From the NCBI GenBank assembly GCA_016219965.1, contig JACRJM010000004.1, positions 372,001 to 436,000 of the forward strand: a stretch of 64,000 bases of DNA, given 5' to 3'. Under the pieces are notes generated by a model that saw only the letters and a program-made list of their open reading frames with translations, was not told the origin of the DNA and did no database searches. A program made the position numbers and the translations under genes. The stretch's first letter is position 1; the number at the start of each line of letters is the position of its first letter. Positions 1 to 64,000 of this stretch are shown here, piece by piece. The stretch is from Candidatus Schekmanbacteria bacterium (GTDB lineage: Bacteria > Schekmanbacteria > GWA2-38-11 > J061).

Positions 1-800
1 TCATCCATGAACTTAGGCGGTTTGTTTATGGTTAAGCTGAAATCCAGTACTTTGAAAATAGTTAAAGCAGTCCATAAAATTATGCCAATGATAAATCCTG
101 TTTTTGGTTCAAGGAATATAGGTGCGAATATAAATACAATAGTGTCTATCTCTACAGAGCTATATCTTGAGAGGACTCTGTGCTTCAGAGCATAGAAGCC
201 AATAATATTTCTTAATCCTTTTGGCTTGATATTTTTCATTATAAGCTTCTTTTTGAAAGACAATGTGGGATCTTCAGTATAACTGGGGTTATATTTTAGC
301 AGCCGTATCTTGTTTGCTTTTGTATAAATATACCATAAAGACATCCAGAAGAAATGAAATATGATATATACAAGGCTCATTATTATTATAACATAATCCC
401 CTGTAATCCTGAACTGTCCATATGCGATTCCTAAAACAATCAACAGCAGCCGGAACTGGTCAAAAAGAAGTTCGAAAAATGCTCCTCCTGCTGAGGAATT
501 CCCGGTTAGTCTTGCTAATTTTCCATCTATGCAGTCGCTCCAGAATGCGAGTTCAAATAAAATAGCGCCTGCAATAAGATATGGTTTTGTTCCCTGTATA
601 AAGCAGGATGATGATATTGCTGAAAGAAACAAACCCAGGAATGTGAAAAAAGTTGGAGAAAGCTTTGTAAAATTGGAAACAAGATATATTATTGGAGTTA
701 CCAAAGGATCCACTGCAAAGACGGTCCACACAGCATCTGCGGTTTTATATGTCGCTTTAATATCTTTATATGTATATTTTTGCTTAGTGTTGCTTGTCAT
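1..800 (-). CDS. CDP-alcohol phosphatidyltransferase family membrane protein (3' end cut by window edge)
   Basis: My translation of the minus strand from an ATG at 800 stays open to the window edge (266 codons visible). It shows a hydrophobic protein with the CDP-alcohol phosphotransferase signature at residues 89-114: D89, D92-G93, A96-R97, G106 and D114. The position normally held by the third Asp is Glu (E110), which is unusual. The family moves a phospho-alcohol from a CDP-alcohol to a second alcohol in the membrane. The ATG shares one base with the stop of the upstream sulfatase-fold gene (TAATG), so the two are probably translationally coupled. The substrate cannot be told from the sequence. 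The C-terminus lies outside the window. Confidence 0.85.
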   Translation of the reverse strand, partial: MTSNTKQKYTYKDIKATYKTADAVWTVFAVDPLVTPIIYLVSNFTKLSPTFFTFLGLFLSAISSSCFIQGTKPYLIAGAILFELAFWSDCIDGKLARLTGNSSAGGAFFELLFDQFRLLLIVLGIAYGQFRITGDYVIIIMSLVYIIFHFFWMSLWYIYTKANKIRLLKYNPSYTEDPTLSFKKKLIMKNIKPKGLRNIIGFYALKHRVLSRYSSVEIDTIVFIFAPIFLEPKTGFIIGIILWTALTIFKVLDFSLTINKPPKFMD

Positions 801-2227
801 TATTGAACATACCCAAGGCTCTTCAGAGCTTTTATATCGTTCTTCTCTATGGATTTAACAGTTTCTTTCTTTTCTTTTCCAAAACCAAATAAAAGAAGCA
901 TTCTTTCTAACAGATTTTTTTTCTGTGAATCAATCATTTTGTCATATTCTTTTCTCATCGTAGTTTTTTCATTATTGTTTTTTTCAGCAATATTCTTAGT
1001 TTCATCAGGGTCATTTTTCAGATTAAATAATTCTTCGTTTACAATTTTACCTGACTTGTCTATCGAGACAGTAAATTTCCAATCTGGTGTCCTGATGGCT
1101 TTATAAAACGCGATGTTTTTTGGAACAGTAGGCGGCTTGTACTGGTTAAATGATTCCAGAAAAGCATATTCTCTAACCGGATTCTTTTCTCTAATAACCG
1201 GCAGCAGACTTTTCCCGTCAATGTCATCAGCTTTTCTGATATTAAGCATATCAAGGATGGTTGGGAAGATATCAATAATCTGCACCTCGCTATCAATTTT
1301 CCTTCCTTCAGGAATAATTGCCTGGAGATTGATAGCCAATGGAATTCTGACACATGATTCATAAACACGCCTGCCATGTTCGAAGTAATCATTATGCTCG
1401 CCGAGGCTTTCTCCATGGTCTGCAGTGAATATTATGATAGTCTTGTTCTTCAACCCAAGGTCATCAATAGTTTTCAACAACTGTCCCACGTTATAGTCCA
1501 TATATGCTATTTCACCATCGTAAAGATCAATATAACTATTTGCATCGTTGTTATTCCCAATTCTCTGATATGCAGGTATAAGATTCATATCAACCGGCTT
1601 TTTATCAGAAGCTTTAAAGAGCGTGTCATATGGCGCTGGTGGAGTATAGGGGCCATGGGGATCTATAAAATGTGCCCAGAGGAAAAATTTCTTGTCTTTG
1701 TTTTTTTTAAGCCAGGATGATGTGGTTGCAAACATATCATCAGCCTTTCTTTCAAAAAAATCTCTGTTCAGTTCCTTGGAAGTTAAAGTGTCATCATAAA
1801 GATCAAACCCTTTATTATATCCGCACAACTTCGCCCTGAGGACAACATTGCTTACAAATGCGGCTGTTGTGTATCCATAATCTTTTAATAATTGAGGAAG
1901 AGTATTAATGCTTTTACTCAGCTTGTCGCCGGCATTCTTTCTTACACCATGATGATAAGGATAAAGACCTGTCAGCATTGACGCCATGCTTGCTGCTGTT
2001 TTGGGATAAGTAGTAACAGCTTCAGTGAATATTGTTGATTTTTTGAGAAAAGCGTCTATGTTAGGGGTAGTTTGACGGCTATATCCATACCCTGATATAT
2101 GATCACTCCTGAGAGCATCAATTGATATTATTATAACGTTTAGCTCATTGGTTTTTGGGGGAGAACATTGAACTATGGAGAACAGTATGGGAAAAAATAT
2201 AAATAACAATTTGACATTCCGCTTCAT
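800..2227 (-). CDS. Sulfatase-fold (alkaline phosphatase superfamily) lipoprotein with Thr nucleophile position
   Basis: 475 aa. An N-terminal hydrophobic segment ends in Cys21 (IVQC), a plausible but imperfect lipobox, so the enzyme is probably exported and lipid-anchored. Metal-site residues of the sulfatase fold are visible: D37, H191 in DPHGPY, D270-H271 in TADHGE and H284. Where sulfatases carry the formylglycine Cys/Ser (C-x-P-S-R), this protein has T77. It is therefore unlikely to be a classical sulfatase. A phosphohydrolase or phosphotransferase role, as in Thr-type relatives such as LtaS, is more likely. It ends in LKSLGYVQ, identical to the end of the divergent gene at 2457. It overlaps the downstream CDP-alcohol transferase gene by 1 nt. 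Confidence 0.85.
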   Translation of the reverse strand: MKRNVKLLFIFFPILFSIVQCSPPKTNELNVIIISIDALRSDHISGYGYSRQTTPNIDAFLKKSTIFTEAVTTYPKTAASMASMLTGLYPYHHGVRKNAGDKLSKSINTLPQLLKDYGYTTAAFVSNVVLRAKLCGYNKGFDLYDDTLTSKELNRDFFERKADDMFATTSSWLKKNKDKKFFLWAHFIDPHGPYTPPAPYDTLFKASDKKPVDMNLIPAYQRIGNNNDANSYIDLYDGEIAYMDYNVGQLLKTIDDLGLKNKTIIIFTADHGESLGEHNDYFEHGRRVYESCVRIPLAINLQAIIPEGRKIDSEVQIIDIFPTILDMLNIRKADDIDGKSLLPVIREKNPVREYAFLESFNQYKPPTVPKNIAFYKAIRTPDWKFTVSIDKSGKIVNEELFNLKNDPDETKNIAEKNNNEKTTMRKEYDKMIDSQKKNLLERMLLLFGFGKEKKETVKSIEKNDIKALKSLGYVQ

Positions 2228-2370
2228 TTTATGAAAACCTTATTTTAAAGTTAATGGTATGGCATCAGTTTGTGCTGCGAATACCAGTAGAAAAACTGTA
2301 ATCATTTCTTATACCAACAATCTGCGGTTGAGTCAAAAGCAGTTTTATTTTAATAGTAATCTTAGTTGGG

Positions 2371-2400
2371 TTGTATAAGAAAATTAGAATTGAATATAAT
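2371..2400 (+). promoter_or_regulatory. Predicted sigma-70 promoter for the 703-aa sulfatase-fold gene
   Basis: TTGTAT (2371-2376), an 18-nt spacer, then a perfect TATAAT (2395-2400). Transcription would start near 2407, about 50 nt before the ATG at 2457. It lies in the 229-nt divergent intergenic region, where a weaker TTGAGT-N17-TAATAG pair (2328-2356) also occurs. Confidence 0.5.
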
Positions 2401-2456
2401 CAAAGAGTTCAATGGAAAAAATATTCTGCGCAATTTAACAAAAGGTAATTAAGAGA

Positions 2457-4568
2457 ATGAATGTCAAAAAAGTTGTAGGTAGAATTTTAAACATCGTTAG
2501 TGCTGTTTTAATTATTGCCCTAATCTATAGTATTTTCAGTAATGGTGACAATTTAAAGCTATTGGGAATTAAGATTAGTTTATCTTACGCAAACATAATC
2601 AGGGTAGTTGCAGTTGTTTTACTGATTAGACAATTGATCTCAGGTAATGGTTTATGGCTTTACAATGTAATAAGAAAGACATGCGAGCCATTCGTTGCTG
2701 GATTAAATAACATATATATCAATATTTTTACAGGAGGACTTCTTTTCCTTATCGGCGGGATTATGTTGGGAGTCTATGACGCTCTCTATGACCCGCAAAT
2801 CTTCCAGATGGTCCATTTCACAGCTATCACACCTGACTGGGATATAATAATAACAAGGATCCTTTTTCTTTTTCTCTGTTATTCTATATCGTTTTTTATA
2901 GTAGGAGCGGTTCTGTCGTGGCTCCTGGCGTTTAAAATTAAAAATGGGAAAGAAATAAATATTGTATTTCATCTTTCTTTTTTAACTTTTGCCTTTGTTT
3001 CTGCATTACCTAAATTTTCACTAATCAGTCTTGAACCCTATGGCCCGCTGTCTTTTGCCGCTATAGCCATATATATAATTTTTTCCTTCGCAATGATGTT
3101 TTTTCTGGCTAAATTTATTTTTAGCCATAATAAGCTAAAAGTTATTTTAGCAGTGCTCGCAATTGTATTGATTCCCTGTGCATATATTGCTGCTTCTTAT
3201 GTTGGCAGAATTCATTTAGAAGAAGAGGCAAAGAAACCTCACAAACGCATTATTCTTATTACAATGGATACAACAAGAGGTGATCATCTAAGCATCCCCG
3301 GATATAATTACAATAAAGAAACAACTCCGGAACTTAAAAAAATAGCAAGTGAGGGTATAATATTTGCTAAGGCTTATACAGATATGCCTACAACCGATCC
3401 AGCCCATACATCCATTATGACAGGGGCATATCCGAGGACGCACGGTCTTTTGAAAAATGGGATGGATGTTTCAAACCCTTCTCTTAGTTACCTGCAGGAT
3501 TGGTTTAGAAAGAACGGAGTTGCAACTGCGGCGATTACGAGCAGGGTATTGCTTTATCCGGAGGCTCTCGGCTGGCCTGCATTTGATTATGAAAACTATC
3601 CTTTCAACAGCATGAAGGATAAAACCAAAATGAAGCATGAGGAATTTAACGCACACAATGCTTACAACCGTGCAAAGGTATGGATAGACAGAAATTATGA
3701 CAAGGATTTTTTTATGTGGGTTCATTTCTGGGATCCTCACTGGCCATATGTTCCTCCAAAGAAATACAATTCAAAATTCAATTCCGGTTTTAAGGGTTAT
3801 ATTAAAAAAAATAAAGACCACGGCTTCATAAACGACAAGAAAAAATTCTCGATTGAGCGAACTGATTATATGAGCTCTCTCTACGACGGGGAAATAAACT
3901 ATACTGATTTATATGTCAGCAGGCTTGTAAGGTATATTGAAAAGAAAATCCCGCAAGAATCCGGAGCGCCATTAATAATAATTACTGCTGACCATGGAGA
4001 GGCCCTTAATGAACTGCTGGATAAATTCAATTATGTTTATGACCATGGTGAAACTCTGAATTCAGGGAATATGTATATCCCTCTTATCATAAAATGGGAT
4101 GGTATGCTTAAGGGGGGAAGAGTTGTCGATGAGCTTGTTGAAAGTGTTGATATTGCTCCAACTATTACTGATTTGTTTGGCGGGCGCGGCGAATTCAAAT
4201 GTGATGGAAAAAGCTTTGCTCCTCTTCTTCGTGGAGAACAGTATTTGCCAAAGGAAGCGCTTTTTGGCCAGAGACGTGACTTTGACGAAAAACAGAAAGT
4301 CCAGTTTTTAAAAGTTCCTGAATATTCAGTTACGACAAAAGATTGGAGGCTTTTAATAAATGAAATACGCGGTATTGAACTTTTTGATGCAAAGACTGAC
4401 AGGTACGAAGTGAACAATGTAGCTGATAAACATTCTGATGTTGTAGCGAATCTTACCGGCAAACTTGAGGAATGGAAAAATAAATATAAACCTGCACAAG
4501 TAAAACCCGGCAAAAAAGTTTCAGACGAAAAGGCAAAGGTGCTCAAATCGCTTGGATATGTTCAGTAA
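2457..4568 (+). CDS. Polytopic membrane protein with C-terminal sulfatase-fold domain (LtaS-like layout)
   Basis: 703 aa. Residues about 8-250 contain roughly six hydrophobic segments. Residues about 262-690 form a sulfatase/alkaline phosphatase-fold domain, presumably periplasmic. Visible are metal-ligand D271 (TMDTTRGDH), DPHWPY, TADHGE, and T313 at the place of the formylglycine Cys. This layout recalls lipoteichoic acid synthases and phosphoethanolamine transferases, which use Thr to carry a phosphoryl-headgroup intermediate. A phosphotransferase acting on an envelope glycan or lipid is an inference. The C-terminus LKSLGYVQ matches the divergent lipoprotein enzyme. A Wzm/Wzt-like exporter follows about 108 nt downstream. 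Confidence 0.85.
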   Translation: MNVKKVVGRILNIVSAVLIIALIYSIFSNGDNLKLLGIKISLSYANIIRVVAVVLLIRQLISGNGLWLYNVIRKTCEPFVAGLNNIYINIFTGGLLFLIGGIMLGVYDALYDPQIFQMVHFTAITPDWDIIITRILFLFLCYSISFFIVGAVLSWLLAFKIKNGKEINIVFHLSFLTFAFVSALPKFSLISLEPYGPLSFAAIAIYIIFSFAMMFFLAKFIFSHNKLKVILAVLAIVLIPCAYIAASYVGRIHLEEEAKKPHKRIILITMDTTRGDHLSIPGYNYNKETTPELKKIASEGIIFAKAYTDMPTTDPAHTSIMTGAYPRTHGLLKNGMDVSNPSLSYLQDWFRKNGVATAAITSRVLLYPEALGWPAFDYENYPFNSMKDKTKMKHEEFNAHNAYNRAKVWIDRNYDKDFFMWVHFWDPHWPYVPPKKYNSKFNSGFKGYIKKNKDHGFINDKKKFSIERTDYMSSLYDGEINYTDLYVSRLVRYIEKKIPQESGAPLIIITADHGEALNELLDKFNYVYDHGETLNSGNMYIPLIIKWDGMLKGGRVVDELVESVDIAPTITDLFGGRGEFKCDGKSFAPLLRGEQYLPKEALFGQRRDFDEKQKVQFLKVPEYSVTTKDWRLLINEIRGIELFDAKTDRYEVNNVADKHSDVVANLTGKLEEWKNKYKPAQVKPGKKVSDEKAKVLKSLGYVQ

Positions 4569-4676
4569 TGTCTTGCCTGTTTCAATTGCAGTGTTCAAAT
4601 CCTTTTTGACTAAGCGGATATTTGCTGTTATAAATTTCCCTTATGCTAACTAATCTGGCGGAGATTTAATTAAAAT

Positions 4677-5459
4677 ATGAATGTGTTTTCAAGAATAAAG
4701 ATGCTCATCAAATATAATGACCTTCTGAGGATCATAGTTACTGCAAACCTCAAGGAAAAGTATCTGGGGTCAGTTCTTGGTTATTTCTGGTCACTGCTTG
4801 AGCCTCTTTTGAGCATGTTGATTTATTTGTTTGTGTTCTCTGTGATCGTGAAATTTAAAGTTGAGAATTATTCGGTTTTTCTTCTTACAGGGATACTTTC
4901 ATGGAATTTCCTTCAAATATCCACAACTACAGGAGTTACTTCGCTGACGAGGAATTTTAATCTCATAAGAAAAGTAAAAATGCCGCGGGAACTATTCCCT
5001 CTTGCAGATGTGATTGCGAGAATGATTGAACTTTTGCTAAGTCTTATCTTTCTCCTTCTTTTCATCATGTACTATCAAGTTTCATTTACGGCAAATATAT
5101 TCCTTTTTCCGCTTATCCTTTTTTTCCAGTTTCTTTTTATTTACGGTGTATGTTTATTTATTTCGCATCTAAACGTTCTATTTACTGATGTGCAGAGGTT
5201 GCAAGGTGTTATTATGAGGTTATGGTTTTATCTCACCCCGGTTATTTATCCATACTCTAAAGTACCTGCAAAAATATACCATTATTATATGCTCAATCCA
5301 ATGGCCGTCTTTGTGAGTCTTTACAGGACGGTATTTCTCGGTACACCACCTCCTGAAATGCAATATATGATTTTTACCGGAGTTGTGACCCTCCTGATAT
5401 ATTTCAGCGGCATGGCTTTCTTCTTAAGAAATGAAAGAATAATGCTTAAATTTATATGA
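4677..5459 (+). CDS. ABC-2 type polysaccharide/polyol export permease (Wzm/TagG-like)
   Basis: 260 aa integral membrane protein with about six hydrophobic segments. It has the family's N-terminal amphipathic region followed by the sequence around LGYFWSLLEPLLSM, typical of the permeases of ABC exporters for O-antigen, capsule or teichoic acid. The gene for the matching ATPase starts 10 nt downstream, so the two form an inner-membrane transporter moving a lipid-linked glycan or polyol to the periplasm. Length is normal. The start is the only reasonable ATG before the family alignment begins. No glycan biosynthesis genes adjoin on this side, so the cargo is unknown. Confidence 0.92.
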   Translation: MNVFSRIKMLIKYNDLLRIIVTANLKEKYLGSVLGYFWSLLEPLLSMLIYLFVFSVIVKFKVENYSVFLLTGILSWNFLQISTTTGVTSLTRNFNLIRKVKMPRELFPLADVIARMIELLLSLIFLLLFIMYYQVSFTANIFLFPLILFFQFLFIYGVCLFISHLNVLFTDVQRLQGVIMRLWFYLTPVIYPYSKVPAKIYHYYMLNPMAVFVSLYRTVFLGTPPPEMQYMIFTGVVTLLIYFSGMAFFLRNERIMLKFI

Positions 5460-5469
5460 GCGTAACGCT

Positions 5470-6219
5470 ATGAACAATAATATTGCTGTAGAAGCAAAGG
5501 GATTGGGGATTAAGTTCACTCTAAACCACAAGATAAAACAAAGATCAGGTACTGTACGAACCTTAGTTCTCAATATGCTGAGGTCAAATGATAAAAAAGA
5601 AGATTTCTGGGCCCTTCGCGATGTAAACCTTACTATTAAAAAGGGAGAGATAATTTCCATCATTGGGAAGAATGGTGCAGGTAAAAGTACTCTGCTTAAG
5701 ATGATTGCAGGAACTCTTATCCCTGATGAGGGGAGCATAAGAACTGAAGGTGTCATATCAGCGCTTTTAGAACTTGGTGCAGGATTCAGGTCGGAGCTTA
5801 CCGGCAGGGAGAACATATTTCTTAACGGTGCAATTCTTGGGCTCAAGCTTTCAACAATCAGGGAGCGATTTGACAGTATTGTAGAATTCGCAGAGCTTCA
5901 GAAATTCCTGGATTTGCAGGTAAAAAACTATTCATCCGGGATGCGCGCAAGGCTTGGATTTTCCATAGCTGCCCATGTTGACGCGGATATACTCATTATT
6001 GATGAAGTTCTTGCAGTGGGTGATGCTGCGTTCCGCGAGAAATGCAAGATCAAGATAAGTGAATTCATATCGATGGGAAAAACAATAGTAATCGTAAGCC
6101 ATGATATGTCCATGGTCACAAAATTTTCTACAAGCGCTTTGTGGATAGAGAATGGATTTATTAAGGCATCCGGAGATGCCAACAAAATAATTGAAGAATA
6201 TTTAAGATGCACGGTTTAA
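5470..6219 (+). CDS. ABC transporter ATP-binding protein, polysaccharide export (Wzt/TagH-like)
   Basis: 249 aa. It has Walker A GKNGAGKST at 66-74, signature motif YSSGM at 154-158, Walker B ending in D178-E179 and the switch His H211. It ends soon after the nucleotide-binding domain, so it lacks the C-terminal carbohydrate-binding domain seen in Wzt proteins that check O-antigen ends. It pairs with the permease immediately upstream. The N-terminal VEAKGLGIKF is the usual family beginning. Export of a polymer without end-cap recognition is the likely role. Confidence 0.93.
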   Translation: MNNNIAVEAKGLGIKFTLNHKIKQRSGTVRTLVLNMLRSNDKKEDFWALRDVNLTIKKGEIISIIGKNGAGKSTLLKMIAGTLIPDEGSIRTEGVISALLELGAGFRSELTGRENIFLNGAILGLKLSTIRERFDSIVEFAELQKFLDLQVKNYSSGMRARLGFSIAAHVDADILIIDEVLAVGDAAFREKCKIKISEFISMGKTIVIVSHDMSMVTKFSTSALWIENGFIKASGDANKIIEEYLRCTV

Positions 6220-6247
6220 AACTTAACTGAATGTCAGGAGACAATGA

Positions 6248-6721
6248 ATGAGGAAACCTATAACAAAAAAAGGGTACGAGGAACTTCAAAAAAGGCTTGA
6301 ACTGCTGGAAAAAGTTGATCGTCCGAAGATTGTTCAGGATATCGTTGAAGCAAGAGCTCATGGAGATATAAAAGAAAATGCGGAATACCATTCGGCAAAA
6401 GAAAAACAGTCTTTTATCGAAGGAAGAATAAATGAACTTCGAGGAGCATTAAGCAGTTCTCAGATAATAGATACGAAAGGGCTCGATTCGGAGTCTGTTA
6501 TATTTGGTGCGACTGTGGATCTCATAAATGTTGATAGCGGAGAGAAACGTGTTTATACACTTGTAGGTGAATATGAAACCGACATTGAGAGAGGACTAAT
6601 ATCCATTAATTCCCCAATAGCCAGAGCATTACTTAAACGGGAAATAGGAGAAGTTGTAAAAGTCAATGCTCCGGGGGGCATTTTTGAATATGAGATTAAA
6701 AATATATATTTTGGTGAATAA
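6248..6721 (+). CDS. greA: Transcription elongation factor GreA
   Basis: 157 aa, normal GreA length. The N-terminal coiled-coil finger carries the acidic tip in ARAHGDIKENAEY (D40, E43), which helps RNA polymerase cleave backtracked transcripts. The C-terminal FKBP-like domain is complete, including the conserved SPIARALLKREIGE region. It starts 28 nt after the ABC ATPase gene behind an AGGAGA ribosome-binding site, so it may be read from the same transcript. The substrate-independent housekeeping role is well established for the family. Confidence 0.97.
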   Translation: MRKPITKKGYEELQKRLELLEKVDRPKIVQDIVEARAHGDIKENAEYHSAKEKQSFIEGRINELRGALSSSQIIDTKGLDSESVIFGATVDLINVDSGEKRVYTLVGEYETDIERGLISINSPIARALLKREIGEVVKVNAPGGIFEYEIKNIYFGE

Positions 6722-7067
6722 GTTTAAAACTGATCAATCCTGAACAGTTAAAAACTGTCGGGAATTTGAACAAAAATTTTCTTTACAAATCAAATGGTTA
6801 AGTGAATCATCAAAAAAGTGTTCTGAAAAGCTGACACTTTTTATCTTTTTCTATTCTTGCAGGTTTATAACTTATTGAAACATTGCTTTTTATTTAAATC
6901 ATTTCGAATGGCACATTCTTTGCTTATATCCTAAATGAGCGTTCGTTGAATCCATATTCATGATGTTTTATTAGATCATATTCCTGCTCTTACTCTATTG
7001 CTTAAAAATAATGCGTGTTTTGCGCTGTACTAGTCATGTCCTTTCTACAGAGAAAAGAGGTGAGGGG
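6722..7067. other. Intergenic region before the AraC regulator gene
   Basis: 346 nt without a credible gene. It contains the sigma-54-type promoter at 6909-6923 and a short hairpin ACAGTT/AACTGT near 6742-6756 that has no T-run, so it is not a convincing terminator for greA. Confidence 0.6.
6909..6923 (+). promoter_or_regulatory. Near-consensus sigma-54 (RpoN) promoter upstream of AraC regulator gene
   Basis: TGGCAC (6909-6914), 5 nt, then TTGC (6920-6923): GG and GC sit 12 nt apart as at -24/-12. The predicted start is near 6935, giving a leader of about 130 nt before the ATG at 7068. No enhancer-binding activator gene is in the window. Confidence 0.65.
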
Positions 7068-7940
7068 ATGAAAAGCAACAGAAAACTGCGGGTTATCTTT
7101 GTGGGAGATGAGCTTAAGAGATTTTATCCCCAGATAAATGCCTTGAATGACCAGCATGAATTTTTTGTTGAGGAAAGCGGTCTCTGTCTTGAAGGCGCTC
7201 TTTCTGTAAGCAATCTGTCTATGATAGTTTTTCAAAAGCGCGTTATATCTGACCATTGTGTTGAATGTATTAAAAAGATTAAAAGCATTATTCCTCAGAC
7301 AGTAATTGTTACACTATGTGAAGAAATCCCCAAGGAAACATTGTTAAATCTTTTCAGACATGGGGTAAGAGATGTTTTAGAGCAGCCTTTTGAAAAATCC
7401 ATAGCCCTTGAAAGGGCTATCAACAAAATCAGCGCTCTTTTCTGTAACACTCCCAAAAACAGAGAGAGGAGATATAACTATTCTTCTCTGCGCCATCTTA
7501 AAGAGATATCAATAAATAATAATAACACAGACAATACAGATAACCTAAATCTAAATGATGATAATAGAATAGAGCGGGCAAAAGCTTATATTGAAGACAA
7601 TTACAGCGATCCTCTTGCATTGGCTGATATTGCAGGTATTGCCTGCATAAGCAAATTTCATTTCTGCCGAATCTTTAAGAAGAGTGAAGGGATTTGTTTT
7701 AAGGACTATCTAAACAATGTAAGGATAGAGAAAGCCAAAGAGCTGTTAAAAGATAAAAAGTTTTCAATCGCAGAAGTTGCCTTTGAGGTAGGGTTTCACT
7801 CATTGTCTCATTTTACAAGTCTTTTCAAAGACCATCTGAATGTTTCTCCCGGGAACTTTAGGCGCATAGCGTTTAAAATACTGGCTGTAGCATTGTTCTG
7901 CGAGAACATAGAGCAAATCCTTTTATCAATCTGCCCATAA
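7068..7940 (+). CDS. AraC-family transcriptional regulator with degenerate receiver-like N-terminal domain
   Basis: 290 aa from the ATG at 7068, which has a strong GAGGTGAGGGG ribosome-binding site. An in-frame ATG at 7011 would add 19 residues but has no such site. Residues about 1-125 look like a response-regulator receiver, but the phospho-acceptor Asp and the conserved Lys (QPF instead of KPF) are missing, so it is probably not phosphorylated. After an Asn-rich linker, residues about 170-270 form the AraC double helix-turn-helix, including SKFHFCRIFK and the second-helix SLSHFTSLFK. It may control the following haem/kelch gene, but that is only positional. Confidence 0.88.
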   Translation: MKSNRKLRVIFVGDELKRFYPQINALNDQHEFFVEESGLCLEGALSVSNLSMIVFQKRVISDHCVECIKKIKSIIPQTVIVTLCEEIPKETLLNLFRHGVRDVLEQPFEKSIALERAINKISALFCNTPKNRERRYNYSSLRHLKEISINNNNTDNTDNLNLNDDNRIERAKAYIEDNYSDPLALADIAGIACISKFHFCRIFKKSEGICFKDYLNNVRIEKAKELLKDKKFSIAEVAFEVGFHSLSHFTSLFKDHLNVSPGNFRRIAFKILAVALFCENIEQILLSICP

Positions 7941-8344
7941 AGACTGATCCTAAAGAGCATATTCTGCAAGTTATGACATGGCTCTACTTAACACAGTGAT
8001 AGTTTTGCGTATTGAAGCTGGTTTTGCGATTTTGCTCATTATTGCATTATAGCAATTTAGAGCAAGAGAAGAGCAATCCGCTGGTTGAATAAGTGCTTTG
8101 TTTATAGCATCTATATATGGGTACTGGTCTGGATTCTAATGGAAGGCAGAGCATAGAATTCTGAGAGACTTTTAAGTTGCATATCTTTTTTCATATCAAC
8201 GAGCTATTGGAAAGGGGGTGAGAAACAGTAAAACTGACTTTTCCAGAAACATCGTGATTTCTAGTGTTGGTTCAATTTAAACTGACTGACCGTAGTTTTT
8301 CGAAAATGTAACTTTAACTCCACATTAAGGAGAAAGGGATACAA
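7941..8344. other. Long leader/intergenic region with nested hairpin
   Basis: 404 nt without a credible gene. A nested inverted repeat spans 8032-8065: TTGCTC (8032-8037) pairs with GAGCAA (8060-8065), and ATTGC (8041-8045) pairs with GCAAT (8052-8056). There is no following T-run, so it is not a plain terminator. A ribosome-binding site AAGGAGA lies just before the ATG at 8345. I recognise no riboswitch class. Confidence 0.5.
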
Positions 8345-10741
8345 ATGATAAAGGGGATTAAGATTAAAAGTATTATGATCTATTTTTGTTTCGGCGTTGC
8401 CTTGATATCTGCTGCTTTTCTTTTAAGCAGTGACACAAGCAACGCAGTATGTCGTGCTCCTGACGGCTGTGTTGGATGTCATGATTTTATTGGAAATACG
8501 ACTTACATAGTGAGAGAAGCGCCGGGAACCTGTGACCGCGGCGATTTCACAGTAGGTCCGAACATGAGTATGGGTCGTTTCATACACAGGACTGCAAAGC
8601 TTCAGGATGGAAGAATTTTACTCACTGGCGGCGCCTGGAAGCTTTATGATTTTACTGCAACGGTTGATATCTATGACCCGGCAACAAACACGATTACGCC
8701 TGCGGCTCCTATGAACATAAAGAGATGGTCCCATGCCCAGGTTACATTGAATAACGGCAAGGTCCTCGTAGTAGGCGGAAGGGATGCGGTAACAGGTACG
8801 ACTGTGGGTTCTCATGTTCTTAAAAGTGCAGAGCTTTATGACCCGGCAACAAACACGTGGACCTTTACAGGTTCAATCAGCGTTGCCCGCAGAAGCCCGA
8901 CAATAACTCTCCTTAATGACGGCAGGGTGCTTGTAGCAGGCGGCGGCGACCGTGCAAGTTCAACGGTAACACTGCCGTTGTCAATTGCGGAAATTTATGA
9001 CCCTGCAACAGGGACATTCTCAGTTGTCGGCAACATGACAACACCGAGAAATGCCCATAGCGCAACTCTTCTTAATGATGGAACAGTTTTAATTACCGGC
9101 GGAACAGTCGGTATCAGCACTGTATGGCCCACAACTCTGGCAGAGATATTCAATCCTGCAGACAACAGTTTCACAGCAGTTGGTCCTTCATTATTCCCAC
9201 ATCTTGCACAGGTTGGCGTTAAAATGAGGGATGGCAGGGTACTGATTCCGGGAAGCTACTATAATGATCAACATAACACGGAAAGGGGAAACATTAGTCC
9301 TGAGTGCGAAATCTATGATCCTGCAACAAGGACTTTCTCTGCAACAGGTTCGATGTACAAAAAGAGAGTAGATGTTGGCGGACAGCTTCTCCTTGACGGC
9401 AATGTCCTTATATCAGGCGGCGTATCAACAGACCTGCAAAGAAGATGGCCAACTATGTTCCAGACAAGCTCGGAAGTCTATGACCCCAAAACAGGGATAT
9501 GGCTTCTTTCCGGTCTTATGAGGGACGGCAGGGACGAGTTCAGCGGAATCCAGTTTGATGACGGACGGATATTTGTAAGCGGCGGATTCACGAAAGTAGG
9601 AACACTCCCATCAGCTGTTCTGGATACAACTGAAATTTACACCCCCGGGTTAATTAGCCAGATTAGAGGACTAATTAATGTAATCAATGACCTTCCAGAT
9701 TCAGCGTTGAAATCAGGTACTGGAAGCCGCGGTGCTCTTCTTACAAACGTAAAAGATGTAGGGAAATACCTTGGCGTAAGTTTTGAAGATATGGACCTCT
9801 GGGCTCAAAATAAAAGTGAGTATGATGGTAAAGATATAGGAGAAAACCCAGGTGGTTATGACACAAAGCATGTTGTAAACAATAATGGCGTATATCACAG
9901 GCCGGGCTTTAGGTATCCTGAAGTAAACTGTGCAGGTTGCCACGGAGAGAATCTGAGGGGTGATATCGGACCTTCTTGTTACACCTGCCACGGACCTAAA
10001 TGGGTTGCCAAAACTACTCCTGTTGATTATAACAAAGCCCTCGACCAGGCTAACAAACTCCTTTCAAGGATGGATGGTTGCTCAGGCAAAGTGCAAACAG
10101 ATGATCTGATTGTTGATTGTACACAGCAGAAATATGTCGGTGGTGTTCTGAACGTATTGAGAGGGAGCATTCAGAAAATACTGACACCTAACCAGATTCC
10201 AACAGTTTCAGTTACTGCCACGCCAACATCAGGTTTAGAGCCGTTAGCAGTTGCATTTACATCAACAGCGAGCGACACAGACGGGACAATAGATGCTTAC
10301 TACTGGCAGTTCGGCGACGGCAAGACCAGCAACATAGCAAACCCGACACATACCTATTCATGTGACGGGACTTACATTGCAACGCTCCGCGTAACGGACA
10401 ATGCAGGCGGTTCAGCTCAGGCATCTGTGACAATAACAGTTGATCCTGCGAGCTCAACTTTGACCTATAACTGCGATGTACAGCCGGTTTTTGACCACTA
10501 CTGTGTTGGCTGTCACGGCTCATTTGGCGGTGTGACTCTTACTAGTTGTGCAACAACAGCGACACCCGGTCCTAACGGTCCAAACATAGTCCCCGGCGAC
10601 GCTGCGGCAAGCCTTCTCTATCAGGAGATTGCAAGCGGCGATATGCCTCCGTCAGGTGCCAGAGTACCAGCTGACGCTGTGGCAAGAATAGGCGCTTGGA
10701 TTGACAGTCTTGATCCGCTTGATCCAAACTACTGCGATTAA
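8345..10741 (+). CDS. Secreted kelch-propeller, PKD and cytochrome-c-type haem protein
   Basis: 798 aa. A signal peptide (about 1-34) is followed at once by haem motif CVGCH (42-46). Repeated kelch-like blades (about 60-430) each carry a gamma- or DGRVL-type strand and an EIYDPAT-type turn. Two more haem motifs (CAGCH and CYTCH, about 528-548) follow, then a PKD domain (about 620-700), a fourth CVGCH (about 719) and a C-terminal cytochrome region ending near DMPPSG, typical of planctomycete-type cytochrome domains. The order of domains suggests a periplasmic or surface redox protein with a binding propeller. Substrate and electron partner are unknown. A terminator follows. Confidence 0.85.
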   Translation: MIKGIKIKSIMIYFCFGVALISAAFLLSSDTSNAVCRAPDGCVGCHDFIGNTTYIVREAPGTCDRGDFTVGPNMSMGRFIHRTAKLQDGRILLTGGAWKLYDFTATVDIYDPATNTITPAAPMNIKRWSHAQVTLNNGKVLVVGGRDAVTGTTVGSHVLKSAELYDPATNTWTFTGSISVARRSPTITLLNDGRVLVAGGGDRASSTVTLPLSIAEIYDPATGTFSVVGNMTTPRNAHSATLLNDGTVLITGGTVGISTVWPTTLAEIFNPADNSFTAVGPSLFPHLAQVGVKMRDGRVLIPGSYYNDQHNTERGNISPECEIYDPATRTFSATGSMYKKRVDVGGQLLLDGNVLISGGVSTDLQRRWPTMFQTSSEVYDPKTGIWLLSGLMRDGRDEFSGIQFDDGRIFVSGGFTKVGTLPSAVLDTTEIYTPGLISQIRGLINVINDLPDSALKSGTGSRGALLTNVKDVGKYLGVSFEDMDLWAQNKSEYDGKDIGENPGGYDTKHVVNNNGVYHRPGFRYPEVNCAGCHGENLRGDIGPSCYTCHGPKWVAKTTPVDYNKALDQANKLLSRMDGCSGKVQTDDLIVDCTQQKYVGGVLNVLRGSIQKILTPNQIPTVSVTATPTSGLEPLAVAFTSTASDTDGTIDAYYWQFGDGKTSNIANPTHTYSCDGTYIATLRVTDNAGGSAQASVTITVDPASSTLTYNCDVQPVFDHYCVGCHGSFGGVTLTSCATTATPGPNGPNIVPGDAAASLLYQEIASGDMPPSGARVPADAVARIGAWIDSLDPLDPNYCD

Positions 10742-10778
10742 GAGGTCTGATTTAAAGTAACAAGAATATATAAACAAG

Positions 10779-10812
10779 AGAGCCGGTATAAAAAAATACC
10801 GGCTCTTTTTTA
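10779..10812 (+). terminator. Rho-independent terminator after the haem/kelch gene
   Basis: AGAGCCGGTAT and ATACCGGCTCT form an 11-bp stem around a short A-rich loop, followed by TTTTTTATTTTATT. Confidence 0.9.
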
Positions 10813-10867
10813 TTTTATTTGGGTTTATTTTAGAAAAAGCCTGTCAATTCTGTAGAACTGAAGGATT

Positions 10868-11248
10868 TTAAAGATTTCCCTTGATATACTTTATCATTTC
10901 CTCTTTATCCGCCTCTGAGAGCGGTGTGAGCTCAAGTCCGAGGAGGTATGTTTTTTCTTCAGTAATCATAGCCCTTACAACTTCCCCTTTGACTGAGATA
11001 AGCTTTTCTCCAAGGGCTACAGAGATTTCCAAAATCGAGTGAAGAGGGAATGGATAACCGCATTCAATAAGCATTCCGCATTCACTTATATCTACCGTCT
11101 TTGCTATTCCCTGACGTTTGTCAAATTCCTTCTGGTCAAAGAAATTATAGTACAACAGGTTGATTGATTTAATACGCGGATATCTTCTGCGGTCATGCGA
11201 TTCTGTTTTTGGAAAATCCATAATAGTTATTTTACTTGTCATATCCAA
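10868..11248 (-). CDS. PilZ domain protein (probable c-di-GMP receptor)
   Basis: 126 aa single-domain protein. The c-di-GMP-binding motifs are present: R21-x3-R25 and D53-x-S55-x2-G58. The remainder fits the PilZ beta-barrel, including a GLELTPLSEADKEEM C-terminal helix. Such stand-alone PilZ proteins transmit c-di-GMP levels to motility, exopolysaccharide or other targets. It stands alone between two genes on the opposite strand, so its target cannot be inferred. Confidence 0.9.
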   Translation of the reverse strand: MDMTSKITIMDFPKTESHDRRRYPRIKSINLLYYNFFDQKEFDKRQGIAKTVDISECGMLIECGYPFPLHSILEISVALGEKLISVKGEVVRAMITEEKTYLLGLELTPLSEADKEEMIKYIKGNL

Positions 11249-11353
11249 GTTTTGTCAACAATATCGAGCAATTTTAAAAAACTTCTTTTCAGAAACCTTC
11301 TTATCATCTATATTACCTGCCAATTCTGATAATTAACTTTCCCTGTATATAAT

Positions 11354-13180
11354 ATGGAAAAAAACATTAACGATTCACAGATTCTAAATGACATTCCAAT
11401 AAAACGGTTTATAAACATTGCCAAAAAACATGCAGTGCAATCGGCGCTTCTTTATGAACATGTTAATAAATATCATTCTATCAGCTATAATGAATTCCTG
11501 CTTCGTGTTTCTGCTTTTGCGGCAGGTCTTAAAAAAATCGGCGCTTCAAAAGGAGACAGGCTTGCTATCATTCATGCTAACTCACCTGAGTGGATAATCT
11601 GTGATCTGGCATGTCTGGCATTGGGGGTTGTTGATATTCCTCTTTATAAGAGCATTACCAATGAACAGCTGACCTACATAATCAATCAATGCGCTCCTAA
11701 ATTCTTCCTTCTCTCGAATTACAGGTCATACAGGAAGATAATGGAGACAAACTCAGAGGTATTAAAAGAAACTAAATTTATTATTGCAGAGAAGCCTAAT
11801 GATATTGGAAAGGAAATACCTAATTTGTTTTTTTACGACTCCGTTTACAGGATGGGACTTGCTGAAGTTGAGAAAGGTGAGTTCTCAATCGATGAAGCAG
11901 CCTTGCTAATAAGTGCAGATGATGATGCAACGATAATATATACATCAGGCACGACAGGACAGCCAAAGGGTGTCGTTATAACAAACAGAAATATAGTTTC
12001 AGAAATAGATGGTCTTTATAAGGCGATAGAAACCAAAGAGAATGACAGCATAATATCCTTTCTTCCATTAAGCCATGTCCTTGCACGTCTTGTTGACTAC
12101 TTCATAATATTTAGCGGAAGAACTATTGCCTATTCTGAAACAATGGAGGCATTGGCAAAAAACCTTGTTGAAATAAAACCGACTCTTCTCGTAGGTGTGC
12201 CAAGGGTTTATGACAAACTTTATTCTGCGATTCGTGATGCTGCTAAAGATGGGTATGCAAAGGCACTTCTTGAATGGGGAATTAGGATCGGAGAGCGATG
12301 GAACAGCGCAGCTGATAGAGGTGAAGTTCCTGCACTTTTGCTGAGGGTATTACACTTCATAGCTGACAGACTTATCTACTCAAGGATCAGGGAAAAACTG
12401 GGCGGGAATATCAGGATACTGATATCCGGAGGTGCACCGCTGCGCAGGGATGTTGCAACTTTCTTCAGGAACCTTGGGCTTGTAATACAGGAAGGATATG
12501 GCCTTACTGAAACTTGCTGTGCAGTAACTCTGAACAGAAAGGATAGAATAAAGATAGGAACAGTGGGGGAGGCGGTTGAAGGCGCAGAAATTAAAATCGC
12601 TGAGAACAATGAGATCCTTATCCGCGGGCCCATGATAATGAAAGGTTACTACAGGAATGAAACTGCAACATCAGAGGTTATAGACAAAGAAGGATGGCTT
12701 CATACAGGGGATGCTGGTTTTATAGACACAGACGGCTACATTACAATAAATGACAGGATTAAGGAGCTTATAAAGACATCGAGCGGCAAGTACGTAGCTC
12801 CACAAAAATTGGAACATTTGCTGACAGAAAACAGCATGATTGCAAATGCTGCAATAATTGGAGACGGAAGGAAATTCATTTCTGCTCTTATAGTACCCGA
12901 GAAAAAATTTATATCCGGGAAGGCGCAGCAGCTTGGACTCAGTGCTCTCAATAATAATGAGTTTTTAAATAACCAGTCTGTTACGGCACTATACAAATCT
13001 CTTATATCAGATATTAACCGTAATCTTGAAAGCCATGAGAAAATAAAAAGCTTCAGACTGTTAGAAAATGATTTCTCTGTGGAAGGGGGAGAGCTTACAC
13101 CTACACTTAAACTAAGAAGAAAAATCATATCTGAAAAGTACGGATATCTTATAGAAAGTATCTATGAAGGGTTTGATTGA
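11354..13180 (+). CDS. Long-chain fatty acid-CoA ligase (AMP-forming)
   Basis: 608 aa, normal for FadD15/FAA-type long-chain acyl-CoA synthetases. It has the ATP-binding motif YTSGTTGQPKG at about 196-206, GYGLTE in the A5 region, GWLHTGD, and the C-terminal DRIKELIKTSSGKYVAP motif. It activates free fatty acids with ATP and CoA at the inner membrane. A FixABCX set and a FadL channel follow on the same strand, consistent with fatty-acid uptake, activation and oxidation. The ATG at 11354 has no clear ribosome-binding site and directly follows a TATAAT (11348-11353), so a leaderless message or a different start is possible. Confidence 0.93.
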   Translation: MEKNINDSQILNDIPIKRFINIAKKHAVQSALLYEHVNKYHSISYNEFLLRVSAFAAGLKKIGASKGDRLAIIHANSPEWIICDLACLALGVVDIPLYKSITNEQLTYIINQCAPKFFLLSNYRSYRKIMETNSEVLKETKFIIAEKPNDIGKEIPNLFFYDSVYRMGLAEVEKGEFSIDEAALLISADDDATIIYTSGTTGQPKGVVITNRNIVSEIDGLYKAIETKENDSIISFLPLSHVLARLVDYFIIFSGRTIAYSETMEALAKNLVEIKPTLLVGVPRVYDKLYSAIRDAAKDGYAKALLEWGIRIGERWNSAADRGEVPALLLRVLHFIADRLIYSRIREKLGGNIRILISGGAPLRRDVATFFRNLGLVIQEGYGLTETCCAVTLNRKDRIKIGTVGEAVEGAEIKIAENNEILIRGPMIMKGYYRNETATSEVIDKEGWLHTGDAGFIDTDGYITINDRIKELIKTSSGKYVAPQKLEHLLTENSMIANAAIIGDGRKFISALIVPEKKFISGKAQQLGLSALNNNEFLNNQSVTALYKSLISDINRNLESHEKIKSFRLLENDFSVEGGELTPTLKLRRKIISEKYGYLIESIYEGFD

Positions 13181-13188
13181 GTTTAGGA

Positions 13189-13215
13189 TTGACATTTAAA
13201 TACCCTTATTATAAT
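13189..13215 (+). promoter_or_regulatory. Predicted sigma-70 promoter for the fixABCX operon
   Basis: TTGACA (13189-13194) and TATAAT (13210-13215) with a short 15-nt spacer. A TAATTA with 17-nt spacing overlaps. The fixA start codon lies about 70 nt downstream. Confidence 0.45.
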
Positions 13216-13288
13216 TAGCGTGCGGAACTTTTACAACTGTTTGCTTTATAAGAAAAAAATGTGATTTCACCAAGAGAGGAGGACGCCC

Positions 13289-14038
13289 GTGAACATTGTT
13301 GTTTGTATGAAACGCGTGCCGGACACAGCGGCGAAAATCCGTGTGAGTTCTAACGGAAAAACTATTGATGAGAGCGGAATTGAGTATGTAATCAATCCAT
13401 ATGACGAGTATGCAATAGAAGAAGCATTGCGTATAAAGGAAAAATCAGGCGGAGAGGTTATAATCCTTACCCTTGATTCAAGCGATGCACAGCCTGTAGT
13501 AAGGAATGCACTTGCCATGGGAGCAGACCGTGCCGTTCTGCTCAAGTGCGCAGCAAAGCCGGTTGATTCACTTGCCACTGCGCAGGCTCTAGCGGCAGGT
13601 CTTAAGGAGCTTAATGCAGATATTATCCTTATGGGAAAGCAGGCTGTTGATTATGATAACCTGCAGGTAGGACCTATGGTGGGCCAGCTTTTAGGAATTC
13701 CTTGTGTGAGTGTAATAACAAAACTTGAGATAGCTGACGGCAAAGCAGTTGCAAGACGCCAGATTGAGGGAGGCGAAGAAGTCGTTGAGACAACATTGCC
13801 TGCTATATTCACAGCGCAAAAGGGATTGAATGAACCAAGATATGCTTCACTTAAAGGTATAATGGCAGCAAAGAAAAAGAGCCTTGTTGAAAAAGATGCA
13901 CAGTCTGCAGAGGAGTGTATTGAAGTTTTAAAGATGGAAATACCTCCTGCAAGAAAAGGCGGCAGAATAGTAGGGCAGGGCATTGATGCAGTTCCTGAGC
14001 TTGTAAAATTACTCCAGTTTGAAGCTAAAGTACTATGA
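13289..14038 (+). CDS. fixA: Electron transfer flavoprotein beta subunit (FixA/EtfB)
   Basis: 249 aa from a GTG start with a strong GAGAGGAGG ribosome-binding site. N-terminal MNIVVCMKRVPDTAAKI and the adenine-nucleotide region around MGKQAVDYDNLQVGP are typical. The conserved C-terminal region binds the alpha subunit. With the next three genes it makes a FixABCX-type complex, which in studied cases splits NADH electrons between quinone and ferredoxin, or supports acyl-CoA dehydrogenases. Which role applies is not certain here, but the following fixC and fixX favour the bifurcating type. Confidence 0.95.
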   Translation: MNIVVCMKRVPDTAAKIRVSSNGKTIDESGIEYVINPYDEYAIEEALRIKEKSGGEVIILTLDSSDAQPVVRNALAMGADRAVLLKCAAKPVDSLATAQALAAGLKELNADIILMGKQAVDYDNLQVGPMVGQLLGIPCVSVITKLEIADGKAVARRQIEGGEEVVETTLPAIFTAQKGLNEPRYASLKGIMAAKKKSLVEKDAQSAEECIEVLKMEIPPARKGGRIVGQGIDAVPELVKLLQFEAKVL

Positions 14039-14063
14039 TTAAAAGAGATCGGAGGAGAATCTG

Positions 14064-15047
14064 ATGGCTAATATACTTGTATTTGCAGAACAGAGAGACG
14101 GAAAATTCAAAAAAAGCGCCTATGAAGTTATCGGTGCTGCTAAGAATATAGCATCACAGATTGGCGGGCAGGTGGTTGCTCTTGTGGTTGGTTCTGGAAT
14201 TGAAGGAATCGCAGGAGAGCTTGCAGGATACGGTGCAGACAAGATAGTAGTAGCTGACAATGAAGTCCTTAAGCTTTATTCTACGGCCGGATATTCAGCC
14301 GCTGTTGTTGAAGCAGTGAAAAAGAACGATGCGGGTTGCGTTCTAATGCCGGCATCATTCATGGGAAAAGATTTGGCCCCTGCTGTTGCTGCAGCGCTGG
14401 GAACAGCATCTGCAACTGATGCAATCGGGATTGAGGTGGCTGATGGAGCTGTCGTTGCTACAAGGCCGGTTTATGGCGGCAAGAGCCTTGTAAAGGTAAA
14501 GTCTAAGAAGGCTCCTTTTATAGTGACATTGCGGCCTAATGTTTTTCCTGTACCTCAGAAAGATGAATCCAAAAGTGCAGCAATTGAAAAGATAGATGCC
14601 CATATAAGCGCAGACAGCATCAAGGCAAAGGTAAAAGAAGTTGTTGCCGGAGCTGCCGGAAAGCTTGACCTTACAGAAGCTTCTATAATAGTAGCAGGCG
14701 GAAGAGGAATGAAGGGTCCTGAAGGATTTAAAGTGCTTGAGGAACTCGCTGATGCAATCGGAGGAGTAGTCGGTGCGTCAAGGTCTGCTGTTGATGCCGG
14801 ATGGATAAGCCAGGCTGACCAGGTCGGGCAGACGGGAAAGGTTGTTTCACCTACCCTTTATATTGCCTGCGGTATTTCAGGTGCAATACAGCATCTGGCA
14901 GGAATGTCATCTTCAAAGTGCATTGTAGCAATAAACAAGGATCCGGAAGCGCCGATTTTTCAGATTGCAGATTTCGGCATAGTAGGAGACCTGTTTGAAG
15001 TTGTCCCTGCCCTGAAGGCTGAAATCAAGAAAGCTGTCGGAGGCTGA
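14064..15047 (+). CDS. fixB: Electron transfer flavoprotein alpha subunit (FixB/EtfA)
   Basis: 327 aa. The C-terminal FAD-binding domain is clear: [31 protein letters not shown] and the closing [20 protein letters not shown]. It starts 25 nt after fixA behind a GGAGGA site. It pairs with FixA to carry FAD. The sequence is colinear with normal FixB/EtfA and has no N-terminal ferredoxin domain, unlike the ferredoxin-fused EtfA of some anaerobes. Confidence 0.95.
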
Positions 15048-15094
15048 TACTTTAGCAGGAATACCTGGAAGGGTTGAAAAAATAGGAGAGCGAG

Positions 15095-16411
15095 ATGGAT
15101 GAAGAAACTTTGAAATTCGATGCCATAGTCGTTGGAGGCGGGCCTTCAGGAATGTGCGCTGCGTATACGATGGCAAAGGCAGGGATGGATGTTGCAGTGA
15201 TCGAGCGCGGGGAATATCCCGGTTCAAAAAACCTTTTCGGAGGTATTCTATTTACCACCATTCTCAACAAGCTGATACCGAATTTCTGGGAAGAGGCTCC
15301 TGTTGAGCGGAATGTAATAAGCAGGAAGTTTTCATACCTCACAGAGGACAGTCAGCTCGCAGTGGAGCTTAAAACAGAGCAATATAACAAGCCTCCTTAT
15401 AATAATACATTCACTGTTCTTAGATCCAAGTTTGACAGGTGGTTTTCAGAAAAAACTGAATCGATATTCAATGAGAATTCCTTTGTCTTCAGCGGATTTA
15501 CAGTGATTGATGTCATTAAAGAGGGGCATAAGATAATAGGTGTAGTGACGGACAAGGAAGGTCCCATGTATGCCGATGTTATTATCTGCGCAGAAGGAGC
15601 AAACTCTCTTCTTGCAGAAAAAGCAGGGCTAAAGAAAAAGCCTGAGCCGCATGATATGGTGACAGGGGTTAAAGAGGTAATAGCTCTTCCTTCTGAAATA
15701 ATCAATGACAGATTTGCGCTTGCCGGGAATGAGGGGGTAGCAATTGAATTCTTCGGTAAGGCAGTTGAGGGAATGGTAGGCGGTGCGTTTATATACACTA
15801 ACAAGGAAAGCCTTTCAGTCGGGATTTCCTGTTCGATTGTAGATTTTACCCACAAGAATATTAATCCTAATGAAGTGCTTGATAAGTTCAAAGAACATCC
15901 TTCTGTTAAAAATCTGCTGCGCGGCGGTGAGACAATAGAATATTCAGCCCACATGATACCAGAATTCGGATATGACAAACTGCCTGACCTTGTTTCGCAT
16001 GGAATAATGCTGGTTGGCGATAGTGCCGGATTTGTCAATACCTCTCACTATCATGAAGGCTCAAATCTTGCCATGGCATCTGGTGTGATGGCAGGAGAGA
16101 CTGCGATAATTGCAAAACAGAAAGGTGATTTTTCTGCTGAAACTCTTTCTCTTTATAAAGAAAAGCTTAATGACAGTTTTGTGATGAAAGATATGAAAAA
16201 TTTCAGACGTGCAGCGAAATTCCTCCATGCTAATCCGCAGGTACTGAATGATTATCCCACAACAATGGTCCAGAGTATGGTTGACTACTTCACCATAAGC
16301 GAACGTTCGAAGGTGGAAATAAGAAAGGATGTTATAGGCGGCTTGATTATGGATGTGAAATTTATTAAGATGATGTGGGATATGAATAAAGCGAGAAAGG
16401 TACTGCTATGA
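15095..16411 (+). CDS. fixC: FixC-type FAD-dependent (ETF-quinone) oxidoreductase
   Basis: 438 aa. The N-terminal dinucleotide fold is GGGPSG at about 14-19, with the FAD-binding LVGDSAGF motif near residues 310-317. It matches the geranylgeranyl reductase/FixC branch and, like FixC, lacks the C-terminal [4Fe-4S] domain of mitochondrial ETF-QO. That domain is supplied by the next gene, whose ATG overlaps this stop (ATGA). The expected role is passing electrons from the FixAB flavoprotein to quinone at the membrane. Confidence 0.93.
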   Translation: MDEETLKFDAIVVGGGPSGMCAAYTMAKAGMDVAVIERGEYPGSKNLFGGILFTTILNKLIPNFWEEAPVERNVISRKFSYLTEDSQLAVELKTEQYNKPPYNNTFTVLRSKFDRWFSEKTESIFNENSFVFSGFTVIDVIKEGHKIIGVVTDKEGPMYADVIICAEGANSLLAEKAGLKKKPEPHDMVTGVKEVIALPSEIINDRFALAGNEGVAIEFFGKAVEGMVGGAFIYTNKESLSVGISCSIVDFTHKNINPNEVLDKFKEHPSVKNLLRGGETIEYSAHMIPEFGYDKLPDLVSHGIMLVGDSAGFVNTSHYHEGSNLAMASGVMAGETAIIAKQKGDFSAETLSLYKEKLNDSFVMKDMKNFRRAAKFLHANPQVLNDYPTTMVQSMVDYFTISERSKVEIRKDVIGGLIMDVKFIKMMWDMNKARKVLL

Positions 16412-16722
16412 ATATAGAAGAAGCCTTAAAAGAACCCAAAAAACTTACTCTGGAAGATAAGCTTTTTACGGTAAAGTATAATCCTGCGAAGGAGAGCCAT
16501 ATAAAGGTAGACAACGAGATTTGCAAAAAATGTACTACTAACCGCATATGCCTTACAATATGCCCGGCAAAGGTTTACGAACTTGAAGAAGGACATACTG
16601 AAGTGCATGTGTCCTTTGAGAATTGTCTTGAATGCGGGACATGCCGCGTTGCCTGCACAGATAATGCAATTGACTGGCGTTGCCCTCAGGGTGGCATGGG
16701 GGTTTGTTACAGATTTGGTTGA
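16408..16722 (+). CDS. fixX: FixX-like ferredoxin subunit
   Basis: 104 aa ferredoxin-like protein overlapping fixC by 4 nt. Cysteines lie in ICKKCTTNRICLTICP and in FENCLECGTCRVACT, plus a late C in the WRCPQGGMGVCYRFG tail that is characteristic of FixX. It completes FixC by providing the iron-sulfur centre. The order fixA-fixB-fixC-fixX is the classical one. A structured hairpin element starts 9 nt after the stop. Confidence 0.93.
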   Translation: MNIEEALKEPKKLTLEDKLFTVKYNPAKESHIKVDNEICKKCTTNRICLTICPAKVYELEEGHTEVHVSFENCLECGTCRVACTDNAIDWRCPQGGMGVCYRFG

Positions 16723-16730
16723 TAAATCCT

Positions 16731-16796
16731 AATGGCTTGGCTGTCCAGCTCCAGCACTGAAAAGCAGGTGCTTTCCGCTGGAGCAACCAAGCCATT
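16731..16796. repeat. Three-tier hairpin element, copy 1 (downstream of fixX)
   Basis: Outer stem AATGGCTTGG (16731-16740) pairs with CCAAGCCATT (16787-16796). Middle stem GCTCCAG (16748-16754) pairs with CTGGAGC (16778-16784). Inner CAC/GTG closes the loop TGAAAAGCAG (16758-16767). No T-run follows, so it is not an ordinary terminator. A second element at 38635-38698 has the same architecture and a near-identical loop, but different stem sequences. An RNA motif or a REP-type repeat are both possible. Confidence 0.6.
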
Positions 16797-17020
16797 GAAA
16801 AGTATACCTCAAATATACGTTTAAATTGTTTAAGAAATATTATCCTGATAAGTTTGGTGCGTCAAAAACCGTACTATTTCGTCAACAAATTGTATTCCCT
16901 CATAGCATGTTTTGAAAAATAAGTTTAAATAAACATCATAATATCATGTATAATCAGCTAATCTTAGATGGCATGAGGCGTTATTTCTAGTGGCATGGAT
17001 TTTGCGTATGCAGGCAATAT
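16797..17020. other. Intergenic region before fadL-like gene with sigma-54-like sequence
   Basis: No gene seen. TGGCAT-N5-TTGC at 16991-17005 has -24/-12 spacing, but it would place the start only about 4 nt before the ATG at 17021. It is either a leaderless promoter or chance. Confidence 0.35.
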
Positions 17021-18328
17021 ATGTCAAAAAAATATCTTATTCCATTAATTATTTTTTTCGTTTTCTGTTCCTATTCAACAAATTCATATGCCAATGGTTT
17101 TATTATAGGGGAGCAGGATGCAGAAGCGATGGGGGGAGCAAGCGCGTTTGCTGCACGTGCTGACAATCCATCAGCCATCTTTTATAACCCAGCCGGCATT
17201 ACCCAGCTTGACGGAACGAATGCGACCCTTGGGACAACCCTTGTAACTGTAAAAACAACTTACCATAAGCCGGGAACCGGAATAAAGAGTTCCAATAAGG
17301 ACAGGGTTGATACTCCCGGATATTTTTATATTACCAAAAAAATAAATGACAAAATCTCAGCAGGTTTTGGTTTTTATCAGCCCTATGGACTTGCTTCAGA
17401 CTGGCAAAGCGACTGGCCTGGAAGACATATAGTTACTTATGCAATGCTGAGGACATTTTACTTCAACCCTGTCATTGCCTGGCAGGTCAATAAAAATCTT
17501 TCCGTCGCTGCAGGGGCTATAGGAGTCTATTCAGATGTCACGCTTAACAGCAGGCTTGTTTATAAGAATCTTGCTGAGGCTAACGGTTCCCCTATTGTCC
17601 CGAAAGGTGCATTAGATGGAGTCGAAGGACATTCAAAACTTAAGGGAGACGGGGGAGGAGCAGGAGTAAATTTAGGTCTTCTTTACAAGGTGAATGATGA
17701 TTGGAAAATAGGAGTTTCCTACAGGTCTCCTGTGAGGGTAAGATATTTTGGTGAAGCTGATTTCAAGCATTCAGACAGCACGATTCATCCGCTGGTGGCA
17801 ATTATAAATGCAACAACAGCAAATTCAGAGGTGCAGACCAAGATTACCATGCCTCCGCAATTACTTGCAGGTGTATCTTACAGCGGATTTAAAGATTTAA
17901 CTTTAGAATTTGATCTTGACTGGCGCGGCTGGTCGCAGTTTGACACTCTGCGAATACGGTTTGCCGAAAAGGCAGACAACAGGATCAGTCTTGGCTCGCA
18001 CTGGAAAGACACAATAACTTACAGGGCAGGGATGGAATACAAACTGAATGATTCTGTAGCTTTGCGTGCAGGCTACGCTTATGATCCGACTGCGATAAGG
18101 AATAATAGACTTGACCCTCTTGTCCCGGATTCCGATAAGCATGCTGTCACTCTTGGGGTAGGTTATAAAATGGGAAACTGGAAATTTGACATCGCTGATA
18201 TGGCTTTATTTTTTAACACTGCGTCAACGCATACAGCAAAAGCAGGATTCAACAATATGTTCGATTTCAAAGCAAAGTATAAATCGTTTGCAAATCTGGC
18301 ATCAATGAGTGTGAGTTATAAATTTTAA
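17021..18328 (+). CDS. FadL/OMPP1 family outer-membrane transport protein
   Basis: 435 aa. It has a signal peptide (about 1-25, cleavage after YANG-like residues) followed by the family hallmark near GASAFAARADNPSAIFYNPAGI. Alternating beta-strands continue to the C-terminus, which ends in an aromatic residue (SVSYKF) as outer-membrane barrels do. FadL proteins let long-chain fatty acids or other hydrophobic compounds cross the outer membrane. Its position after an acyl-CoA ligase and fixABCX fits fatty-acid or hydrocarbon uptake. Confidence 0.93.
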   Translation: MSKKYLIPLIIFFVFCSYSTNSYANGFIIGEQDAEAMGGASAFAARADNPSAIFYNPAGITQLDGTNATLGTTLVTVKTTYHKPGTGIKSSNKDRVDTPGYFYITKKINDKISAGFGFYQPYGLASDWQSDWPGRHIVTYAMLRTFYFNPVIAWQVNKNLSVAAGAIGVYSDVTLNSRLVYKNLAEANGSPIVPKGALDGVEGHSKLKGDGGGAGVNLGLLYKVNDDWKIGVSYRSPVRVRYFGEADFKHSDSTIHPLVAIINATTANSEVQTKITMPPQLLAGVSYSGFKDLTLEFDLDWRGWSQFDTLRIRFAEKADNRISLGSHWKDTITYRAGMEYKLNDSVALRAGYAYDPTAIRNNRLDPLVPDSDKHAVTLGVGYKMGNWKFDIADMALFFNTASTHTAKAGFNNMFDFKAKYKSFANLASMSVSYKF

Positions 18329-18352
18329 CTGGAAACTAACGGGAGGGTTTTT

Positions 18353-18778
18353 ATGAAGCATAGAAGTTTGGTTGTTGCAGTATTATTAGTTGTCTTCTGT
18401 TTGACCTCTGCAGGTATACATGCTGCGGATCCTTCATACAGGTATAAACCGGCAAAACCATTTGCAGGGAAATTTAAAGGAACAATTGATCCGTACACCA
18501 TTGTTTACACAATAACACAGAAAGGTAGTGATATTTCAGGTTCGATACAGACTTTACTTGATGGAACGAATGTACTGCCATTGACTTTTACAGGTACGAT
18601 TGGCGTGAGTGGTAAGACAGCTGATATAAATCTAATAGGCACACAGAGCCTTACTACAAGCGACACGGTAAAAATTAAATTGATTGAAAAGGGAAAGAAA
18701 TTTATCAAGATGCAGTATAGAGATGATGATACAGGTGATCCGATAGGAGACTATGTTAAATACAAACGTGTAAAATAG
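18353..18778 (+). CDS. Small secreted beta-rich protein of unknown function
   Basis: 141 aa with a clear signal peptide (about 1-24, ending IHAAD). The mature part is a short beta-rich domain with lipocalin-like spacing of strands, including GKFKGTIDPYTI, DISGSIQTLLDG and KFIKMQYRDDD. I do not recognise a family. It starts 24 nt after the FadL gene with a GGGAGG site and is closed by a terminator, so it is probably co-transcribed with FadL. A periplasmic accessory for hydrophobic ligands is conceivable but not shown. Confidence 0.75.
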   Translation: MKHRSLVVAVLLVVFCLTSAGIHAADPSYRYKPAKPFAGKFKGTIDPYTIVYTITQKGSDISGSIQTLLDGTNVLPLTFTGTIGVSGKTADINLIGTQSLTTSDTVKIKLIEKGKKFIKMQYRDDDTGDPIGDYVKYKRVK

Positions 18779-18798
18779 AGCAGCAACCCCCCACCCCG

Positions 18799-18837
18799 GC
18801 AGGGCAGGCTCGCCGCATAGTCTGCCCTGCTTTTTTT
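18799..18837 (+). terminator. Rho-independent terminator after the FadL pair
   Basis: GCAGGGCAG (18799-18807) pairs with CTGCCCTGC (18822-18830), followed by TTTTTTT. It sits between two convergent genes. Confidence 0.9.
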
Positions 18838-18848
18838 ATCTTAATTAG

Positions 18849-19916
18849 CTATTTGCCGCTTCTTTCCTTGTTCAATTTTTTATACATATTTATACATGTG
18901 ACAGGCGTGGGATTAACGCCTCGTAATATTGAGAGATAATAACTTGTCCAGTCACCGAGGTAACAGAGAGACATAATCGAAGAGAGAACTGACTCCTCGT
19001 CATTGGATATTTCAATTATTGCAGACCCGGAGTTCCTCATTATCTCAAGCGCTACATCTATTGACCTTCTAAGTGAAGGACTTTCAGCTTTTGAACGAAG
19101 GGCAAATATTACATTAGCTCTGTTTTTTTCAGGATCATCAGCTATGCCTATTATCTCATTGTGGCAAAGTTCCGGGAATGTATTGAAGAAAATATTGAGC
19201 TTTGCATTCTCATTTATCTGGGTTTTCCAGCGCAGCGCAGCTGCCCGCGTGTGTTTCTCGGAACCTAGAACAAATATTCTCTTGTCCATAATGCTCACTG
19301 CATATTTCTTTGCCCTGTTTTCAGGGCATGGAGATGAGAGGGTGTACATTTCACGAAGTTTTTTTAGAGTGTTCCTTGTTGCCTTAATGTCTTCTGTATT
19401 GATACATCCCGGAAAAAGAGAAGCAAATAGATGGAGTAGGGGGTTGAGAAGATTCCCTATGGCAGTACGTGGCATTAGACTGTCGTTTATTTTGATATAG
19501 GGAATCGAAAGCTTTGATGCTTTTTCTTTTAACTCGCCGCCGTTTGACAGCGCCACGATTTTGGATTTTCTTTTTATGCATTCATCTAATAATGCAAGGG
19601 TCTCTTCAGTGTTGCCGGAGTAGCTGATTATAACTGCCAGTGTTGAACTGTCAACAAAGGAAGGAATATAGAAATCCTTTACTACCCTTAATGGTATATT
19701 TAGAGAATTCGCTGTTATTGTTTCAATGATATCTCCGCTTATACCTGAGCCCCCCATTCCTCCGATAAGAATATTTCTAGCTTTTCCGTATTCAACCGGG
19801 ACCGTACATTGTAGCTCGTCCGTAAAGTTTTGGGGCAGACCATCAAGTTCTTTATACATGCTGTCAATGTCAATATTATGTATTCCCTTAAGATTATTTA
19901 ACAATTTCTCCGGCAT
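18849..19916 (-). CDS. Bifunctional phosphoglucose/phosphomannose isomerase
   Basis: 355 aa, the normal length of archaeal-type PGI/PMI. It has an N-terminal SIS domain with GGMGGSGISGD (sugar-phosphate binding) and ISYSGNTEETL, and the C-terminal region carries CHNEIIG, a family marker. The enzyme interconverts glucose-6-P, fructose-6-P and mannose-6-P, feeding glycolysis and mannose-containing glycans. It stands alone, convergent to the FadL operon and divergent from the sulfite-reductase-like gene. Confidence 0.93.
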   Translation of the reverse strand: MPEKLLNNLKGIHNIDIDSMYKELDGLPQNFTDELQCTVPVEYGKARNILIGGMGGSGISGDIIETITANSLNIPLRVVKDFYIPSFVDSSTLAVIISYSGNTEETLALLDECIKRKSKIVALSNGGELKEKASKLSIPYIKINDSLMPRTAIGNLLNPLLHLFASLFPGCINTEDIKATRNTLKKLREMYTLSSPCPENRAKKYAVSIMDKRIFVLGSEKHTRAAALRWKTQINENAKLNIFFNTFPELCHNEIIGIADDPEKNRANVIFALRSKAESPSLRRSIDVALEIMRNSGSAIIEISNDEESVLSSIMSLCYLGDWTSYYLSILRGVNPTPVTCINMYKKLNKERSGK

Positions 19917-20110
19917 TTTTCGCCTCCCATTGGAAAACTATTATTTGTGATTTGAAAATAGCAGGGGGAATACATTGCGTCAAGTAAGCAGTTTAAGAAA
20001 ATATTATTAAATAATTGTAAAAACAATTTTACATATTAACCATAATTTTCTATTGATTGTTCTATATTGCTAATTTTTAAATAAACAAAATATTAAAGGA
20101 GGATTAAGTT

Positions 20111-20992
20111 ATGGAATGGGAAACAGAGGCAAAAGAAGTTGTGGACATGATCCCTGTACCGGAAGTCATAAAGAATATGACGATTCTTTATGCAGAAAAA
20201 CTGGCACGGGCAAAGAAAAGTAAAAAAGTAACTATGGATGAGGTCAACGAGACAAGGGATGCTTATTTTGAGATGCTTGGCGACAGCTATAAGAAAAAAA
20301 TATGCTGTGCCCGCGAGGAAGGGAAAACCGATGATGATGTTGATCCGGAGATAACACTTAACAAAGGTCCGGTGCTTTATCGTGTAGAGATGTGCCACCA
20401 GAGATTCTTTGGATGTCCCCGTCAGGTAATAGATGTCAAAAAAGTCGGCAAAATGGTCAAAGACAAACTTGAAGAGATAAAACTGACCGAAATAATTGCT
20501 GATAAGACAGATGAGCCGTTCATGCCGCACAATTTTTTTACTGTTTCAATTTCTTCATGTCCCAACAACTGTTCAGCCGCCGAGACAAAAGATTTCGGAA
20601 TGTACGGAGTAATTGAACCGGAAGTTGACCAGGAAGCATGTACAAGGTGCGGTAAATGCATAGAGGCATGTCCTGATGATGCGATTCTTATCAAGCATGA
20701 TAAGCTTAAGATAAACAGGCGTTCCTGCGTTATCTGCGGAGCATGTGTAGAGGCTTGTCCTGTTGGAGCAATCAAGAATAAACGTCAGGGAGTAAGGGTG
20801 CTTGTCGGGGGAAGGTTTGGAAGGTGGCATACAGACGGCAAAGAACTTTTCAAGAATGAGCCTCTTGAGACAGCTATGAAAGCTATTGAAGCATCAGTTG
20901 ACCTTATCAAAACAGAGGCAGGCCCCCATGAACATCTGTATCATCTTATAAACAGACTTGGGATTAAGCCGTTGCACGACAAGATTATGTAA
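20111..20992 (+). CDS. PCP_red domain, half sulfite reductase and 2x[4Fe-4S] ferredoxin fusion
   Basis: 293 aa. Residues about 1-55 resemble the PCP_red helical domain of protochlorophyllide reductase subunits (WETEAKEVVDMIP...). Residues about 80-165 match the siroheme/[4Fe-4S] half of sulfite and nitrite reductases, with C95-x6-C102 and C150-x3-C154. A ferredoxin domain follows with C177/180/183/187 and C206/209/212/216. It is far shorter than DsrA or DsrB and has only one reductase half, so a standard sulfite reductase is unlikely. Such orphan proteins are often annotated as desulfoviridin-like, and the substrate is unknown. It is a single-gene unit closed by a terminator. Confidence 0.82.
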   Translation: MEWETEAKEVVDMIPVPEVIKNMTILYAEKLARAKKSKKVTMDEVNETRDAYFEMLGDSYKKKICCAREEGKTDDDVDPEITLNKGPVLYRVEMCHQRFFGCPRQVIDVKKVGKMVKDKLEEIKLTEIIADKTDEPFMPHNFFTVSISSCPNNCSAAETKDFGMYGVIEPEVDQEACTRCGKCIEACPDDAILIKHDKLKINRRSCVICGACVEACPVGAIKNKRQGVRVLVGGRFGRWHTDGKELFKNEPLETAMKAIEASVDLIKTEAGPHEHLYHLINRLGIKPLHDKIM

Positions 20993-21018
20993 GAATAGCA
21001 AATTCTTTTGAAAAAAGA

Positions 21019-21058
21019 ACGGCAGGAAGAATTAAATTTCCTGCCGTTTCCTTTTTTT
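21019..21058. terminator. Bidirectional rho-independent terminator
   Basis: ACGGCAGGAA (21019-21028) pairs with TTCCTGCCGT (21038-21047), followed by TTCCTTTTTTT on plus and by a T-rich run on minus. It serves the two convergent genes. Confidence 0.85.
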
Positions 21059-22676
21059 AACTTACTTTTTTCCTCTTTTTCTCCACATAATCAACTAATA
21101 TGAATTTTCCAAGGTCTGATGGAGATGTGTAAAAAGCCCGTCCTTTATTGATTCTTGTCATTTCCTGAATGAATGCCTGAAGGGAAGGAGTGCTGTCCAA
21201 CATGAAGGTGTTTATAACTATATCGCTTTTTGTACAGCGGTTGACTTCCTTTAAAGTTTCCCTGCATGCCCGCGGGCTGACTCCTCCAAATCCCATCGGC
21301 CACTCAAAGTGAAGCTGGCTGTTATGATAATACGCAGTAGGCTGTCCGTCTGTTATGAGAATTATCTGCTTGTTTATTGAACGGTGTCTTGCAATAAGCT
21401 CTGAGCCGAGCTTTAAACCATCCTGGAGATTCGTGAAGGCATTCCCCATATCGCGGCTTCCGTCAACGAGCATAAGATGGGGCAATTCTTTTTTTGTTAT
21501 GAGCCTTGCCCTTGAGGAAAAGCCGACTATGTAAAAATTGTCTTTCGGGAATTTGGTGCTTATGAGATGGTCAAGTGCAATCGCAACCCTCTTGGCACCA
21601 GTAAACCTTCCACTCCATGCCATGGAAAAACTCATGTCTATAAGAAGAACAGTGGTTGAATGTGTAGTATAGTCAACATCGTAAACCTCAAAGTCACGGT
21701 CGCTTATTCTTAATGATTTACCCGAGCCCTCTCTCTTTATGGAGTTCATGAGGGTTGCGCCTATATGTATATTAAAAGGATCCCCAAATTCGTATTTCTT
21801 AATAGAATCCGGTTTTATTGTCCCCACTCCTGAGATTGTGGTTTCATGGATGCCGAACTGGTCTTTCTTGAGATTTGAGTAAATGCTTTCAAGTGCAGTC
21901 TGTCCTATTTTTCTTATTCCCTTGGGAGTAAGGCTGATTCCTCCCTCTGTGCTAAGGTAGCCCGCTTTCTCAAGCTTATTCACCGTTGACTGAAGATACT
22001 CGAATATCTCTGCAAGAGCAGGGTCAAGAAAGAACTTCATATCTTCAATGTTTATCTGCAGAAAATCTCCTTTTTTCATATCAGCCTGAAGTTTTTCAAG
22101 GCGTTTAAATTCTTTCATTATCTCTACAGCTTCATCAAAGTTGACCGGATTCTCGCCATAAAAATCATCTTTGTGCTGGTCGAGAAAATCCTCAAGCTGA
22201 CGCAGATCTTCATGCTTTCTCAGGAGTTTTTCAAATGATGATTTTGCTTTTGCGCTTTTAAACTCATGTGATTTAAGCGATTCAATTGATTTACTCAGAG
22301 GCTTAGGCAGGTTTTCAATCCAGAACTTTTGCTCAGCCAGTTCTCGCTGTGAGCCTTTATGCTTTTTCTCAAGATCCTTGATTTCTTCCCCTAAGATATC
22401 GCTGATTTCCTTTTCTATGTCATCTAAAGCATAGTCCATGTTGAACTGCTTGAAGTATTCCTCTTTGAGGGATGACAGATAGTCTGTGTACTCATCCATG
22501 GACATAAGATTGATATCAGGATGTTCATTCAGATACTGGATTATCATCCATTGGAGAGCTGCATTTATGTCGCCTTCTTTGAGAAGGAACTCTGCGAACT
22601 CGTTGAACAGGGCATCTTCATTAAAGTCGGTCTCAGCCTGAGTTCCGTCCCACTCTGAGTAATGGAATTTTTTCAT
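21057..22676 (-). CDS. VWA domain protein partnered with MoxR-type ATPase
   Basis: 539 aa. The first about 330 residues are mostly charged helices with coiled-coil potential (EKKHKGSQREL and similar). A von Willebrand A domain follows, with the metal-ion (MIDAS) motif D-M-S-F-S in LLIDMSFSMAWSG at about 343-355 and a later TDGQPTA. Proteins of this type act with MoxR ATPases as metal-insertion or complex-assembly machines, like CoxE/CoxD or the magnesium chelatase pair. It overlaps the upstream ATPase gene by 4 nt. Its target is unknown. Confidence 0.88.
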   Translation of the reverse strand: MKKFHYSEWDGTQAETDFNEDALFNEFAEFLLKEGDINAALQWMIIQYLNEHPDINLMSMDEYTDYLSSLKEEYFKQFNMDYALDDIEKEISDILGEEIKDLEKKHKGSQRELAEQKFWIENLPKPLSKSIESLKSHEFKSAKAKSSFEKLLRKHEDLRQLEDFLDQHKDDFYGENPVNFDEAVEIMKEFKRLEKLQADMKKGDFLQINIEDMKFFLDPALAEIFEYLQSTVNKLEKAGYLSTEGGISLTPKGIRKIGQTALESIYSNLKKDQFGIHETTISGVGTIKPDSIKKYEFGDPFNIHIGATLMNSIKREGSGKSLRISDRDFEVYDVDYTTHSTTVLLIDMSFSMAWSGRFTGAKRVAIALDHLISTKFPKDNFYIVGFSSRARLITKKELPHLMLVDGSRDMGNAFTNLQDGLKLGSELIARHRSINKQIILITDGQPTAYYHNSQLHFEWPMGFGGVSPRACRETLKEVNRCTKSDIVINTFMLDSTPSLQAFIQEMTRINKGRAFYTSPSDLGKFILVDYVEKKRKKVS

Positions 22677-24067
22677 TTGTAGATTATTTTGCCTCCGGCT
22701 TCGTTCTTGTTAAGTTTATTATAAAGATGCAGGCCTTCGAAGATAAATTCAACGCTTGATGCGATTATGCCATTGCTTGCTGAACCATTTACAAGTTGCG
22801 ATACATTTTCTTTGAGCCCGTCGATCTTTGAAAGGCACTCAAGATATTCTGAGGATGGCATAGTGTCCGATACTTCAACAACCCATCCGTTTTTGAAGCA
22901 GTCGACAACTTTTGAAAGTTTTTCAGGAGTAAAGTGCCTGTCAAAGACCTTCCTTACCGCCTTTGTTATTATTTTTTGGATAATGTCACTGTCTTTCTTG
23001 TCTTCACCCATATATTCAAACTCGAGTTTCCCGTTTGTGGATGCATAAAGGGCATGAAAATCGCTTATACGGGGAACGATTTCATTTTCACCGTTTAATA
23101 TTGCTCTTTTCTCAGCATTGCTTAAGATGTTTTCATAGTTAGTAATAGTAAGACGAACGCTTACCCCGGATCTCTGGCTTACTTCAGGGCTATGACGGGC
23201 TGTGAATGTCAATTCTCCGATGATATCCTTTATGAATTGCGGAACATTATCCTTGGGCCTGTCTGCGAACGTGGTTTTTTCCTGCTCCATTATAGATATT
23301 TCTGTTTCGAGATCCTTCGGGTAATGAGTTCTTATCTGTGACTCAAAGCGGTCTTTAAGGGGAGTTATTATCCTTCCACGGCTAGTGTAGTCTTCTGGAT
23401 TTGCGCTTGCCACGATACAGATGTCAAGGGGGAGTCTTATTTTATAGCCTTTTATCTGGACATCTCCCTCCTCCATTATGTTGAAGAGTCCAACCTGGAC
23501 TTTCTCCTGAAGGTCAGGGAGTTCGTTTATCGCGAAGATTCCCCTGTTCGTGCGGGGGATGAGTCCAAAATGGATAGTGAGTTCATCTGAAAGATATCTT
23601 CCTTCGGCCACTTTTATAGGGTCTATCTCTCCGATTAAATCTGCTATGGAGACGTCAGGGGTAGCAAGTTTTTCCGAGTACCTGCTCTCGCGTGACAGCC
23701 ATGTTATCTTAACATTGTCACCATCTTTTTTTACTTTCTCGCAGCACTCGGCACATATTGGCCTTAAAGGGTCATCTCCTATCTCGCAGCCTGCAATGAC
23801 CGGAATGAAAGGATCCAAAAGATTTGTGAGAGACCTTATCATGCGGGTTTTTCCCTGTCCGCGCTCGCCGAGGAAAATCATGTGATGCCCCGACAATATC
23901 GCATTTTCGAGATGAGGGATTACAGTCTCATCATAGCCTATAATTCCGGGGAAAAGTCTCTCTTTGCTCTTGAGAGCTCTTATAAGATTAAAACGCATTT
24001 CCTCGCGGATAGGTTTAGAAACGTACCCGGATGCTTTTAGTTCACCTATTGTTTTTACATTTTTCAT
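22673..24067 (-). CDS. MoxR/BchI-type AAA+ ATPase
   Basis: 464 aa. Walker A is G67-x4-G72-K73-T74. The Walker B equivalent reads IFAINELPDL, with Asn181-Glu182 instead of Asp-Glu. I believe this is usual for the branch annotated as magnesium chelatase/sigma-54-interacting. A sensor-type VASANPED and an arginine region follow. An insert before Walker B holds four cysteines (C94, C105, C108, C109), which may bind metal. With the VWA protein it probably forms a chaperone that remodels a metalloenzyme. Neighbours give no obvious client, though the aldehyde dehydrogenase and MBL hydrolase lie upstream on the same strand. Confidence 0.9.
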   Translation of the reverse strand: MKNVKTIGELKASGYVSKPIREEMRFNLIRALKSKERLFPGIIGYDETVIPHLENAILSGHHMIFLGERGQGKTRMIRSLTNLLDPFIPVIAGCEIGDDPLRPICAECCEKVKKDGDNVKITWLSRESRYSEKLATPDVSIADLIGEIDPIKVAEGRYLSDELTIHFGLIPRTNRGIFAINELPDLQEKVQVGLFNIMEEGDVQIKGYKIRLPLDICIVASANPEDYTSRGRIITPLKDRFESQIRTHYPKDLETEISIMEQEKTTFADRPKDNVPQFIKDIIGELTFTARHSPEVSQRSGVSVRLTITNYENILSNAEKRAILNGENEIVPRISDFHALYASTNGKLEFEYMGEDKKDSDIIQKIITKAVRKVFDRHFTPEKLSKVVDCFKNGWVVEVSDTMPSSEYLECLSKIDGLKENVSQLVNGSASNGIIASSVEFIFEGLHLYNKLNKNEAGGKIIYK

Positions 24068-24141
24068 TAATATGATTTCTCCAGAGTTTGTTTGAAAAAT
24101 AATTTCATATAAAGCTGTAAAGTTATAAAATACTAATTATT

Positions 24142-24738
24142 TTAATATTGTTTTGTCAAACGCAAAAGGGGTACTGAATCTCTATTCCCGCGGCAGAAAA
24201 GTTTAATCATGATTGAAATGATTGTCATACCTAAAATAACCGCTTCAAGTTTTTTTATAATTGTATTCAAAAACAATGGAAACTGGAAACAGTCATCTGT
24301 AATCAAGAGACCAAGAAGAACTGTTATAAGCACAGGCACTGATTTTCCGGAATAGAGAAGAAGTTTTTCTGAGGTTAACAGCCTGAAGGGGCAGTATCCG
24401 GTTATAAAAAAAACAAATAACAAAGAAAAAGATGTTAGAAGAAAGAAGCTTGTTTTCCCTGTAAGGCAAAAAAGAAGGAGAAGCGAGAATCTGTAAAAGA
24501 AGTCCGCTAATATGTCAAAGTGCGCTCCTTCAGTTGTTGTAAGAGAGAGCTTCCTGGCAATTACGCCATCTGCAATATCAGAACCGACGATAATAATAAA
24601 AACAAACAACCCTGCTAATGCTGAGAAAGCTTCTTTCAATATCACCGCTCTTGCGCAGAAAATAACTGCCAGCGGGGTAAGCAGCATCCTTCCGGCAGTT
24701 ATTAAATTTGGCAGACTTGAAGGAATCTTTGTAAACAC
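24142..24738 (-). CDS. CDP-alcohol phosphatidyltransferase family protein
   Basis: 198 aa membrane protein with the complete family motif: D54, D57-G58, A61-R62, G71, D75 and D79. All three catalytic Asp residues of the core are present, unlike the gene at the left edge. The start is a GTG one base after the aldehyde dehydrogenase stop. The size and the opening SLPNLITAGRMLLTP fit the PgsA-type (CDP-diacylglycerol-glycerol-3-phosphate) branch, but cardiolipin or inositol-type transferases are similar. It acts in the inner membrane. Confidence 0.88.
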   Translation of the reverse strand: MFTKIPSSLPNLITAGRMLLTPLAVIFCARAVILKEAFSALAGLFVFIIIVGSDIADGVIARKLSLTTTEGAHFDILADFFYRFSLLLLFCLTGKTSFFLLTSFSLLFVFFITGYCPFRLLTSEKLLLYSGKSVPVLITVLLGLLITDDCFQFPLFLNTIIKKLEAVILGMTIISIMIKLFCRGNRDSVPLLRLTKQY

Positions 24739-24739
24739 A

Positions 24740-26170
24740 TTAATATGAGATGCTGACCATTTTTATATCTGTCATTTCTTCTATTGCAAAGCGAGGGCCT
24801 TCTCTTCCAAGGCCGCTTGCCTTCACTCCCCCGTAAGGCATATGGTCAACTCTGTATGTGGGAATATCATTTATCATAAGGCTTCCAACTTTATATTCTT
24901 TAATGGCCTGAATTGCTCTGCTTATGCTGTTTGTGTATATGCCGCCGTTAAGTCCGTATATGGAATCATTTGCCATTGTCATCGCCTCATCAAATTCATC
25001 GAATTTCATCACAGATGCCACAGGTGCAAATACTTCGTCTTTTATGACCTTCATGGAATGTGTTGTATCAGACAGAAAAGTCGCATCAATAACAGCTCCT
25101 TTTCTCCTTCCACCCGTCTGAAGTTTTGCACCAGACCGTACAGCCTCTGAAATCCACTCCTCGGTTCTTACGGCCTCTTTCTCCTCTATCATTGGTCCGA
25201 ACAACACCTTGTCATCCATTGGGTTTCCGACCTTTATTTTTTTCACTGCTTCCCTGAAATCTTCAGTAAATTTTTTATATAGGCTTTTGTGTACATAGAT
25301 TCGCTGGACGGAAATGCAGGTTTGTCCTGAGTTATAGTATGCTCCCACTATTATGCGCGGTATGGCTTTTGCATAATCAACATCCCTGTCAATTATCACA
25401 GCGGAGTTTGAACCAAGCTCTAAGGTTACAAACTTGAGCCCTGAAATCTCCTTTATCCTTTTTCCGACAGGCATGCTCCCCGTGAATGTGACCATTGAAA
25501 TCCCATCATGCTTTACAAGAGCATCTCCGACACTTCCACCGCCTCCTGTAACAATATTCAGCACACCTGCAGGAAGTCCGGCTTTAAGCATGAGTTCGCC
25601 AAGCTTTAAAGCGGTTAATGGAGTCGCAGAGGAAGGTTTGAGTACAACGCAGTTTCCTGCGGCGATTGCAGGGGCAACTTTATGGGCTACAAGGTTTAGC
25701 GGAAAGTTAAAAGGCGATATGGCGGCTATTACCCCTTTGGGGACTCGGACATAAAATCCAAATCTGCCTTCGCCTACAGGCGACGCATCCATAGGGATGA
25801 TTTCACCGTGGATCCTTTTGGCTTCCTCTGATGCAAACTTAAAGGTCTCAATCCCTCTTGCTGCTTCTGCCCTTGCGTAAGTGATTGCTTTTCCTGATTC
25901 AAGGGCTATTGTCTTGGCAATCTCTTCCTGATGCTTTGTGAGAAGGATTGCAGTATTTTCAAGTATGGCGGCTCTTTTGTGCGCGGGAAAGTTTGAGAAT
26001 GATTTAAAGGCTTTCTCAGCAGTATCAACTGCATTTGAAACATCCTCTCCATCGCCTGCCGGTACCTTTGCAAGAAGAGCATTGTTATAAGGATTTGTTA
26101 CGTTAAAAGTCTTTTTCTTTGATATCCAATTCTTTCCTATGAGCATCTTGTTTTTGAATACCATCAGCAA
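24740..26170 (-). CDS. NAD(P)-dependent aldehyde dehydrogenase
   Basis: 476 aa, full length. Catalytic residues are visible: N155 in SPFNFP, K178 in LKPSS, E251 in ELGSN and the nucleophile C285 in GQTCISVQR. It oxidises an aldehyde to the acid with NAD(P)+. It resembles succinate-semialdehyde, lactaldehyde or glyceraldehyde-3-phosphate (non-phosphorylating) branches, but the substrate cannot be assigned. It lies 32 nt after the MBL hydrolase and directly before the CDP-alcohol transferase. M1 and M3 are alternative starts. Confidence 0.92.
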   Translation of the reverse strand: MLMVFKNKMLIGKNWISKKKTFNVTNPYNNALLAKVPAGDGEDVSNAVDTAEKAFKSFSNFPAHKRAAILENTAILLTKHQEEIAKTIALESGKAITYARAEAARGIETFKFASEEAKRIHGEIIPMDASPVGEGRFGFYVRVPKGVIAAISPFNFPLNLVAHKVAPAIAAGNCVVLKPSSATPLTALKLGELMLKAGLPAGVLNIVTGGGGSVGDALVKHDGISMVTFTGSMPVGKRIKEISGLKFVTLELGSNSAVIIDRDVDYAKAIPRIIVGAYYNSGQTCISVQRIYVHKSLYKKFTEDFREAVKKIKVGNPMDDKVLFGPMIEEKEAVRTEEWISEAVRSGAKLQTGGRRKGAVIDATFLSDTTHSMKVIKDEVFAPVASVMKFDEFDEAMTMANDSIYGLNGGIYTNSISRAIQAIKEYKVGSLMINDIPTYRVDHMPYGGVKASGLGREGPRFAIEEMTDIKMVSISY

Positions 26171-26202
26171 GCCTCCATATTTTCAAAAAATAGATTAGGC
26201 TA

Positions 26203-27018
26203 TCAAATACTGTCTTTTAATATATCATTCACAAAATTTATTTTTGAGAAATAACCGCGCGATATTTTTGCAAAAGATTCTTCCTTGCCCAATACCCTGT
26301 CCCTTATTTCTTCTGGTTGTACTCCCTGTTTATGAAAAGCCAGGATTTTTTCTCTGCAATCATTAAGATAGTCAATCTTGGCTTTGATATCTGCCATCGG
26401 GTTTTCAAGCACCTTGCCGCTCGCACAGAAGAATTTTTCAGGATTCAGTTTGATGAGCTTTTCAAGTGAATCTATGGTTCCTGCCACGCTCTCGCTTATC
26501 CTTAAAAAACGAGGCCTCTTTGTTAAGAATATATCTCCGCCTATTATCCAGCCGCGTTTTCTTATGTATAAAGAGATGTGTCCCCTGGAATGCCCGAAAG
26601 TCTCTATCACATCTATCTTGAACTTATCAGTCTCCACAATCTTCCCTATTTCGCTTATAGGAGAAGGTTTCGGCAATCCCCAGCAGAGGCCGTTTGAAAC
26701 AGGAAATTCACGAGGTGCAGTCCTTATCCGTTCCATTGCATCTCGGTGTGCAAAAGCTTTTGCTCTATATACGGAAGTAAGGAGATGATTACCGCCGAAA
26801 TGATCTTCATGATTGTGGGTGTTCACTATTGTGTGCAATGGCCTGTCGGAAAAAAGCTCTTTTAATTTTTTGTCTATCTTTTGGAACCCGGTATCTACAA
26901 GGAGTCCGTCAATGTAATAAGCAGATACGCGCAGGATTTTTGAAGGTATTCCAAAAACTGTGCTCTGCATTTCTATTTTTAGGACTTCATCGATATTTGC
27001 TGTTTTTATGTATGACAT
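26203..27018 (-). CDS. MBL-fold metallo-hydrolase
   Basis: 271 aa. The metal-binding motif H68-x-H70-x-D72-H73 (THNHEDH) is intact, followed by further metal ligands in FGHSRGHISLY and the Asp in GGDIFL. The fold covers glyoxalase II-like and beta-lactamase-like hydrolases acting on thioesters, lactones or phosphodiesters. It is the first gene of a minus-strand run with aldehyde dehydrogenase. A role in detoxifying a reactive carbonyl or thioester is conceivable from that pairing. Confidence 0.88.
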   Translation of the reverse strand: MSYIKTANIDEVLKIEMQSTVFGIPSKILRVSAYYIDGLLVDTGFQKIDKKLKELFSDRPLHTIVNTHNHEDHFGGNHLLTSVYRAKAFAHRDAMERIRTAPREFPVSNGLCWGLPKPSPISEIGKIVETDKFKIDVIETFGHSRGHISLYIRKRGWIIGGDIFLTKRPRFLRISESVAGTIDSLEKLIKLNPEKFFCASGKVLENPMADIKAKIDYLNDCREKILAFHKQGVQPEEIRDRVLGKEESFAKISRGYFSKINFVNDILKDSI

Positions 27019-27262
27019 GATTTCCTATCTTTTTAAGATTCTACAAAATGATTGAACCTCAGAGAACACCGAGTATTATTTCTCTGTGAACTCTGCGGTA
27101 AAGTTTTTTTATATGGTTTTTCATCCATGTTAATTGTTTGACTTTTTAAAAATTTGTCCCTATATACGGGCTGTTTAAAAAATCGATTTGTTCGAATCGA
27201 CTGAAGCTTTGTTAATGCCTTTTTATTATATTTAAAATTTAACTATGGCAAGTATTTGTTGA

Positions 27263-28588
27263 ATGAAATATGACCTTATAGTAGTCGGAGCCGGGCCAGC
27301 AGGCACTATTGCTGCAATCACAGCAAAAAACAGGGGGCTTAATGTTGCCCTTATAGAGCGGAGAAAACTTGGCTCAAAGCTAAAGCGTGCTAACACCTGC
27401 ATGCTCGTTGATACTCCGGGATTTAACGGAGAGAATGTTTCACTTCAGGAGACGCGCGGAAACACAAAGATTGTTTTCGAAAAAAATAGCTTTGATATTT
27501 CAGTTCCCGGTACCTTTGAAAAGATATACGACTCCATAAGCTATTCACCGAATGGAAAGAAAATCCATGTTCATAATACAAAAAAATCCCTTTATCATCT
27601 TTTTGACAATCAGATAATTCTTGATACCCTTGCGGAAAGAGCCTTGAGGGCGGGTGTTTCTGTAATGGATGAATCTCTTGCCGTATCCGGAGAAAATACA
27701 GAAACAGGAGTCAGTGTAAAGGTAAAACATGATTCAGGTGAAACGATTCTGGAAGGAAGCATGGCTGTGGTTGCTGAAGGATTGAAATCTTCTCTTGCGA
27801 AAAGTACAGGAGCAATGAAGGAAAGAGTCGTTTTCGGGAGAGGTCCTTCTCTTCAGTACACTATGGAAAATGTTAAATTCCCATTTGAGAACCGGGCGTT
27901 TGTAACATTCTATGGCTCAACTTATTCACGCGGCGGCGGAGTGCTCTATGTTGCACCTTGCAGCGGCGGCAACGACAGGTATTACGTTGGCATAAGCGGG
28001 GTTAATCCAGGCAAGTATTGCAAGATATTCCTTGATGAGTTTTTCGGGAAAGACCTTGTTGCCGATTGGTTCAGGGATGCCAGAATAGTGGATTATACGG
28101 GCGCCGTAGTGCATCTGATCACTCCAATGGCTGATCCCATCAAGGGAAGATTCATGTTTGCCGGTGACAGCGCAGGCTTTGCGGAAACAATGTACCAGGG
28201 GGCGATGATGTGCGGTTACAGGGCTGCCTCTGCTGCTGCTGATGAGCTTGACGGCAAAAAGGGATGTGACAGCTACAGGGATTTCTGGAAGAATTCATTT
28301 CTTTGGAACAAGAATCCCCAGAGCATGGCAGATTACCTGAAAATAGGATTCTTTTACCCATTCTTCTCTGATGCTGAACTTGATTATCTCTTCGGACTTG
28401 TTGATGGAAGGACATTCGAAGGTATTCATGACCCCTACCAGCAGGTAAATAAGCTGTTCGAGTTAATTCTTACTTCTGAGAATATAAAACCTGAGATGGC
28501 AGAAAAAGCATCTATGTTCAGGAAGATTACCATGCAGGACATAGCAAAGCTCATAGAGCAAAAAAGACAGTTTGCAAAAAAAGAATAG
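27263..28588 (+). CDS. FAD-dependent oxidoreductase, geranylgeranyl reductase family (paralogue A)
   Basis: 441 aa. N-terminal FAD fold VVGAGPAG is at about residues 7-14 and the second FAD motif is FAGDSAGFAE. The first part fits the GGR/FixC family, which reduces C=C bonds in isoprenoids or passes electrons from ferredoxin. The C-terminal about 90 residues (NSFLW-K-PQ, ADY-K, YPFF-D-ELDY) are shared with the gene at 29365 and are not part of the core family as I know it. It heads a plus-strand cluster with an ATC-hydrolase-like protein, the paralogue and a ferredoxin. Substrate unknown. Confidence 0.85.
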   Translation: MKYDLIVVGAGPAGTIAAITAKNRGLNVALIERRKLGSKLKRANTCMLVDTPGFNGENVSLQETRGNTKIVFEKNSFDISVPGTFEKIYDSISYSPNGKKIHVHNTKKSLYHLFDNQIILDTLAERALRAGVSVMDESLAVSGENTETGVSVKVKHDSGETILEGSMAVVAEGLKSSLAKSTGAMKERVVFGRGPSLQYTMENVKFPFENRAFVTFYGSTYSRGGGVLYVAPCSGGNDRYYVGISGVNPGKYCKIFLDEFFGKDLVADWFRDARIVDYTGAVVHLITPMADPIKGRFMFAGDSAGFAETMYQGAMMCGYRAASAAADELDGKKGCDSYRDFWKNSFLWNKNPQSMADYLKIGFFYPFFSDAELDYLFGLVDGRTFEGIHDPYQQVNKLFELILTSENIKPEMAEKASMFRKITMQDIAKLIEQKRQFAKKE

Positions 28589-28703
28589 TATTTGTATATA
28601 AAAAAGAGTGTTAACAAAAGGGAATGTGGTGAGAAGAAACATGATGCCAGTTGCCCTTGTTAAAACGTGTAAAGAAATAACCATTAATTAAAGGAGGTTT
28701 AAC

Positions 28704-29261
28704 GTGGCAGACTTTGAAGTTTCCCCGGAGATCCAGGCATTTGCAAAAGAAGCAGTTTGGAAAGATGGAAGATGGATGGCAATCATCGTGAAGGCAATGT
28801 TCGAAAAGTATGGAAGAGAGGCAATTGATGTACTTTGCCAGGCTTTTTCCAAATTCGGACAAGAGGAAGGTGAAAGATACAAGAAGGAACTCGGATGGGC
28901 AGGCAGGGAAGATGAAATAAACGTGGCAGTTGCCTTAAGGGATATATATGCCAATGTTCACAGCCATGTTGGCGCAGCAGGAATGGATATTGAGAGAATT
29001 AAATTCTCTGAGAACGAAAGTGAATCACATGTTCCTTTCTGCTTTATCCATGATTCATGGAAATCAGTATGGCCTGAAGGTTCAAAGTATATGTGCGAAA
29101 TTATCTCCAAAGCACATGATGAAGGATTCATGAGAGGACTTAATCCAAAGCTCGAATGGACGCACCATGCAGAGAAAAAGAATCCTGACGGCACAGTTCA
29201 GGAAGGTCTTGCACGCGGAGCAAAATACTGCAAGATGTGCCTGGTTTTAAAAAAGAAGTAA
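28704..29261 (+). CDS. L-2-amino-thiazoline-4-carboxylate hydrolase-like protein (ATC hydrolase fold)
   Basis: 185 aa from a GTG start with a perfect AAGGAGG site. Helical N-terminal part with FEKYGREAIDVLCQAFSKFGQ. The C-terminal half has HVPFCFIHDSWKS, MCEIISKAHDEGF, GLNPKLEW and a final YCKMCLVLKK. This pattern of Cys, an NPKL block and a closing Cys strand matches PF14196-type proteins. The true ATC reaction is unlikely for most members, which occur beside redox enzymes in anaerobes. It sits between two paralogous flavoproteins, followed by a terminator. Function inferred only from fold and place. Confidence 0.65.
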   Translation: MADFEVSPEIQAFAKEAVWKDGRWMAIIVKAMFEKYGREAIDVLCQAFSKFGQEEGERYKKELGWAGREDEINVAVALRDIYANVHSHVGAAGMDIERIKFSENESESHVPFCFIHDSWKSVWPEGSKYMCEIISKAHDEGFMRGLNPKLEWTHHAEKKNPDGTVQEGLARGAKYCKMCLVLKKK

Positions 29262-29285
29262 AAATCATATTTCGTTAAATATCCG

Positions 29286-29331
29286 GATTCCGGCAGGGAG
29301 CTAAACCTGCCGGAATCTTTCTTTCTTTTTA
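29286..29331 (+). terminator. Rho-independent terminator after the ATC-hydrolase-like gene
   Basis: GATTCCGGCAGG (29286-29297) pairs with CCTGCCGGAATC (29306-29317), followed by TTTCTTTCTTTTT. The 12-bp stem is strong, so the next flavoprotein gene may have its own promoter or depend on read-through. Confidence 0.88.
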
Positions 29332-29364
29332 CATCATTTCTTTATACCTATGGGGAGGAAATGC

Positions 29365-30708
29365 ATGGATTATGATTTGCTGATTGTCGGTGCCGGACCA
29401 TGCGGTTTGATGGCAGCGAAAACAGCGGCTGAAAGAGGCCTGTCTGTGCTTGTAATCGAAAAACGCCCCAGGATTTCTGATTATTGCCGTGCCTCATCAG
29501 GGATGTTCCATAACTCGGAAGGGATGAACGGTGAGACCGTTACTTTCAGAAACAGGATGGGAGCATCGTACTGGCATTTCAAGGAAGCAGACTTTGAAGT
29601 GAAATATACTGGCGGCAAAATAGACTTTTATGATTATTTTGTCTTTTCACCCTCAGGCCACAGGCTTCACATGCACCGCCTTGAAAAACCCCTTGGTGTT
29701 TGTTTTGACATGGATACGCTCCTTGCAGATCTCTTAAAAGAAGCTGCGGACTGCGGTGTGAGTTTCATGACTTCCACTCTCGCAATGGAAGCTAAGAACA
29801 CGAAAGAAGGAGCAGAAGTAAGAGTAAAGACAAAAGACAAAGAATTCTGTATCAGCGGCAGGAAACTCATAGGTGCAGACGGCTTACAGTCAAAAATCGG
29901 CAGGTCCCTTGGATTCAACGAAGGGCGCTATTTTTATGCAAAGGGGCCGTCCATTGAATATACGGTCTCCAATGTTGATATTCCACTTCCTCCTGCATGG
30001 ATTCGTTTTCATGGCGCAGATTATACAAAAGTTCCCGGAATGATCTACATGGTTCCAAGTGCATTCGGTGAGAACCAGTGGAAGGTCGGCGGAGGAGCCG
30101 GAATGCCCGGAAAACTTTCGGATGAGGTTGTAAAACATTTTATGACTCAAAGCCGCTTTGCCAAGTGGTTTAAAAACTCAAGCGTTCTCGACAGACGCGG
30201 GTGCAGCGTTGCAATGTATGAGCCGGTAAAGGTACCCTATAAAGGCAATATACTGATGCTTGGGGAAACCATAGGATTTGCTGAAACTCTTGTACAGGGA
30301 GCGCTTGTCTGCGGTTACAGAGGCGGAAATGCGGTGTGCGATGAGCTCAGCGGAAAGAAGGGTTTTGAGGAATATGAACGCTTCTGGAACAATTCATTCC
30401 TCTGGCTTAAAGACCCTCAGTGGCAGGCTGACTATGCAAAGACTGCGTTCATGTATCCATTCTTCAACGATGAGGAACTGGATTACATGCTGAAGTTTAC
30501 TACTGATATGCATTTTGTGGGCGAGCTTAACCCTTATAAGAGTCCTATTAATTTCATGAATTTCATGAACAGCGTTGACGGGGTAAAGCCGGAGATACTT
30601 CAGAAGATAAAAATGTACAGAGAACTTAATATGCACCATATAAGGGCAATAGTCGAAAAAATGAGGGAGCAGGCAACGGGAGGGAAAGAACATGGCAGTA
30701 AAAGTTAA
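29365..30708 (+). CDS. FAD-dependent oxidoreductase, geranylgeranyl reductase family (paralogue B)
   Basis: 447 aa from the ATG at 29365, chosen because GGGGAGGAAA lies 6-7 nt before it. The ATG at 29350 would put that site inside the gene. The FAD fold is IVGAGPCG near the start and the second FAD motif is MLGETIGFAE. It aligns with paralogue A over most of its length, including the shared C-terminal extension (NSFLW, ADY-K, MYPFFNDEELDY). The pair may form a heterodimer or act at successive steps. Its last 17 nt overlap a ferredoxin gene, the likely electron donor or acceptor. Confidence 0.85.
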   Translation: MDYDLLIVGAGPCGLMAAKTAAERGLSVLVIEKRPRISDYCRASSGMFHNSEGMNGETVTFRNRMGASYWHFKEADFEVKYTGGKIDFYDYFVFSPSGHRLHMHRLEKPLGVCFDMDTLLADLLKEAADCGVSFMTSTLAMEAKNTKEGAEVRVKTKDKEFCISGRKLIGADGLQSKIGRSLGFNEGRYFYAKGPSIEYTVSNVDIPLPPAWIRFHGADYTKVPGMIYMVPSAFGENQWKVGGGAGMPGKLSDEVVKHFMTQSRFAKWFKNSSVLDRRGCSVAMYEPVKVPYKGNILMLGETIGFAETLVQGALVCGYRGGNAVCDELSGKKGFEEYERFWNNSFLWLKDPQWQADYAKTAFMYPFFNDEELDYMLKFTTDMHFVGELNPYKSPINFMNFMNSVDGVKPEILQKIKMYRELNMHHIRAIVEKMREQATGGKEHGSKS

Positions 30709-30862
30709 GACAGAATCCTGTATTGGATGCGGTACATGCGTTGACGAGTGTAAGTTCGGGGCGCTTCTTCTTGAAGGAGAGATTGTTATAGTCAGGGAAG
30801 AAGATTGTACTCTATGCGGTGATTGTGTTGCTATCTGTGTTACGGGCGCCTTAGAACTCTAG
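30692..30862 (+). CDS. Small 2[4Fe-4S]-type ferredoxin (56 aa)
   Basis: Translation from ATG 30692 gives 56 aa with two CxxCxxCxxxC sets: CIGCGTCVDEC and CTLCGDCVAIC. The Pro normally following the fourth Cys in each set is missing (K and V instead). A GGGAGGGAAAG site precedes it inside the end of the upstream flavoprotein gene, which it overlaps by 17 nt. It is almost certainly the dedicated low-potential electron partner of paralogue B. Confidence 0.9.
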   Translation: MAVKVKTESCIGCGTCVDECKFGALLLEGEIVIVREEDCTLCGDCVAICVTGALEL

Positions 30863-30975
30863 AAGAAGGTAAGGATAAAGATCGATATCAGGCAGATGAG
30901 GGTAAGCAGTTCTGCTGTATAGATAAGAAGATCTGAAAAATCCTTTTTCCTGTATTTAATAAAAAATGTTTTCAT
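30859..30975 (-). CDS. Candidate 38-aa single-pass membrane microprotein
   Basis: Minus-strand ORF from ATG at 30975: a basic N-terminus (MKTFFIKYRKKD) followed by about 20 hydrophobic residues (LLTLICLISIFILTFF) to the end. Its stop shares the CTAG palindrome with the ferredoxin stop, so the two genes are exactly convergent. The ribosome-binding site is weak. An 11-bp inverted repeat starts at its ATG (30974-31035). It could be a real small membrane protein or chance. Confidence 0.4.
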   Translation of the reverse strand: MKTFFIKYRKKDFSDLLIYTAELLTLICLISIFILTFF

Positions 30976-31035
30976 TGTGTACTCTTATTTTTCTCACGTT
31001 GAAAAGTGCTCGTTTCATCGGAATGAGTACACAAT
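30974..31035. repeat. 11-bp perfect inverted repeat pair, possible operator
   Basis: ATTGTGTACTC (30974-30984) and GAGTACACAAT (31025-31035) are exact inverse complements separated by 40 nt, in the region upstream of the 38-aa ORF. It could bind a dimeric regulator by looping or form a stem in RNA. Confidence 0.55.
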
Positions 31036-31068
31036 AATTTAAACTAAAATAAAAATCTGTGACTTTTC

Positions 31069-31341
31069 TTACTCCTCGTCTTCAACATTGCTCCATAAGC
31101 CTTCGTTTGAGAAGGCTTCATGCCCTGAAATATCTTTTATAAATGGCAGGTGACCAATCCAATGCATTGGTTTTACTACCAGATTCTCAAGAAGATAGCC
31201 TGCCGGATAGATTGCATAAGCTGCAACCTTGAAGGGATGAAGAGTTTCGTCGCTTCTTTCAGAATACTCATCCGCAATGGCAGGCAGGCAGAAAGACAGC
31301 ACGAATGTTAATGCCATAAAGCTTATCAATATTTTTTTCAT
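31069..31341 (-). CDS. Small exported protein of unknown function
   Basis: 90 aa with a clear signal peptide (about 1-23, ending PAIADE). The mature part of about 67 residues holds HPFKVAAYAIYPAGYLLENLVVKP, a mildly hydrophobic stretch, then IGHLPFIKDISGHEAF. Small proteins with this YPAGYLLE-type segment occur in several Gram-negative anaerobes, often as a lone gene. I do not know a function. The ribosome-binding site AGGAGGT is good. Probably periplasmic or membrane-associated. Confidence 0.7.
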   Translation of the reverse strand: MKKILISFMALTFVLSFCLPAIADEYSERSDETLHPFKVAAYAIYPAGYLLENLVVKPMHWIGHLPFIKDISGHEAFSNEGLWSNVEDEE

Positions 31342-31497
31342 AATTTACCTCCTTAATTGATATTTATATTTTAACATATATTGAGTCCTTTTCAATTTAT
31401 TATTATGCGAGGGACGCATTGTTATCGGATTCGAAGTTGCAGATGCATGCCTTTTATCATATAGTTTTGTAAACAAATTGAGATTCAGGAGGGTTAT

Positions 31498-32175
31498 ATG
31501 TTTGACTTCGATAATATGAGCGTCAGGAGATATAATTTTACCTGCTTTTTCAGCCTCTTTATTGTTCAGTTTTTAATAGAACCAATATTTACAAAGGTCA
31601 CTGCAATAAACAATATGCTCACATCCTTTGTCCTTTTGTTTTTCTTTTCTATGGCGATTTTTCTGGGATGGTACGGATGCAGGCTCACAACCCTGAAACA
31701 GGGATACCTCGGTATGTTCTTAGGGCTTTCCTGCTGGTCAGTGGAGGAAACACTTGAAAGGATAGTTCTGCCTGCGCCTGACACAATGTTTTGCCCGTTT
31801 AATGCTGAACACCCTTTATTCTGGGTCAGGTTTGAGGATTTGCCATTCGCTTTTATAATAACGTTTCTCTACCTTATAATTCTCGATTTCGAATTCAAGG
31901 TCACTGACAAGATCCCGCTTCATCTGCAGGTTGCATTTCCATTTATTATGACAGGTTGGATATTGACTGGCCTTGCGCGGGCTAACAGGGCAATATTCGA
32001 ACACAGAGGACCGGGGGCATATCTGATTGTGCTGATATTTGCATCAATATTTCTGATCTCACTTACAAGGCTCTTTGTTGTCAGGAAAGAAGCGGCTCCG
32101 ATATTTTCTGCTTTAAGTACCGGAAGTTTGGTATCAACTGTGTTCGGCCTTGCAGGTCTTATAAAGGCCTTATAA
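31498..32175 (+). CDS. Polytopic membrane protein of unknown function
   Basis: 225 aa with about six or seven hydrophobic segments and short loops. A mid-protein loop has LPAPDTMFCPFNAEHPLFWVRFEDLPF. No catalytic motif or known family is recognised. It starts with an AGGAGGG site at 31498. The TPR/CHAT protein begins about 100 nt downstream on the same strand, so co-expression is possible but the gap leaves room for a promoter. Confidence 0.65.
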   Translation: MFDFDNMSVRRYNFTCFFSLFIVQFLIEPIFTKVTAINNMLTSFVLLFFFSMAIFLGWYGCRLTTLKQGYLGMFLGLSCWSVEETLERIVLPAPDTMFCPFNAEHPLFWVRFEDLPFAFIITFLYLIILDFEFKVTDKIPLHLQVAFPFIMTGWILTGLARANRAIFEHRGPGAYLIVLIFASIFLISLTRLFVVRKEAAPIFSALSTGSLVSTVFGLAGLIKAL

Positions 32176-32275
32176 ACCGCACTTGACAAGCAAGCTTAGT
32201 AAAAGGTATGAAAAGTGCAATTTTCGCGTCTATTACTCAATCTTAATTTGAAAGATGGTTTAAGAAAATAAGGAT

Positions 32276-35221
32276 ATGAAAACATATAAGGTTTTTTTAA
32301 TCGCAGCAGTTGTTTCTTTTATTTTGCTTCCGGCTTTGTCCTTTGCGCAGAAGGAGTCTGCAAATAAAGCAACTAAAGAAAGTCCAGTACTTAAAGGAAG
32401 TGTTAAGACCCTTATAGAGCAGGGTAAATTCGAAGATGCACTGAGTGCTTTCAAGCAGTCAAATGCTGATGAAAGCTTCAGTGATGGGGCAAAATATTTC
32501 AGGGAAAAAGACTATGAGAGCGCAATTAAATCATGGCAAAAGGCGCTTGAAGTTTACCGCAAAAATAACAATCGTGATTTTGAAGCTGTTGTACTTGGAA
32601 ATATCGGCAATGCCTACGACGAATCCGGAGACTACGCAAAAGCAATTGAAAATTACAGTTCAGCATTGAAAATCTCGGAGGAACTCCATGATACCGGAAC
32701 AGAAGGAGACATGCTGACAAACATAGGCGTAAGTTTGTGGAAATCAGGCGATTATAAAAAATCGGCTGATAATTTTGAGAAAGCGGCCCTGCTTGAGAAA
32801 AAATCAGGAAGGATTGGGAACGAGGCGTTTAACCTTTACAATCTGGCTAAAGCCCATAAGAAGCTAAAAGATTATGACAAGGCTCTCAAAGCTTATAATG
32901 ATTCGCTTTCTATCTATACAAAAGAAAAAGACAATAGCTCTAAGATGGATGTTTTGACTGATATCGCCTACCTTTATAAAGAAATGGGGCGCACAAAGGA
33001 GGCAAAGGAGAAATTTCTTGAGATCATAAGCTTAAAAGATAAGGCAGGCGATAAAAGTGGAATGGAGGATCTCCTTGAGGCTGTTGTAGAATTAACGAAA
33101 ACAATAGAAGTGCCCGCACCGCAAAAGGAGAAATCTGCAGCGCCGGAAGCAATGGCTCCCCCAATCACCGTACCTCTGGAAGCTAAAATATCTGAAGAGA
33201 TAATAGAGGAAAAAAAGAAGATAGAAGTACCGCAACCAGCACCTGTTGAAGAAAAAAAGGAAGAAGTAACACAAGCATTCATAGTACCCTCAGTGCCATC
33301 AGTACCCTCAGTAATTGATGAATCCATTCTGCAAAATGGTCTTTCACTCGAAAGTGAAGGCCGTCTTGATGAAGCGGTGTCTGTGTACAGGGATGTACTT
33401 AAAAAACTTGAAGGAACTGAAAATAAGCATATGCAATCTGAGGCAATGATAAGGCTTGGAAACCTTCTTGCCATAGATGGCATTTCAGAATCAGAAGATA
33501 TGCTGAAGGCTGCGGACAAAATAGCAATAGAAGAGAAAAATTCATCGGGAGAAGCAAACGCTCTCTGTGCATTGGGAAGGTATTATCTTGCACGAAAAAG
33601 CCTGCCTGAATCGTTGAACTTCTTTATGAGAGGGGAAGCCATATTCAAGGAAATGAATGATTCGTCGGGAGAAGCAATGGCCAAGATCGATATGGGAGAT
33701 TGCTATTTTGCTTCCGGAATGTATGGAGATGCTGAAAGGATGTATAAGTCAGCTTTGGACACAGGGAATAAAGCATTGAACGGACAGATCATCTGGAGAG
33801 CGAAATATGGAATCGCTATGTGTCTGTGGACTAAAAACAGGAATGAAGAGGCGCTTGTTAACATGCTGTCGGCAGTAAATTCCATGGAGGATTCATCGCA
33901 TGGGATTTCTTCAACTTATCTACCTGACAGGAAAAGAAATCAGATTGTGTCAGATATTGTTGAATTGCTTTTGAGACTTTATGATAGCAAGGCAGAGAAA
34001 AAATATGCAGAAGCAGCTTATCTATACAGTGAAGTTGAGTCCTATCAGGATATGACAGAAATATCTTCAAAAGCCATCAGTACGCTGGCAGGTGAGAATT
34101 TTGAAAAATTCTCTTCTTTCAACATCAGAAAAAATGCGATCAATGCAAATGACGAAATACTCATTAAATATATATTTAAGGGGAATTCCTGTTTTGTTTT
34201 CATAATTACAAAAGAAGATCTAAGACTTATAAAACTGGCGTCTTCGAAAGAAAAAATAGACAACCTTGTAGATGAAGTCCTCGCGCCTCTCAAAAAAGTT
34301 TCAGTACTCGGCGAATCAGACTGGATAAACAGGACATTGAGAGAATTTGATTTGAAAAAAGCCGGGGAACTTTATGGCGCTCTTATAACTCCTGTTGAAA
34401 ATTACATCCTCGACAAAAAGGTACTGCTCATCGAACCTACCGGCTCGCTCATCAATCTTCCCTTCGAGCTTCTCGTAAAAAAGGCAGGAAATATGGAAAG
34501 AAGCGACAGCAGCATACTTGCAGAATATTCTGACTCTGTTTATCTGCTTGATGGTTTCTCGGTAATATATGCGCCTCTTGGTGTTTATTTCTCAGAAAAG
34601 CCTGAGCAGGATATAAAGTTTACAAGCGACTTCTGTATGGTTGGCGAAGATAAAGATGCCAGATTTAAGGCTTTCTCAGAAATATTTGCTCCCGAAGGGG
34701 GAAGTCAAAACATAGAAATTCCTTCGAAGTCAGCAATCGCAGATGCGGTTTCCGGATGCAGGATATTACAGTTTCAGATTCCAGCCAATATCAGCGTAGA
34801 CACTAATTTTGAGACAGGACTTATCCTCGATGAAGAGAACAGCAAGGAAATATTAAACGGAGATGAGATAAGCATTATGAAGGGGAACTCAGCGGTTGCC
34901 CTTTTTACGGATTCAGAATTTAAGAGTAGCAGCAAAAGTGAGAGATATAATTATTTGGGACTTGTATCTTCTGTCCTAAGCTCGGGGATTAAGAGTGTTA
35001 TCTATCCATACTGGAAAGGAAACAAATTCTCTTCCCTTGAACTTTTAAAGGAATTTTACAAGACATTAAAAGATACAAAATACCAGTTAAATAAAGGTGA
35101 GGCATTACGGCTTGCTAAAAAGAAAGTACGCGATTCAAACTACAATGATAATACAGGGCCGCACTCGATATCGTTTTCACATCCCTATTTCTGGTCCAAT
35201 CTTGTTCAGGAAGGAAGATAA
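32276..35221 (+). CDS. Secreted TPR-repeat protein with degenerate CHAT domain
   Basis: 981 aa. Signal peptide (about 1-24, ending SFAQ). TPR repeats lie at about 60-290 (AVVLGNIGNAYDESGDYAKAIENY type). A low-complexity linker (about 275-345) is rich in Pro, Glu and Lys with a repeated VPSVPSV. More TPRs follow (about 350-560), then a CHAT-type caspase-like domain (about 620-980). The fold is recognisable from IEPTGSLINLPFELL, SVIYPYWKG and SHPYFWSNLVQ. Where CHAT proteases carry HFATHG and SAC, this has QFQIPAN (about 830) and LFTDSE (about 874), so both catalytic His and Cys are lost. It is likely a binding scaffold. It directly precedes hdrA (18 nt). Confidence 0.82.
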   Translation: MKTYKVFLIAAVVSFILLPALSFAQKESANKATKESPVLKGSVKTLIEQGKFEDALSAFKQSNADESFSDGAKYFREKDYESAIKSWQKALEVYRKNNNRDFEAVVLGNIGNAYDESGDYAKAIENYSSALKISEELHDTGTEGDMLTNIGVSLWKSGDYKKSADNFEKAALLEKKSGRIGNEAFNLYNLAKAHKKLKDYDKALKAYNDSLSIYTKEKDNSSKMDVLTDIAYLYKEMGRTKEAKEKFLEIISLKDKAGDKSGMEDLLEAVVELTKTIEVPAPQKEKSAAPEAMAPPITVPLEAKISEEIIEEKKKIEVPQPAPVEEKKEEVTQAFIVPSVPSVPSVIDESILQNGLSLESEGRLDEAVSVYRDVLKKLEGTENKHMQSEAMIRLGNLLAIDGISESEDMLKAADKIAIEEKNSSGEANALCALGRYYLARKSLPESLNFFMRGEAIFKEMNDSSGEAMAKIDMGDCYFASGMYGDAERMYKSALDTGNKALNGQIIWRAKYGIAMCLWTKNRNEEALVNMLSAVNSMEDSSHGISSTYLPDRKRNQIVSDIVELLLRLYDSKAEKKYAEAAYLYSEVESYQDMTEISSKAISTLAGENFEKFSSFNIRKNAINANDEILIKYIFKGNSCFVFIITKEDLRLIKLASSKEKIDNLVDEVLAPLKKVSVLGESDWINRTLREFDLKKAGELYGALITPVENYILDKKVLLIEPTGSLINLPFELLVKKAGNMERSDSSILAEYSDSVYLLDGFSVIYAPLGVYFSEKPEQDIKFTSDFCMVGEDKDARFKAFSEIFAPEGGSQNIEIPSKSAIADAVSGCRILQFQIPANISVDTNFETGLILDEENSKEILNGDEISIMKGNSAVALFTDSEFKSSSKSERYNYLGLVSSVLSSGIKSVIYPYWKGNKFSSLELLKEFYKTLKDTKYQLNKGEALRLAKKKVRDSNYNDNTGPHSISFSHPYFWSNLVQEGR

Positions 35222-35239
35222 CTTTCCCGGGACTTTCCA

Positions 35240-38227
35240 ATGTCAGGCATAGGTGGCAAGAAACCTGTCGGCTCAGTCGTTGTTTCCGGTGCAGGAATTG
35301 GGGGAATACAAGCATCCCTTGATCTGGCCGAGATGGGTTATAAGGTTTACCTTTTAGAAAAATCCTCATCCATCGGCGGCAACATGGCATCGCTCGACAA
35401 GACCTTTCCGACAAATGACTGCTCAATGTGCATACTTGGCCCGAAGATTTCAGAGTGCGCCCGTCATCCTAAGATTACAATATTGCCTCTTTCCGAGATA
35501 AGGGAAATCACCGGTGAGCCGGGGAATTTCTGCGTAAAAGTTTTAAAAAAGCCCCGCTTTGTAAGGCAGGAGAAATGCACTGCCTGTGCAGACTGCGTTG
35601 AAGCCTGTCCTGTTGAGGTTGACAATGAATATGAGATGGGGCTGTCAAAAAGGAAAGCGATTTATATCCCTTTCCCGCAGTCAACTCCGAACTGTTATGC
35701 CATAGACTCAGCCGCCTGCACGCGTTGCGGCAAGTGTGCCAAAGCCTGCAAGGCGAGAGCCATATATCTAAACGAAAAAGAAGAAGAGATCGAGATCAAT
35801 GCCGGTGCTGTGATCGTAAGCAGCGGCTACCGTCTGTTTGACCCTCATCTTAGAAAAGAGCTTGGATTCGGTATTTACGAGAATGTCGTAACAGGCAGAC
35901 ATATCGAGAGGATGCTTAGCGCCAGCGGATTCTCTAAAGGAAAAGTCCTTAGACCTTCAGATAAAAAATACCCGGAGAAGGTTGCGTTTATACAGTGCGT
36001 AGGTTCAAGGGACAAGAATAATGGCTTTCCCCACTGCTCATCCGTTTGCTGCATGTATGCCATAAAAGAATCTATCCTCTTAAAAGAAAAACTGGGGAAA
36101 GTTGAATGTTCTGTTTTTTATACTGACCTTAGAACATATGGAAAGGGATTCGAAAGATACTATAACCGTGCACGGGACCAATACGGAATATCATTCAGGC
36201 GAGGGAACATATCTAAGATACGGGAGGTACCTTCCAGCAAGAACCTGCTTTTGCAATATTGTCTCCCTGATGGTTCGGTAAGCGAAGAAGAATTTGACAT
36301 GGTAGTCCTTTCAACAGGGATAGAATCGTCGGCAGATTATCCGGCTGAATTGTCTAACTCTTCGTCAAAAGACAGCTTATGGGGATTTGGGGATGGCATT
36401 TATCTTTGCGGGACAGCACGGGAGCCAATGGATATCCCTGAGACCGTAATAGAGGCAGGCGCTGCATCCGCACTTGCAGGAGCATTGCTATCCGGCGCAG
36501 ACAGCATTCTGACTGACCAGAAAAATTATCCACCTGAAAGCGGAGAAATTTATAATGAGCCGAGAGTAGCGGTTCTTATATGCCACTGCGGAAGCAATAT
36601 AGCCGGCGTAATTGATGTTGTAAAACTTGAGACTGAAGTGGCAAAGCATCCATTTGTGAAAGTAGTTGAGAGGAATGTTTATCTCTGTTCCGAGGACGGG
36701 CAAAGAAGAATGAAGGAGCTTATTGCTGAGAACATGATAAACAGGATTGTGGTCGCTTCATGCAGTCCGCGTACGCATGAGCCTCTTTTTCAGGAAGTGA
36801 TAAGGGAGGCAGGCCTTAACAAGTATCTGCTTGAGATGGCAAACATAAGGGACCACTGCTCATGGGTACATCGCGAGAACCCTGAAGAAGCAACAAACAA
36901 GGCGATGCGACTTATCAACATGGCTGTAAATAAATCAATGCGTCTTGAGCCTTTGAACGAGACAAGCGCAGACGTTGAAAAGAGGTGCCTTGTCGTCGGA
37001 GGAGGCATTGCCGGAATGAGTGCTGCCATAGCTATGGCTGAGCAGGGTGTTGACGTTGTCCTCATTGAAAGAGAAAAAGAGCTTGGCGGGAATTCGCTTA
37101 AACGGAAAATCTCATCAAATGTAAGAAACCCCGCTGATATGGTGACAGCGCTTATAGATAAGCTCCGGAATTGCAGGAACATAGAAGTCCTGACCGAAGC
37201 CGGTATCAAAGAATTCTCAGGCTCAATTGGGAATTTTCATTCTGTCATAGAAACGCAGGATGGAAAAGAGATAGCTCTCTCTCATGGTGCCGCAGTGATA
37301 GCAATTGGCGGAAGGGAATGCCGCCCAAAGAAATATATGCTTGGTGAAGATGAAAGGGTTTTAACGCAAAGTGATTTTGAACAGGTCCTTCTTTCCAATG
37401 GACTTGCCCACAGGAAATTTAAAAATATTGTGATGGTGCAGTGCGTTGGTTCCCGCTCAAAGGATAAGCCCTATTGCAGCAGGGTGTGCTGTACGCAGGC
37501 AGTTGAAAACGCGATCATGGCTAAAAGCCTTATGCCGGAGACAGACATCTATGTCCTTTACAGGGATATGCGCACCTATGGAAAGAAAGAAGAACTTTAC
37601 ACAAGGGCAAGGGAGCTTGGCGTGAGATTCATGAGATTTGAAGAGGAAAATGAGCCTCAGGTAAGAGCAGAGGAAAAACTTCATATTGATATTTTTGATA
37701 CTACTTTTATGGCTGATGTGTCGTTAACCGCAGACCTTCTCGTACTTTCAACAGGCATCGAAGGGAGCGAAGGATGCAAGGAGTTAAGCAGGGTTTTCAA
37801 GATCCCGGTCAACGAAGATTCGTTTCTTTTAGAAGCGCACGCAAAACTTAAACCGGTTGACACTTCGGTTGACGGGGTATTTATATGCGGACTTGCCCAT
37901 GCCCCCAAGAGCTCAACAGAATCAATGCTTCAGGGGCTCGCATGTGCATCAAGGGCAATGACCATTCTTTCAAAGGAAAAAGTAATCCGTGGAGGCGTGA
38001 TTTCTTTCATTGATGAGAATATATGTATAGGATGCCTCAAATGTCTTAAGACTTGCCCCTACGAGGCGGTATATTTCGATGATAGGATGAAGGTCTGCCG
38101 CGTAGATGAAAATAAATGCAAGGGGTGCGGCACATGCGCGGCATGCTGTCCGTCCGGTGCGAACCTGCTTAAAAATTTTAAGTTATCACAGATTATGAGA
38201 CAGATAGAGGGCGCCTTTGAAATCTGA
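35240..38227 (+). CDS. hdrA: Double-length HdrA-like FAD/iron-sulfur subunit
   Basis: 995 aa, two flavoprotein modules in one chain. First module: FAD fold GAGIGGIQA near residue 14, a conserved TNDCSMC cysteine cluster near 60, and two ferredoxin sets (CTACADCVEACP near 113, CTRCGKCAKACK near 160). Second module: fold GGGIAGMSAA near residue 583, a CVGSRSKDKPYCSRVCC region, and a C-terminal double ferredoxin (CIGCLKCLKTCP near 930, CKGCGTCAACCP near 959). This matches QmoA/HdrA2-like proteins that bifurcate or route electrons between ferredoxin and a partner enzyme. MvhD, FdhB-like and FdhA follow, but no HdrB or HdrC is nearby. Confidence 0.92.
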   Translation: MSGIGGKKPVGSVVVSGAGIGGIQASLDLAEMGYKVYLLEKSSSIGGNMASLDKTFPTNDCSMCILGPKISECARHPKITILPLSEIREITGEPGNFCVKVLKKPRFVRQEKCTACADCVEACPVEVDNEYEMGLSKRKAIYIPFPQSTPNCYAIDSAACTRCGKCAKACKARAIYLNEKEEEIEINAGAVIVSSGYRLFDPHLRKELGFGIYENVVTGRHIERMLSASGFSKGKVLRPSDKKYPEKVAFIQCVGSRDKNNGFPHCSSVCCMYAIKESILLKEKLGKVECSVFYTDLRTYGKGFERYYNRARDQYGISFRRGNISKIREVPSSKNLLLQYCLPDGSVSEEEFDMVVLSTGIESSADYPAELSNSSSKDSLWGFGDGIYLCGTAREPMDIPETVIEAGAASALAGALLSGADSILTDQKNYPPESGEIYNEPRVAVLICHCGSNIAGVIDVVKLETEVAKHPFVKVVERNVYLCSEDGQRRMKELIAENMINRIVVASCSPRTHEPLFQEVIREAGLNKYLLEMANIRDHCSWVHRENPEEATNKAMRLINMAVNKSMRLEPLNETSADVEKRCLVVGGGIAGMSAAIAMAEQGVDVVLIEREKELGGNSLKRKISSNVRNPADMVTALIDKLRNCRNIEVLTEAGIKEFSGSIGNFHSVIETQDGKEIALSHGAAVIAIGGRECRPKKYMLGEDERVLTQSDFEQVLLSNGLAHRKFKNIVMVQCVGSRSKDKPYCSRVCCTQAVENAIMAKSLMPETDIYVLYRDMRTYGKKEELYTRARELGVRFMRFEEENEPQVRAEEKLHIDIFDTTFMADVSLTADLLVLSTGIEGSEGCKELSRVFKIPVNEDSFLLEAHAKLKPVDTSVDGVFICGLAHAPKSSTESMLQGLACASRAMTILSKEKVIRGGVISFIDENICIGCLKCLKTCPYEAVYFDDRMKVCRVDENKCKGCGTCAACCPSGANLLKNFKLSQIMRQIEGAFEI

Positions 38228-38636
38228 AGATAAAAAAACTCCTTCAATAATAGCCTTTACCTGTAACTGGTGCAGTTACGCAGGGGCTGACCTTGCCGGT
38301 GTGAGCAGGATACAGTATCCGGCAGATGTTCTTCTCATAAGGGTCATGTGTACAGGTTCAATCTCGCCGCATTATATATTGAAAGCTTTCCAAAAGGGAG
38401 CAAAGGCAGTGCTTGTTGCAGGATGCCATCCGGGAGAGTGCCATTACAACGCTGGAAACCTGATGGCTGAAAAAAGGATGAAAGTCCTTAAAGGAGTGTT
38501 GGGATTTATTGGTTTGCCTGACGGAGCTTTACATCTCGAATGGATATCAGCCTCAGAAGGGATAAAATTTGCAGAGGTGATACAAAAGATTTCAGATAAG
38601 GTGAAAGAGATAAAGCAAGGAAATAAGAAAGAATAA
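38217..38636 (+). CDS. mvhD: MvhD-type [2Fe-2S] hydrogenase/Hdr linker subunit
   Basis: 139 aa. The start is TTG at 38217, overlapping hdrA by 11 nt. The conserved cysteines of the MvhD/FlpD family are present: TCNWCSYAGAD, MCTGSI and GCHPGECHY. The protein normally connects HdrA to a hydrogenase or formate dehydrogenase. Its place between hdrA and the formate dehydrogenase genes supports that role. Hairpin copy 2 and a palindromic repeat follow before the next gene. Confidence 0.93.
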   Translation: MKSEDKKTPSIIAFTCNWCSYAGADLAGVSRIQYPADVLLIRVMCTGSISPHYILKAFQKGAKAVLVAGCHPGECHYNAGNLMAEKRMKVLKGVLGFIGLPDGALHLEWISASEGIKFAEVIQKISDKVKEIKQGNKKE

Positions 38637-38698
38637 GTCTTGTCAGTCCCTCTCTGGCACTAAACAGCAGGTGCCTGACGAGGGACATGCCAAGCCTT
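38635..38698. repeat. Three-tier hairpin element, copy 2 (downstream of mvhD)
   Basis: Outer stem AAGTCTTG (38635-38642) pairs with CAAGCCTT (38691-38698) with one mismatch. Middle stem GTCCCTC (38646-38652) pairs with GAGGGAC (38680-38686). Inner GGCAC (38656-38660) pairs with GTGCC (38671-38675), closing loop TAAACAGCAG. Compared with copy 1 (16731-16796), the loop differs at two positions while the middle stem is entirely changed with pairing kept. No T-run follows. Confidence 0.6.
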
Positions 38699-38747
38699 AT
38701 ATAACGCAAATTGAAAATATCTAGTATGGATGAGATAAGAATTTAAG

Positions 38748-38823
38748 TTGTCATTCCGGACTTGATCCGGAATCCAGATTAGTTGTTTTTATTTCTGGAT
38801 CCCCGCTTTCGCGAGGATGACAA
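38748..38823. repeat. Palindromic intergenic repeat, TTGTCATTCC type
   Basis: TTGTCATTCC-GGACTTGATCC-GGAATCCAGA on the left and TCTGGATCC...GGATGACAA on the right form a MITE-like imperfect palindrome. A related half unit occurs at 41969-41996. Repeats of this type are common between genes in many proteobacteria-like genomes. Confidence 0.75.
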
Positions 38824-38860
38824 GAAAAAAAATGAGATGATAAAATAGAAACTCAAAAAC

Positions 38861-39658
38861 ATGGATGAGATAAGAGAAAAAATAACTTCGCTGATAAAAG
38901 ACGGAAAGGCAGGCTCTGTGCTTGCCATAGTAAAAAATGGCATTAATGTCATTCCCGTTCAGATCACGGCTCAGAACCTTGATGAAGTTTCAAATATCTG
39001 CCTCGACGAACGGAGGTACCCGATAGAAAAGATGCTTGCATCGGTCATTGATGCGCGCGATGACAGCTCTCCGGTCGGTGTAGTTCTCCGTCCTTGCGAA
39101 AAAGCCGCGGTAATTGAGCTACATAAACTTCAACATATCAATATGGATGACGTAATTCTCATTGATATTGATTGCTCTAAAGAGCTTCGTGATAAATGCG
39201 CCTGCGACTGGAAAGATGATCTTGTTGTTAAAGTTAAGGAAGGGAAGGGATTTTTAAAAGATGAAACCCTTGATACGCTTGAATCCAGTACCAGCAGGGA
39301 AAGATGGGAATTCTGGTCAAAGCATTTCGCAAGGTGCATAAAATGTTATGGGTGTAGGAATGTCTGTCCTGTCTGTATATGCAAGGCTTGCTGTCTTGAG
39401 GAAGCGGATGTTGTCGAGAAAGGTGAACTGCCTCCTGAGTTTCCCATTTTCCATCTTGCACGGGCAGTTGACGTTGCAGGCAGATGCATAGACTGCGGAA
39501 AGTGCGAAGAGGCATGCCCGGTAGATATACCGTTGAGATTGATCCATAAAAAAGTATTCAGGGATTTTATCCGTGACTTTAAATATATCCCCGGCGCGTC
39601 AATTGATGAAAAATGCCCTCTTGATTTTATTGAAAGCATAAAAGAGGAGGGCGACTGA
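38861..39658 (+). CDS. FdhB/FrhB-like iron-sulfur protein linking Hdr to formate dehydrogenase
   Basis: 265 aa. The N-terminal half (NVIPVQITAQNLDEVSN, VLRPCEKAAVIEL) matches the FrhB/FdhB flavin-binding region. A Cys-rich block follows near residue 158, CIKCYGCRNVCPVCICKACC, and a second ferredoxin set near 208, CIDCGKCEEACP. This is the usual beta subunit that passes electrons from FdhA to the Hdr/MvhD module, or to F420 in methanogens. The stop overlaps the start of FdhA by one base. F420 binding here is not implied by the sequence. Confidence 0.85.
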   Translation: MDEIREKITSLIKDGKAGSVLAIVKNGINVIPVQITAQNLDEVSNICLDERRYPIEKMLASVIDARDDSSPVGVVLRPCEKAAVIELHKLQHINMDDVILIDIDCSKELRDKCACDWKDDLVVKVKEGKGFLKDETLDTLESSTSRERWEFWSKHFARCIKCYGCRNVCPVCICKACCLEEADVVEKGELPPEFPIFHLARAVDVAGRCIDCGKCEEACPVDIPLRLIHKKVFRDFIRDFKYIPGASIDEKCPLDFIESIKEEGD

Positions 39659-41697
39659 TGGCTCTGGTAAAATGGGTTCCAACAACGTGTGTCTATTGCG
39701 GCTGCGGCTGCGGACTTCTTCTCGAGGCAGCCGGAGGCAAAATCACAAAAGCACTTCCACAGCCCGCCCATCCTGTGAGCGATGCAAGGCTTTGCATAAA
39801 GGGGTGGAATATCCACCAGTTCATCCATAATGAAAAGCGCCTTAAAAAACCTCTCATAAAAAAGAATGGGAGCTTTGTTGAAGCTGATTGGAATGAGGCG
39901 GTCTCTTTGATTGCAGAAAAGATAGGAAGTACAATCAAAGCGTATGGAGCTGATTCAACCGGTTTTTTAAGTTCTGCAAAATGCACCAATGAGGAAAATT
40001 ATCTCTTCCAGAAATTCGTCCGCTCAGTGATTGGTACTAATAACGTAGACCACTGCGCAAGGCTTTGCCATGCGTCGACAGTTGCAGGTCTTGCCGGCTC
40101 TTTTGGAAGCGGCGCCATGACCAATTCAATACCCGACCTTGAGCAGTCAAAATGCCTCTTTATCATTGGCTCCAACACAACTGAACAGCATCCATTGGTT
40201 GCCACAAGGTTATACCGGGCATTAAAAAATGGGTGCAAAATAATAGTAGCTGACCCCCGCAATATCCCCATTTCACGCTTTGCCTCGCTTCATTTAAAGC
40301 ATAAGCCCGGCAGCGACATCGCGCTGATAAATAGCATGATACATGTTATTCTCTCAGGGGGGTTGATGGACAAGGAGTTTATAGATGCGAGGACTGAAGG
40401 ATTTGATGAGTTAAAGGCATCGGTTGCAGATTATACACCGGAAGAGGCTCAAAAGATAACAGGTCTTAAAAAAGAAGATATTGTCAATGCTGCGATTCTT
40501 TATTCCAAAAACAAACCATCTGCCATCATCTATTCTATGGGAATAACCCAGCATATAACAGGCACTGATAATGTACGCGCACTTGCAAATCTCGCTATGG
40601 TTACAGGGAATATTGGAAAGCCAGGTACAGGCGTGAATCCATTAAGAGGACACCAGAATGTTCAAGGCTCCTGCGACATGGGGGCGCTTCCTAATCTCCT
40701 CCCAGGTTACCAGGCAGTGACAGATAGCTCATTGCGCGGAAAGTTTGAGTCTGTCTGGCAGTGTAAAATACCGGCGCAGAATGGAATAACTTTGACTGAG
40801 ATGATGGGGGAAGCAGGGGAGGGGAAAATAAAATCCATGTTCATAATGGGAGAGAATCCGGTAGTTACGGATCCTGACTCAACCCACGTGGCGCACGCCC
40901 TTAAATCCCTTGATTTCCTTGCAGTGCAGGACATATTCATGACAGAGACTGCGGAATTTGCAGATGTTGTGCTTCCTGCCGCATGCTTTGCAGAGAAAGA
41001 AGGGACATTTACAAACACAGACAGAAGAGTGCAGAGAGTGAGAAAAGCAGTTAATCCGCCGGGTGAGGCAAAGGCGGATTGGGAGGCTATCAATCTGCTT
41101 GCATCAGCATTTAAAGCAAAGGGGTTTGATTTTAAAACAGCAGAAGAAATATTCGATGAGATGCGCTCTCTTACTCCTCAGTATGCAGGGATAACCTATG
41201 AACGTCTTGAACGCGAGAGCTTACAATGGCCATGCACTTCAGAGACCCATAAGGGAACACCTGTTCTCCACTTGACGCAATTTACAAGAGGGAAGGGGAA
41301 GATATTTGATATAAAATTTAAAGAAGCTGCAGAGCGGGCTGATGATGATTTCCCATTTATTTTAACTACTGGAAGACTCTATTTTCTTTTTCATTCAAAC
41401 ACCATGACCGGCAGGTCTCCATCACTTAATGCTGAAGTAAACAGGGCATTCCTTGAAATAAATCCCGCGGACGCAGAAAAGCTTGGAATAAAAAACAGTG
41501 AATATGTTGAAGTTGAATCAAGGCGCGGCTCGGTTAAGGTTAAGGCAAAGGTAACTGAAGGGATTAGAGAGGGAGTGGTTTTCATGCCATTTCATTTTGC
41601 GAAGGAAGCGGCGAATGTGTTGACGGGAAGACATTTGGATCCAATCGCGAAGATACCGGAGTTTAAGGTTTCTGCTGTCAGGATTAAAAAATCCTGA
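39658..41697 (+). CDS. fdhA: Formate dehydrogenase alpha subunit, molybdopterin type (Cys form)
   Basis: 679 aa. The N-terminal [4Fe-4S] motif is CVYCGCGCG with CIKGW later. The catalytic region is HCARLCHAST (about 131-140): the metal ligand is an ordinary Cys codon (TGC), not selenocysteine. Downstream are GANP-type and NPVVTDPDSTH cofactor motifs and the C-terminal dinucleotide-binding domain (TGRLYFLFHSNTMTGRS). It interconverts formate and CO2 using molybdenum or tungsten bis-pterin. With FdhB-like, MvhD and HdrA it forms a putative electron-bifurcating formate complex. Confidence 0.94.
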   Translation: MALVKWVPTTCVYCGCGCGLLLEAAGGKITKALPQPAHPVSDARLCIKGWNIHQFIHNEKRLKKPLIKKNGSFVEADWNEAVSLIAEKIGSTIKAYGADSTGFLSSAKCTNEENYLFQKFVRSVIGTNNVDHCARLCHASTVAGLAGSFGSGAMTNSIPDLEQSKCLFIIGSNTTEQHPLVATRLYRALKNGCKIIVADPRNIPISRFASLHLKHKPGSDIALINSMIHVILSGGLMDKEFIDARTEGFDELKASVADYTPEEAQKITGLKKEDIVNAAILYSKNKPSAIIYSMGITQHITGTDNVRALANLAMVTGNIGKPGTGVNPLRGHQNVQGSCDMGALPNLLPGYQAVTDSSLRGKFESVWQCKIPAQNGITLTEMMGEAGEGKIKSMFIMGENPVVTDPDSTHVAHALKSLDFLAVQDIFMTETAEFADVVLPAACFAEKEGTFTNTDRRVQRVRKAVNPPGEAKADWEAINLLASAFKAKGFDFKTAEEIFDEMRSLTPQYAGITYERLERESLQWPCTSETHKGTPVLHLTQFTRGKGKIFDIKFKEAAERADDDFPFILTTGRLYFLFHSNTMTGRSPSLNAEVNRAFLEINPADAEKLGIKNSEYVEVESRRGSVKVKAKVTEGIREGVVFMPFHFAKEAANVLTGRHLDPIAKIPEFKVSAVRIKKS

Positions 41698-41704
41698 CAG
41701 GGTG

Positions 41705-41886
41705 GCAAATTCAATTTTTGGTGTTATACTTTGTCAGTGACCGGCTCGCAAATCCTCACTTTTGCAAATTCAGGCTTTGGCGTGATGCTTTGTCAGCGTC
41801 CGGTTAGCAATCCTCACATACTCAGAAGTATGCTCCGGTATGCTAATCCTCCGCTTCCTCGCCTGACGCTCAAATCCCGCATTTGC
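41705..41886. repeat. Direct 55-bp repeat pair plus inverted third copy
   Basis: 41705-41759 and 41764-41817 are about 80% alike over GCAAATTC...TTTGTCAG...CCGG...GC-AATCCTCAC. An inverse relative ends at 41886 (GACGCTCAAATCCCGCATTTGC), so 41764-41886 is a large inverted repeat around a CATACT/AGTATG hairpin. Two units only, so not a CRISPR. Confidence 0.65.
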
Positions 41887-41968
41887 AAAAAAAAGGATGT
41901 CCACTTCCTCGTCTTCCACACAAAACTTGAATTTGCTGAAAAGCACTTTGTCATCTCAAGTTTTTTAT

Positions 41969-41996
41969 TGTCATTCCCTCGAAAGAGGGAATCCAG
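41969..41996. repeat. Half copy of the TTGTCATTCC palindromic repeat
   Basis: TTGTCATTCCCTC-GAAA-GAGGGAATCCAG: the same start and end bases as the left arm of the 38748 repeat, here with its own perfect stem. Confidence 0.65.
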
Positions 41997-42325
41997 TTTT
42001 TTTCAATCGAAAATATTTGACTGATTTTAAATATCGTGGTGTCATTGTGATCCTTGAACGAAGAGAAGGAGAAGAATCTCTTAAAAATTAATGGGGTGTT
42101 TTAGAAGGGTATCTTTGTAGTGCTTGCCGCTCAAATGCTAAAAAAGCATTTGATGTGAAGGGAAATAAGTGAAACAATGAAATTAAAGACCCTATTCCTC
42201 CATTTCTTTTTTATCAGCAAGGAACAAAAATATCTAACATTCGCAATGAATTTTGAAATCGTCAATCAATCATAAATGGACTGACGTCATTGGAGCTGTT
42301 TTCTCAACATCATCTGAACTATAAT

Positions 42326-43060
42326 TCAGAGATTCCTCACAATTCTTGTCCACGTTGTGCGTGCCCGTTGTCCCACTTCAGCTGGCTCTGGACGCAGGGC
42401 TAAATACTGGACGCATCGTAGAATTTCGACCGCACGTCTCCTCTGCCGAGCAAATGCAGCGGCTACGAAGAGTAGAAATAACACAATGCCGCGAGCAATA
42501 CCGGCGTCACCACCAGGCGGTTGCCAGTGTCCAGTCGTGATGCCAACAACGATTATAGCAGTTGGCATGGCAAGGGCGGAATAGAGCATCATCTTGGCTT
42601 CGGCAAGAAAACGTGTTGCCCGCGCAAAGAAATGCGGTGCAAGCGGTTCGTAGCTTTCAAGAATCGAGGATGTTTCCTCGGTTAGTATGGCCACTTCATT
42701 TATGTCCATATTACCAGCGACATTAAAATTCCGGCGTGTGCTTTTGAGAGCGCTCGAAAAAGCAAAATGATAAAGTCTCAAGATATGTCCGCGTACCATT
42801 ATGTTACCAATCAACATCCAACCCTCGAAGAATACGCCAATAAAGTATGCGCTAGCTATTAAGATCACTGCAACCGCGAACTGAGAGGTATCAAGCAAGA
42901 TCTTCAGGTTAAGTTTCTGCACCCATTCTGCTGAATGGTAGATGCAGAGATAGGTAATAAGCCCAAGCTGAATCATACCGGGAATAATCCTTGCGACGAT
43001 ATCATGATAGAAGTAAGGAATGGTGGGGAGGGTGAATTCTATTCCTTCATCTCTACCCAT
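42326..43060 (-). CDS. Membrane protein of unknown function
   Basis: 244 aa. About four hydrophobic segments lie at residues about 30-50, 60-85, 155-175 and 185-205, separated by a charged middle region (GNMDINEVAILTEETSSILESYEPL). No known motif is recognised. It differs from its neighbours in being more GC-rich by eye, and it is surrounded by repeats and toxin-like genes, which suggests an accessory, perhaps acquired, gene. The ATG at 43060 follows the region near the 52-aa ORF. Confidence 0.6.
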   Translation of the reverse strand: MGRDEGIEFTLPTIPYFYHDIVARIIPGMIQLGLITYLCIYHSAEWVQKLNLKILLDTSQFAVAVILIASAYFIGVFFEGWMLIGNIMVRGHILRLYHFAFSSALKSTRRNFNVAGNMDINEVAILTEETSSILESYEPLAPHFFARATRFLAEAKMMLYSALAMPTAIIVVGITTGHWQPPGGDAGIARGIVLFLLFVAAAFARQRRRAVEILRCVQYLALRPEPAEVGQRARTTWTRIVRNL

Positions 43061-43127
43061 GATGCCTCCAATGTCTGAGAGAAAGAAAAAGAGTCAAGTC
43101 TCGAATTATCAGTTTTTTTATTTCCAT

Positions 43128-43286
43128 TCATTTTTCGAAACGTTCACGTATCTCTGCAAACACAGCATCGTCTAATATGGCCTTCACAGCGCCTGAACGT
43201 AACTCAGCGAGTCTGCGTTTAACATCCTCAGCTACTTCAATCGCATGCTCTGCTTTCTTAATAAGTTTTTCTACTTCCTCAGTCAT
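43128..43286 (-). CDS. 52-aa charged helical protein paired with minimal nucleotidyltransferase
   Basis: From ATG 43286, overlapping the upstream nucleotidyltransferase gene by 4 nt (ATGA). The sequence is mainly helical and charged: TEEVEKLIKKAEHAIEVAEDVKRR. The start resembles the first helix of HEPN domains that accompany MNT proteins, but the active R-x4-H motif and the rest of the fold are absent. It may be a short partner of an unusual MNT-type toxin-antitoxin pair, or a decayed HEPN. The coding overlap makes it believable as a gene. Confidence 0.6.
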   Translation of the reverse strand: MTEEVEKLIKKAEHAIEVAEDVKRRLAELRSGAVKAILDDAVFAEIRERFEK

Positions 43287-43621
43287 AGAGAAATTCCTTC
43301 TCTTTCTACATGCTGATAAAAAGAGAATCCTTTTTTCAGAGCATCATAAAACTGTTCTTCAGAGAATACTTTTAAAGATATAAATGGTTTGAAATCAAAG
43401 TCCCACATAACCTGATATGCAGTATCTTCAAGTTTTTTTTCTATATCTGTAGCCCTTTCATCAACTAATGCAATTACATCAAGGTCTGAATCTTCCTCTG
43501 CATCACCGCGAACTCTGGAACCAAAAACAATTAGACGTTTTACGCGGCATTGCAAATCCGGAGAAAGCCTATTTTTAAATTCTGAGATTATTAATTTGTC
43601 TTTTTCATTCATAGCATTCAA
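43283..43621 (-). CDS. Minimal nucleotidyltransferase (MNT) domain protein
   Basis: 112 aa. The Pol-beta-type motif G34-S35 followed ten residues later by D46-L-D48 is intact. In MNT-HEPN toxin-antitoxin systems this protein AMPylates and so neutralises the HEPN RNase. The usual HEPN gene of about 130 residues is missing and is replaced by a 52-aa partner. Two candidate starts (M1, M4) are close together. Probably a mobile accessory element in this region. Confidence 0.85.
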   Translation of the reverse strand: MNAMNEKDKLIISEFKNRLSPDLQCRVKRLIVFGSRVRGDAEEDSDLDVIALVDERATDIEKKLEDTAYQVMWDFDFKPFISLKVFSEEQFYDALKKGFSFYQHVEREGISL

Positions 43622-43717
43622 ACATTATTATTTATCATTTCTCTTAGCCATGTCCTCAATACCTTTATATGCGACAATTATACCTTTTGAGCGTGGAATT
43701 CACTACTGTTTTTCTTG

Positions 43718-45046
43718 CTAACCCCTATAAAGCCACATCTGGGCCTGGCGCGGGGGGATGGCGAAAGTAAATGTATCGCCGCTTAGTTCCATCTGGTATT
43801 CGTGTATCTGGGATGAATAGGTTCCATGGCGAAGACCCCATGTCCAGATGGTAGGGTGCTGCCACTCATCTGTTTTGTTGATTGCAACAATCCCGCGGTC
43901 ACCGCGGCAAAAGACAAAAAAACCATCTGCTTCGAAAAGAGACCGCTGGGGAGTTCCATGAACAGCATTATGAAAACGGATCATTGATGTAATATCCTGA
44001 CGCATCCACGCATTAGCCCAGCGGTCTCGGTCTTCACGATATTTTTGTGCGCTTTGATTATTGTCTGAGTAGATAAGCGGAACGCCGCCATCGCGTCCAA
44101 GCAGATAGACATTGGCAAGATACTCATCCTGCGCTTGTAAAGCAAGTCCGCGAAATCCATCGTTATTCGGAATGTCATGGGTAATGGCAACGGTAACTGC
44201 CCTGTACCAGGGGAGGGCCTGACCAAAAGCTGCCGGATCAGAAAGCTCACGAAGTGAACCTGATTGTGAGAAAACTCTACGCAATGTTTCCTGAAGCGGA
44301 AAATCGTAACAAGGGAATGATGTTACTTTTAGAAGGGGATTAAGAAACAGTGCTTCTTCCTGGTCATTAGAAGTGAGAGTCTCTCCAAAGATAAATTTTC
44401 CCCGCATGTCCTCTGTGTTGAATACGCGCTCCAGATGCTCGATGGGCATATGTTTCATGGCATCTACACGATAGCCGTCAAATCCAAGGTCATTTAATGA
44501 TTTCAGGCATGTCCGCTGCTGAAGTACGATCCAGTCATTAAGGTCGAGATCCGGAAGACCTCCAAGTCTGCCTTCCATAACCTCATCAGGGTTGCTCCAG
44601 TTGCTAATGTCTCCATCAGGATTAAAATCCTGCGGTGAAAACAGCCCTTCATAGAGTTTTCCATAGAGACGGTCTGCCTCAAAGGATTCCTTCTCCTCTT
44701 TACTCGTATATCGCTTAAGTGCTTGCTCGCCGGGAAAGTTGAAGGGATCAGGTCTGCTTCCTTTCTCATTAGCCATGTGATTAAAGACAATGTCAGCGTA
44801 AATTCGCACCCCGGCTTCATGCAAAGCATCTATGGCTTTTTTAAGGTTATTCTTATTTCCAAGAGCTGAGCGAAGAATCCGGTAATCTTTAGGTTGATAT
44901 CGCTGCCACCATTCTTTGCCATTCTCGTCGCTGTATAGGGGCGGTGGAATGAGGACCGCTCCATATCCGTATTGCGCGATCTTTGGTGCGTTTTTTTCTA
45001 TATCTCCATAATGCCAGTCAAAGGCGTGCAGGATTACATCCGACAT
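43718..45046 (-). CDS. Alpha-amylase family glycoside hydrolase (GH13)
   Basis: 442 aa. The four GH13 regions can be found: YADIVFNHM, FDGYRVDAMKHM (nucleophile D195), FGETL (acid/base E222) and VAITHDIPNND (H290, D291). It hydrolyses alpha-1,4-glucans. No signal peptide is seen, so a cytoplasmic enzyme acting on glycogen or maltodextrins is likely. The ends match intact cytoplasmic amylases, including a short C-terminal beta domain. It is flanked by toxin-antitoxin genes and may be part of the accessory region. Confidence 0.92.
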   Translation of the reverse strand: MSDVILHAFDWHYGDIEKNAPKIAQYGYGAVLIPPPLYSDENGKEWWQRYQPKDYRILRSALGNKNNLKKAIDALHEAGVRIYADIVFNHMANEKGSRPDPFNFPGEQALKRYTSKEEKESFEADRLYGKLYEGLFSPQDFNPDGDISNWSNPDEVMEGRLGGLPDLDLNDWIVLQQRTCLKSLNDLGFDGYRVDAMKHMPIEHLERVFNTEDMRGKFIFGETLTSNDQEEALFLNPLLKVTSFPCYDFPLQETLRRVFSQSGSLRELSDPAAFGQALPWYRAVTVAITHDIPNNDGFRGLALQAQDEYLANVYLLGRDGGVPLIYSDNNQSAQKYREDRDRWANAWMRQDITSMIRFHNAVHGTPQRSLFEADGFFVFCRGDRGIVAINKTDEWQHPTIWTWGLRHGTYSSQIHEYQMELSGDTFTFAIPPRQAQMWLYRG

Positions 45047-45097
45047 GATTACTCTTTTCTAATTAATAATGAGAGAATTCTCTGATTTCTAATGAAT

Positions 45098-45511
45098 TCA
45101 TACAAGCTTTGTATGCAATCCAGATTTCTTAGCTGCAGAAATCTGTCTTTTATCTGCGGAAACAAACAATTCTGCTTTCCATTCAAGGGCGCACGCGATG
45201 TGCAGCGCATCTGCAGCGCGAACTGGGTTATCTTCCAGAATCTTAGTGCATTTGGATAACACTTGCGGAACTATATTAATGATAATTGCGTCACGGATGT
45301 CTTGAGAAAAGTACTGTTTTGCGTCTGCATATTCCCGATGCGAAAGGTTTCCTTCCCGGGATCGCCGCATTAATGCTGAAATTATCTCAGGGATGCAGAG
45401 CACGCTGAGTGCTAATTCTGTAGAATTCTGGCAGAGCAAATCCACTGTTGGACTTCCACTCTCTTCAACATAACGCTTGGCGAATGCAGATGAGTCAAAG
45501 AACGTTTTCAC
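45098..45511 (-). CDS. vapC: VapC-type PIN-domain RNase toxin
   Basis: 137 aa. Conserved acidic residues of the PIN active site are visible: D6, E42, D101 and D120 (in FVSADKR). PIN toxins cleave tRNA or rRNA when freed from the antitoxin. The gene overlaps the upstream antitoxin gene by 17 nt, which is typical of such pairs. It is the downstream gene of the operon, as usual. Confidence 0.92.
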   Translation of the reverse strand: MKTFFDSSAFAKRYVEESGSPTVDLLCQNSTELALSVLCIPEIISALMRRSREGNLSHREYADAKQYFSQDIRDAIIINIVPQVLSKCTKILEDNPVRAADALHIACALEWKAELFVSADKRQISAAKKSGLHTKLV

Positions 45512-45734
45512 CTCTTCGTTCCTCTATGATAGCAGCAGCCAAAGCAGCCCCCTTGGCAACGAGCCGCAAGCCTCGCCGTTTCCATGATGGCGTACCTTCT
45601 GCGGATGGTGCGACCGGTAATATTTCAGCTATGGGTTTACCATGTCGCAGTACCAACAAGTTTTCTCCTCCTTCAACAACGGATAACAATTCCGACGCAT
45701 TTTTGCGGAACTCAGTAAAATTTACAGTTTTCAT
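45495..45734 (-). CDS. vapB: Phd/YefM-type antitoxin of the VapBC pair
   Basis: 79 aa. The N-terminal TEFRKNASELLSVVEGGENLLVLRHGKPIAEI pattern is the Phd/YefM DNA-binding fold. The C-terminal part is a short charged helix (IIEERRGE) that should contact the toxin. It starts behind AGGAGAG and about 20 nt below two CTGTACAG boxes at 45756-45785, the likely autoregulatory operator. Confidence 0.9.
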   Translation of the reverse strand: MKTVNFTEFRKNASELLSVVEGGENLLVLRHGKPIAEILPVAPSAEGTPSWKRRGLRLVAKGAALAAAIIEERRGENVL

Positions 45735-45755
45735 ATTTTTCTCTCCTGATTGTAT

Positions 45756-45785
45756 CTGTACAGTAATGTACGCTATTCTGTACAG
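45756..45785 (-). promoter_or_regulatory. Twin CTGTACAG palindromes: probable VapBC operator
   Basis: Two exact 8-bp palindromes CTGTACAG at 45756-45763 and 45778-45785. Their centres are 22 bp apart, about two helical turns, so two dimers could bind one face of the DNA. They lie directly before the antitoxin gene, where its promoter must be. Confidence 0.75.
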
Positions 45786-45838
45786 TGTGTCAAGAGTTTC
45801 AAATAATCATATCATGGAAAATAGTTATTTCTCTTTCC

Positions 45839-46282
45839 CTATCTTCTCCAATAAATAAGATAGTTGTTGGTTATGGCCTGGTTATTGTCCGGATTAGAAT
45901 CTTTGGGTTTGATATTGATTATGTCAACTATCACTGCATGATAACCGGGATTGACTGCTGTAGTGTCCCAATCAATACCGAGATCCATGCCGCTCTGAGC
46001 CGGGATAGTGCCGGTCCACGAGCCAAGCTTAGTTTCCTTATTGTCTAAATATATTTTGATGTCGGCAGTTGCGTCTTTACTCTCGTCTGTGTCATCTTTT
46101 TTGAGATTATAGACAGGTATAGATATGACTACCTGTGTTCCAGCGACAACAGAATCCGGTGGAGTAAATTTAATATCTGAAGCATTTACCGAAACATCCT
46201 GCCCTTCAGCTGGCAAAAGAAAAAATGATGAAAAGGCGGCAATAAATAAAGCAGGCAAAACTACCATGATTTTTTTTAACAT
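45839..46282 (-). CDS. Exported CARDB-like adhesion-domain protein
   Basis: 147 aa with a signal peptide (about 1-28). The remainder is one CARDB-like beta-sandwich: VAGTQVVISIPVYNLKK, ADIKIYLDNKETKLGSW, GIDWDTTAVNPGYHAVIVDI and SNPDNNQAITNNYL. The closing NPDNN motif is characteristic. Such domains are usually repeated in larger surface proteins, and here a single copy stands alone. Function unknown, perhaps surface binding. No neighbour on the same strand nearby. Confidence 0.75.
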   Translation of the reverse strand: MLKKIMVVLPALFIAAFSSFFLLPAEGQDVSVNASDIKFTPPDSVVAGTQVVISIPVYNLKKDDTDESKDATADIKIYLDNKETKLGSWTGTIPAQSGMDLGIDWDTTAVNPGYHAVIVDIINIKPKDSNPDNNQAITNNYLIYWRR

Positions 46283-46600
46283 ATATGCTCCTTTTTTAAA
46301 TTACTGATTGCAAAAAAATAACCTGTATTTTTTAATCAAATCTGATTATTGCAACTATTTTATTGTCACTTCTTTCAGGTGTTTCCTTAATGCTATATAA
46401 TTTTATTTAATACGATAGTATCTTGTGATTATACCTTCCTGATAATAAATCCGGCAAGCGAAATTGACAAATAAAGAAGTTCACTGTTTTTGCAAATCCT
46501 TTCAATAAGCTTTGTCATCTTATCAATTGACTTTTGCATTGTATAAAACGGAAAATAATGGTTTATTAACACACTTAAATTAAACTAGGATTTTACTTGC
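46283..46600. other. Intergenic region between divergent CARDB and lptF/G genes
   Basis: 318 nt, AT-rich, no gene seen. A TTGACT at 46527 could be a -35 box, but no well-spaced -10 stands out. Confidence 0.4.
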
Positions 46601-47797
46601 ATGAGATTGAAATTCCAAATGAAAGTCATTGACCGCTACATAATGAGCGAGCTTGCTGTTCCTTTTTTGTCCATCCTTATGATTTTTACAATGCTCATTA
46701 TACTTGGCAACCTTGCAAATCTCATGGAGCTTCTGATTAACAGGGGAGCCGGGTTCTTCAATATGCTTTTTCTTATCTCGTATCTCATACCTCAGTTTCT
46801 CGGGTTTATAATCCCCATAGCGCTTTTTTTCAGCGTCATTGCCACTATGGTCCGCCTTTCATCAGACCGTGAAATAGAGGCGCTTAAAGCATCAGGCATA
46901 AGCCTGTACAGGATTGCGAGGCCGGTATTTATTTTCTCACTCATATGCTGGGTGCTTTCAACGCTGATTATGGTTGAGGTATCGCCACGCGCTTATGACG
47001 GGTTCAAGGCCTTGTCGCTTGATGTTTTGCATTCGAACGCGACTATAGGAATCAAGCCGATGTCATTTAATGAAGTTAGCGAAGGGCTTGTCATTTATGC
47101 GGAAAGAGTCGAGTCAGATGGAAAAATGAGAGGCGTCCTACTCTCTGACAGCAGGGATGATCAGCACAAAAAGGTGATCTTCTCGAAAAAAGGCTGGGTT
47201 GTTCCCGGTACCAAAGAATCAGAGGTTGTTTTTAAACTTCAGGACGGCTCTATCCACATAAGAGGTGATGTAGGGCAGGAATACAGAATGGTTAAATTTG
47301 ATGATTTTGATTTCAGGCTTGACCTTACAAAACAACTGGGAAGCGAAAAGACCGGCTCCTACAGGATGATGTACGTTTCACAGCTTTTGGATGAATTGGC
47401 AAAATATAAACCATCAACCAGAGAATACAATAGTATTCTTGTGAGCCTTAACCAGAAGTTTGCAATCCCTTTCATGTGTATTGTATTTGGAATCCTTGGA
47501 GTTCCTTTCGGGATCCTTTTCCAGAGGAGCGGCAAGGAGCCTAGCTACCTTATTTGCATACTGCTAATGATGGTTTTTTTCATTGTGTTTATGGGCGGCA
47601 AGAGAATGGGGGAGGAGGGGATTATAGATCCTGCTGTAAGCTCGTGGTTCCCGAATGTCCTTTTCTTTTCCATAGGTATCTATCTCTTCATGAGAGTCGC
47701 ACGTGACCGCAGTTCATGGATTCTTGAAATATCGCAAAAGATGAGCGCTGCTATTGAGAGGTTTAACGAGAAAATTATCGGACAGAAGGATTTTTAA
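46601..47797 (+). CDS. LptF/LptG family permease (LPS export)
   Basis: 398 aa. The family layout is clear: VIDRYIMSELAVPFL at the start, two membrane segments, then a coupling region ALKASGISLYRIARPV. A periplasmic beta-domain of about 150 residues follows, then three more membrane segments at the end. LptF and LptG form the inner-membrane channel that takes lipopolysaccharide out with the ATPase LptB. LptB and the second permease are not in the window. The N-terminus is more LptF-like. A second ATG at 46619 is possible, and neither has a clear ribosome-binding site. Confidence 0.9.
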   Translation: MRLKFQMKVIDRYIMSELAVPFLSILMIFTMLIILGNLANLMELLINRGAGFFNMLFLISYLIPQFLGFIIPIALFFSVIATMVRLSSDREIEALKASGISLYRIARPVFIFSLICWVLSTLIMVEVSPRAYDGFKALSLDVLHSNATIGIKPMSFNEVSEGLVIYAERVESDGKMRGVLLSDSRDDQHKKVIFSKKGWVVPGTKESEVVFKLQDGSIHIRGDVGQEYRMVKFDDFDFRLDLTKQLGSEKTGSYRMMYVSQLLDELAKYKPSTREYNSILVSLNQKFAIPFMCIVFGILGVPFGILFQRSGKEPSYLICILLMMVFFIVFMGGKRMGEEGIIDPAVSSWFPNVLFFSIGIYLFMRVARDRSSWILEISQKMSAAIERFNEKIIGQKDF

Positions 47798-47804
47798 ATT
47801 TGCG

Positions 47805-48944
47805 GTGAAGGATAACACCAAGATACATGTTCTACATACGATAAGTGTAAGCAACCTTACCGGGGCTGCTCAGCCGGTACTTGTCCTTGCTAAGGCTCTG
47901 TCCCTTAGGAATGAGATAAGACTCTCTGTTGCTTCGCCAGTATCGCATGGGAATATCTTTATGCGTTTTAATGATGAAGGTCTCAAAGTTATTCAGGAAA
48001 TAGACCTGTCGCCAAGAGGCGTTTTTCCTATTTCGCTTTTGCAGGCAATAAAACTCTCCAGGATTATCGATGCCGAGAAAATCGATATAGTACATTGCCA
48101 TCTTTCCCATGACCACTGGGTAAGCTTTATTGCGTCTGCCATCTCGAAAAGGAAACCCCGGATTGTGAGAACGATTCATAACACAAGGCTTACAGCTAAG
48201 CGCTTTGACTATCGCCTGCTCTATGGGAAAATGGCAAAAAAAATAATCTGCATATCAGAAAAACATAGAAATGCCGTCATCGGGAATTTCAATATTGAGC
48301 CGGGGAATGTTGGTGTAATCCGTTCTTCAGTAGAGCTTAACAGGTTCAATCCTGAAAAAAATGCGGAAGAAATAGAAAACTTCAGAAACAAATTTTTAAT
48401 CTCAGAAGACGACAGAATAATAGGGTTTGTGGCAAGATTTAAAAAAGGGCGCGGGCACACTGAAATCGTGGAAGCATTCAGGAAAATAAAAGAGTCAGTA
48501 CCCGATTCAAAGCTTATGCTGGTAGGGAAGGGAGAATTGCTTCAGGAAATAAAAAGTCTTGTAAAAAGAACTTTGATGGGACGTTCTGTGATATTTACCG
48601 GTTATCTGAAAGAAGAGCTTCCCTCTGCATACAAGGTGATGTCAGCAGCCGTAGTGCTTGCCGAAGGAAACGACGGAAGCATGAGGACTGTGCTTGAGGC
48701 AATGGCTTGCGGTACACCTGTCATTGCATTGAATACAGGCGCAGCCAGTGAGATAATAGAAAACGGTGTGAGCGGATATGTGGCAGATGACATTGGGCAA
48801 ATGGAAAATCGCATTGCGGAAGTCCTCAAAGCTCAATCGCTTAGCAGACAAATGGGAGAAAAAGCCCGTATAAGGGCTATGAAATTATTTTCACCCGGGC
48901 GTGAAGCCGACGAGCATATTGAGCTTTACAAAAAGCTGATTTAA
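47805..48944 (+). CDS. Glycosyltransferase family 4 protein
   Basis: 379 aa from the GTG at 47805, chosen because it follows the lptF/G stop at 47797. A TTG at 47754 would give a 17-aa longer N-terminus overlapping lptF/G by 44 nt. The GT-B fold is indicated by IHVLHTISVSNLTGAAQPVLVLAKAL and by the C-terminal GFVARFKKGRGHTEI and E-x7-E motif EGNDGSMRTVLEAMACGTPVIA. It transfers a sugar from a nucleotide donor. It may decorate LPS, since it follows lptF/G, but the sugar is unknown. Its stop overlaps the convergent next gene by 4 nt. Confidence 0.87.
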   Translation: MKDNTKIHVLHTISVSNLTGAAQPVLVLAKALSLRNEIRLSVASPVSHGNIFMRFNDEGLKVIQEIDLSPRGVFPISLLQAIKLSRIIDAEKIDIVHCHLSHDHWVSFIASAISKRKPRIVRTIHNTRLTAKRFDYRLLYGKMAKKIICISEKHRNAVIGNFNIEPGNVGVIRSSVELNRFNPEKNAEEIENFRNKFLISEDDRIIGFVARFKKGRGHTEIVEAFRKIKESVPDSKLMLVGKGELLQEIKSLVKRTLMGRSVIFTGYLKEELPSAYKVMSAAVVLAEGNDGSMRTVLEAMACGTPVIALNTGAASEIIENGVSGYVADDIGQMENRIAEVLKAQSLSRQMGEKARIRAMKLFSPGREADEHIELYKKLI

Positions 48945-49825
48945 GAAACAGCCCTTCCCATTGCTATGAACATATCGCTGGTAGTGACTCCGGGATGTCC
49001 TTTTTCTTCTGCGACTTTCTCGGCGAATCTGATTAAGCCCTGAAGCCTGTTATCATCTACGTTTTTATTCAGGTTAAGAGCAGACATTGAATGAAGCGCA
49101 TGCTTGCACCAGAGGGATTTGGTCATAGCCTCTACCTTTTCAACGCACTCGTTAAGCTCTTTTTCAATAGCCTGCTCCTCGCATTCAGCGCCGAATATCG
49201 GGTCGCATTCAAGGCATGCGGCATAATGGAACATGTGCTCTCCCTCGACTTTAGGAGGTGTTCCGCCGGGATTCTTATAATCGGTGTTCTTCGCCAATTC
49301 TCCGAAAGCAAGGTCATAGAGCACGGTTGTTATGCCGTGAAGCTTGTCTTCTTTAAGAAGCTTCTTTTTAAGCGTATCGTGCTTTACCATTGTCTTTACC
49401 TTTTCCGGATTCTTTGCCAGCTCTTCTGCAAGCTTCTGCACTTTTATGACAGATGAAAGGGGGACTGTGCCGTCTGCCATGGAAGAACTGATATTGAAGC
49501 GGGCATGGCAGCACCATGGCATTCCTTCTGATTCTGCAATTTTGAAACGATTGACACCCGATACTGCTTCAAGGCTCTTGCATGTTTCCCGCAGTTTTTT
49601 ATTACAGCTCTGGCACATATGAATGTACTTTAAAGCCCTTTCAGGTATCCACCCGGTTGCCTGCTTCTTTTCGAAAGTGGCGAGGCTCTCCTTGTCGAAC
49701 TGTCTCTCTCCTATCTGCTCTCTGTATTTGCCGAGGCATGTGGAAGAGCAGAAATACTTTTCGTTTAACTCCATTGCTTCATGGATTGGGATATCCTTGC
49801 TGCATGTAACGCATTTAGCTTCCAT
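48941..49825 (-). CDS. Uncharacterised Cys-rich protein with duplicated Cys/His site
   Basis: 294 aa, not recognised. An N-terminal ribbon has C5-x2-C8 and C26-x3-C30 (YFCSSTC), like TRASH/YHS-type zinc ribbons. Two later segments are related: C71-x2-C74-x7-C82 with W-C105-C-H107-A, and C204-x2-C207-x7-C215 with W-C240-K-H242-A. Spacing from the third Cys to the WCxHA Cys is 22 and 24 residues. The middle is helical and charged. The protein is cytoplasmic by lack of signal. It could bind zinc, iron-sulfur or haem. No functional partner nearby except the LPS genes. Confidence 0.7.
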   Translation of the reverse strand: MEAKCVTCSKDIPIHEAMELNEKYFCSSTCLGKYREQIGERQFDKESLATFEKKQATGWIPERALKYIHMCQSCNKKLRETCKSLEAVSGVNRFKIAESEGMPWCCHARFNISSSMADGTVPLSSVIKVQKLAEELAKNPEKVKTMVKHDTLKKKLLKEDKLHGITTVLYDLAFGELAKNTDYKNPGGTPPKVEGEHMFHYAACLECDPIFGAECEEQAIEKELNECVEKVEAMTKSLWCKHALHSMSALNLNKNVDDNRLQGLIRFAEKVAEEKGHPGVTTSDMFIAMGRAVS

Positions 49826-49939
49826 TTGAATTCCTCCAAATAATGATTATTAACTGATGATGAGAAATGAGATAATCAACGCAATCCTGTACGTCAAGAT
49901 AGAAAATGTTAATATTGTGTAGATTAAGTAAAAATCATT

Positions 49940-51010
49940 TTATCTTTGCGGGTTCCAGAGTCTCTTTTCTTTTTTCTTTTTTATAAGTGAGAGCATCTTG
50001 GGCATGAATCCGCCGGATAAACTTGCTAATTTCTTTTCAAGCCATTCAACATCTCTTTTTTTCACTGTGAATCTCGTAATCTCATTTTTTTCGAGGAGTC
50101 CTTTCCTATCAAGGCTGAATGTAAGCTTGAATCCTGCGTCCAGAGATGCCTTGTACCCGAACGGAGAATATATCCCCCATGGCCAGGCGAGATATTCCAT
50201 ATCCTTAGACGTAATCTCCCTGATAGCATTCCTTGAGAGAGAGAGGTCATCCAATGCTCTTTTATATGCATCTTCATCTGTTTCGAACTTTCCTTCCTCA
50301 AAATTCTCTGATTCCAGCAGGAACTCCATCTTTGAATCAAGCATTTTTTCAGTTTGTTTCCATTCTTTTTCATAAAAATATTTATTTGGCAAAGTAGCGG
50401 TATATCTGACAATCTCGTCGGATAATCTTATGTCAGGTATATACCGTGGAGATGCAAGGGATGGGGAGAGGCGATAAAGAGGTGTGCCCAGTTTTATCTT
50501 TCCTTCGCATGCATAATGAATACTCCAGTGATGGTATTTATCAGGGTTGTAAAAAGAATGTATCTTGTCTGAACCAAAGTGCATCACATGATTGTGGGAG
50601 TGAGATTGAAAGTCCACAAGACCTGAGCTCTGCATCTCCAATATGTTTTCCGGCGACAGAAACCCGCTTTTCTTCTCACTGTATAGCAAATATCGGATAT
50701 GCGATTCTCGTGCCGTAACTGACTCGTTTTCACCTGTTCTTATCCTTGAAGTTATGACAAATACAGTCGCTTTAATGTCGTATTTTTTTAAGATCGGAAA
50801 TACACTGCTGTATAGATCAAAATAGCCGTCATCTAAAGTTATCATTATGCTTTTGGAAGGGAGATTCGAATCCAGAAGTCCATGGTAGAGTTCATCTGCG
50901 GATAAAAAATGATATCCGCCTTTTGATAGGAAGTACATTTGGTCAGCAAATGCGTCAGGAGTGATAACATCCTTATGGCGTACTGAGTGATAAGTCAGTA
51001 TCGGTATCAT
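49940..51010 (-). CDS. Polysaccharide deacetylase family protein (NodB-type)
   Basis: 356 aa. NodB-fold marks are ITLDDGYFD and FQSHSHNHVMHFG, which supply the metal-binding Asp/His triad. The N-terminus PILTYHSV is typical of these enzymes. A long insert lies between the motifs and the C-terminal DAGFKLTFSLDRKG. It should remove N-acetyl groups from a cell-surface sugar. It ends the ten-gene LPS run and overlaps the upstream glycosyltransferase gene by 4 nt, so it probably modifies the core or an associated glycan. Confidence 0.88.
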   Translation of the reverse strand: MIPILTYHSVRHKDVITPDAFADQMYFLSKGGYHFLSADELYHGLLDSNLPSKSIMITLDDGYFDLYSSVFPILKKYDIKATVFVITSRIRTGENESVTARESHIRYLLYSEKKSGFLSPENILEMQSSGLVDFQSHSHNHVMHFGSDKIHSFYNPDKYHHWSIHYACEGKIKLGTPLYRLSPSLASPRYIPDIRLSDEIVRYTATLPNKYFYEKEWKQTEKMLDSKMEFLLESENFEEGKFETDEDAYKRALDDLSLSRNAIREITSKDMEYLAWPWGIYSPFGYKASLDAGFKLTFSLDRKGLLEKNEITRFTVKKRDVEWLEKKLASLSGGFMPKMLSLIKKKKEKRLWNPQR

Positions 51011-52182
51011 AGCGTATGCCGGCGTTTTACCTTTACCCTTTTTAGTTTGTCTTTCTTCCGGACCGTATCTTCATATATAGGTATCAGACTTTTTATATGC
51101 TTTTCCATAGTAAATTCTTTTGCCCGCTGAGCAGCGGTGTTAGACAACTCAGCTCTTTTCTCTCTGTTAAAAAGCAATGACATTGCTGAACTGATTTCTC
51201 CTGTGTCGCGGGCACAGTTTACAATAAAACCTTCGCGGCCGCTTTCTATAATCTCAGAGAATCCGTTTATCTTTGTAGTGATTACAGGAAGTCCGGATGC
51301 CATTGCCTCAAGGCAGACATTGGAAAAAGGATCGTAATAAGTGGGGTGTACAAGTGCATCTGCTGCTGAATATATATCTTCAATCCCATATTTTATCCTT
51401 CCTGTGAAAAGGAAGGAATCTCTGCATCCCATGTTACAAAGCAACTTCTCGTAATGATTTGCTCTTCCTCCTCCTGAAACAATAACAAATGCTTTCTTTC
51501 TTTTTTCTTCGGGGAGGTGCGAGAAGGACTCTATGAGTTCCTTTAGCCCCTTCAGTTTGAAATTTTCGGCAATAAACAGAAAGCAGAGACTGTCTTCTGG
51601 AATTCTGTTATTTCTGCGGAATGACATTCTCGCCTCTTCTTTTTTCTCCTGATTCAGAGTTGAGATCATTACAGGGTTATATATCTTTTTAATATCACAT
51701 CCCGGGACTTCATATTTAACCATAAGAAGGGACTTTACTCTGCGGGATATGGCGATTATTTTACTGAAATTCTTTTCCCTGAATATTTTCTTCTCTATTC
51801 TGCGTACAGCAATGTGAAACGGGGAAAGCCAGTCTAATTTACTGCCGGTTGGTTTATGCTGTAAAAAATCGTCATGTAAACCTCCTCCAAGCCTGTATAT
51901 GTCGGCGGGCATTGTTTTTCCGGCAGACTGGACAATGTCAAAGTTGATATCTTCAATCATAGACGCGCTGTTTCTAAGAAAGGAAAGGAGAAATGTGGTT
52001 CTCGTAGCATTGATTGTTTCCACAGTGTGGCATGTGATTCCCAGAGGAGGGGATTCCTCGAATCGTGAGGCAAAGATATGTATGTCCATTCCTAATGTTA
52101 AAAGGCCTTTTGTTAAATTATAAAGATATCTTTCACTGCCGCCTATTCTTGAATATTTTGGTTGGACAAATGCAATTTTCAT
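51007..52182 (-). CDS. Glycosyltransferase family 4 protein
   Basis: 391 aa. GT-B fold with N-terminal GGSERYLYNLTKGLLTLG and C-terminal ADALVHPTYYDPFSNVCLEAMASGLPVITT, the donor-binding acidic motif. It overlaps its neighbours by 4 nt on both sides, so it is tightly coupled. The N-terminal sequence is reminiscent of LPS core glucosyltransferases WaaG-type (GGSER), but that assignment is not firm. The C-terminal tail is strongly basic. Confidence 0.88.
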   Translation of the reverse strand: MKIAFVQPKYSRIGGSERYLYNLTKGLLTLGMDIHIFASRFEESPPLGITCHTVETINATRTTFLLSFLRNSASMIEDINFDIVQSAGKTMPADIYRLGGGLHDDFLQHKPTGSKLDWLSPFHIAVRRIEKKIFREKNFSKIIAISRRVKSLLMVKYEVPGCDIKKIYNPVMISTLNQEKKEEARMSFRRNNRIPEDSLCFLFIAENFKLKGLKELIESFSHLPEEKRKKAFVIVSGGGRANHYEKLLCNMGCRDSFLFTGRIKYGIEDIYSAADALVHPTYYDPFSNVCLEAMASGLPVITTKINGFSEIIESGREGFIVNCARDTGEISSAMSLLFNREKRAELSNTAAQRAKEFTMEKHIKSLIPIYEDTVRKKDKLKRVKVKRRHTL

Positions 52183-53294
52183 AAAATTTCGTAGTATAGA
52201 TTTTCTACTGCACTTACCATTTGCTCTTGGCCGAAGCTACCGCATGATAGCTCCAATCCATTTTTAACAAGCTCTTTTCTGAGATTCTCATCTGTCATGA
52301 GCTTTTTTATTGCAAAAGATATGGCTGAAGGATTGCTGGGCTCAACAAGTATGCCGTTTACATTGTGAGATATTATTTCCCTTACCGGTGTAATGTCTGA
52401 AGCTATTACAGGTATTCCGGAGAGAATGGCCTCCTTTAAAGCAGAGGGAGAGCCTTCCCCTTCGAAAGAGGGAAATACGAAAATGTCCATCTGCGGCAGG
52501 AATTGCTCTATATCATCCCTGAATCCCGTGAATATGACATGTCTTCCTATCCCGAGTGATGATGCATGGCTTTTTAAATCATCTTCAAGCTCACCGTTGC
52601 CAACAAGAAATAGAAATGTATCAGGATGGACATTTATTACTTCAGGCATGGCATCGATTAAGAATATGTGCCCCTTGTGAGCTGAGAAATGACTGGTGCT
52701 TCCAATTATGAATGAAGAATCAGGTATTCCGAACTCACTGCGAAGGGACGCTCCGGAACGACCCGGCTGGAACCTGTTCTTGTCTATTCCTCCTGGGATT
52801 ACTCTGATTTTTTCTCCATTTATTCCGGAGTTCATAAGGACTTTTTTCACTGATTCGGAGACAGCTATTATCATCTCGGGGCACCTGCTATATTTGAGCC
52901 TTGAAAAAAATCTGCTTTTCAACGGGAAATCTACCCTCCTTGTATGGACATGCTTTATGCCGCATCCGGCAATCCTTGCAAGAAAAGAAATGCCCAGAGC
53001 CCTCGGGTTGTGGGAGTGGATTATGTCGGCTGAATAAAATCCTGCAATTTTGGAAATCTTGAGGGCAGCAGGGAAATCCATGTCAGAGCGCATTAAAATT
53101 GTTTTAAATTTAACGCCTCTTTTTTCTGATTCTTTTTCAGTTCCGCTTCCCGGCTGACAAAGGATTAGAGAGGAATGGCCTTTCCTCTCAAGCTTATCTG
53201 CGAGAAGAATAGTCTGGAGCTCACCTCCGCGAAGTTCCATCTCCGCGTTTATGTGAAGTATTTTTAGCAATCCCAAGCTCCCATAGTTTTGCAT
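52179..53294 (-). CDS. Glycosyltransferase family 4 protein
   Basis: 371 aa as written from ATG 53294. A TTG at 53270 (residue 9, directly before LKILHINAEMELRGGELQ) is also possible and shortens the 74-nt overlap with the GT2 gene. GT-B fold, with C-terminal DIFVFPSFEGEGSPSALKEAILSGIPVIAS. It probably acts in the LPS core pathway, given its place in the run. The sugar and acceptor are unknown. Confidence 0.88.
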   Translation of the reverse strand: MQNYGSLGLLKILHINAEMELRGGELQTILLADKLERKGHSSLILCQPGSGTEKESEKRGVKFKTILMRSDMDFPAALKISKIAGFYSADIIHSHNPRALGISFLARIAGCGIKHVHTRRVDFPLKSRFFSRLKYSRCPEMIIAVSESVKKVLMNSGINGEKIRVIPGGIDKNRFQPGRSGASLRSEFGIPDSSFIIGSTSHFSAHKGHIFLIDAMPEVINVHPDTFLFLVGNGELEDDLKSHASSLGIGRHVIFTGFRDDIEQFLPQMDIFVFPSFEGEGSPSALKEAILSGIPVIASDITPVREIISHNVNGILVEPSNPSAISFAIKKLMTDENLRKELVKNGLELSCGSFGQEQMVSAVENLYYEIL

Positions 53295-54021
53295 ACTTTA
53301 AAAAGACATAGAAAAAAGTCGTCAAAGCAATCATGATGCCTCTTATGCCGTCAAGAAAGCCGCACTTCAGAAAATATTTTTTCAAAAATGCCAGCTTGGG
53401 CCTTAACAGAAGGTCGGACAACTTACAGCACTTGCCTGATTTGAAATATTCACGGGCAGTTATGCTTGTAAAGAAATCGATTGTCGCAAAATGACGAGAA
53501 AGATCAGGATATGAATAATGGAGGATAGGGGATTCAAGCCTGCCCGATTTTCCTTTTAGCATGATGCTGTCATGAGGATTTACGCCGCTCCATATTCCTT
53601 TGTCTTTTCTGAAAAGCCTTATCTTGTAATCAGGGCTCCAGCCGCTGTGCCTTATTCTTTTGCCGAGATAGTAATTCTCGCGATTTATATGATAACCGTC
53701 AAATGAATCAGGCGAAGAAAGTACTTTTTTAATCTCTGCACGTAATGAGTCGCTGATTATTTCATCTGCATCAACTGCAAGGACCCATTCTCCTGCGGCG
53801 CAGGAAAGGGAGATGTTTTTCTGCTCTATGTGGCCTTCGAATTTATGAAGATAGATCCTGTCTGTGAATCTGCGGCATATTTCAACGGTAAGGTCTGTGC
53901 TATATGAGTCAACTACTACTATTTCATCTGCCCATTTGACGCTTTCAAGGCATCTTTCTATATTCTTTTCCTCGTTAAATGTAATGATAGTAACACTGAG
54001 TTTTGGAGAAAGCGGAATCAC
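53221..54021 (-). CDS. Glycosyltransferase family 2 protein (WaaE/KdtX-like)
   Basis: 266 aa. GT-A fold: SVTIITFNEEKNIERCLESV at the start and the donor-metal DADE in VLAVDADEI at about 86-89. The size and the HSGWSPDYKIRLFRKD segment match the LPS-core beta-glucosyltransferases of the WaaE/KdtX type. It lies 22 nt after the Trm112-like gene. Its C-terminus has a membrane-associated stretch (IMIALTTFFYVFLKY). Confidence 0.87.
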   Translation of the reverse strand: MIPLSPKLSVTIITFNEEKNIERCLESVKWADEIVVVDSYSTDLTVEICRRFTDRIYLHKFEGHIEQKNISLSCAAGEWVLAVDADEIISDSLRAEIKKVLSSPDSFDGYHINRENYYLGKRIRHSGWSPDYKIRLFRKDKGIWSGVNPHDSIMLKGKSGRLESPILHYSYPDLSRHFATIDFFTSITAREYFKSGKCCKLSDLLLRPKLAFLKKYFLKCGFLDGIRGIMIALTTFFYVFLKYAKLWELGIAKNTSHKRGDGTSRR

Positions 54022-54043
54022 TTGTCAGGGTTTGTAAAAATGG

Positions 54044-54214
54044 TTAGTCAATCTTCTTTGCTTCTTCGGGAAGCATAATGGGAATATCATCTCTTATCTC
54101 GTACATAAGCTTACATTTGTCGCATATAAGTCCGTCTCCGGTTTTATTGAGGTATATATCCCCCTTACACTGAGGACAGGCTAAAATGTCGAGCAATTCT
54201 TTATCTATTGCCAT
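54044..54214 (-). CDS. Trm112-family small protein (UPF0434/YcaR-like)
   Basis: 56 aa from ATG 54214 behind GGAGGT. Two Cys pairs, CPQC and CDKC, form a zinc ribbon, and the closing IRDDIPIMLPEEA is the family signature. These proteins are often encoded within lipid A or LPS operons (YcaR beside lpxK and kdsB in E. coli), as here between hldE2 and a glycosyltransferase. In other organisms they activate methyltransferases. It is too short for common gene finders. Confidence 0.92.
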   Translation of the reverse strand: MAIDKELLDILACPQCKGDIYLNKTGDGLICDKCKLMYEIRDDIPIMLPEEAKKID

Positions 54215-54248
54215 GCAATACCTCCAGTTAAAAAAATTAAATTAGAAT

Positions 54249-54746
54249 TTATAAATTCCTCATGGTGTTCAATATGTCTGTTGATGAATGGTTCTTTTCA
54301 TCTCCTACTATGGCGATCCTTCCGCCGTATTGTTTCACGGTTTCCCTTTCAGGGACCGTATCAACCGTGTAGTCTGTCCCCTTTGCATGAACATCGGGCT
54401 TCAGTGAAAGAAGGACGCAAACTACGTTGGTCTCCTCGAAACATGTGACATAGTCAACGCACTCAAATGCAGCTATTATCTCCATTCTCTCGGAAAGTGT
54501 AGTCGTCGGACGCCCTTCACCTTTTAAAGCCCGCGATGAAGAGTCGCTGTTTAATGCAACGATAAGCACATCCCCTTCATGTTTTGCCCCTTCAAGGTAT
54601 CTCACATGACCTACATGAAGGATATCAAAACATCCATTGGCAAGGACGATCGTCTTTCTTTCATTCTTCGAGCCCTTATTGTCTTTACGAATCGATGCGA
54701 CAATCTGCTCCAGCTCTGAAAGTGTTTTTATTTTTTCTTTAGACAT
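54249..54746 (-). CDS. hldE2: D-glycero-beta-D-manno-heptose 1-phosphate adenylyltransferase
   Basis: 165 aa. Nucleotidyltransferase motif GCFDILHVGHVRYL (HxGH) near residues 40-50, followed by ALNSDSS and the RMEIIAAFECVDYV segment. It makes ADP-heptose from heptose 1-phosphate. It overlaps the kinase gene by 19 nt. In E. coli both activities sit in one HldE chain. Here they are two polypeptides, as in Neisseria-type RfaE1/RfaE2 sets. Confidence 0.95.
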   Translation of the reverse strand: MSKEKIKTLSELEQIVASIRKDNKGSKNERKTIVLANGCFDILHVGHVRYLEGAKHEGDVLIVALNSDSSSRALKGEGRPTTTLSERMEIIAAFECVDYVTCFEETNVVCVLLSLKPDVHAKGTDYTVDTVPERETVKQYGGRIAIVGDEKNHSSTDILNTMRNL

Positions 54747-55765
54747 CGAATTACCGGCCTTCTGTCTGTGTCGTCAACTGCCTCAATAAGTTCGTCTGCT
54801 GATACAGTGGCAGTCCCTCTCTTCATTACAACTATCCCGCCTGCAAGGTCTGCGAGAAGCATCGCTTCCTCAAAAGATGCATTACATGCAAGGGCAAGGG
54901 TAAATGTGCTTATAACCGTATCTCCAGCTCCTGTGACATCAGCTATCTCATCTGTGCCGTAAACGGGTATGTCGAAGACGCTTCCGTCTTTTTTGAAGAG
55001 CGACATCCCCTTTCTTCCCCTTGTGATAAGCAGGGAATCGGCATCTGTTTTTTCCATAAGCTTGGCCCCGCTTTCGAGAAGGGACTTTGTGTCATCTCCG
55101 ATCTCCGTCCCGGAAGCTTCAGATGCCTCGGATTCATTTGGTGTGAGCGCTGTCACATTGGTGAATTTATGGAGGCTGAAACGGGAATCTACAGTCACTA
55201 TTATTTTCTTCTTTGCCGCGGCGGAGTTTATGAATTCCCTCACTCCATCTGTGATTGTCCCGAGTCCGTAATCTGACACAAGGAGGGCGTCAATGTTGGG
55301 GATAATCATTTCTAATGAACGGATAAGTTTCTTTTCAACACCTGGATTTATATCCTTTTCAGTCTCATAATCGATCCTGATGACCTGCTGTTTTGTAGTA
55401 TGATGACTGCCGGCAAGTATCCGCGCTTTCCTTGTAGTCATCCTTGATAGGTCTTCAATCATTCCGTCAGTATTTATCTCATTTGACTCAAGGAGTTTTA
55501 AAAGCCTTTTACCGGGGGTGTCTTTCCCGATCACGCCGAATGGGATGGCCCTGCTTCCGAGGGCATGAAGATTGAAACAGGCATTGCCGCATCCTCCGGG
55601 AAACACATCCCTCTGGTCAAATTTGAGGATCAATACAGGCGCTTCTCTTGAAACACGGCTTGTGTTGCCGTAGATATATTCATCTGCGATAAAATCGCCT
55701 ACTGCCGCGATTTTCTTTTTGCTGAATCCTGATAATATCTGTTTAAGTCTGCTTGTTGGTATCAT
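54728..55765 (-). CDS. hldE1: D-glycero-beta-D-manno-heptose-7-phosphate kinase
   Basis: 345 aa PfkB-family sugar kinase. It has GDFIADEYIYG at the start, the phosphate-binding and catalytic DVTGAGDTV near residue 275, and VTVDSRFSLHKF. It phosphorylates heptose 7-phosphate to the 1,7-bisphosphate for the GmhB phosphatase encoded one base upstream. It is the matching half of the split HldE. The epimerase HldD and isomerase GmhA are not in the window. Confidence 0.94.
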   Translation of the reverse strand: MIPTSRLKQILSGFSKKKIAAVGDFIADEYIYGNTSRVSREAPVLILKFDQRDVFPGGCGNACFNLHALGSRAIPFGVIGKDTPGKRLLKLLESNEINTDGMIEDLSRMTTRKARILAGSHHTTKQQVIRIDYETEKDINPGVEKKLIRSLEMIIPNIDALLVSDYGLGTITDGVREFINSAAAKKKIIVTVDSRFSLHKFTNVTALTPNESEASEASGTEIGDDTKSLLESGAKLMEKTDADSLLITRGRKGMSLFKKDGSVFDIPVYGTDEIADVTGAGDTVISTFTLALACNASFEEAMLLADLAGGIVVMKRGTATVSADELIEAVDDTDRRPVIRCLKKK

Positions 55766-55766
55766 A

Positions 55767-56351
55767 TTATTTTATTCCGTTAATTATCCATTCAACTGCA
55801 TCAAGGAGATCGTCGGCTATGAAATCGGCGCTTATTTTCTTGCTGCCGTTCAACTCTATTTCCCCTTCGCCATATCCTGTTTTGACTATTATTGCCTTTG
55901 CATTTACCACTCTTGCAAGGGATACGTCAGACCCCTTATCACCTATTACGAAACAGCGAGACAAGTCAAGGTTGAAATCCTTTTTAGCTTTTGTGAGCAT
56001 TCCAGGCAGAGGTTTCCTGCAGGAACACTTTTTCCTGAAAGGAGGTTTGCCTGCCGTAGGATGATGGGGGCAGTAATATATCCCGTCAAGGTATGCCCCT
56101 TCAACGGCGAGAAGAAGATTGAGTCTTTCAAGCGTCTTTTTCAGTGTAGGTTCATCGAAATACCCGCGTGCAATCCCTGCCTGGTTTGTTGCAAGTATTG
56201 CCTTTATCCCGTTTTTATTGAGCAGCCTGATAGCCCTTGCGCTTCGCGGCAGAAGGGTGAGCCTGTTGGGGTCATTGATATATCCTCCCTCGACTGTAAG
56301 TGTCCCGTCACGGTCAATGAACACCGCGATATTATTGGTCTTTGTCTTCAT
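55767..56351 (-). CDS. gmhB: D-glycero-beta-D-manno-heptose-1,7-bisphosphate 7-phosphatase
   Basis: 194 aa HAD phosphatase. The catalytic motif FIDRDGT (D13, D15) is at the start, and a Cys/His zinc site (CPHHP...KKCSC) distinguishes GmhB from other HAD enzymes. The C-terminal motif ARVVNAKAIIV fits. It produces heptose 1-phosphate for the adenylyltransferase. It overlaps waaF by 4 nt. Confidence 0.95.
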   Translation of the reverse strand: MKTKTNNIAVFIDRDGTLTVEGGYINDPNRLTLLPRSARAIRLLNKNGIKAILATNQAGIARGYFDEPTLKKTLERLNLLLAVEGAYLDGIYYCPHHPTAGKPPFRKKCSCRKPLPGMLTKAKKDFNLDLSRCFVIGDKGSDVSLARVVNAKAIIVKTGYGEGEIELNGSKKISADFIADDLLDAVEWIINGIK

Positions 56352-57442
56352 TTTCTCCCTTTAATGCTTTCTGACATTTTATTTATCATTGTATCGCATG
56401 CTTCCATCACGTCTTCCACAGTTATTGACTCGATGCACTCAGGTCTTCCCGAAGAAGCTGGCTTGCATTCCTCAAAAAATCTTTGCCTGCATGGCCTGCA
56501 AGGATATTCCCTTTTTACCTGTATGTAAAGCTCGGCAGATGTATACGGCTTTGTCTTTTCAGGATTTCCAGGTCCGAATATTATAACAACCGGGGTATTA
56601 AGTGAAGCGGCAATGTGCATCGGCCCGCTGTCATTGCCTATGAAAAGGCCTGCCTTTTTTATCAGGGCCGAAGACTGGCAAATGTTGAATTTTCCGGTCG
56701 TGTCTATTACGGGACTCTTTATCCCTGATGCAATGTCATATGCGGTGCGGCTGTCTTCGGGTGCACCGATTATAAGGACCGATGCACCGTATTTATCTAT
56801 TAGATTGTTGCATAGAGTTGAATACCTCTCAGAGTGCCATGAGCGCTGAAACGTGGATGTTCCCGGATGAAGTATTATTACCAGCTTTCCGTTAAGACCG
56901 TTCGAGCTGAAAAAATCATCGGCAAACTTTATATCATTGTCGCTAAGCGTTAAGCTTACGGTCTTGTCCTCAACAGGTATTCCAAGGCTTTGAGTGAGAT
57001 TTATAAAATAATCCACCTCATGGAGGCTTTTTATTTTGTCGCTTGCTGAGACAGTCTCGTTCAGGAGGAATCCTCGTCCGTCGGTGTCATATCCTGCGCG
57101 CACCGGTATTCCCATTAGTTTAAGCTCGAGGGCAGATTCAAATGAGTTTGTAAAAAGGATCCCATAGTCATATTTCCTTTTTCTTTCCGCAAAAACAGTT
57201 TTCCATTTTTTAAGCTTCTTCCCATTTTCTACAGGATGTGGAATCTGGACAAAGTCATCTGCAAAGCCGCTTGAACCAAGAAGAAGTGTTATGGTGCTTT
57301 TTGCACCTATTGTTATTTTTGCATTTTTAAAATGCCTGCGGATTGCGCGAAGGGAAGGGAGCGTCATCACCGCGTCGCCGACCCAGTTAGATTCCCTGAT
57401 GTAGATGTTTTTTATTTTGTTTTTATCAATCATCTTAATCAC
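56348..57442 (-). CDS. waaF: ADP-heptose:LPS heptosyltransferase (WaaF-type)
   Basis: 364 aa. The N-terminal RESNWVGDAVMTLPSL is the classic WaaF/RfaF signature, and the C-terminal part has GNDSGPMHIAASLNTPVVIIFGPGNPEKTKPY. It adds the second L-glycero-D-manno-heptose to the inner core. It overlaps lpxL by 8 nt upstream and gmhB by 4 nt downstream. Together with the heptose enzymes this proves a heptose-containing LPS core. Confidence 0.95.
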   Translation of the reverse strand: MIKMIDKNKIKNIYIRESNWVGDAVMTLPSLRAIRRHFKNAKITIGAKSTITLLLGSSGFADDFVQIPHPVENGKKLKKWKTVFAERKRKYDYGILFTNSFESALELKLMGIPVRAGYDTDGRGFLLNETVSASDKIKSLHEVDYFINLTQSLGIPVEDKTVSLTLSDNDIKFADDFFSSNGLNGKLVIILHPGTSTFQRSWHSERYSTLCNNLIDKYGASVLIIGAPEDSRTAYDIASGIKSPVIDTTGKFNICQSSALIKKAGLFIGNDSGPMHIAASLNTPVVIIFGPGNPEKTKPYTSAELYIQVKREYPCRPCRQRFFEECKPASSGRPECIESITVEDVMEACDTMINKMSESIKGRK

Positions 57443-58328
57443 TTTTAGCAGGCTTTGTTTTCCAGCGCCTGTGTACCCAGAACCACTGCTCAGGATATTT
57501 CCTTATCATGTTTTCAAGGCTCTTTGTAATGGTTTGTGTAATATAAAATATCGCTTCTTCTTTTTCCATTCCCCGTGGAGCGGTGACTTCTTTTTCAAAG
57601 ATGATTCTATAGCTGTTTATTCCTTCTCTCACTATGTAAGCCGGTATAACGGCGCCGCCGGTTCTTAAGCCTATGAGTGCAGGGGCAAAAGTCGTGCAAG
57701 CTTTCATGCCGAAAAAATCAACGAATATCCCTTCACGCTTTTTCACGTTCTGGTCATGGAGAGTGCCCACTACGTCATTTGTTGCAAGGGCTTTCATTAT
57801 TGGCATGAGGGCCTTTTTCTTGGCAATAAGCCTGTTGCCTGTAAATGTCCTGAAATAAGACAAGACCTTGTCAGCAACCTTGCTGTCAAGGGGGCGGACT
57901 ACGACATGGGCGGGACGCCCATGATATAATGACCATGCATGAGGCAGCAGCTCCCAGCTTCCGAAATGCCCTGTACAGACAAGAATTCCTTTCCCGCGCT
58001 TTTCAGCCTCATGGATATTTTCCAGTCCCTCAAAATGAATATACTCTCTGAAATTATCTTTTGTTATGCGCGGCATCCTGCATAGGTCAAGGAACATGAG
58101 AGTGAGGTTTTTAAAACATGCTTTTGCAATCTCATCTGCTTTTTCATCTGACATTGAGTCCGGGAAGCAAGCTTTAATATTTTTAATCGCTATTTTCCGG
58201 TGCCTTGATGCAAGTAAATAGGTGATACGGGAAATGAATGGGAAAAGACAATACGTCAACCTGTAAGGAAGCAATCCAATTGTCCTTATTACCAATATGC
58301 CAAAATTTAAAAGTATTTTGTTTAACAT
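57435..58328 (-). CDS. lpxL: Lipid A biosynthesis lauroyl/acyl transferase (LpxL/HtrB family)
   Basis: 297 aa. The active-site H-x4-E motif is H121-FGSW-E126. An N-terminal hydrophobic segment (about 8-30) anchors it to the inner membrane. The C-terminal EQWFWVHRRWK motif is also present. It adds a secondary acyl chain to lipid A. It is the first gene of the ten-gene minus-strand run, so promoter elements should lie in 58329-58400. Acyl chain length is unknown. Confidence 0.93.
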   Translation of the reverse strand: MLNKILLNFGILVIRTIGLLPYRLTYCLFPFISRITYLLASRHRKIAIKNIKACFPDSMSDEKADEIAKACFKNLTLMFLDLCRMPRITKDNFREYIHFEGLENIHEAEKRGKGILVCTGHFGSWELLPHAWSLYHGRPAHVVVRPLDSKVADKVLSYFRTFTGNRLIAKKKALMPIMKALATNDVVGTLHDQNVKKREGIFVDFFGMKACTTFAPALIGLRTGGAVIPAYIVREGINSYRIIFEKEVTAPRGMEKEEAIFYITQTITKSLENMIRKYPEQWFWVHRRWKTKPAKSD

Positions 58329-58496
58329 ATAGAGAAAAACCCAGAGATTATTAAAAGGCTTTTATATTTCAGGAAGGGAAGTTAATCAATTGTTAATTAT
58401 TGTTAATTAAAGAGCAGTGGTTGAGAAAGTTGCCGCAAAGGCTAGTGTCTCACCAGATAAAAAACAGTTTTGTTATATAATAATTTCACTTTTGGA

Positions 58497-58525
58497 TTGA
58501 CAGTGTTAAAAAGAGGCAATAAAGT
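58497..58525 (+). promoter_or_regulatory. Sigma-70 promoter for the LVIVD-like protein gene
   Basis: TTGACA (58497-58502), a 17-nt spacer, TAAAGT (58520-58525). It would give a leader of about 40 nt to the ATG at 58573. Confidence 0.6.
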
Positions 58526-58572
58526 TAATTAAAGATAAAGTAATTTAAAACTTCACTTCAATATTTAAAAAC

Positions 58573-60138
58573 ATGATTAAAAAAATATTACTTGTTGTTT
58601 TAGTCTGTTCAATCTCCTCCCTTTGTTATGCCGGCAATATTGAATTAGGCTCGAAGACAGATTTAAAGGACAGTGTAGCAGTATATAGTACGGCATATTA
58701 TGATGATAGTCTTCTTTCAGATTTTCTTTACCCCTCGTCAGATCATTCATGGGTTTCAGAATCGGGCTTTTATAAAGATTATTTGATTGCATGGGAAGGA
58801 GAAATGATTGAATCTCCTTGGCCTGAGAATGTAAAACTTACAATTTACAAGCTTAATGATGGACAGAAGGCAGAGAAAATCTATGAATCATCGGATTACG
58901 GCGAGCCTGATTATATGAGTGTATATGGAGACTATCTATTTCTTTTATATAACTATTCTCCATTCAATATGAGGATATTTAATCTTTCCTCTCTTCCTGC
59001 GCTTACTGAAATTAATAGCTGGGATAGTTCATTAATTAAAGTTACGGATGACTATAATGATATACATGCTACCTCTGCAATTGGTGGGAAATATTTCTAT
59101 AAATCAGATGGAGAAAAAATAAATGTCTATGACATAAGCGATCCTGCTGAACCGGTTGAAGTTGCTAGCAAGACAGTTGATGATGCGATGGCTAGTATCA
59201 CAGTTTTTAGGCTAATCGGAGACAGAATGTATGTGTTGTGGGTGAAGAAGGTTGAAAATTATCCGTATGTTCTTTCAGTTTTTAAAATTAACAATGGAAC
59301 TCATATAAATTTTCTTGGGGAATATGATTTTGACGACTCACTATACCTTGTTGATCTACAAATTAAAAATGGTTATGCCTATCTAGCCGGCACAAAGAAC
59401 ATTCATAGTCCTGTGTTAGTTGCCCTCGATGTATCTGATCCATCTAAAATTAAAAAGATTAATGAATTTACTGATTTTCCTGACAATACTAACGGTTACA
59501 GTAACTCAATTGATTTTCTAAGTGACAATGTTGCTTTAATGGTTCAATCAAATGAATATTTTAGTACTGGTTATTATACTTCAAATGCAACCATGCTTTA
59601 TTTTCTGGATATTTCCTCAACAGCAGATATTAAAGTTTTAGGTGTCTCATGGGGAAGCCCTCGCATTACAAATATATATAAAGATTATATTTTGAATACA
59701 GGTCTTCATGTAGAATGTTATGGTTCACCTTTTCAAGCTTACTGTACTGTCGAATCACTTTCTGGACTTTCTAAAGTCAATTTAGATCTTGGGGAGCCTG
59801 CTCAGGTTGAGCTGCTTGGATTTAAAACTTCAGCCAACAAAAAGTCTGTAAAAATAAAATGGGATACTTTGCGCGAAGATAAAGTAACAAACTTTCTGGT
59901 TGTTAAAAAATCTTTTAAAACTAATGGCAGCTCTACAAATAAAAATCAATCATCTACGGGAAAGACACTTCTAAGCAAGAAGATAAAACCAGCCGGAAGT
60001 ATTACACATGGCTCAACCTATGAATTTACAGACAAGAAGGTTAAGAAGAATAATCACTATCAATACGAACTATATTACGTAGACGAAAATAACCAACAAC
60101 ATATCCTGAGAACGACTGAAGTAAAAACAGGCAAATGA
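58573..60138 (+). CDS. Exported beta-propeller protein with LVIVD-like repeats
   Basis: 521 aa. Signal peptide (about 1-20, LCYAG). Repeats of a NVYDISDPAEPVEV / ALDVSDPSKIKKIN / FLDISSTADIKVLG type match LVIVD propeller blades. The C-terminal about 110 residues (ELLGFKTSANKKSVKIKWDTLREDKVTNFLVVKKSF) look like a fibronectin-III-like or choice-of-anchor domain. No transmembrane anchor is seen. A role in binding at the cell surface is possible, but function is unknown. The codon use is more AT-rich than the LPS genes. Confidence 0.75.
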   Translation: MIKKILLVVLVCSISSLCYAGNIELGSKTDLKDSVAVYSTAYYDDSLLSDFLYPSSDHSWVSESGFYKDYLIAWEGEMIESPWPENVKLTIYKLNDGQKAEKIYESSDYGEPDYMSVYGDYLFLLYNYSPFNMRIFNLSSLPALTEINSWDSSLIKVTDDYNDIHATSAIGGKYFYKSDGEKINVYDISDPAEPVEVASKTVDDAMASITVFRLIGDRMYVLWVKKVENYPYVLSVFKINNGTHINFLGEYDFDDSLYLVDLQIKNGYAYLAGTKNIHSPVLVALDVSDPSKIKKINEFTDFPDNTNGYSNSIDFLSDNVALMVQSNEYFSTGYYTSNATMLYFLDISSTADIKVLGVSWGSPRITNIYKDYILNTGLHVECYGSPFQAYCTVESLSGLSKVNLDLGEPAQVELLGFKTSANKKSVKIKWDTLREDKVTNFLVVKKSFKTNGSSTNKNQSSTGKTLLSKKIKPAGSITHGSTYEFTDKKVKKNNHYQYELYYVDENNQQHILRTTEVKTGK

Positions 60139-60270
60139 GAACCGGAACCAAATTGATTCAGCAACCATTCTGGTAGGAAGTTGATGAAAATATAATATAA
60201 GAATTGAAAAAGACAGAATTATTTTTTATTATGTAAATTATAAACAAAACTCCAGGAGGGTTTGAACATT

Positions 60271-60498
60271 ATGAAGCAGTTAAAGATTATTGTAGAAAAA
60301 CATCCTGACGGTTACATTGCTTATCCTTTAGGAATGAAGGGTGTTATCGTTGGAGAAGGTGATACTTACGATGAAGCGCTTAATGACATAAAATCTGCAA
60401 TCCGTTTTCATATCGAAAGTTTTGGCGCAGATGTCCTTGATGTAGACCCACCGGTCCTTGAAGCTTTTATAGCTGAGACAGGCATTCCTATCAGATGA
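60271..60498 (+). CDS. hicB: HicB-family antitoxin (short form)
   Basis: 75 aa from ATG 60271, with AGGAGG 11 nt upstream. A TTG at 60262 would leave only 2 nt after that site. The single HicB domain shows HPDGYIAYPLGMKGVIVGEGDTYDEALNDIKSAI. No separate DNA-binding domain follows, so autoregulation may rely on another protein or the complex. It precedes and overlaps hicA by 4 nt. Confidence 0.88.
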   Translation: MKQLKIIVEKHPDGYIAYPLGMKGVIVGEGDTYDEALNDIKSAIRFHIESFGADVLDVDPPVLEAFIAETGIPIR

Positions 60499-60734
60499 CA
60501 AAGTTTCCTATAGATGCTCCCAAAAGGCAGGTAGTTAAAGCTTTGGAGGCATTAGGTTTCATTATTGTTCGTGAAAAAGAACATATTTCTATGATACGCC
60601 AGAATTCAGATGGAACTAAGACCCCCTTAACAATGCCTAATCATCCAAAGATAAAATCTTCTACGCTAAGAACAATCTGCAATCAAGCCGCGATTTCAAG
60701 AGAAGATTTTCTAAATGCTTTTAACAAGAAGTAG
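60495..60734 (+). CDS. hicA: HicA-family mRNA interferase toxin
   Basis: 79 aa double-stranded RNA-binding-like fold. The key residues are in GFIIVREKEHISMIR (the catalytic His of HicA) and PNHPKIKSSTLRTICNQAAIS. HicA cleaves mRNAs and tmRNA when the antitoxin is gone. The order is antitoxin first, the reverse of the classic hicA-hicB order, though both are known. Confidence 0.9.
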   Translation: MTKFPIDAPKRQVVKALEALGFIIVREKEHISMIRQNSDGTKTPLTMPNHPKIKSSTLRTICNQAAISREDFLNAFNKK

Positions 60735-60814
60735 CTTTAATAGTATGGTCAGTATTTCCGGCAGTGCCAAGAACCATTGTTAATTCTAAATAAACATTAT
60801 CTTTAGCAGACCGC

Positions 60815-61768
60815 TTATATACCTTTTCGTGTCAAGGGGATCCATAGTCCTGCAATCTTGGCTGCAAGGCTGGGGATACTGAATCCTCCGTCAACTACCT
60901 TTCTGTTTAATCGAAAGAGGTCATCGCCGGTGTTGCAATCTCCGTTAACAGTAGTAAGGGCTGAGATAAACCCTGCTTTCCTGACAAGCTCTGCTGTTTT
61001 GTCATTAAAGTCTGATTCGCTGCCAAAAGGGTAGGCGAAAAATTCAATAGACGCGGCAAGACGTTCTTCCAATAGTTTTTTTGATTGTAGAATTTCTGTT
61101 TCCGCTTTCTCTGCCGGAATCCTGCTTAAGACCGGATGTGTCACTGTATGCGCCCCAAAAGAGACAAGATTTCCTCTCATCTCATCTATCTGTTTCCATG
61201 TTAAGATCTGGTAGTCCCGCGATTTGTCAGAACGGTCTATCTTTATCTCTTTTAACATCGCTTCGATTTTTCTCGTCTTTTCATTTTCATCTAATCTGTT
61301 GATGTAGCTGATTATGGGATCGAAACTATTTTCCTTAATACCTAATATGTCTTCAAATATCTTTGGACCATTTTCCTGAAAATGAATCTTCAGCGCATCA
61401 AACCAGAAAAGCTGTTTGGAATCTATATGACCCGTGGTTAAAAAGACCGCAGCCGGAACAGAATACTTTTTCAAGATAGGAAATATGTCGTGATAAAAAG
61501 ACTGATACCCGTCATCGAACGTAATGGCCAGACCATTTTTCAGGATTCTTTCAGATTTAAGATTATCAATGCATTGCTTTAGAGTGATTATGTTGAAGCG
61601 CTTTGTCAGATATTTTACATGGCGTTCAAAATCCTTAGAGCTGATGTCATGATAATTTAATATGGTTATTTTTTTTCTGCTGAAAAAAAGCCGCAATAAA
61701 TAAATACCGGAGTAGAAGACAAGACAACTGAAAGACTCCCTTAAAATCTTTTTTATGATCTTTTTCAT
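60815..61768 (-). CDS. Polysaccharide deacetylase family protein
   Basis: 317 aa. NodB-type motifs are ITFDDGYQSFY near residue 85 and HTVTHPVLS. The N-terminus has one hydrophobic segment (FSCLVFYSGIYLLRLFF) as anchor, and the fold ends with DFNDKTAELVRKAGFISALTT. It should deacetylate or otherwise process an exported glycan. It overlaps the next upstream gene by 4 nt. In the XrtA/PEP-CTERM exopolysaccharide loci a deacetylase, an acyltransferase-fold protein and an acyl-CoA ligase also occur together, so that type of system is a candidate. Confidence 0.87.
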   Translation of the reverse strand: MKKIIKKILRESFSCLVFYSGIYLLRLFFSRKKITILNYHDISSKDFERHVKYLTKRFNIITLKQCIDNLKSERILKNGLAITFDDGYQSFYHDIFPILKKYSVPAAVFLTTGHIDSKQLFWFDALKIHFQENGPKIFEDILGIKENSFDPIISYINRLDENEKTRKIEAMLKEIKIDRSDKSRDYQILTWKQIDEMRGNLVSFGAHTVTHPVLSRIPAEKAETEILQSKKLLEERLAASIEFFAYPFGSESDFNDKTAELVRKAGFISALTTVNGDCNTGDDLFRLNRKVVDGGFSIPSLAAKIAGLWIPLTRKGI

Positions 61769-62814
61769 TTAAAACCGTATTCGCATAATCCTTCATCAAA
61801 ATCGAAATCTATGTCAGAATCAGCAATAGTGGCGTATACGAATTCTCGTTTGTTTATAGAGCTTTCGCGCGAATCTATATCAGCATTGGTAAGAATCAGA
61901 TTTTGATTTCCTATTTTAAAGAAGAAACTCTTTTTCAGACCTTGATCGAAAAACATGTGCGAGCTGAATGTAATGACCCCGTCGCAGCCAAGCTCTTTTG
62001 CCAATAACTTAGAAGCTTTTAAGATTGCGAGGAATGCTTTCTCATCCTGATATGGGACTTTATAATCAAGGAGCAGGAGAAATTGCATCCCTCTCCACAT
62101 TGATTTTCTGACAACAAAATAAGACTGGTTTTTAGATTTCTTTGAGAGATAAAAATAGTAACCCTTCAGAGTCCCGAAAAAACGCCATTTCAAAAATTCC
62201 GGCGAGCGGGAAAACTCCAATGTGTCAGTCCAATGATAATTATTCCAACCATCTGAATTATCCGCCAATACAAATTCTTCACCATAGGATGATATTTTTT
62301 CCGGTGATCTGCGGTTTTTATAATATCCCTCTTTTGCCCCTTCTTTTGAATAGAGCTTTGCTGTAATTAACAATGGATTGATGAGATTTCTTACCCAGAT
62401 GAATTTCCTTAAATTCCCTAACACTTTGGTCCCAAGAGACAGGTGTATTTTTTTGGCAGTTTCTGTAAGTCCAATTGCGAAATAAGGGCGGTAACTCCTG
62501 ATGGCTTTACATGCTAAAACAGCGCCGGAGATGCCTCTGCTATTTTCTGATACGTAATAATCGCAGCCAAAATAACCTTTGTAATCTCTTCCTGATAAAT
62601 GGAACTCAAAAGGGCTTGCCATGAATTGGCCTGCTATTTCATCATTATCATTGTAACAAAGATATCCATGCGGGTGTTCCTTGTCCTGAAGAAGAGGATT
62701 TTCGATGAACTGATATTTAAATCTTTCGCTGGTGTTTTTTCGTTCCGGGAAACTCTTTTTATTGAAATCCAAAAAATTATCTATTCTGGCGGGCTCTATT
62801 TTAGCAATTTTCAT
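61765..62814 (-). CDS. GNAT/FemAB-like acyltransferase-fold protein
   Basis: 349 aa. The sequence (GYLCYNDNDEIAGQFMASPFEFHL, GYFGCDYYVSENSRGISGAVLACKAI) follows the pattern of a GNAT-type N-acyltransferase: an acetyl-CoA site helix after a beta-bulge. A long C-terminal half has no clear match. It overlaps both neighbours by 4 nt, so the three genes are translated together. The acyl-CoA made by the next gene could be its donor, to modify the polysaccharide. Not proven. Confidence 0.65.
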   Translation of the reverse strand: MKIAKIEPARIDNFLDFNKKSFPERKNTSERFKYQFIENPLLQDKEHPHGYLCYNDNDEIAGQFMASPFEFHLSGRDYKGYFGCDYYVSENSRGISGAVLACKAIRSYRPYFAIGLTETAKKIHLSLGTKVLGNLRKFIWVRNLINPLLITAKLYSKEGAKEGYYKNRRSPEKISSYGEEFVLADNSDGWNNYHWTDTLEFSRSPEFLKWRFFGTLKGYYFYLSKKSKNQSYFVVRKSMWRGMQFLLLLDYKVPYQDEKAFLAILKASKLLAKELGCDGVITFSSHMFFDQGLKKSFFFKIGNQNLILTNADIDSRESSINKREFVYATIADSDIDFDFDEGLCEYGFK

Positions 62815-64000
62815 ACTATGACATTTCTTGATTTTTTAAACCTTTCGCTGTGCTGTGTATCTTTGATAATCTGGATTTTGACCGGGACTTTAAAGCTCTG
62901 TAGCTTTTCCCTGCAATGTTTCTTTATCCTGCGGATTACTTCCTTCTGGTCTTCATCTTTTATAAGACTGACCTTGGCGCATACGATGTTTCCGGTTATT
63001 GGATTTTTCTCGCCATAAATTATTACATCAGAGATATTGTCCATTTCCTGAATAATGCTTTCCACTTCTGCAGGAAACACCTTTTCTCCGCCTACATTGA
63101 TCATTTCAGATTTTCTTCCAAGGATCTTTATGTACTCACCGTCAACTTCTACAGAGTCTCCAGTATCAAACCATCCGTCATCTGTAAAAGGGCTTGGCGC
63201 ATTGAGATAACCAAGCATCGCAGAATCCGCCTTGATCTGGAGTATCCCGTTCACTACACGGGTGTCGTAACCTTCTCCTCCGACCTTTACCCAAAGCGAT
63301 TCATCGCTCTTAGACTGAGAGCGTAACACTCCCAGTTCTATTAACCCGTAAGTTTGAAGCAATTTTGTCTTTGGAAAAACTTCTTTCACTTTTTTCAGGG
63401 TGCTTGGGAGCATCGGTTCCGTGCCGTAAGAAATTGTTTTTAAGCTGCTCATGTCATGCCTCTTATAAGCCTCGCTTAAAAGAAGCAGGTTTAGAAAAGT
63501 CGGCGATGTAGGTAGAAGTTCAACTTTATACTTGTCCACTAGCCTGCACACTTCTTCAGGGTTACGGTTTTGAACCGTGACGAGCGTTCCGCCGTTTGAG
63601 AGTGCATATAACATCGTATTCAGTCCACCCCAGTGATCGAAGAGCAGGAAATTGATTAATACGAGAGGAGCTCTCTTGATTTTGAATTTATAAAGAAGTT
63701 TAGAAAAATCATGGACAGCGCCCTTACTTTTTCCCGTTGAGCCTGATGAAAAAAGTATCAATCCAGGATGCTCCGATTGCCTTATTTTAGTGAAGAAATC
63801 ATGATCCGGAACATGAGAAAGGGCTTTGGTTTCTACGCTGTCGCTTTTTGATACTGAAAATAATATCTCGGCTTGTGCGATTCCTAAAAGATCCGGGTTC
63901 TTTGTTATGACGGTTTCTGTCAGCGGGACTATTATCAGGCGGTGTTCGATCATGGCGAGGAGAAGGGCGATAGTGTTTGGAGTGAAATCTGACACTATGG
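62811..64000 (-). CDS. AMP-dependent acyl-CoA synthetase/ligase (N-terminus beyond right edge)
   Basis: About 396 codons visible, and the frame is still open at the window edge, so about 40 N-terminal residues are missing. A GTG at 63995 is within the family alignment (PNTIALLLAMIEHRLIIVPL), so it is not the start. ATP-binding motif LFSSGSTGKSKG, adenylation TYGLIELG, DGWFDTGD and a C-terminal GRKSEMINVGGEKVFPAEVE are present. It activates a carboxylic acid with ATP and CoA, perhaps to feed the acyltransferase-fold protein next to it. Confidence 0.9.
   Translation of the reverse strand, partial: IVSDFTPNTIALLLAMIEHRLIIVPLTETVITKNPDLLGIAQAEILFSVSKSDSVETKALSHVPDHDFFTKIRQSEHPGLILFSSGSTGKSKGAVHDFSKLLYKFKIKRAPLVLINFLLFDHWGGLNTMLYALSNGGTLVTVQNRNPEEVCRLVDKYKVELLPTSPTFLNLLLLSEAYKRHDMSSLKTISYGTEPMLPSTLKKVKEVFPKTKLLQTYGLIELGVLRSQSKSDESLWVKVGGEGYDTRVVNGILQIKADSAMLGYLNAPSPFTDDGWFDTGDSVEVDGEYIKILGRKSEMINVGGEKVFPAEVESIIQEMDNISDVIIYGEKNPITGNIVCAKVSLIKDEDQKEVIRRIKKHCREKLQSFKVPVKIQIIKDTQHSERFKKSRNVIV

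Follow-up and report, generated by a model that had tools for sequence, protein, structure and literature searches.

Caspase-like domains with altered catalytic sites

Bacterial caspase-like domains without the catalytic pair are already known, both among p20-type homologs and as one half of Csx29, in which a pseudo-caspase CHAT1 adjoins an active CHAT2 (PMC10028731). SyOC of Synechocystis is described as a bacterial pseudo-orthocaspase (PMC7889975). According to PMC6426788, 8.6% of bacterial orthocaspases are without the dyad, the His-Cys pair is commonly replaced by Tyr/Ser, and an orthocaspase of the YS variant begins with an extension similar to a TAT signal. Csx29 itself, the protease partner of Cas7-11/gRAMP in type III-E CRISPR systems (Craspase, CASP), combines TPRs with CHAT and has a His-Cys dyad. 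The open-access literature that we searched held no free-standing exported TPR protein with a dead CHAT as its sole detected CHAT.

We analysed a 64,000-nucleotide stretch of DNA (the window) from a member of the Schekmanbacteria, a little-known bacterial group, and focus on one gene in it that encodes a TPR/pseudo-CHAT protein (the window protein; Table 1). Like Csx29, it consists of TPRs plus CHAT. Unlike Csx29, it has no dyad and begins with an export signal, and no gRAMP/Cas7-11, Csx30 or sigma factor was recognised among the ORFs of at least 90 aa between 24.7 and 42.0 kb of the window (Pfam on seven neighbours). As in the pseudo-orthocaspases, a caspase fold has had its dyad replaced; theirs, however, is a p20 domain, and Peptidase_C14 (caspase p20) is absent from the best 25 of the 29 Pfam matches of the window protein (E <=0.1). 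Within the CHAT family (PF12770), whose profile matches the whole domain behind the TPRs, the protein differs in that both the His and the Cys are replaced. We consider it probable (roughly 0.6) that this is an exported TPR protein whose CHAT domain has turned pseudoprotease, that is, a non-catalytic scaffold of TPRs and pseudo-CHAT in the periplasm. It provides a natural setting for asking what roles CHAT folds have besides cutting, with an intermediate relative in which the His is lost and the Cys kept.

A CHAT homolog with both catalytic residues replaced

Homologs of the window protein occur in Candidatus Schekmanbacteria GWA2_38_11 (G003; 26% identical) and in a second genome, G001 (36-37% identical), where the protein is ended by a contig edge. 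Both have counterparts of the charged linker at the equivalent position. PADLOC gave three TPR-type matches and a weak PDC-S39 match to the window protein, and a scan for promoters and terminators returned signals no better than those of shuffled sequence.

Table 1. Features of the TPR/pseudo-CHAT gene and its neighbours (window positions)
Feature	Position	Strand	Basis or remark
90-aa secreted-looking small protein, divergently placed	31069..31341	-	sequence reading; no Pfam match above cut-off
225-aa membrane protein, five TM-like stretches	31498..32175	+	no Pfam match
TPR/pseudo-CHAT protein with predicted export, whole gene (ATG at 32276, stop ends at 35221; 981 aa)	32276..35221	+	open frame; Pfam; homologs in G003 and G001
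Signal peptide, residues 1-24	32276..32347	+	heuristic and reading of sequence; cleavage after SFA set by eye
TPR block A, residues ~61-275	32456..33100	+	Pfam TPR_12 and others; edges drawn by eye
Linker rich in Pro/Lys/Glu, residues ~276-347	33101..33316	+	composition
TPR block B, residues ~348-590	33317..34045	+	Pfam TPR matches; edges drawn by eye
Pseudo-CHAT domain, residues ~696-978	34361..35209	+	PF12770, own HMM, hhalign
17-residue insert behind LPFELL, residues 734-750	34475..34525	+	CHAT alignment
Catalytic His column, Pro836	34781..34783	+	HMM and profile-profile alignments
Catalytic Cys column, Ser880	34913..34915	+	HMM and profile-profile alignments
HdrA2-like flavoprotein with 4Fe-4S domains	35240..38227	+	begins 18 bp past TPR gene
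FlpD/MvhD	38217..38636	+	Pfam PF02662, 163.5 bits
4Fe-4S protein	38861..39658	+	Pfam
Formate dehydrogenase alpha subunit	39658..41697	+	TIGR01591, 869 bits; no export signal seen

A preliminary description of this DNA had proposed that the marks of the CHAT fold are kept at the C-terminus and that the catalytic His and Cys are both replaced, and our alignments bear out both proposals. The PF12770 match scores 53.2 bits (cut-off 24), a CHAT HMM built without the window protein or its ortholog gives 84 bits, and hhalign of the window-ortholog pair against 14 CHAT domains gives a probability of 99.85 (E 1.1e-30). The three motifs INLPFELL, SVIYPYWKG and PYFWSNL lie at residues 726, 907 and 970. 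Two alignment methods agree in placing P836 in the His column and S880 in the Cys column; their spacing of 44 is near the 42 and 43 of the published dyads H585/C627 (PMC9729208) and H615/C658 (PMC10028731). The domain thus fits the profile of the CHAT proteases without having their His-Cys dyad, and is a homolog of these enzymes rather than a member. The GWA2_38_11 ortholog also has Pro in the His column but retains Cys889, which suggests a stepwise loss; the most parsimonious order is that the His was replaced before the two lineages diverged and the Cys afterwards. A frame error behind the dead site was rejected, since the frame is open and the ortholog has the identical His-to-Pro change.

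The segment around the LPFELL insert spans 28 residues and is equally long in the GWA2_38_11 ortholog and in both TPR-CHAT proteins of genome G060; across 127 CHAT proteins the segment after LPFE has 28 residues in four and 29 in one, and mostly 11-14. Neither the window CHAT nor the two-sequence profile retrieved a relative from PDB sequences (one unrelated weak match only), whereas a profile built from 14 other CHATs retrieved Csx29/TPR-CHAT and, with a weak match, separase; the window member is therefore too diverged for direct detection. No relatives were found in the viral contigs searched. Pattern searches of these contigs returned 1, 12 and 0 stretches, of which the single one is without CHAT and none of the 12 is convincing as CHAT (one 13-bit match, in a 109-residue ORF).

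Conservation between the two orthologs

The CHAT part can be compared between two orthologs, those of the window and GWA2_38_11. Across the CHAT region they are 31% identical, against 29% in TPR block A and 20.5% in block B (block A is 43% identical between the window and G001 proteins). The best-conserved section is the CHAT N part (residues 691-790, 42%); the catalytic half (residues 791-978) is 25% identical and the block around the Cys only 3/23. Over CHAT columns 1-70 the orthologs are 45% identical, and the maximum is 44% among 2,821 dyad-intact pairs of comparable overall identity (22-36%, with at least 70% filled columns per block; these pairs are drawn from 94 proteins and are non-independent). 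The identity of the pocket minus that of the N block is -0.27 in the orthologs, compared with a mean of +0.09 (sd 0.08) in the intact pairs, none of which (0/2,821) is as low.

Of the 23 strongly conserved CHAT columns, five are charged or catalytic (E95, H130, H134, C179 and D216); all are replaced in the window protein and four in its ortholog, while 13 and 12, respectively, of the other 18 are kept. The loss is concentrated in the charged and catalytic columns (hypergeometric 0.0075, for a grouping chosen after the data were seen). The 13/23 columns retained by the window protein fall within the dyad-intact range of 8 to 23, and 12 of 111 intact proteins retain fewer than 13.

A domain in decay, with the CHAT part drifting without function and the TPR blocks alone working, would account for the loss of both catalytic residues in the window protein and for the low identity of the catalytic half. 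We hold this to be unlikely, given that the N part is the best-conserved section, the SHPYFW and LPFE motifs are kept and the frame is intact in both genomes. With the N part conserved and the pocket poorly so, the reverse of the intact pairs, the constraint appears to have shifted, which differs from plain decay. Because the non-catalytic N-terminal part of the fold is conserved between the orthologs at least as well as the TPRs, the CHAT domain is probably still needed. As far as two orthologs can tell, this is a retained fold with a pocket free to change.

Relatives outside the phylum and genomic neighbourhood

Our CHAT survey took in 123 loci (the window, L004, L036 and L067-L186), covering 77 of the 80 CHAT-bearing genomes among 290 searched, plus a Bacteroidota record; 121 of the loci yielded 127 proteins, the window protein and its GWA2_38_11 ortholog included. 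Both dyad residues are kept in 111 proteins and at least one is replaced in 8, these two among them; 8 more have a gap at one dyad column and were left uncalled. By identity of the last 200 residues 123 of the 127 proteins are distinct, so that the 8 with a replaced residue amount to 7.

The best-scoring relatives outside the phylum are exported TPR-CHAT proteins in genomes G060 and G192, which share the signal-like start, TPRs and C-terminal CHAT of the window protein and mostly have an intact dyad. It is intact in L069, L072 and L073, and the paralog L070 has Trp for Cys. The latter is 81% identical to the intact L069 and its pocket is conserved, so this replacement could be of recent date or reflect a sequencing error. 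The N-termini of L069, L070 and L073 are signal-like by our heuristic and that of L072 by eye. A tree of 110 CHAT domains groups the window protein with its GWA2_38_11 ortholog (support 0.98); since the next node already holds 83 sequences (0.90), the tree is not informative on which outside relative is closest. The distance in branch length is smallest for L070, L069 and L073.

The preliminary description had also placed the gene next to Hdr-Fdh genes, and genes for an HdrA-type protein, FlpD/MvhD, an Fe-S protein and FdhA do follow on the same strand. The TPR gene stands directly ahead of hdr/fdh genes in both genomes with a readable downstream side, and in GWA2_38_11 the fdhA ortholog overlaps its end by 4 bases. 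This link is not universal: genome G002 (99% complete) has fdh genes and no match to the C-terminal part of the window protein, and the fdhA ortholog of G001 lies apart from the TPR gene. On the other side, the 225-aa membrane protein has a 54% identical homolog immediately upstream of the TPR protein in G001. ORFs similar to the 90-aa protein were recognised, by reading the sequences, near the G001 TPR protein and beside fdhA in G002. The Fdh-Hdr enzymes look cytoplasmic, judging from their sequences; a physical partnership with them was rejected, as no export signals were seen in them.

We propose that the protein would be located in the periplasm as a non-catalytic scaffold. With both catalytic residues replaced, it probably binds partners rather than cutting them. 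Together with the pseudo-CHAT domain, the TPR blocks, bridged by the long charged linker, would hold partner proteins or peptides, and the neighbouring 225-aa membrane protein may be involved. Its ancestors may have been exported TPR-CHAT proteases of the kind that elsewhere adjoin membrane-bound anti-sigma-like proteins, and it could be made together with the downstream formate dehydrogenase genes, without contact with those cytoplasmic enzymes.

The protein could instead be a regulatory pseudoprotease of envelope signalling, which binds a membrane regulator without cutting it and tunes the downstream Fdh-Hdr genes. The two best outside relatives, in G192 and G060, stand behind genes for an ECF sigma factor and for an anti-sigma-like protein with a TM stretch, and Csx29 is reported to cleave Csx30, a sigma-factor inhibitor (PMC10028731). 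The window protein has the signal peptide, TPRs and C-terminal CHAT of such sigma-linked proteins, but no sigma or anti-sigma gene was recognised beside its gene (ORF list; Pfam on seven neighbours), and GWA2_38_11 is readable for only 735 bp upstream; we regard a regulatory role as doubtful. It is a more speculative thought that a periplasmic pseudo-CHAT, derived from exported TPR-CHAT proteases of the sigma/anti-sigma-linked type, now senses or traps without cutting and so couples the state of the envelope to expression of the cytoplasmic Fdh/Hdr operon. If true, it would be an envelope counterpart of the pseudo-orthocaspases.

Catalytic pocket and export

The CHAT part of the window protein contains two His residues only, H963 and H969, both near the C-terminus. 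Were H963 (or possibly H969) to act with Ser880, or with Cys889 in the ortholog, the active site would be relocated and the protein still a hydrolase. H963 belongs to a PHxISxSHPYFW motif found in the window and GWA2_38_11 proteins and is absent from the other 32 of 34 proteins with HPYxW-type motifs, and the ortholog does retain its Cys. However, the HPYFW motif around H969 is also carried by dyad-intact CHATs, so this residue is probably structural; the charged residues of the pocket and its first His are lost, and the Cys block is poorly conserved. We consider a relocated site very unlikely. AlphaFold2 models of the C-terminal part, with three-sequence inputs (window, GWA2_38_11 and a Bacteroidota CHAT), had mean pLDDT values of 37.0 and 33.4, too low for residue geometry.

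The signal peptide noted in the preliminary description was recovered by the heuristic and by eye: the N-terminus MKTYKVFLIAAVVSFILLPALSFA|Q has the features of a Sec signal peptide. Among 19-residue stretches hydrophobicity is highest (2.59) in the one beginning at residue 6, and no stretch beyond residue 40 exceeds 1.44. The G003 homolog is signal-like by the heuristic and that of G001 by eye. It had further been supposed that export sets this protein apart from intracellular CHAT effectors. We rejected export as an unusual feature, because, of the 96 dyad-intact CHAT proteins whose start is readable, 26 are signal-like by the heuristic, a lower bound given that it misses the clear signal of L072, and because the nearest outside relatives are exported TPR-CHATs. 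On internal control starts the heuristic was positive in 1/119, 1/118 and 0/111 cases. Export is a heuristic prediction, and the N-terminal hydrophobic stretch might be an uncleaved anchor or unused, but a cytoplasmic or membrane-anchored protein is the least probable of the alternatives in view of the canonical n-, h- and c-regions with SFA|Q, the lack of another TM-like stretch and the similar N-termini of both homologs.

Exported TPR-CHAT proteins beside sigma and anti-sigma-like genes

Two intact exported TPR-CHAT proteins, L254 (= L069) and L255 (= L072), one each in G192 and G060, are encoded behind the genes of an ECF sigma factor and an anti-sigma-like protein that has a TM stretch. 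This arrangement suggests that their job might be to cut an anti-sigma factor from the periplasmic side. The upstream pair was not seen at L253 (L070), L256 (L071) and L258 (L073), where Pfam covered three, two and no neighbours, respectively. Sigma-70 matches above the Pfam cut-off occur in at least 8 of 48 loci (L254, L255, L275, L282, L283, L291, L297 and L298), a lower bound from Pfam on selected ORFs; the L275 gene is on the opposite strand. Candidates below the cut-off were found at L267, L268, L284 and L289, and the neighbours at L272 are NifU/rhodanese and FecR rather than sigma. For the anti-sigma-like protein, the zf-HC2 score exceeds the cut-off in L255 (31 bits) and L283 (25.6) but not in L254 (17.9; cut-off 22.2). 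A hydrophobic stretch (1.9-2.7) is present in the partner proteins of L254, L255, L268, L284 and L297 but not in those of L282 and L283. The CHAT protein of L284 is without a signal peptide despite its membrane partner, so a membrane partner and export are not strictly coupled. The sigma-linked L297 and L298 are CHAT proteins with Tyr in place of the catalytic His.

A TPR protein with a replaced CHAT dyad

The window gene (coordinates of this and other features are collected in the table) is an uninterrupted open frame of 981 codons. It encodes many TPRs (Pfam, TPR_12 133.7 bits) and ends in a CHAT domain (PF12770, 53.2 bits; cut-off 24), as the preliminary description had proposed. The protein's N-terminus looks like a Sec signal peptide, and in a scan of the whole protein no other stretch reached the hydrophobicity of a membrane helix. 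No second CHAT gene was found in this genome. We regard the product as real and probably exported, a non-catalytic TPR/pseudo-CHAT protein that most likely serves as a scaffold in the periplasm (probability about 0.6 for all of this together).

An HMM of 127 CHAT domain rows, with the window protein and its ortholog left out, places P836 in the catalytic His column and S880 in the catalytic Cys column. Profile-profile alignment with 14 other CHATs concurs (FQIPAN against FATHGM, FTDSEF against LSACET), so the suspected replacement of both residues holds by two alignments. The spacing of 44 is near that of the dyads H585/C627 and H615/C658, as given in PMC9729208 and PMC10028731, respectively. 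The only histidines left in the CHAT part are H963 and H969. H969 belongs to HPYFW, a motif common to dyad-intact CHATs, whereas among 34 proteins with an HPYxW-type motif only the window protein and its ortholog have H963 in place. H963 might conceivably take part in a new dyad. Canonical dyad activity has very probably been lost.

The phylum sample comprises four genomes. Because the ortholog from Candidatus Schekmanbacteria bacterium GWA2_38_11 also has Pro at the His column, yet retains Cys (VLDNCEYN), parsimony suggests that loss of the His preceded loss of the Cys. For the third homolog, from G001, a genome of the same family, the contig ends before the CHAT part.

Probable selection on the CHAT domain

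Of the 23 columns that pass a conservation threshold of 75% among dyad-intact proteins, five are charged or catalytic (E95, H130, H134, C179, D216). None of these five survives in the window protein, which retains 13 of the other 18; the GWA2_38_11 ortholog has lost 4/5 and retains 12/18. The skew in the window protein has a hypergeometric value of 0.0075, with the grouping chosen after the columns were seen and H134 and C179 defining the comparison set. In total the window protein keeps 13/23, and dyad-intact proteins range from 8 to 23.

Identity between the two orthologs is 45% in the N block (columns 1-70 of the fold), 23% around the His and 13% around the Cys. For reference we took 2,821 dyad-intact pairs of 22-36% overall identity; drawn from 94 proteins, they are not mutually independent. 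There the pocket, the columns around His and Cys, tends to be better conserved than the N block (mean difference +0.09, sd 0.08). The ortholog pair, a single data point, has a difference of -0.27, below all reference pairs, and its N block identity exceeds theirs in every case. By part, ortholog identity is 31% for CHAT and 29% and 20.5% for the TPR blocks, so that CHAT is conserved no less than the TPRs. Given the conserved-column pattern and the contrast between N block and pocket, the dead domain is probably still under selection.

Replaced dyads and export among CHAT proteins

In a broad sample of 127 CHAT proteins, counting the window protein and its ortholog, both dyad residues are present in 111, one position is a gap in eight, and at least one residue is replaced in eight. 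The His/Cys columns of the last group read P/S (window protein), P/C (GWA2_38_11 ortholog), H/W (L070), Y/C (L080 and L110), R/W (L183) and R/H (L093 and L094, identical at their ends and from two congeneric species). L183 (locus L300) has a PD40-TPR-CHAT architecture and L094 (locus L299) is a CHAT-Clp ATPase fusion. Replacement of a catalytic residue has thus arisen repeatedly and in various architectures.

Export had been thought unusual for such a protein, a view the wider family does not bear out. By an N-terminus heuristic, signal-like starts occur in 4/8 replaced-dyad proteins and in 26 of the 96 dyad-intact proteins whose start could be read, compared with 1/119, 1/118 and 0/111 internal control starts; export is thus predicted to be ordinary among CHATs.

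The window protein is a variant on a known theme: dyad-less versions of bacterial caspase homologs have been described (8.6% of bacterial orthocaspases; PMC6426788), and one half of Csx29 is a pseudo-caspase. In the open-access literature searched, no pseudo-CHAT of this kind was found.

Gene neighbourhood

The reported adjacency to Hdr-Fdh genes is confirmed: an HdrA-type gene starts 18 bp downstream, and the genes after it encode FlpD/MvhD, an Fe-S protein and the alpha subunit of a formate dehydrogenase (TIGR01591, 869 bits). The TPR gene of GWA2_38_11 shares four bases with the fdhA ortholog there (53% identical), and in G001 fdhA lies away from the TPR gene. Another Schekmanbacteria genome, G002, has fdhA, and a search there for the C-terminal part of the window protein gave no match. 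Because no export signal was seen in the Fdh and Hdr proteins, we take joint expression with the TPR/pseudo-CHAT protein to be likelier than physical contact.

A 225-aa membrane protein encoded upstream is common to the window and G001 (54%, same position); it was not found in G002 or in GWA2_38_11, where 735 bp upstream are readable. A divergent, small secreted-looking ORF adjoins its gene in both genomes, and a similar ORF lies beside fdhA in G002. By eye, the three share roughly AYxxYPxGYxLE..VVKPxHW..LPF.KDISGHE; Pfam gave nothing above cut-off.

Relatives near sigma and anti-sigma-like genes

Outside the phylum, the top matches are TPR-CHATs from G192, G060 and G096, all with signal or lipoprotein-like N-termini (heuristic; by eye for L072 of G192). 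An insert after LPFE has the same length in the window protein and two G060 proteins. In G060 (L254) and G192 (L255), an ECF sigma gene and an anti-sigma-like gene directly precede the gene of an exported, dyad-intact TPR-CHAT. The anti-sigma-like proteins have a zf-HC2 match (above cut-off at L255, below at L254), TPR matches and a single strongly hydrophobic stretch, a layout like that of a membrane anti-sigma factor. G060 encodes two exported TPR-CHAT paralogs with CHAT domains 81% identical; the L254 protein has His/Cys and the L253 protein (L070) has Trp for Cys. Pfam searches of three L253 neighbours showed no sigma or anti-sigma gene.

Sigma-70 genes above the Pfam cut-off lie upstream of CHAT genes at no fewer than 8 of 48 loci (L254, L255, L275 on the opposite strand, L282, L283, L291, L297, L298). 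Since they also precede CHATs without signal peptides, the pairing is not specific to exported CHATs. A review mentions proteins with CHAT domains in connection with ECF54 (PMC8999054), and Csx30, a sigma-factor inhibitor, is cut by Csx29 (PMC10028731). Ancestors of the Schekmanbacteria protein may have been proteases in sigma/anti-sigma circuits, in which case this branch would have lost both catalysis and that context.

Other CHAT fusions were seen. In G002, an adenylate/guanylate cyclase domain is fused to a dyad-intact CHAT with a CsgG-like C-terminus, and a similar truncated protein in GWA2_38_11 has CHAT, TPR and CsgG. In the L299 protein the ATPase is Clp_N/AAA (ClpB-like); the second species with this CHAT end is G266 (L093).

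Coordinates of the features discussed
Feature	Genome	Position	Strand
TPR/pseudo-CHAT gene	window	32276-35221	+
Small secreted-looking ORF	window	31069-31341	-
Small secreted-looking ORF	G001	L005:2634-2921	
Small secreted-looking ORF	G002	L190:3720-4265	
ECF sigma and anti-sigma-like genes	G060	L254:8450-9952	
ECF sigma and anti-sigma-like genes	G192	L255:3372-5058	
TPR-CHAT paralog	G060	L253:4855-8049	
TPR-CHAT paralog	G060	L254:5198-8389	
Cyclase-CHAT fusion	G002	L156:9216-12131	
Truncated CHAT-TPR-CsgG protein	GWA2_38_11 (G003)	L165:3-2270	
ClpB-like ATPase-CHAT fusion	G130	L299:413-3937
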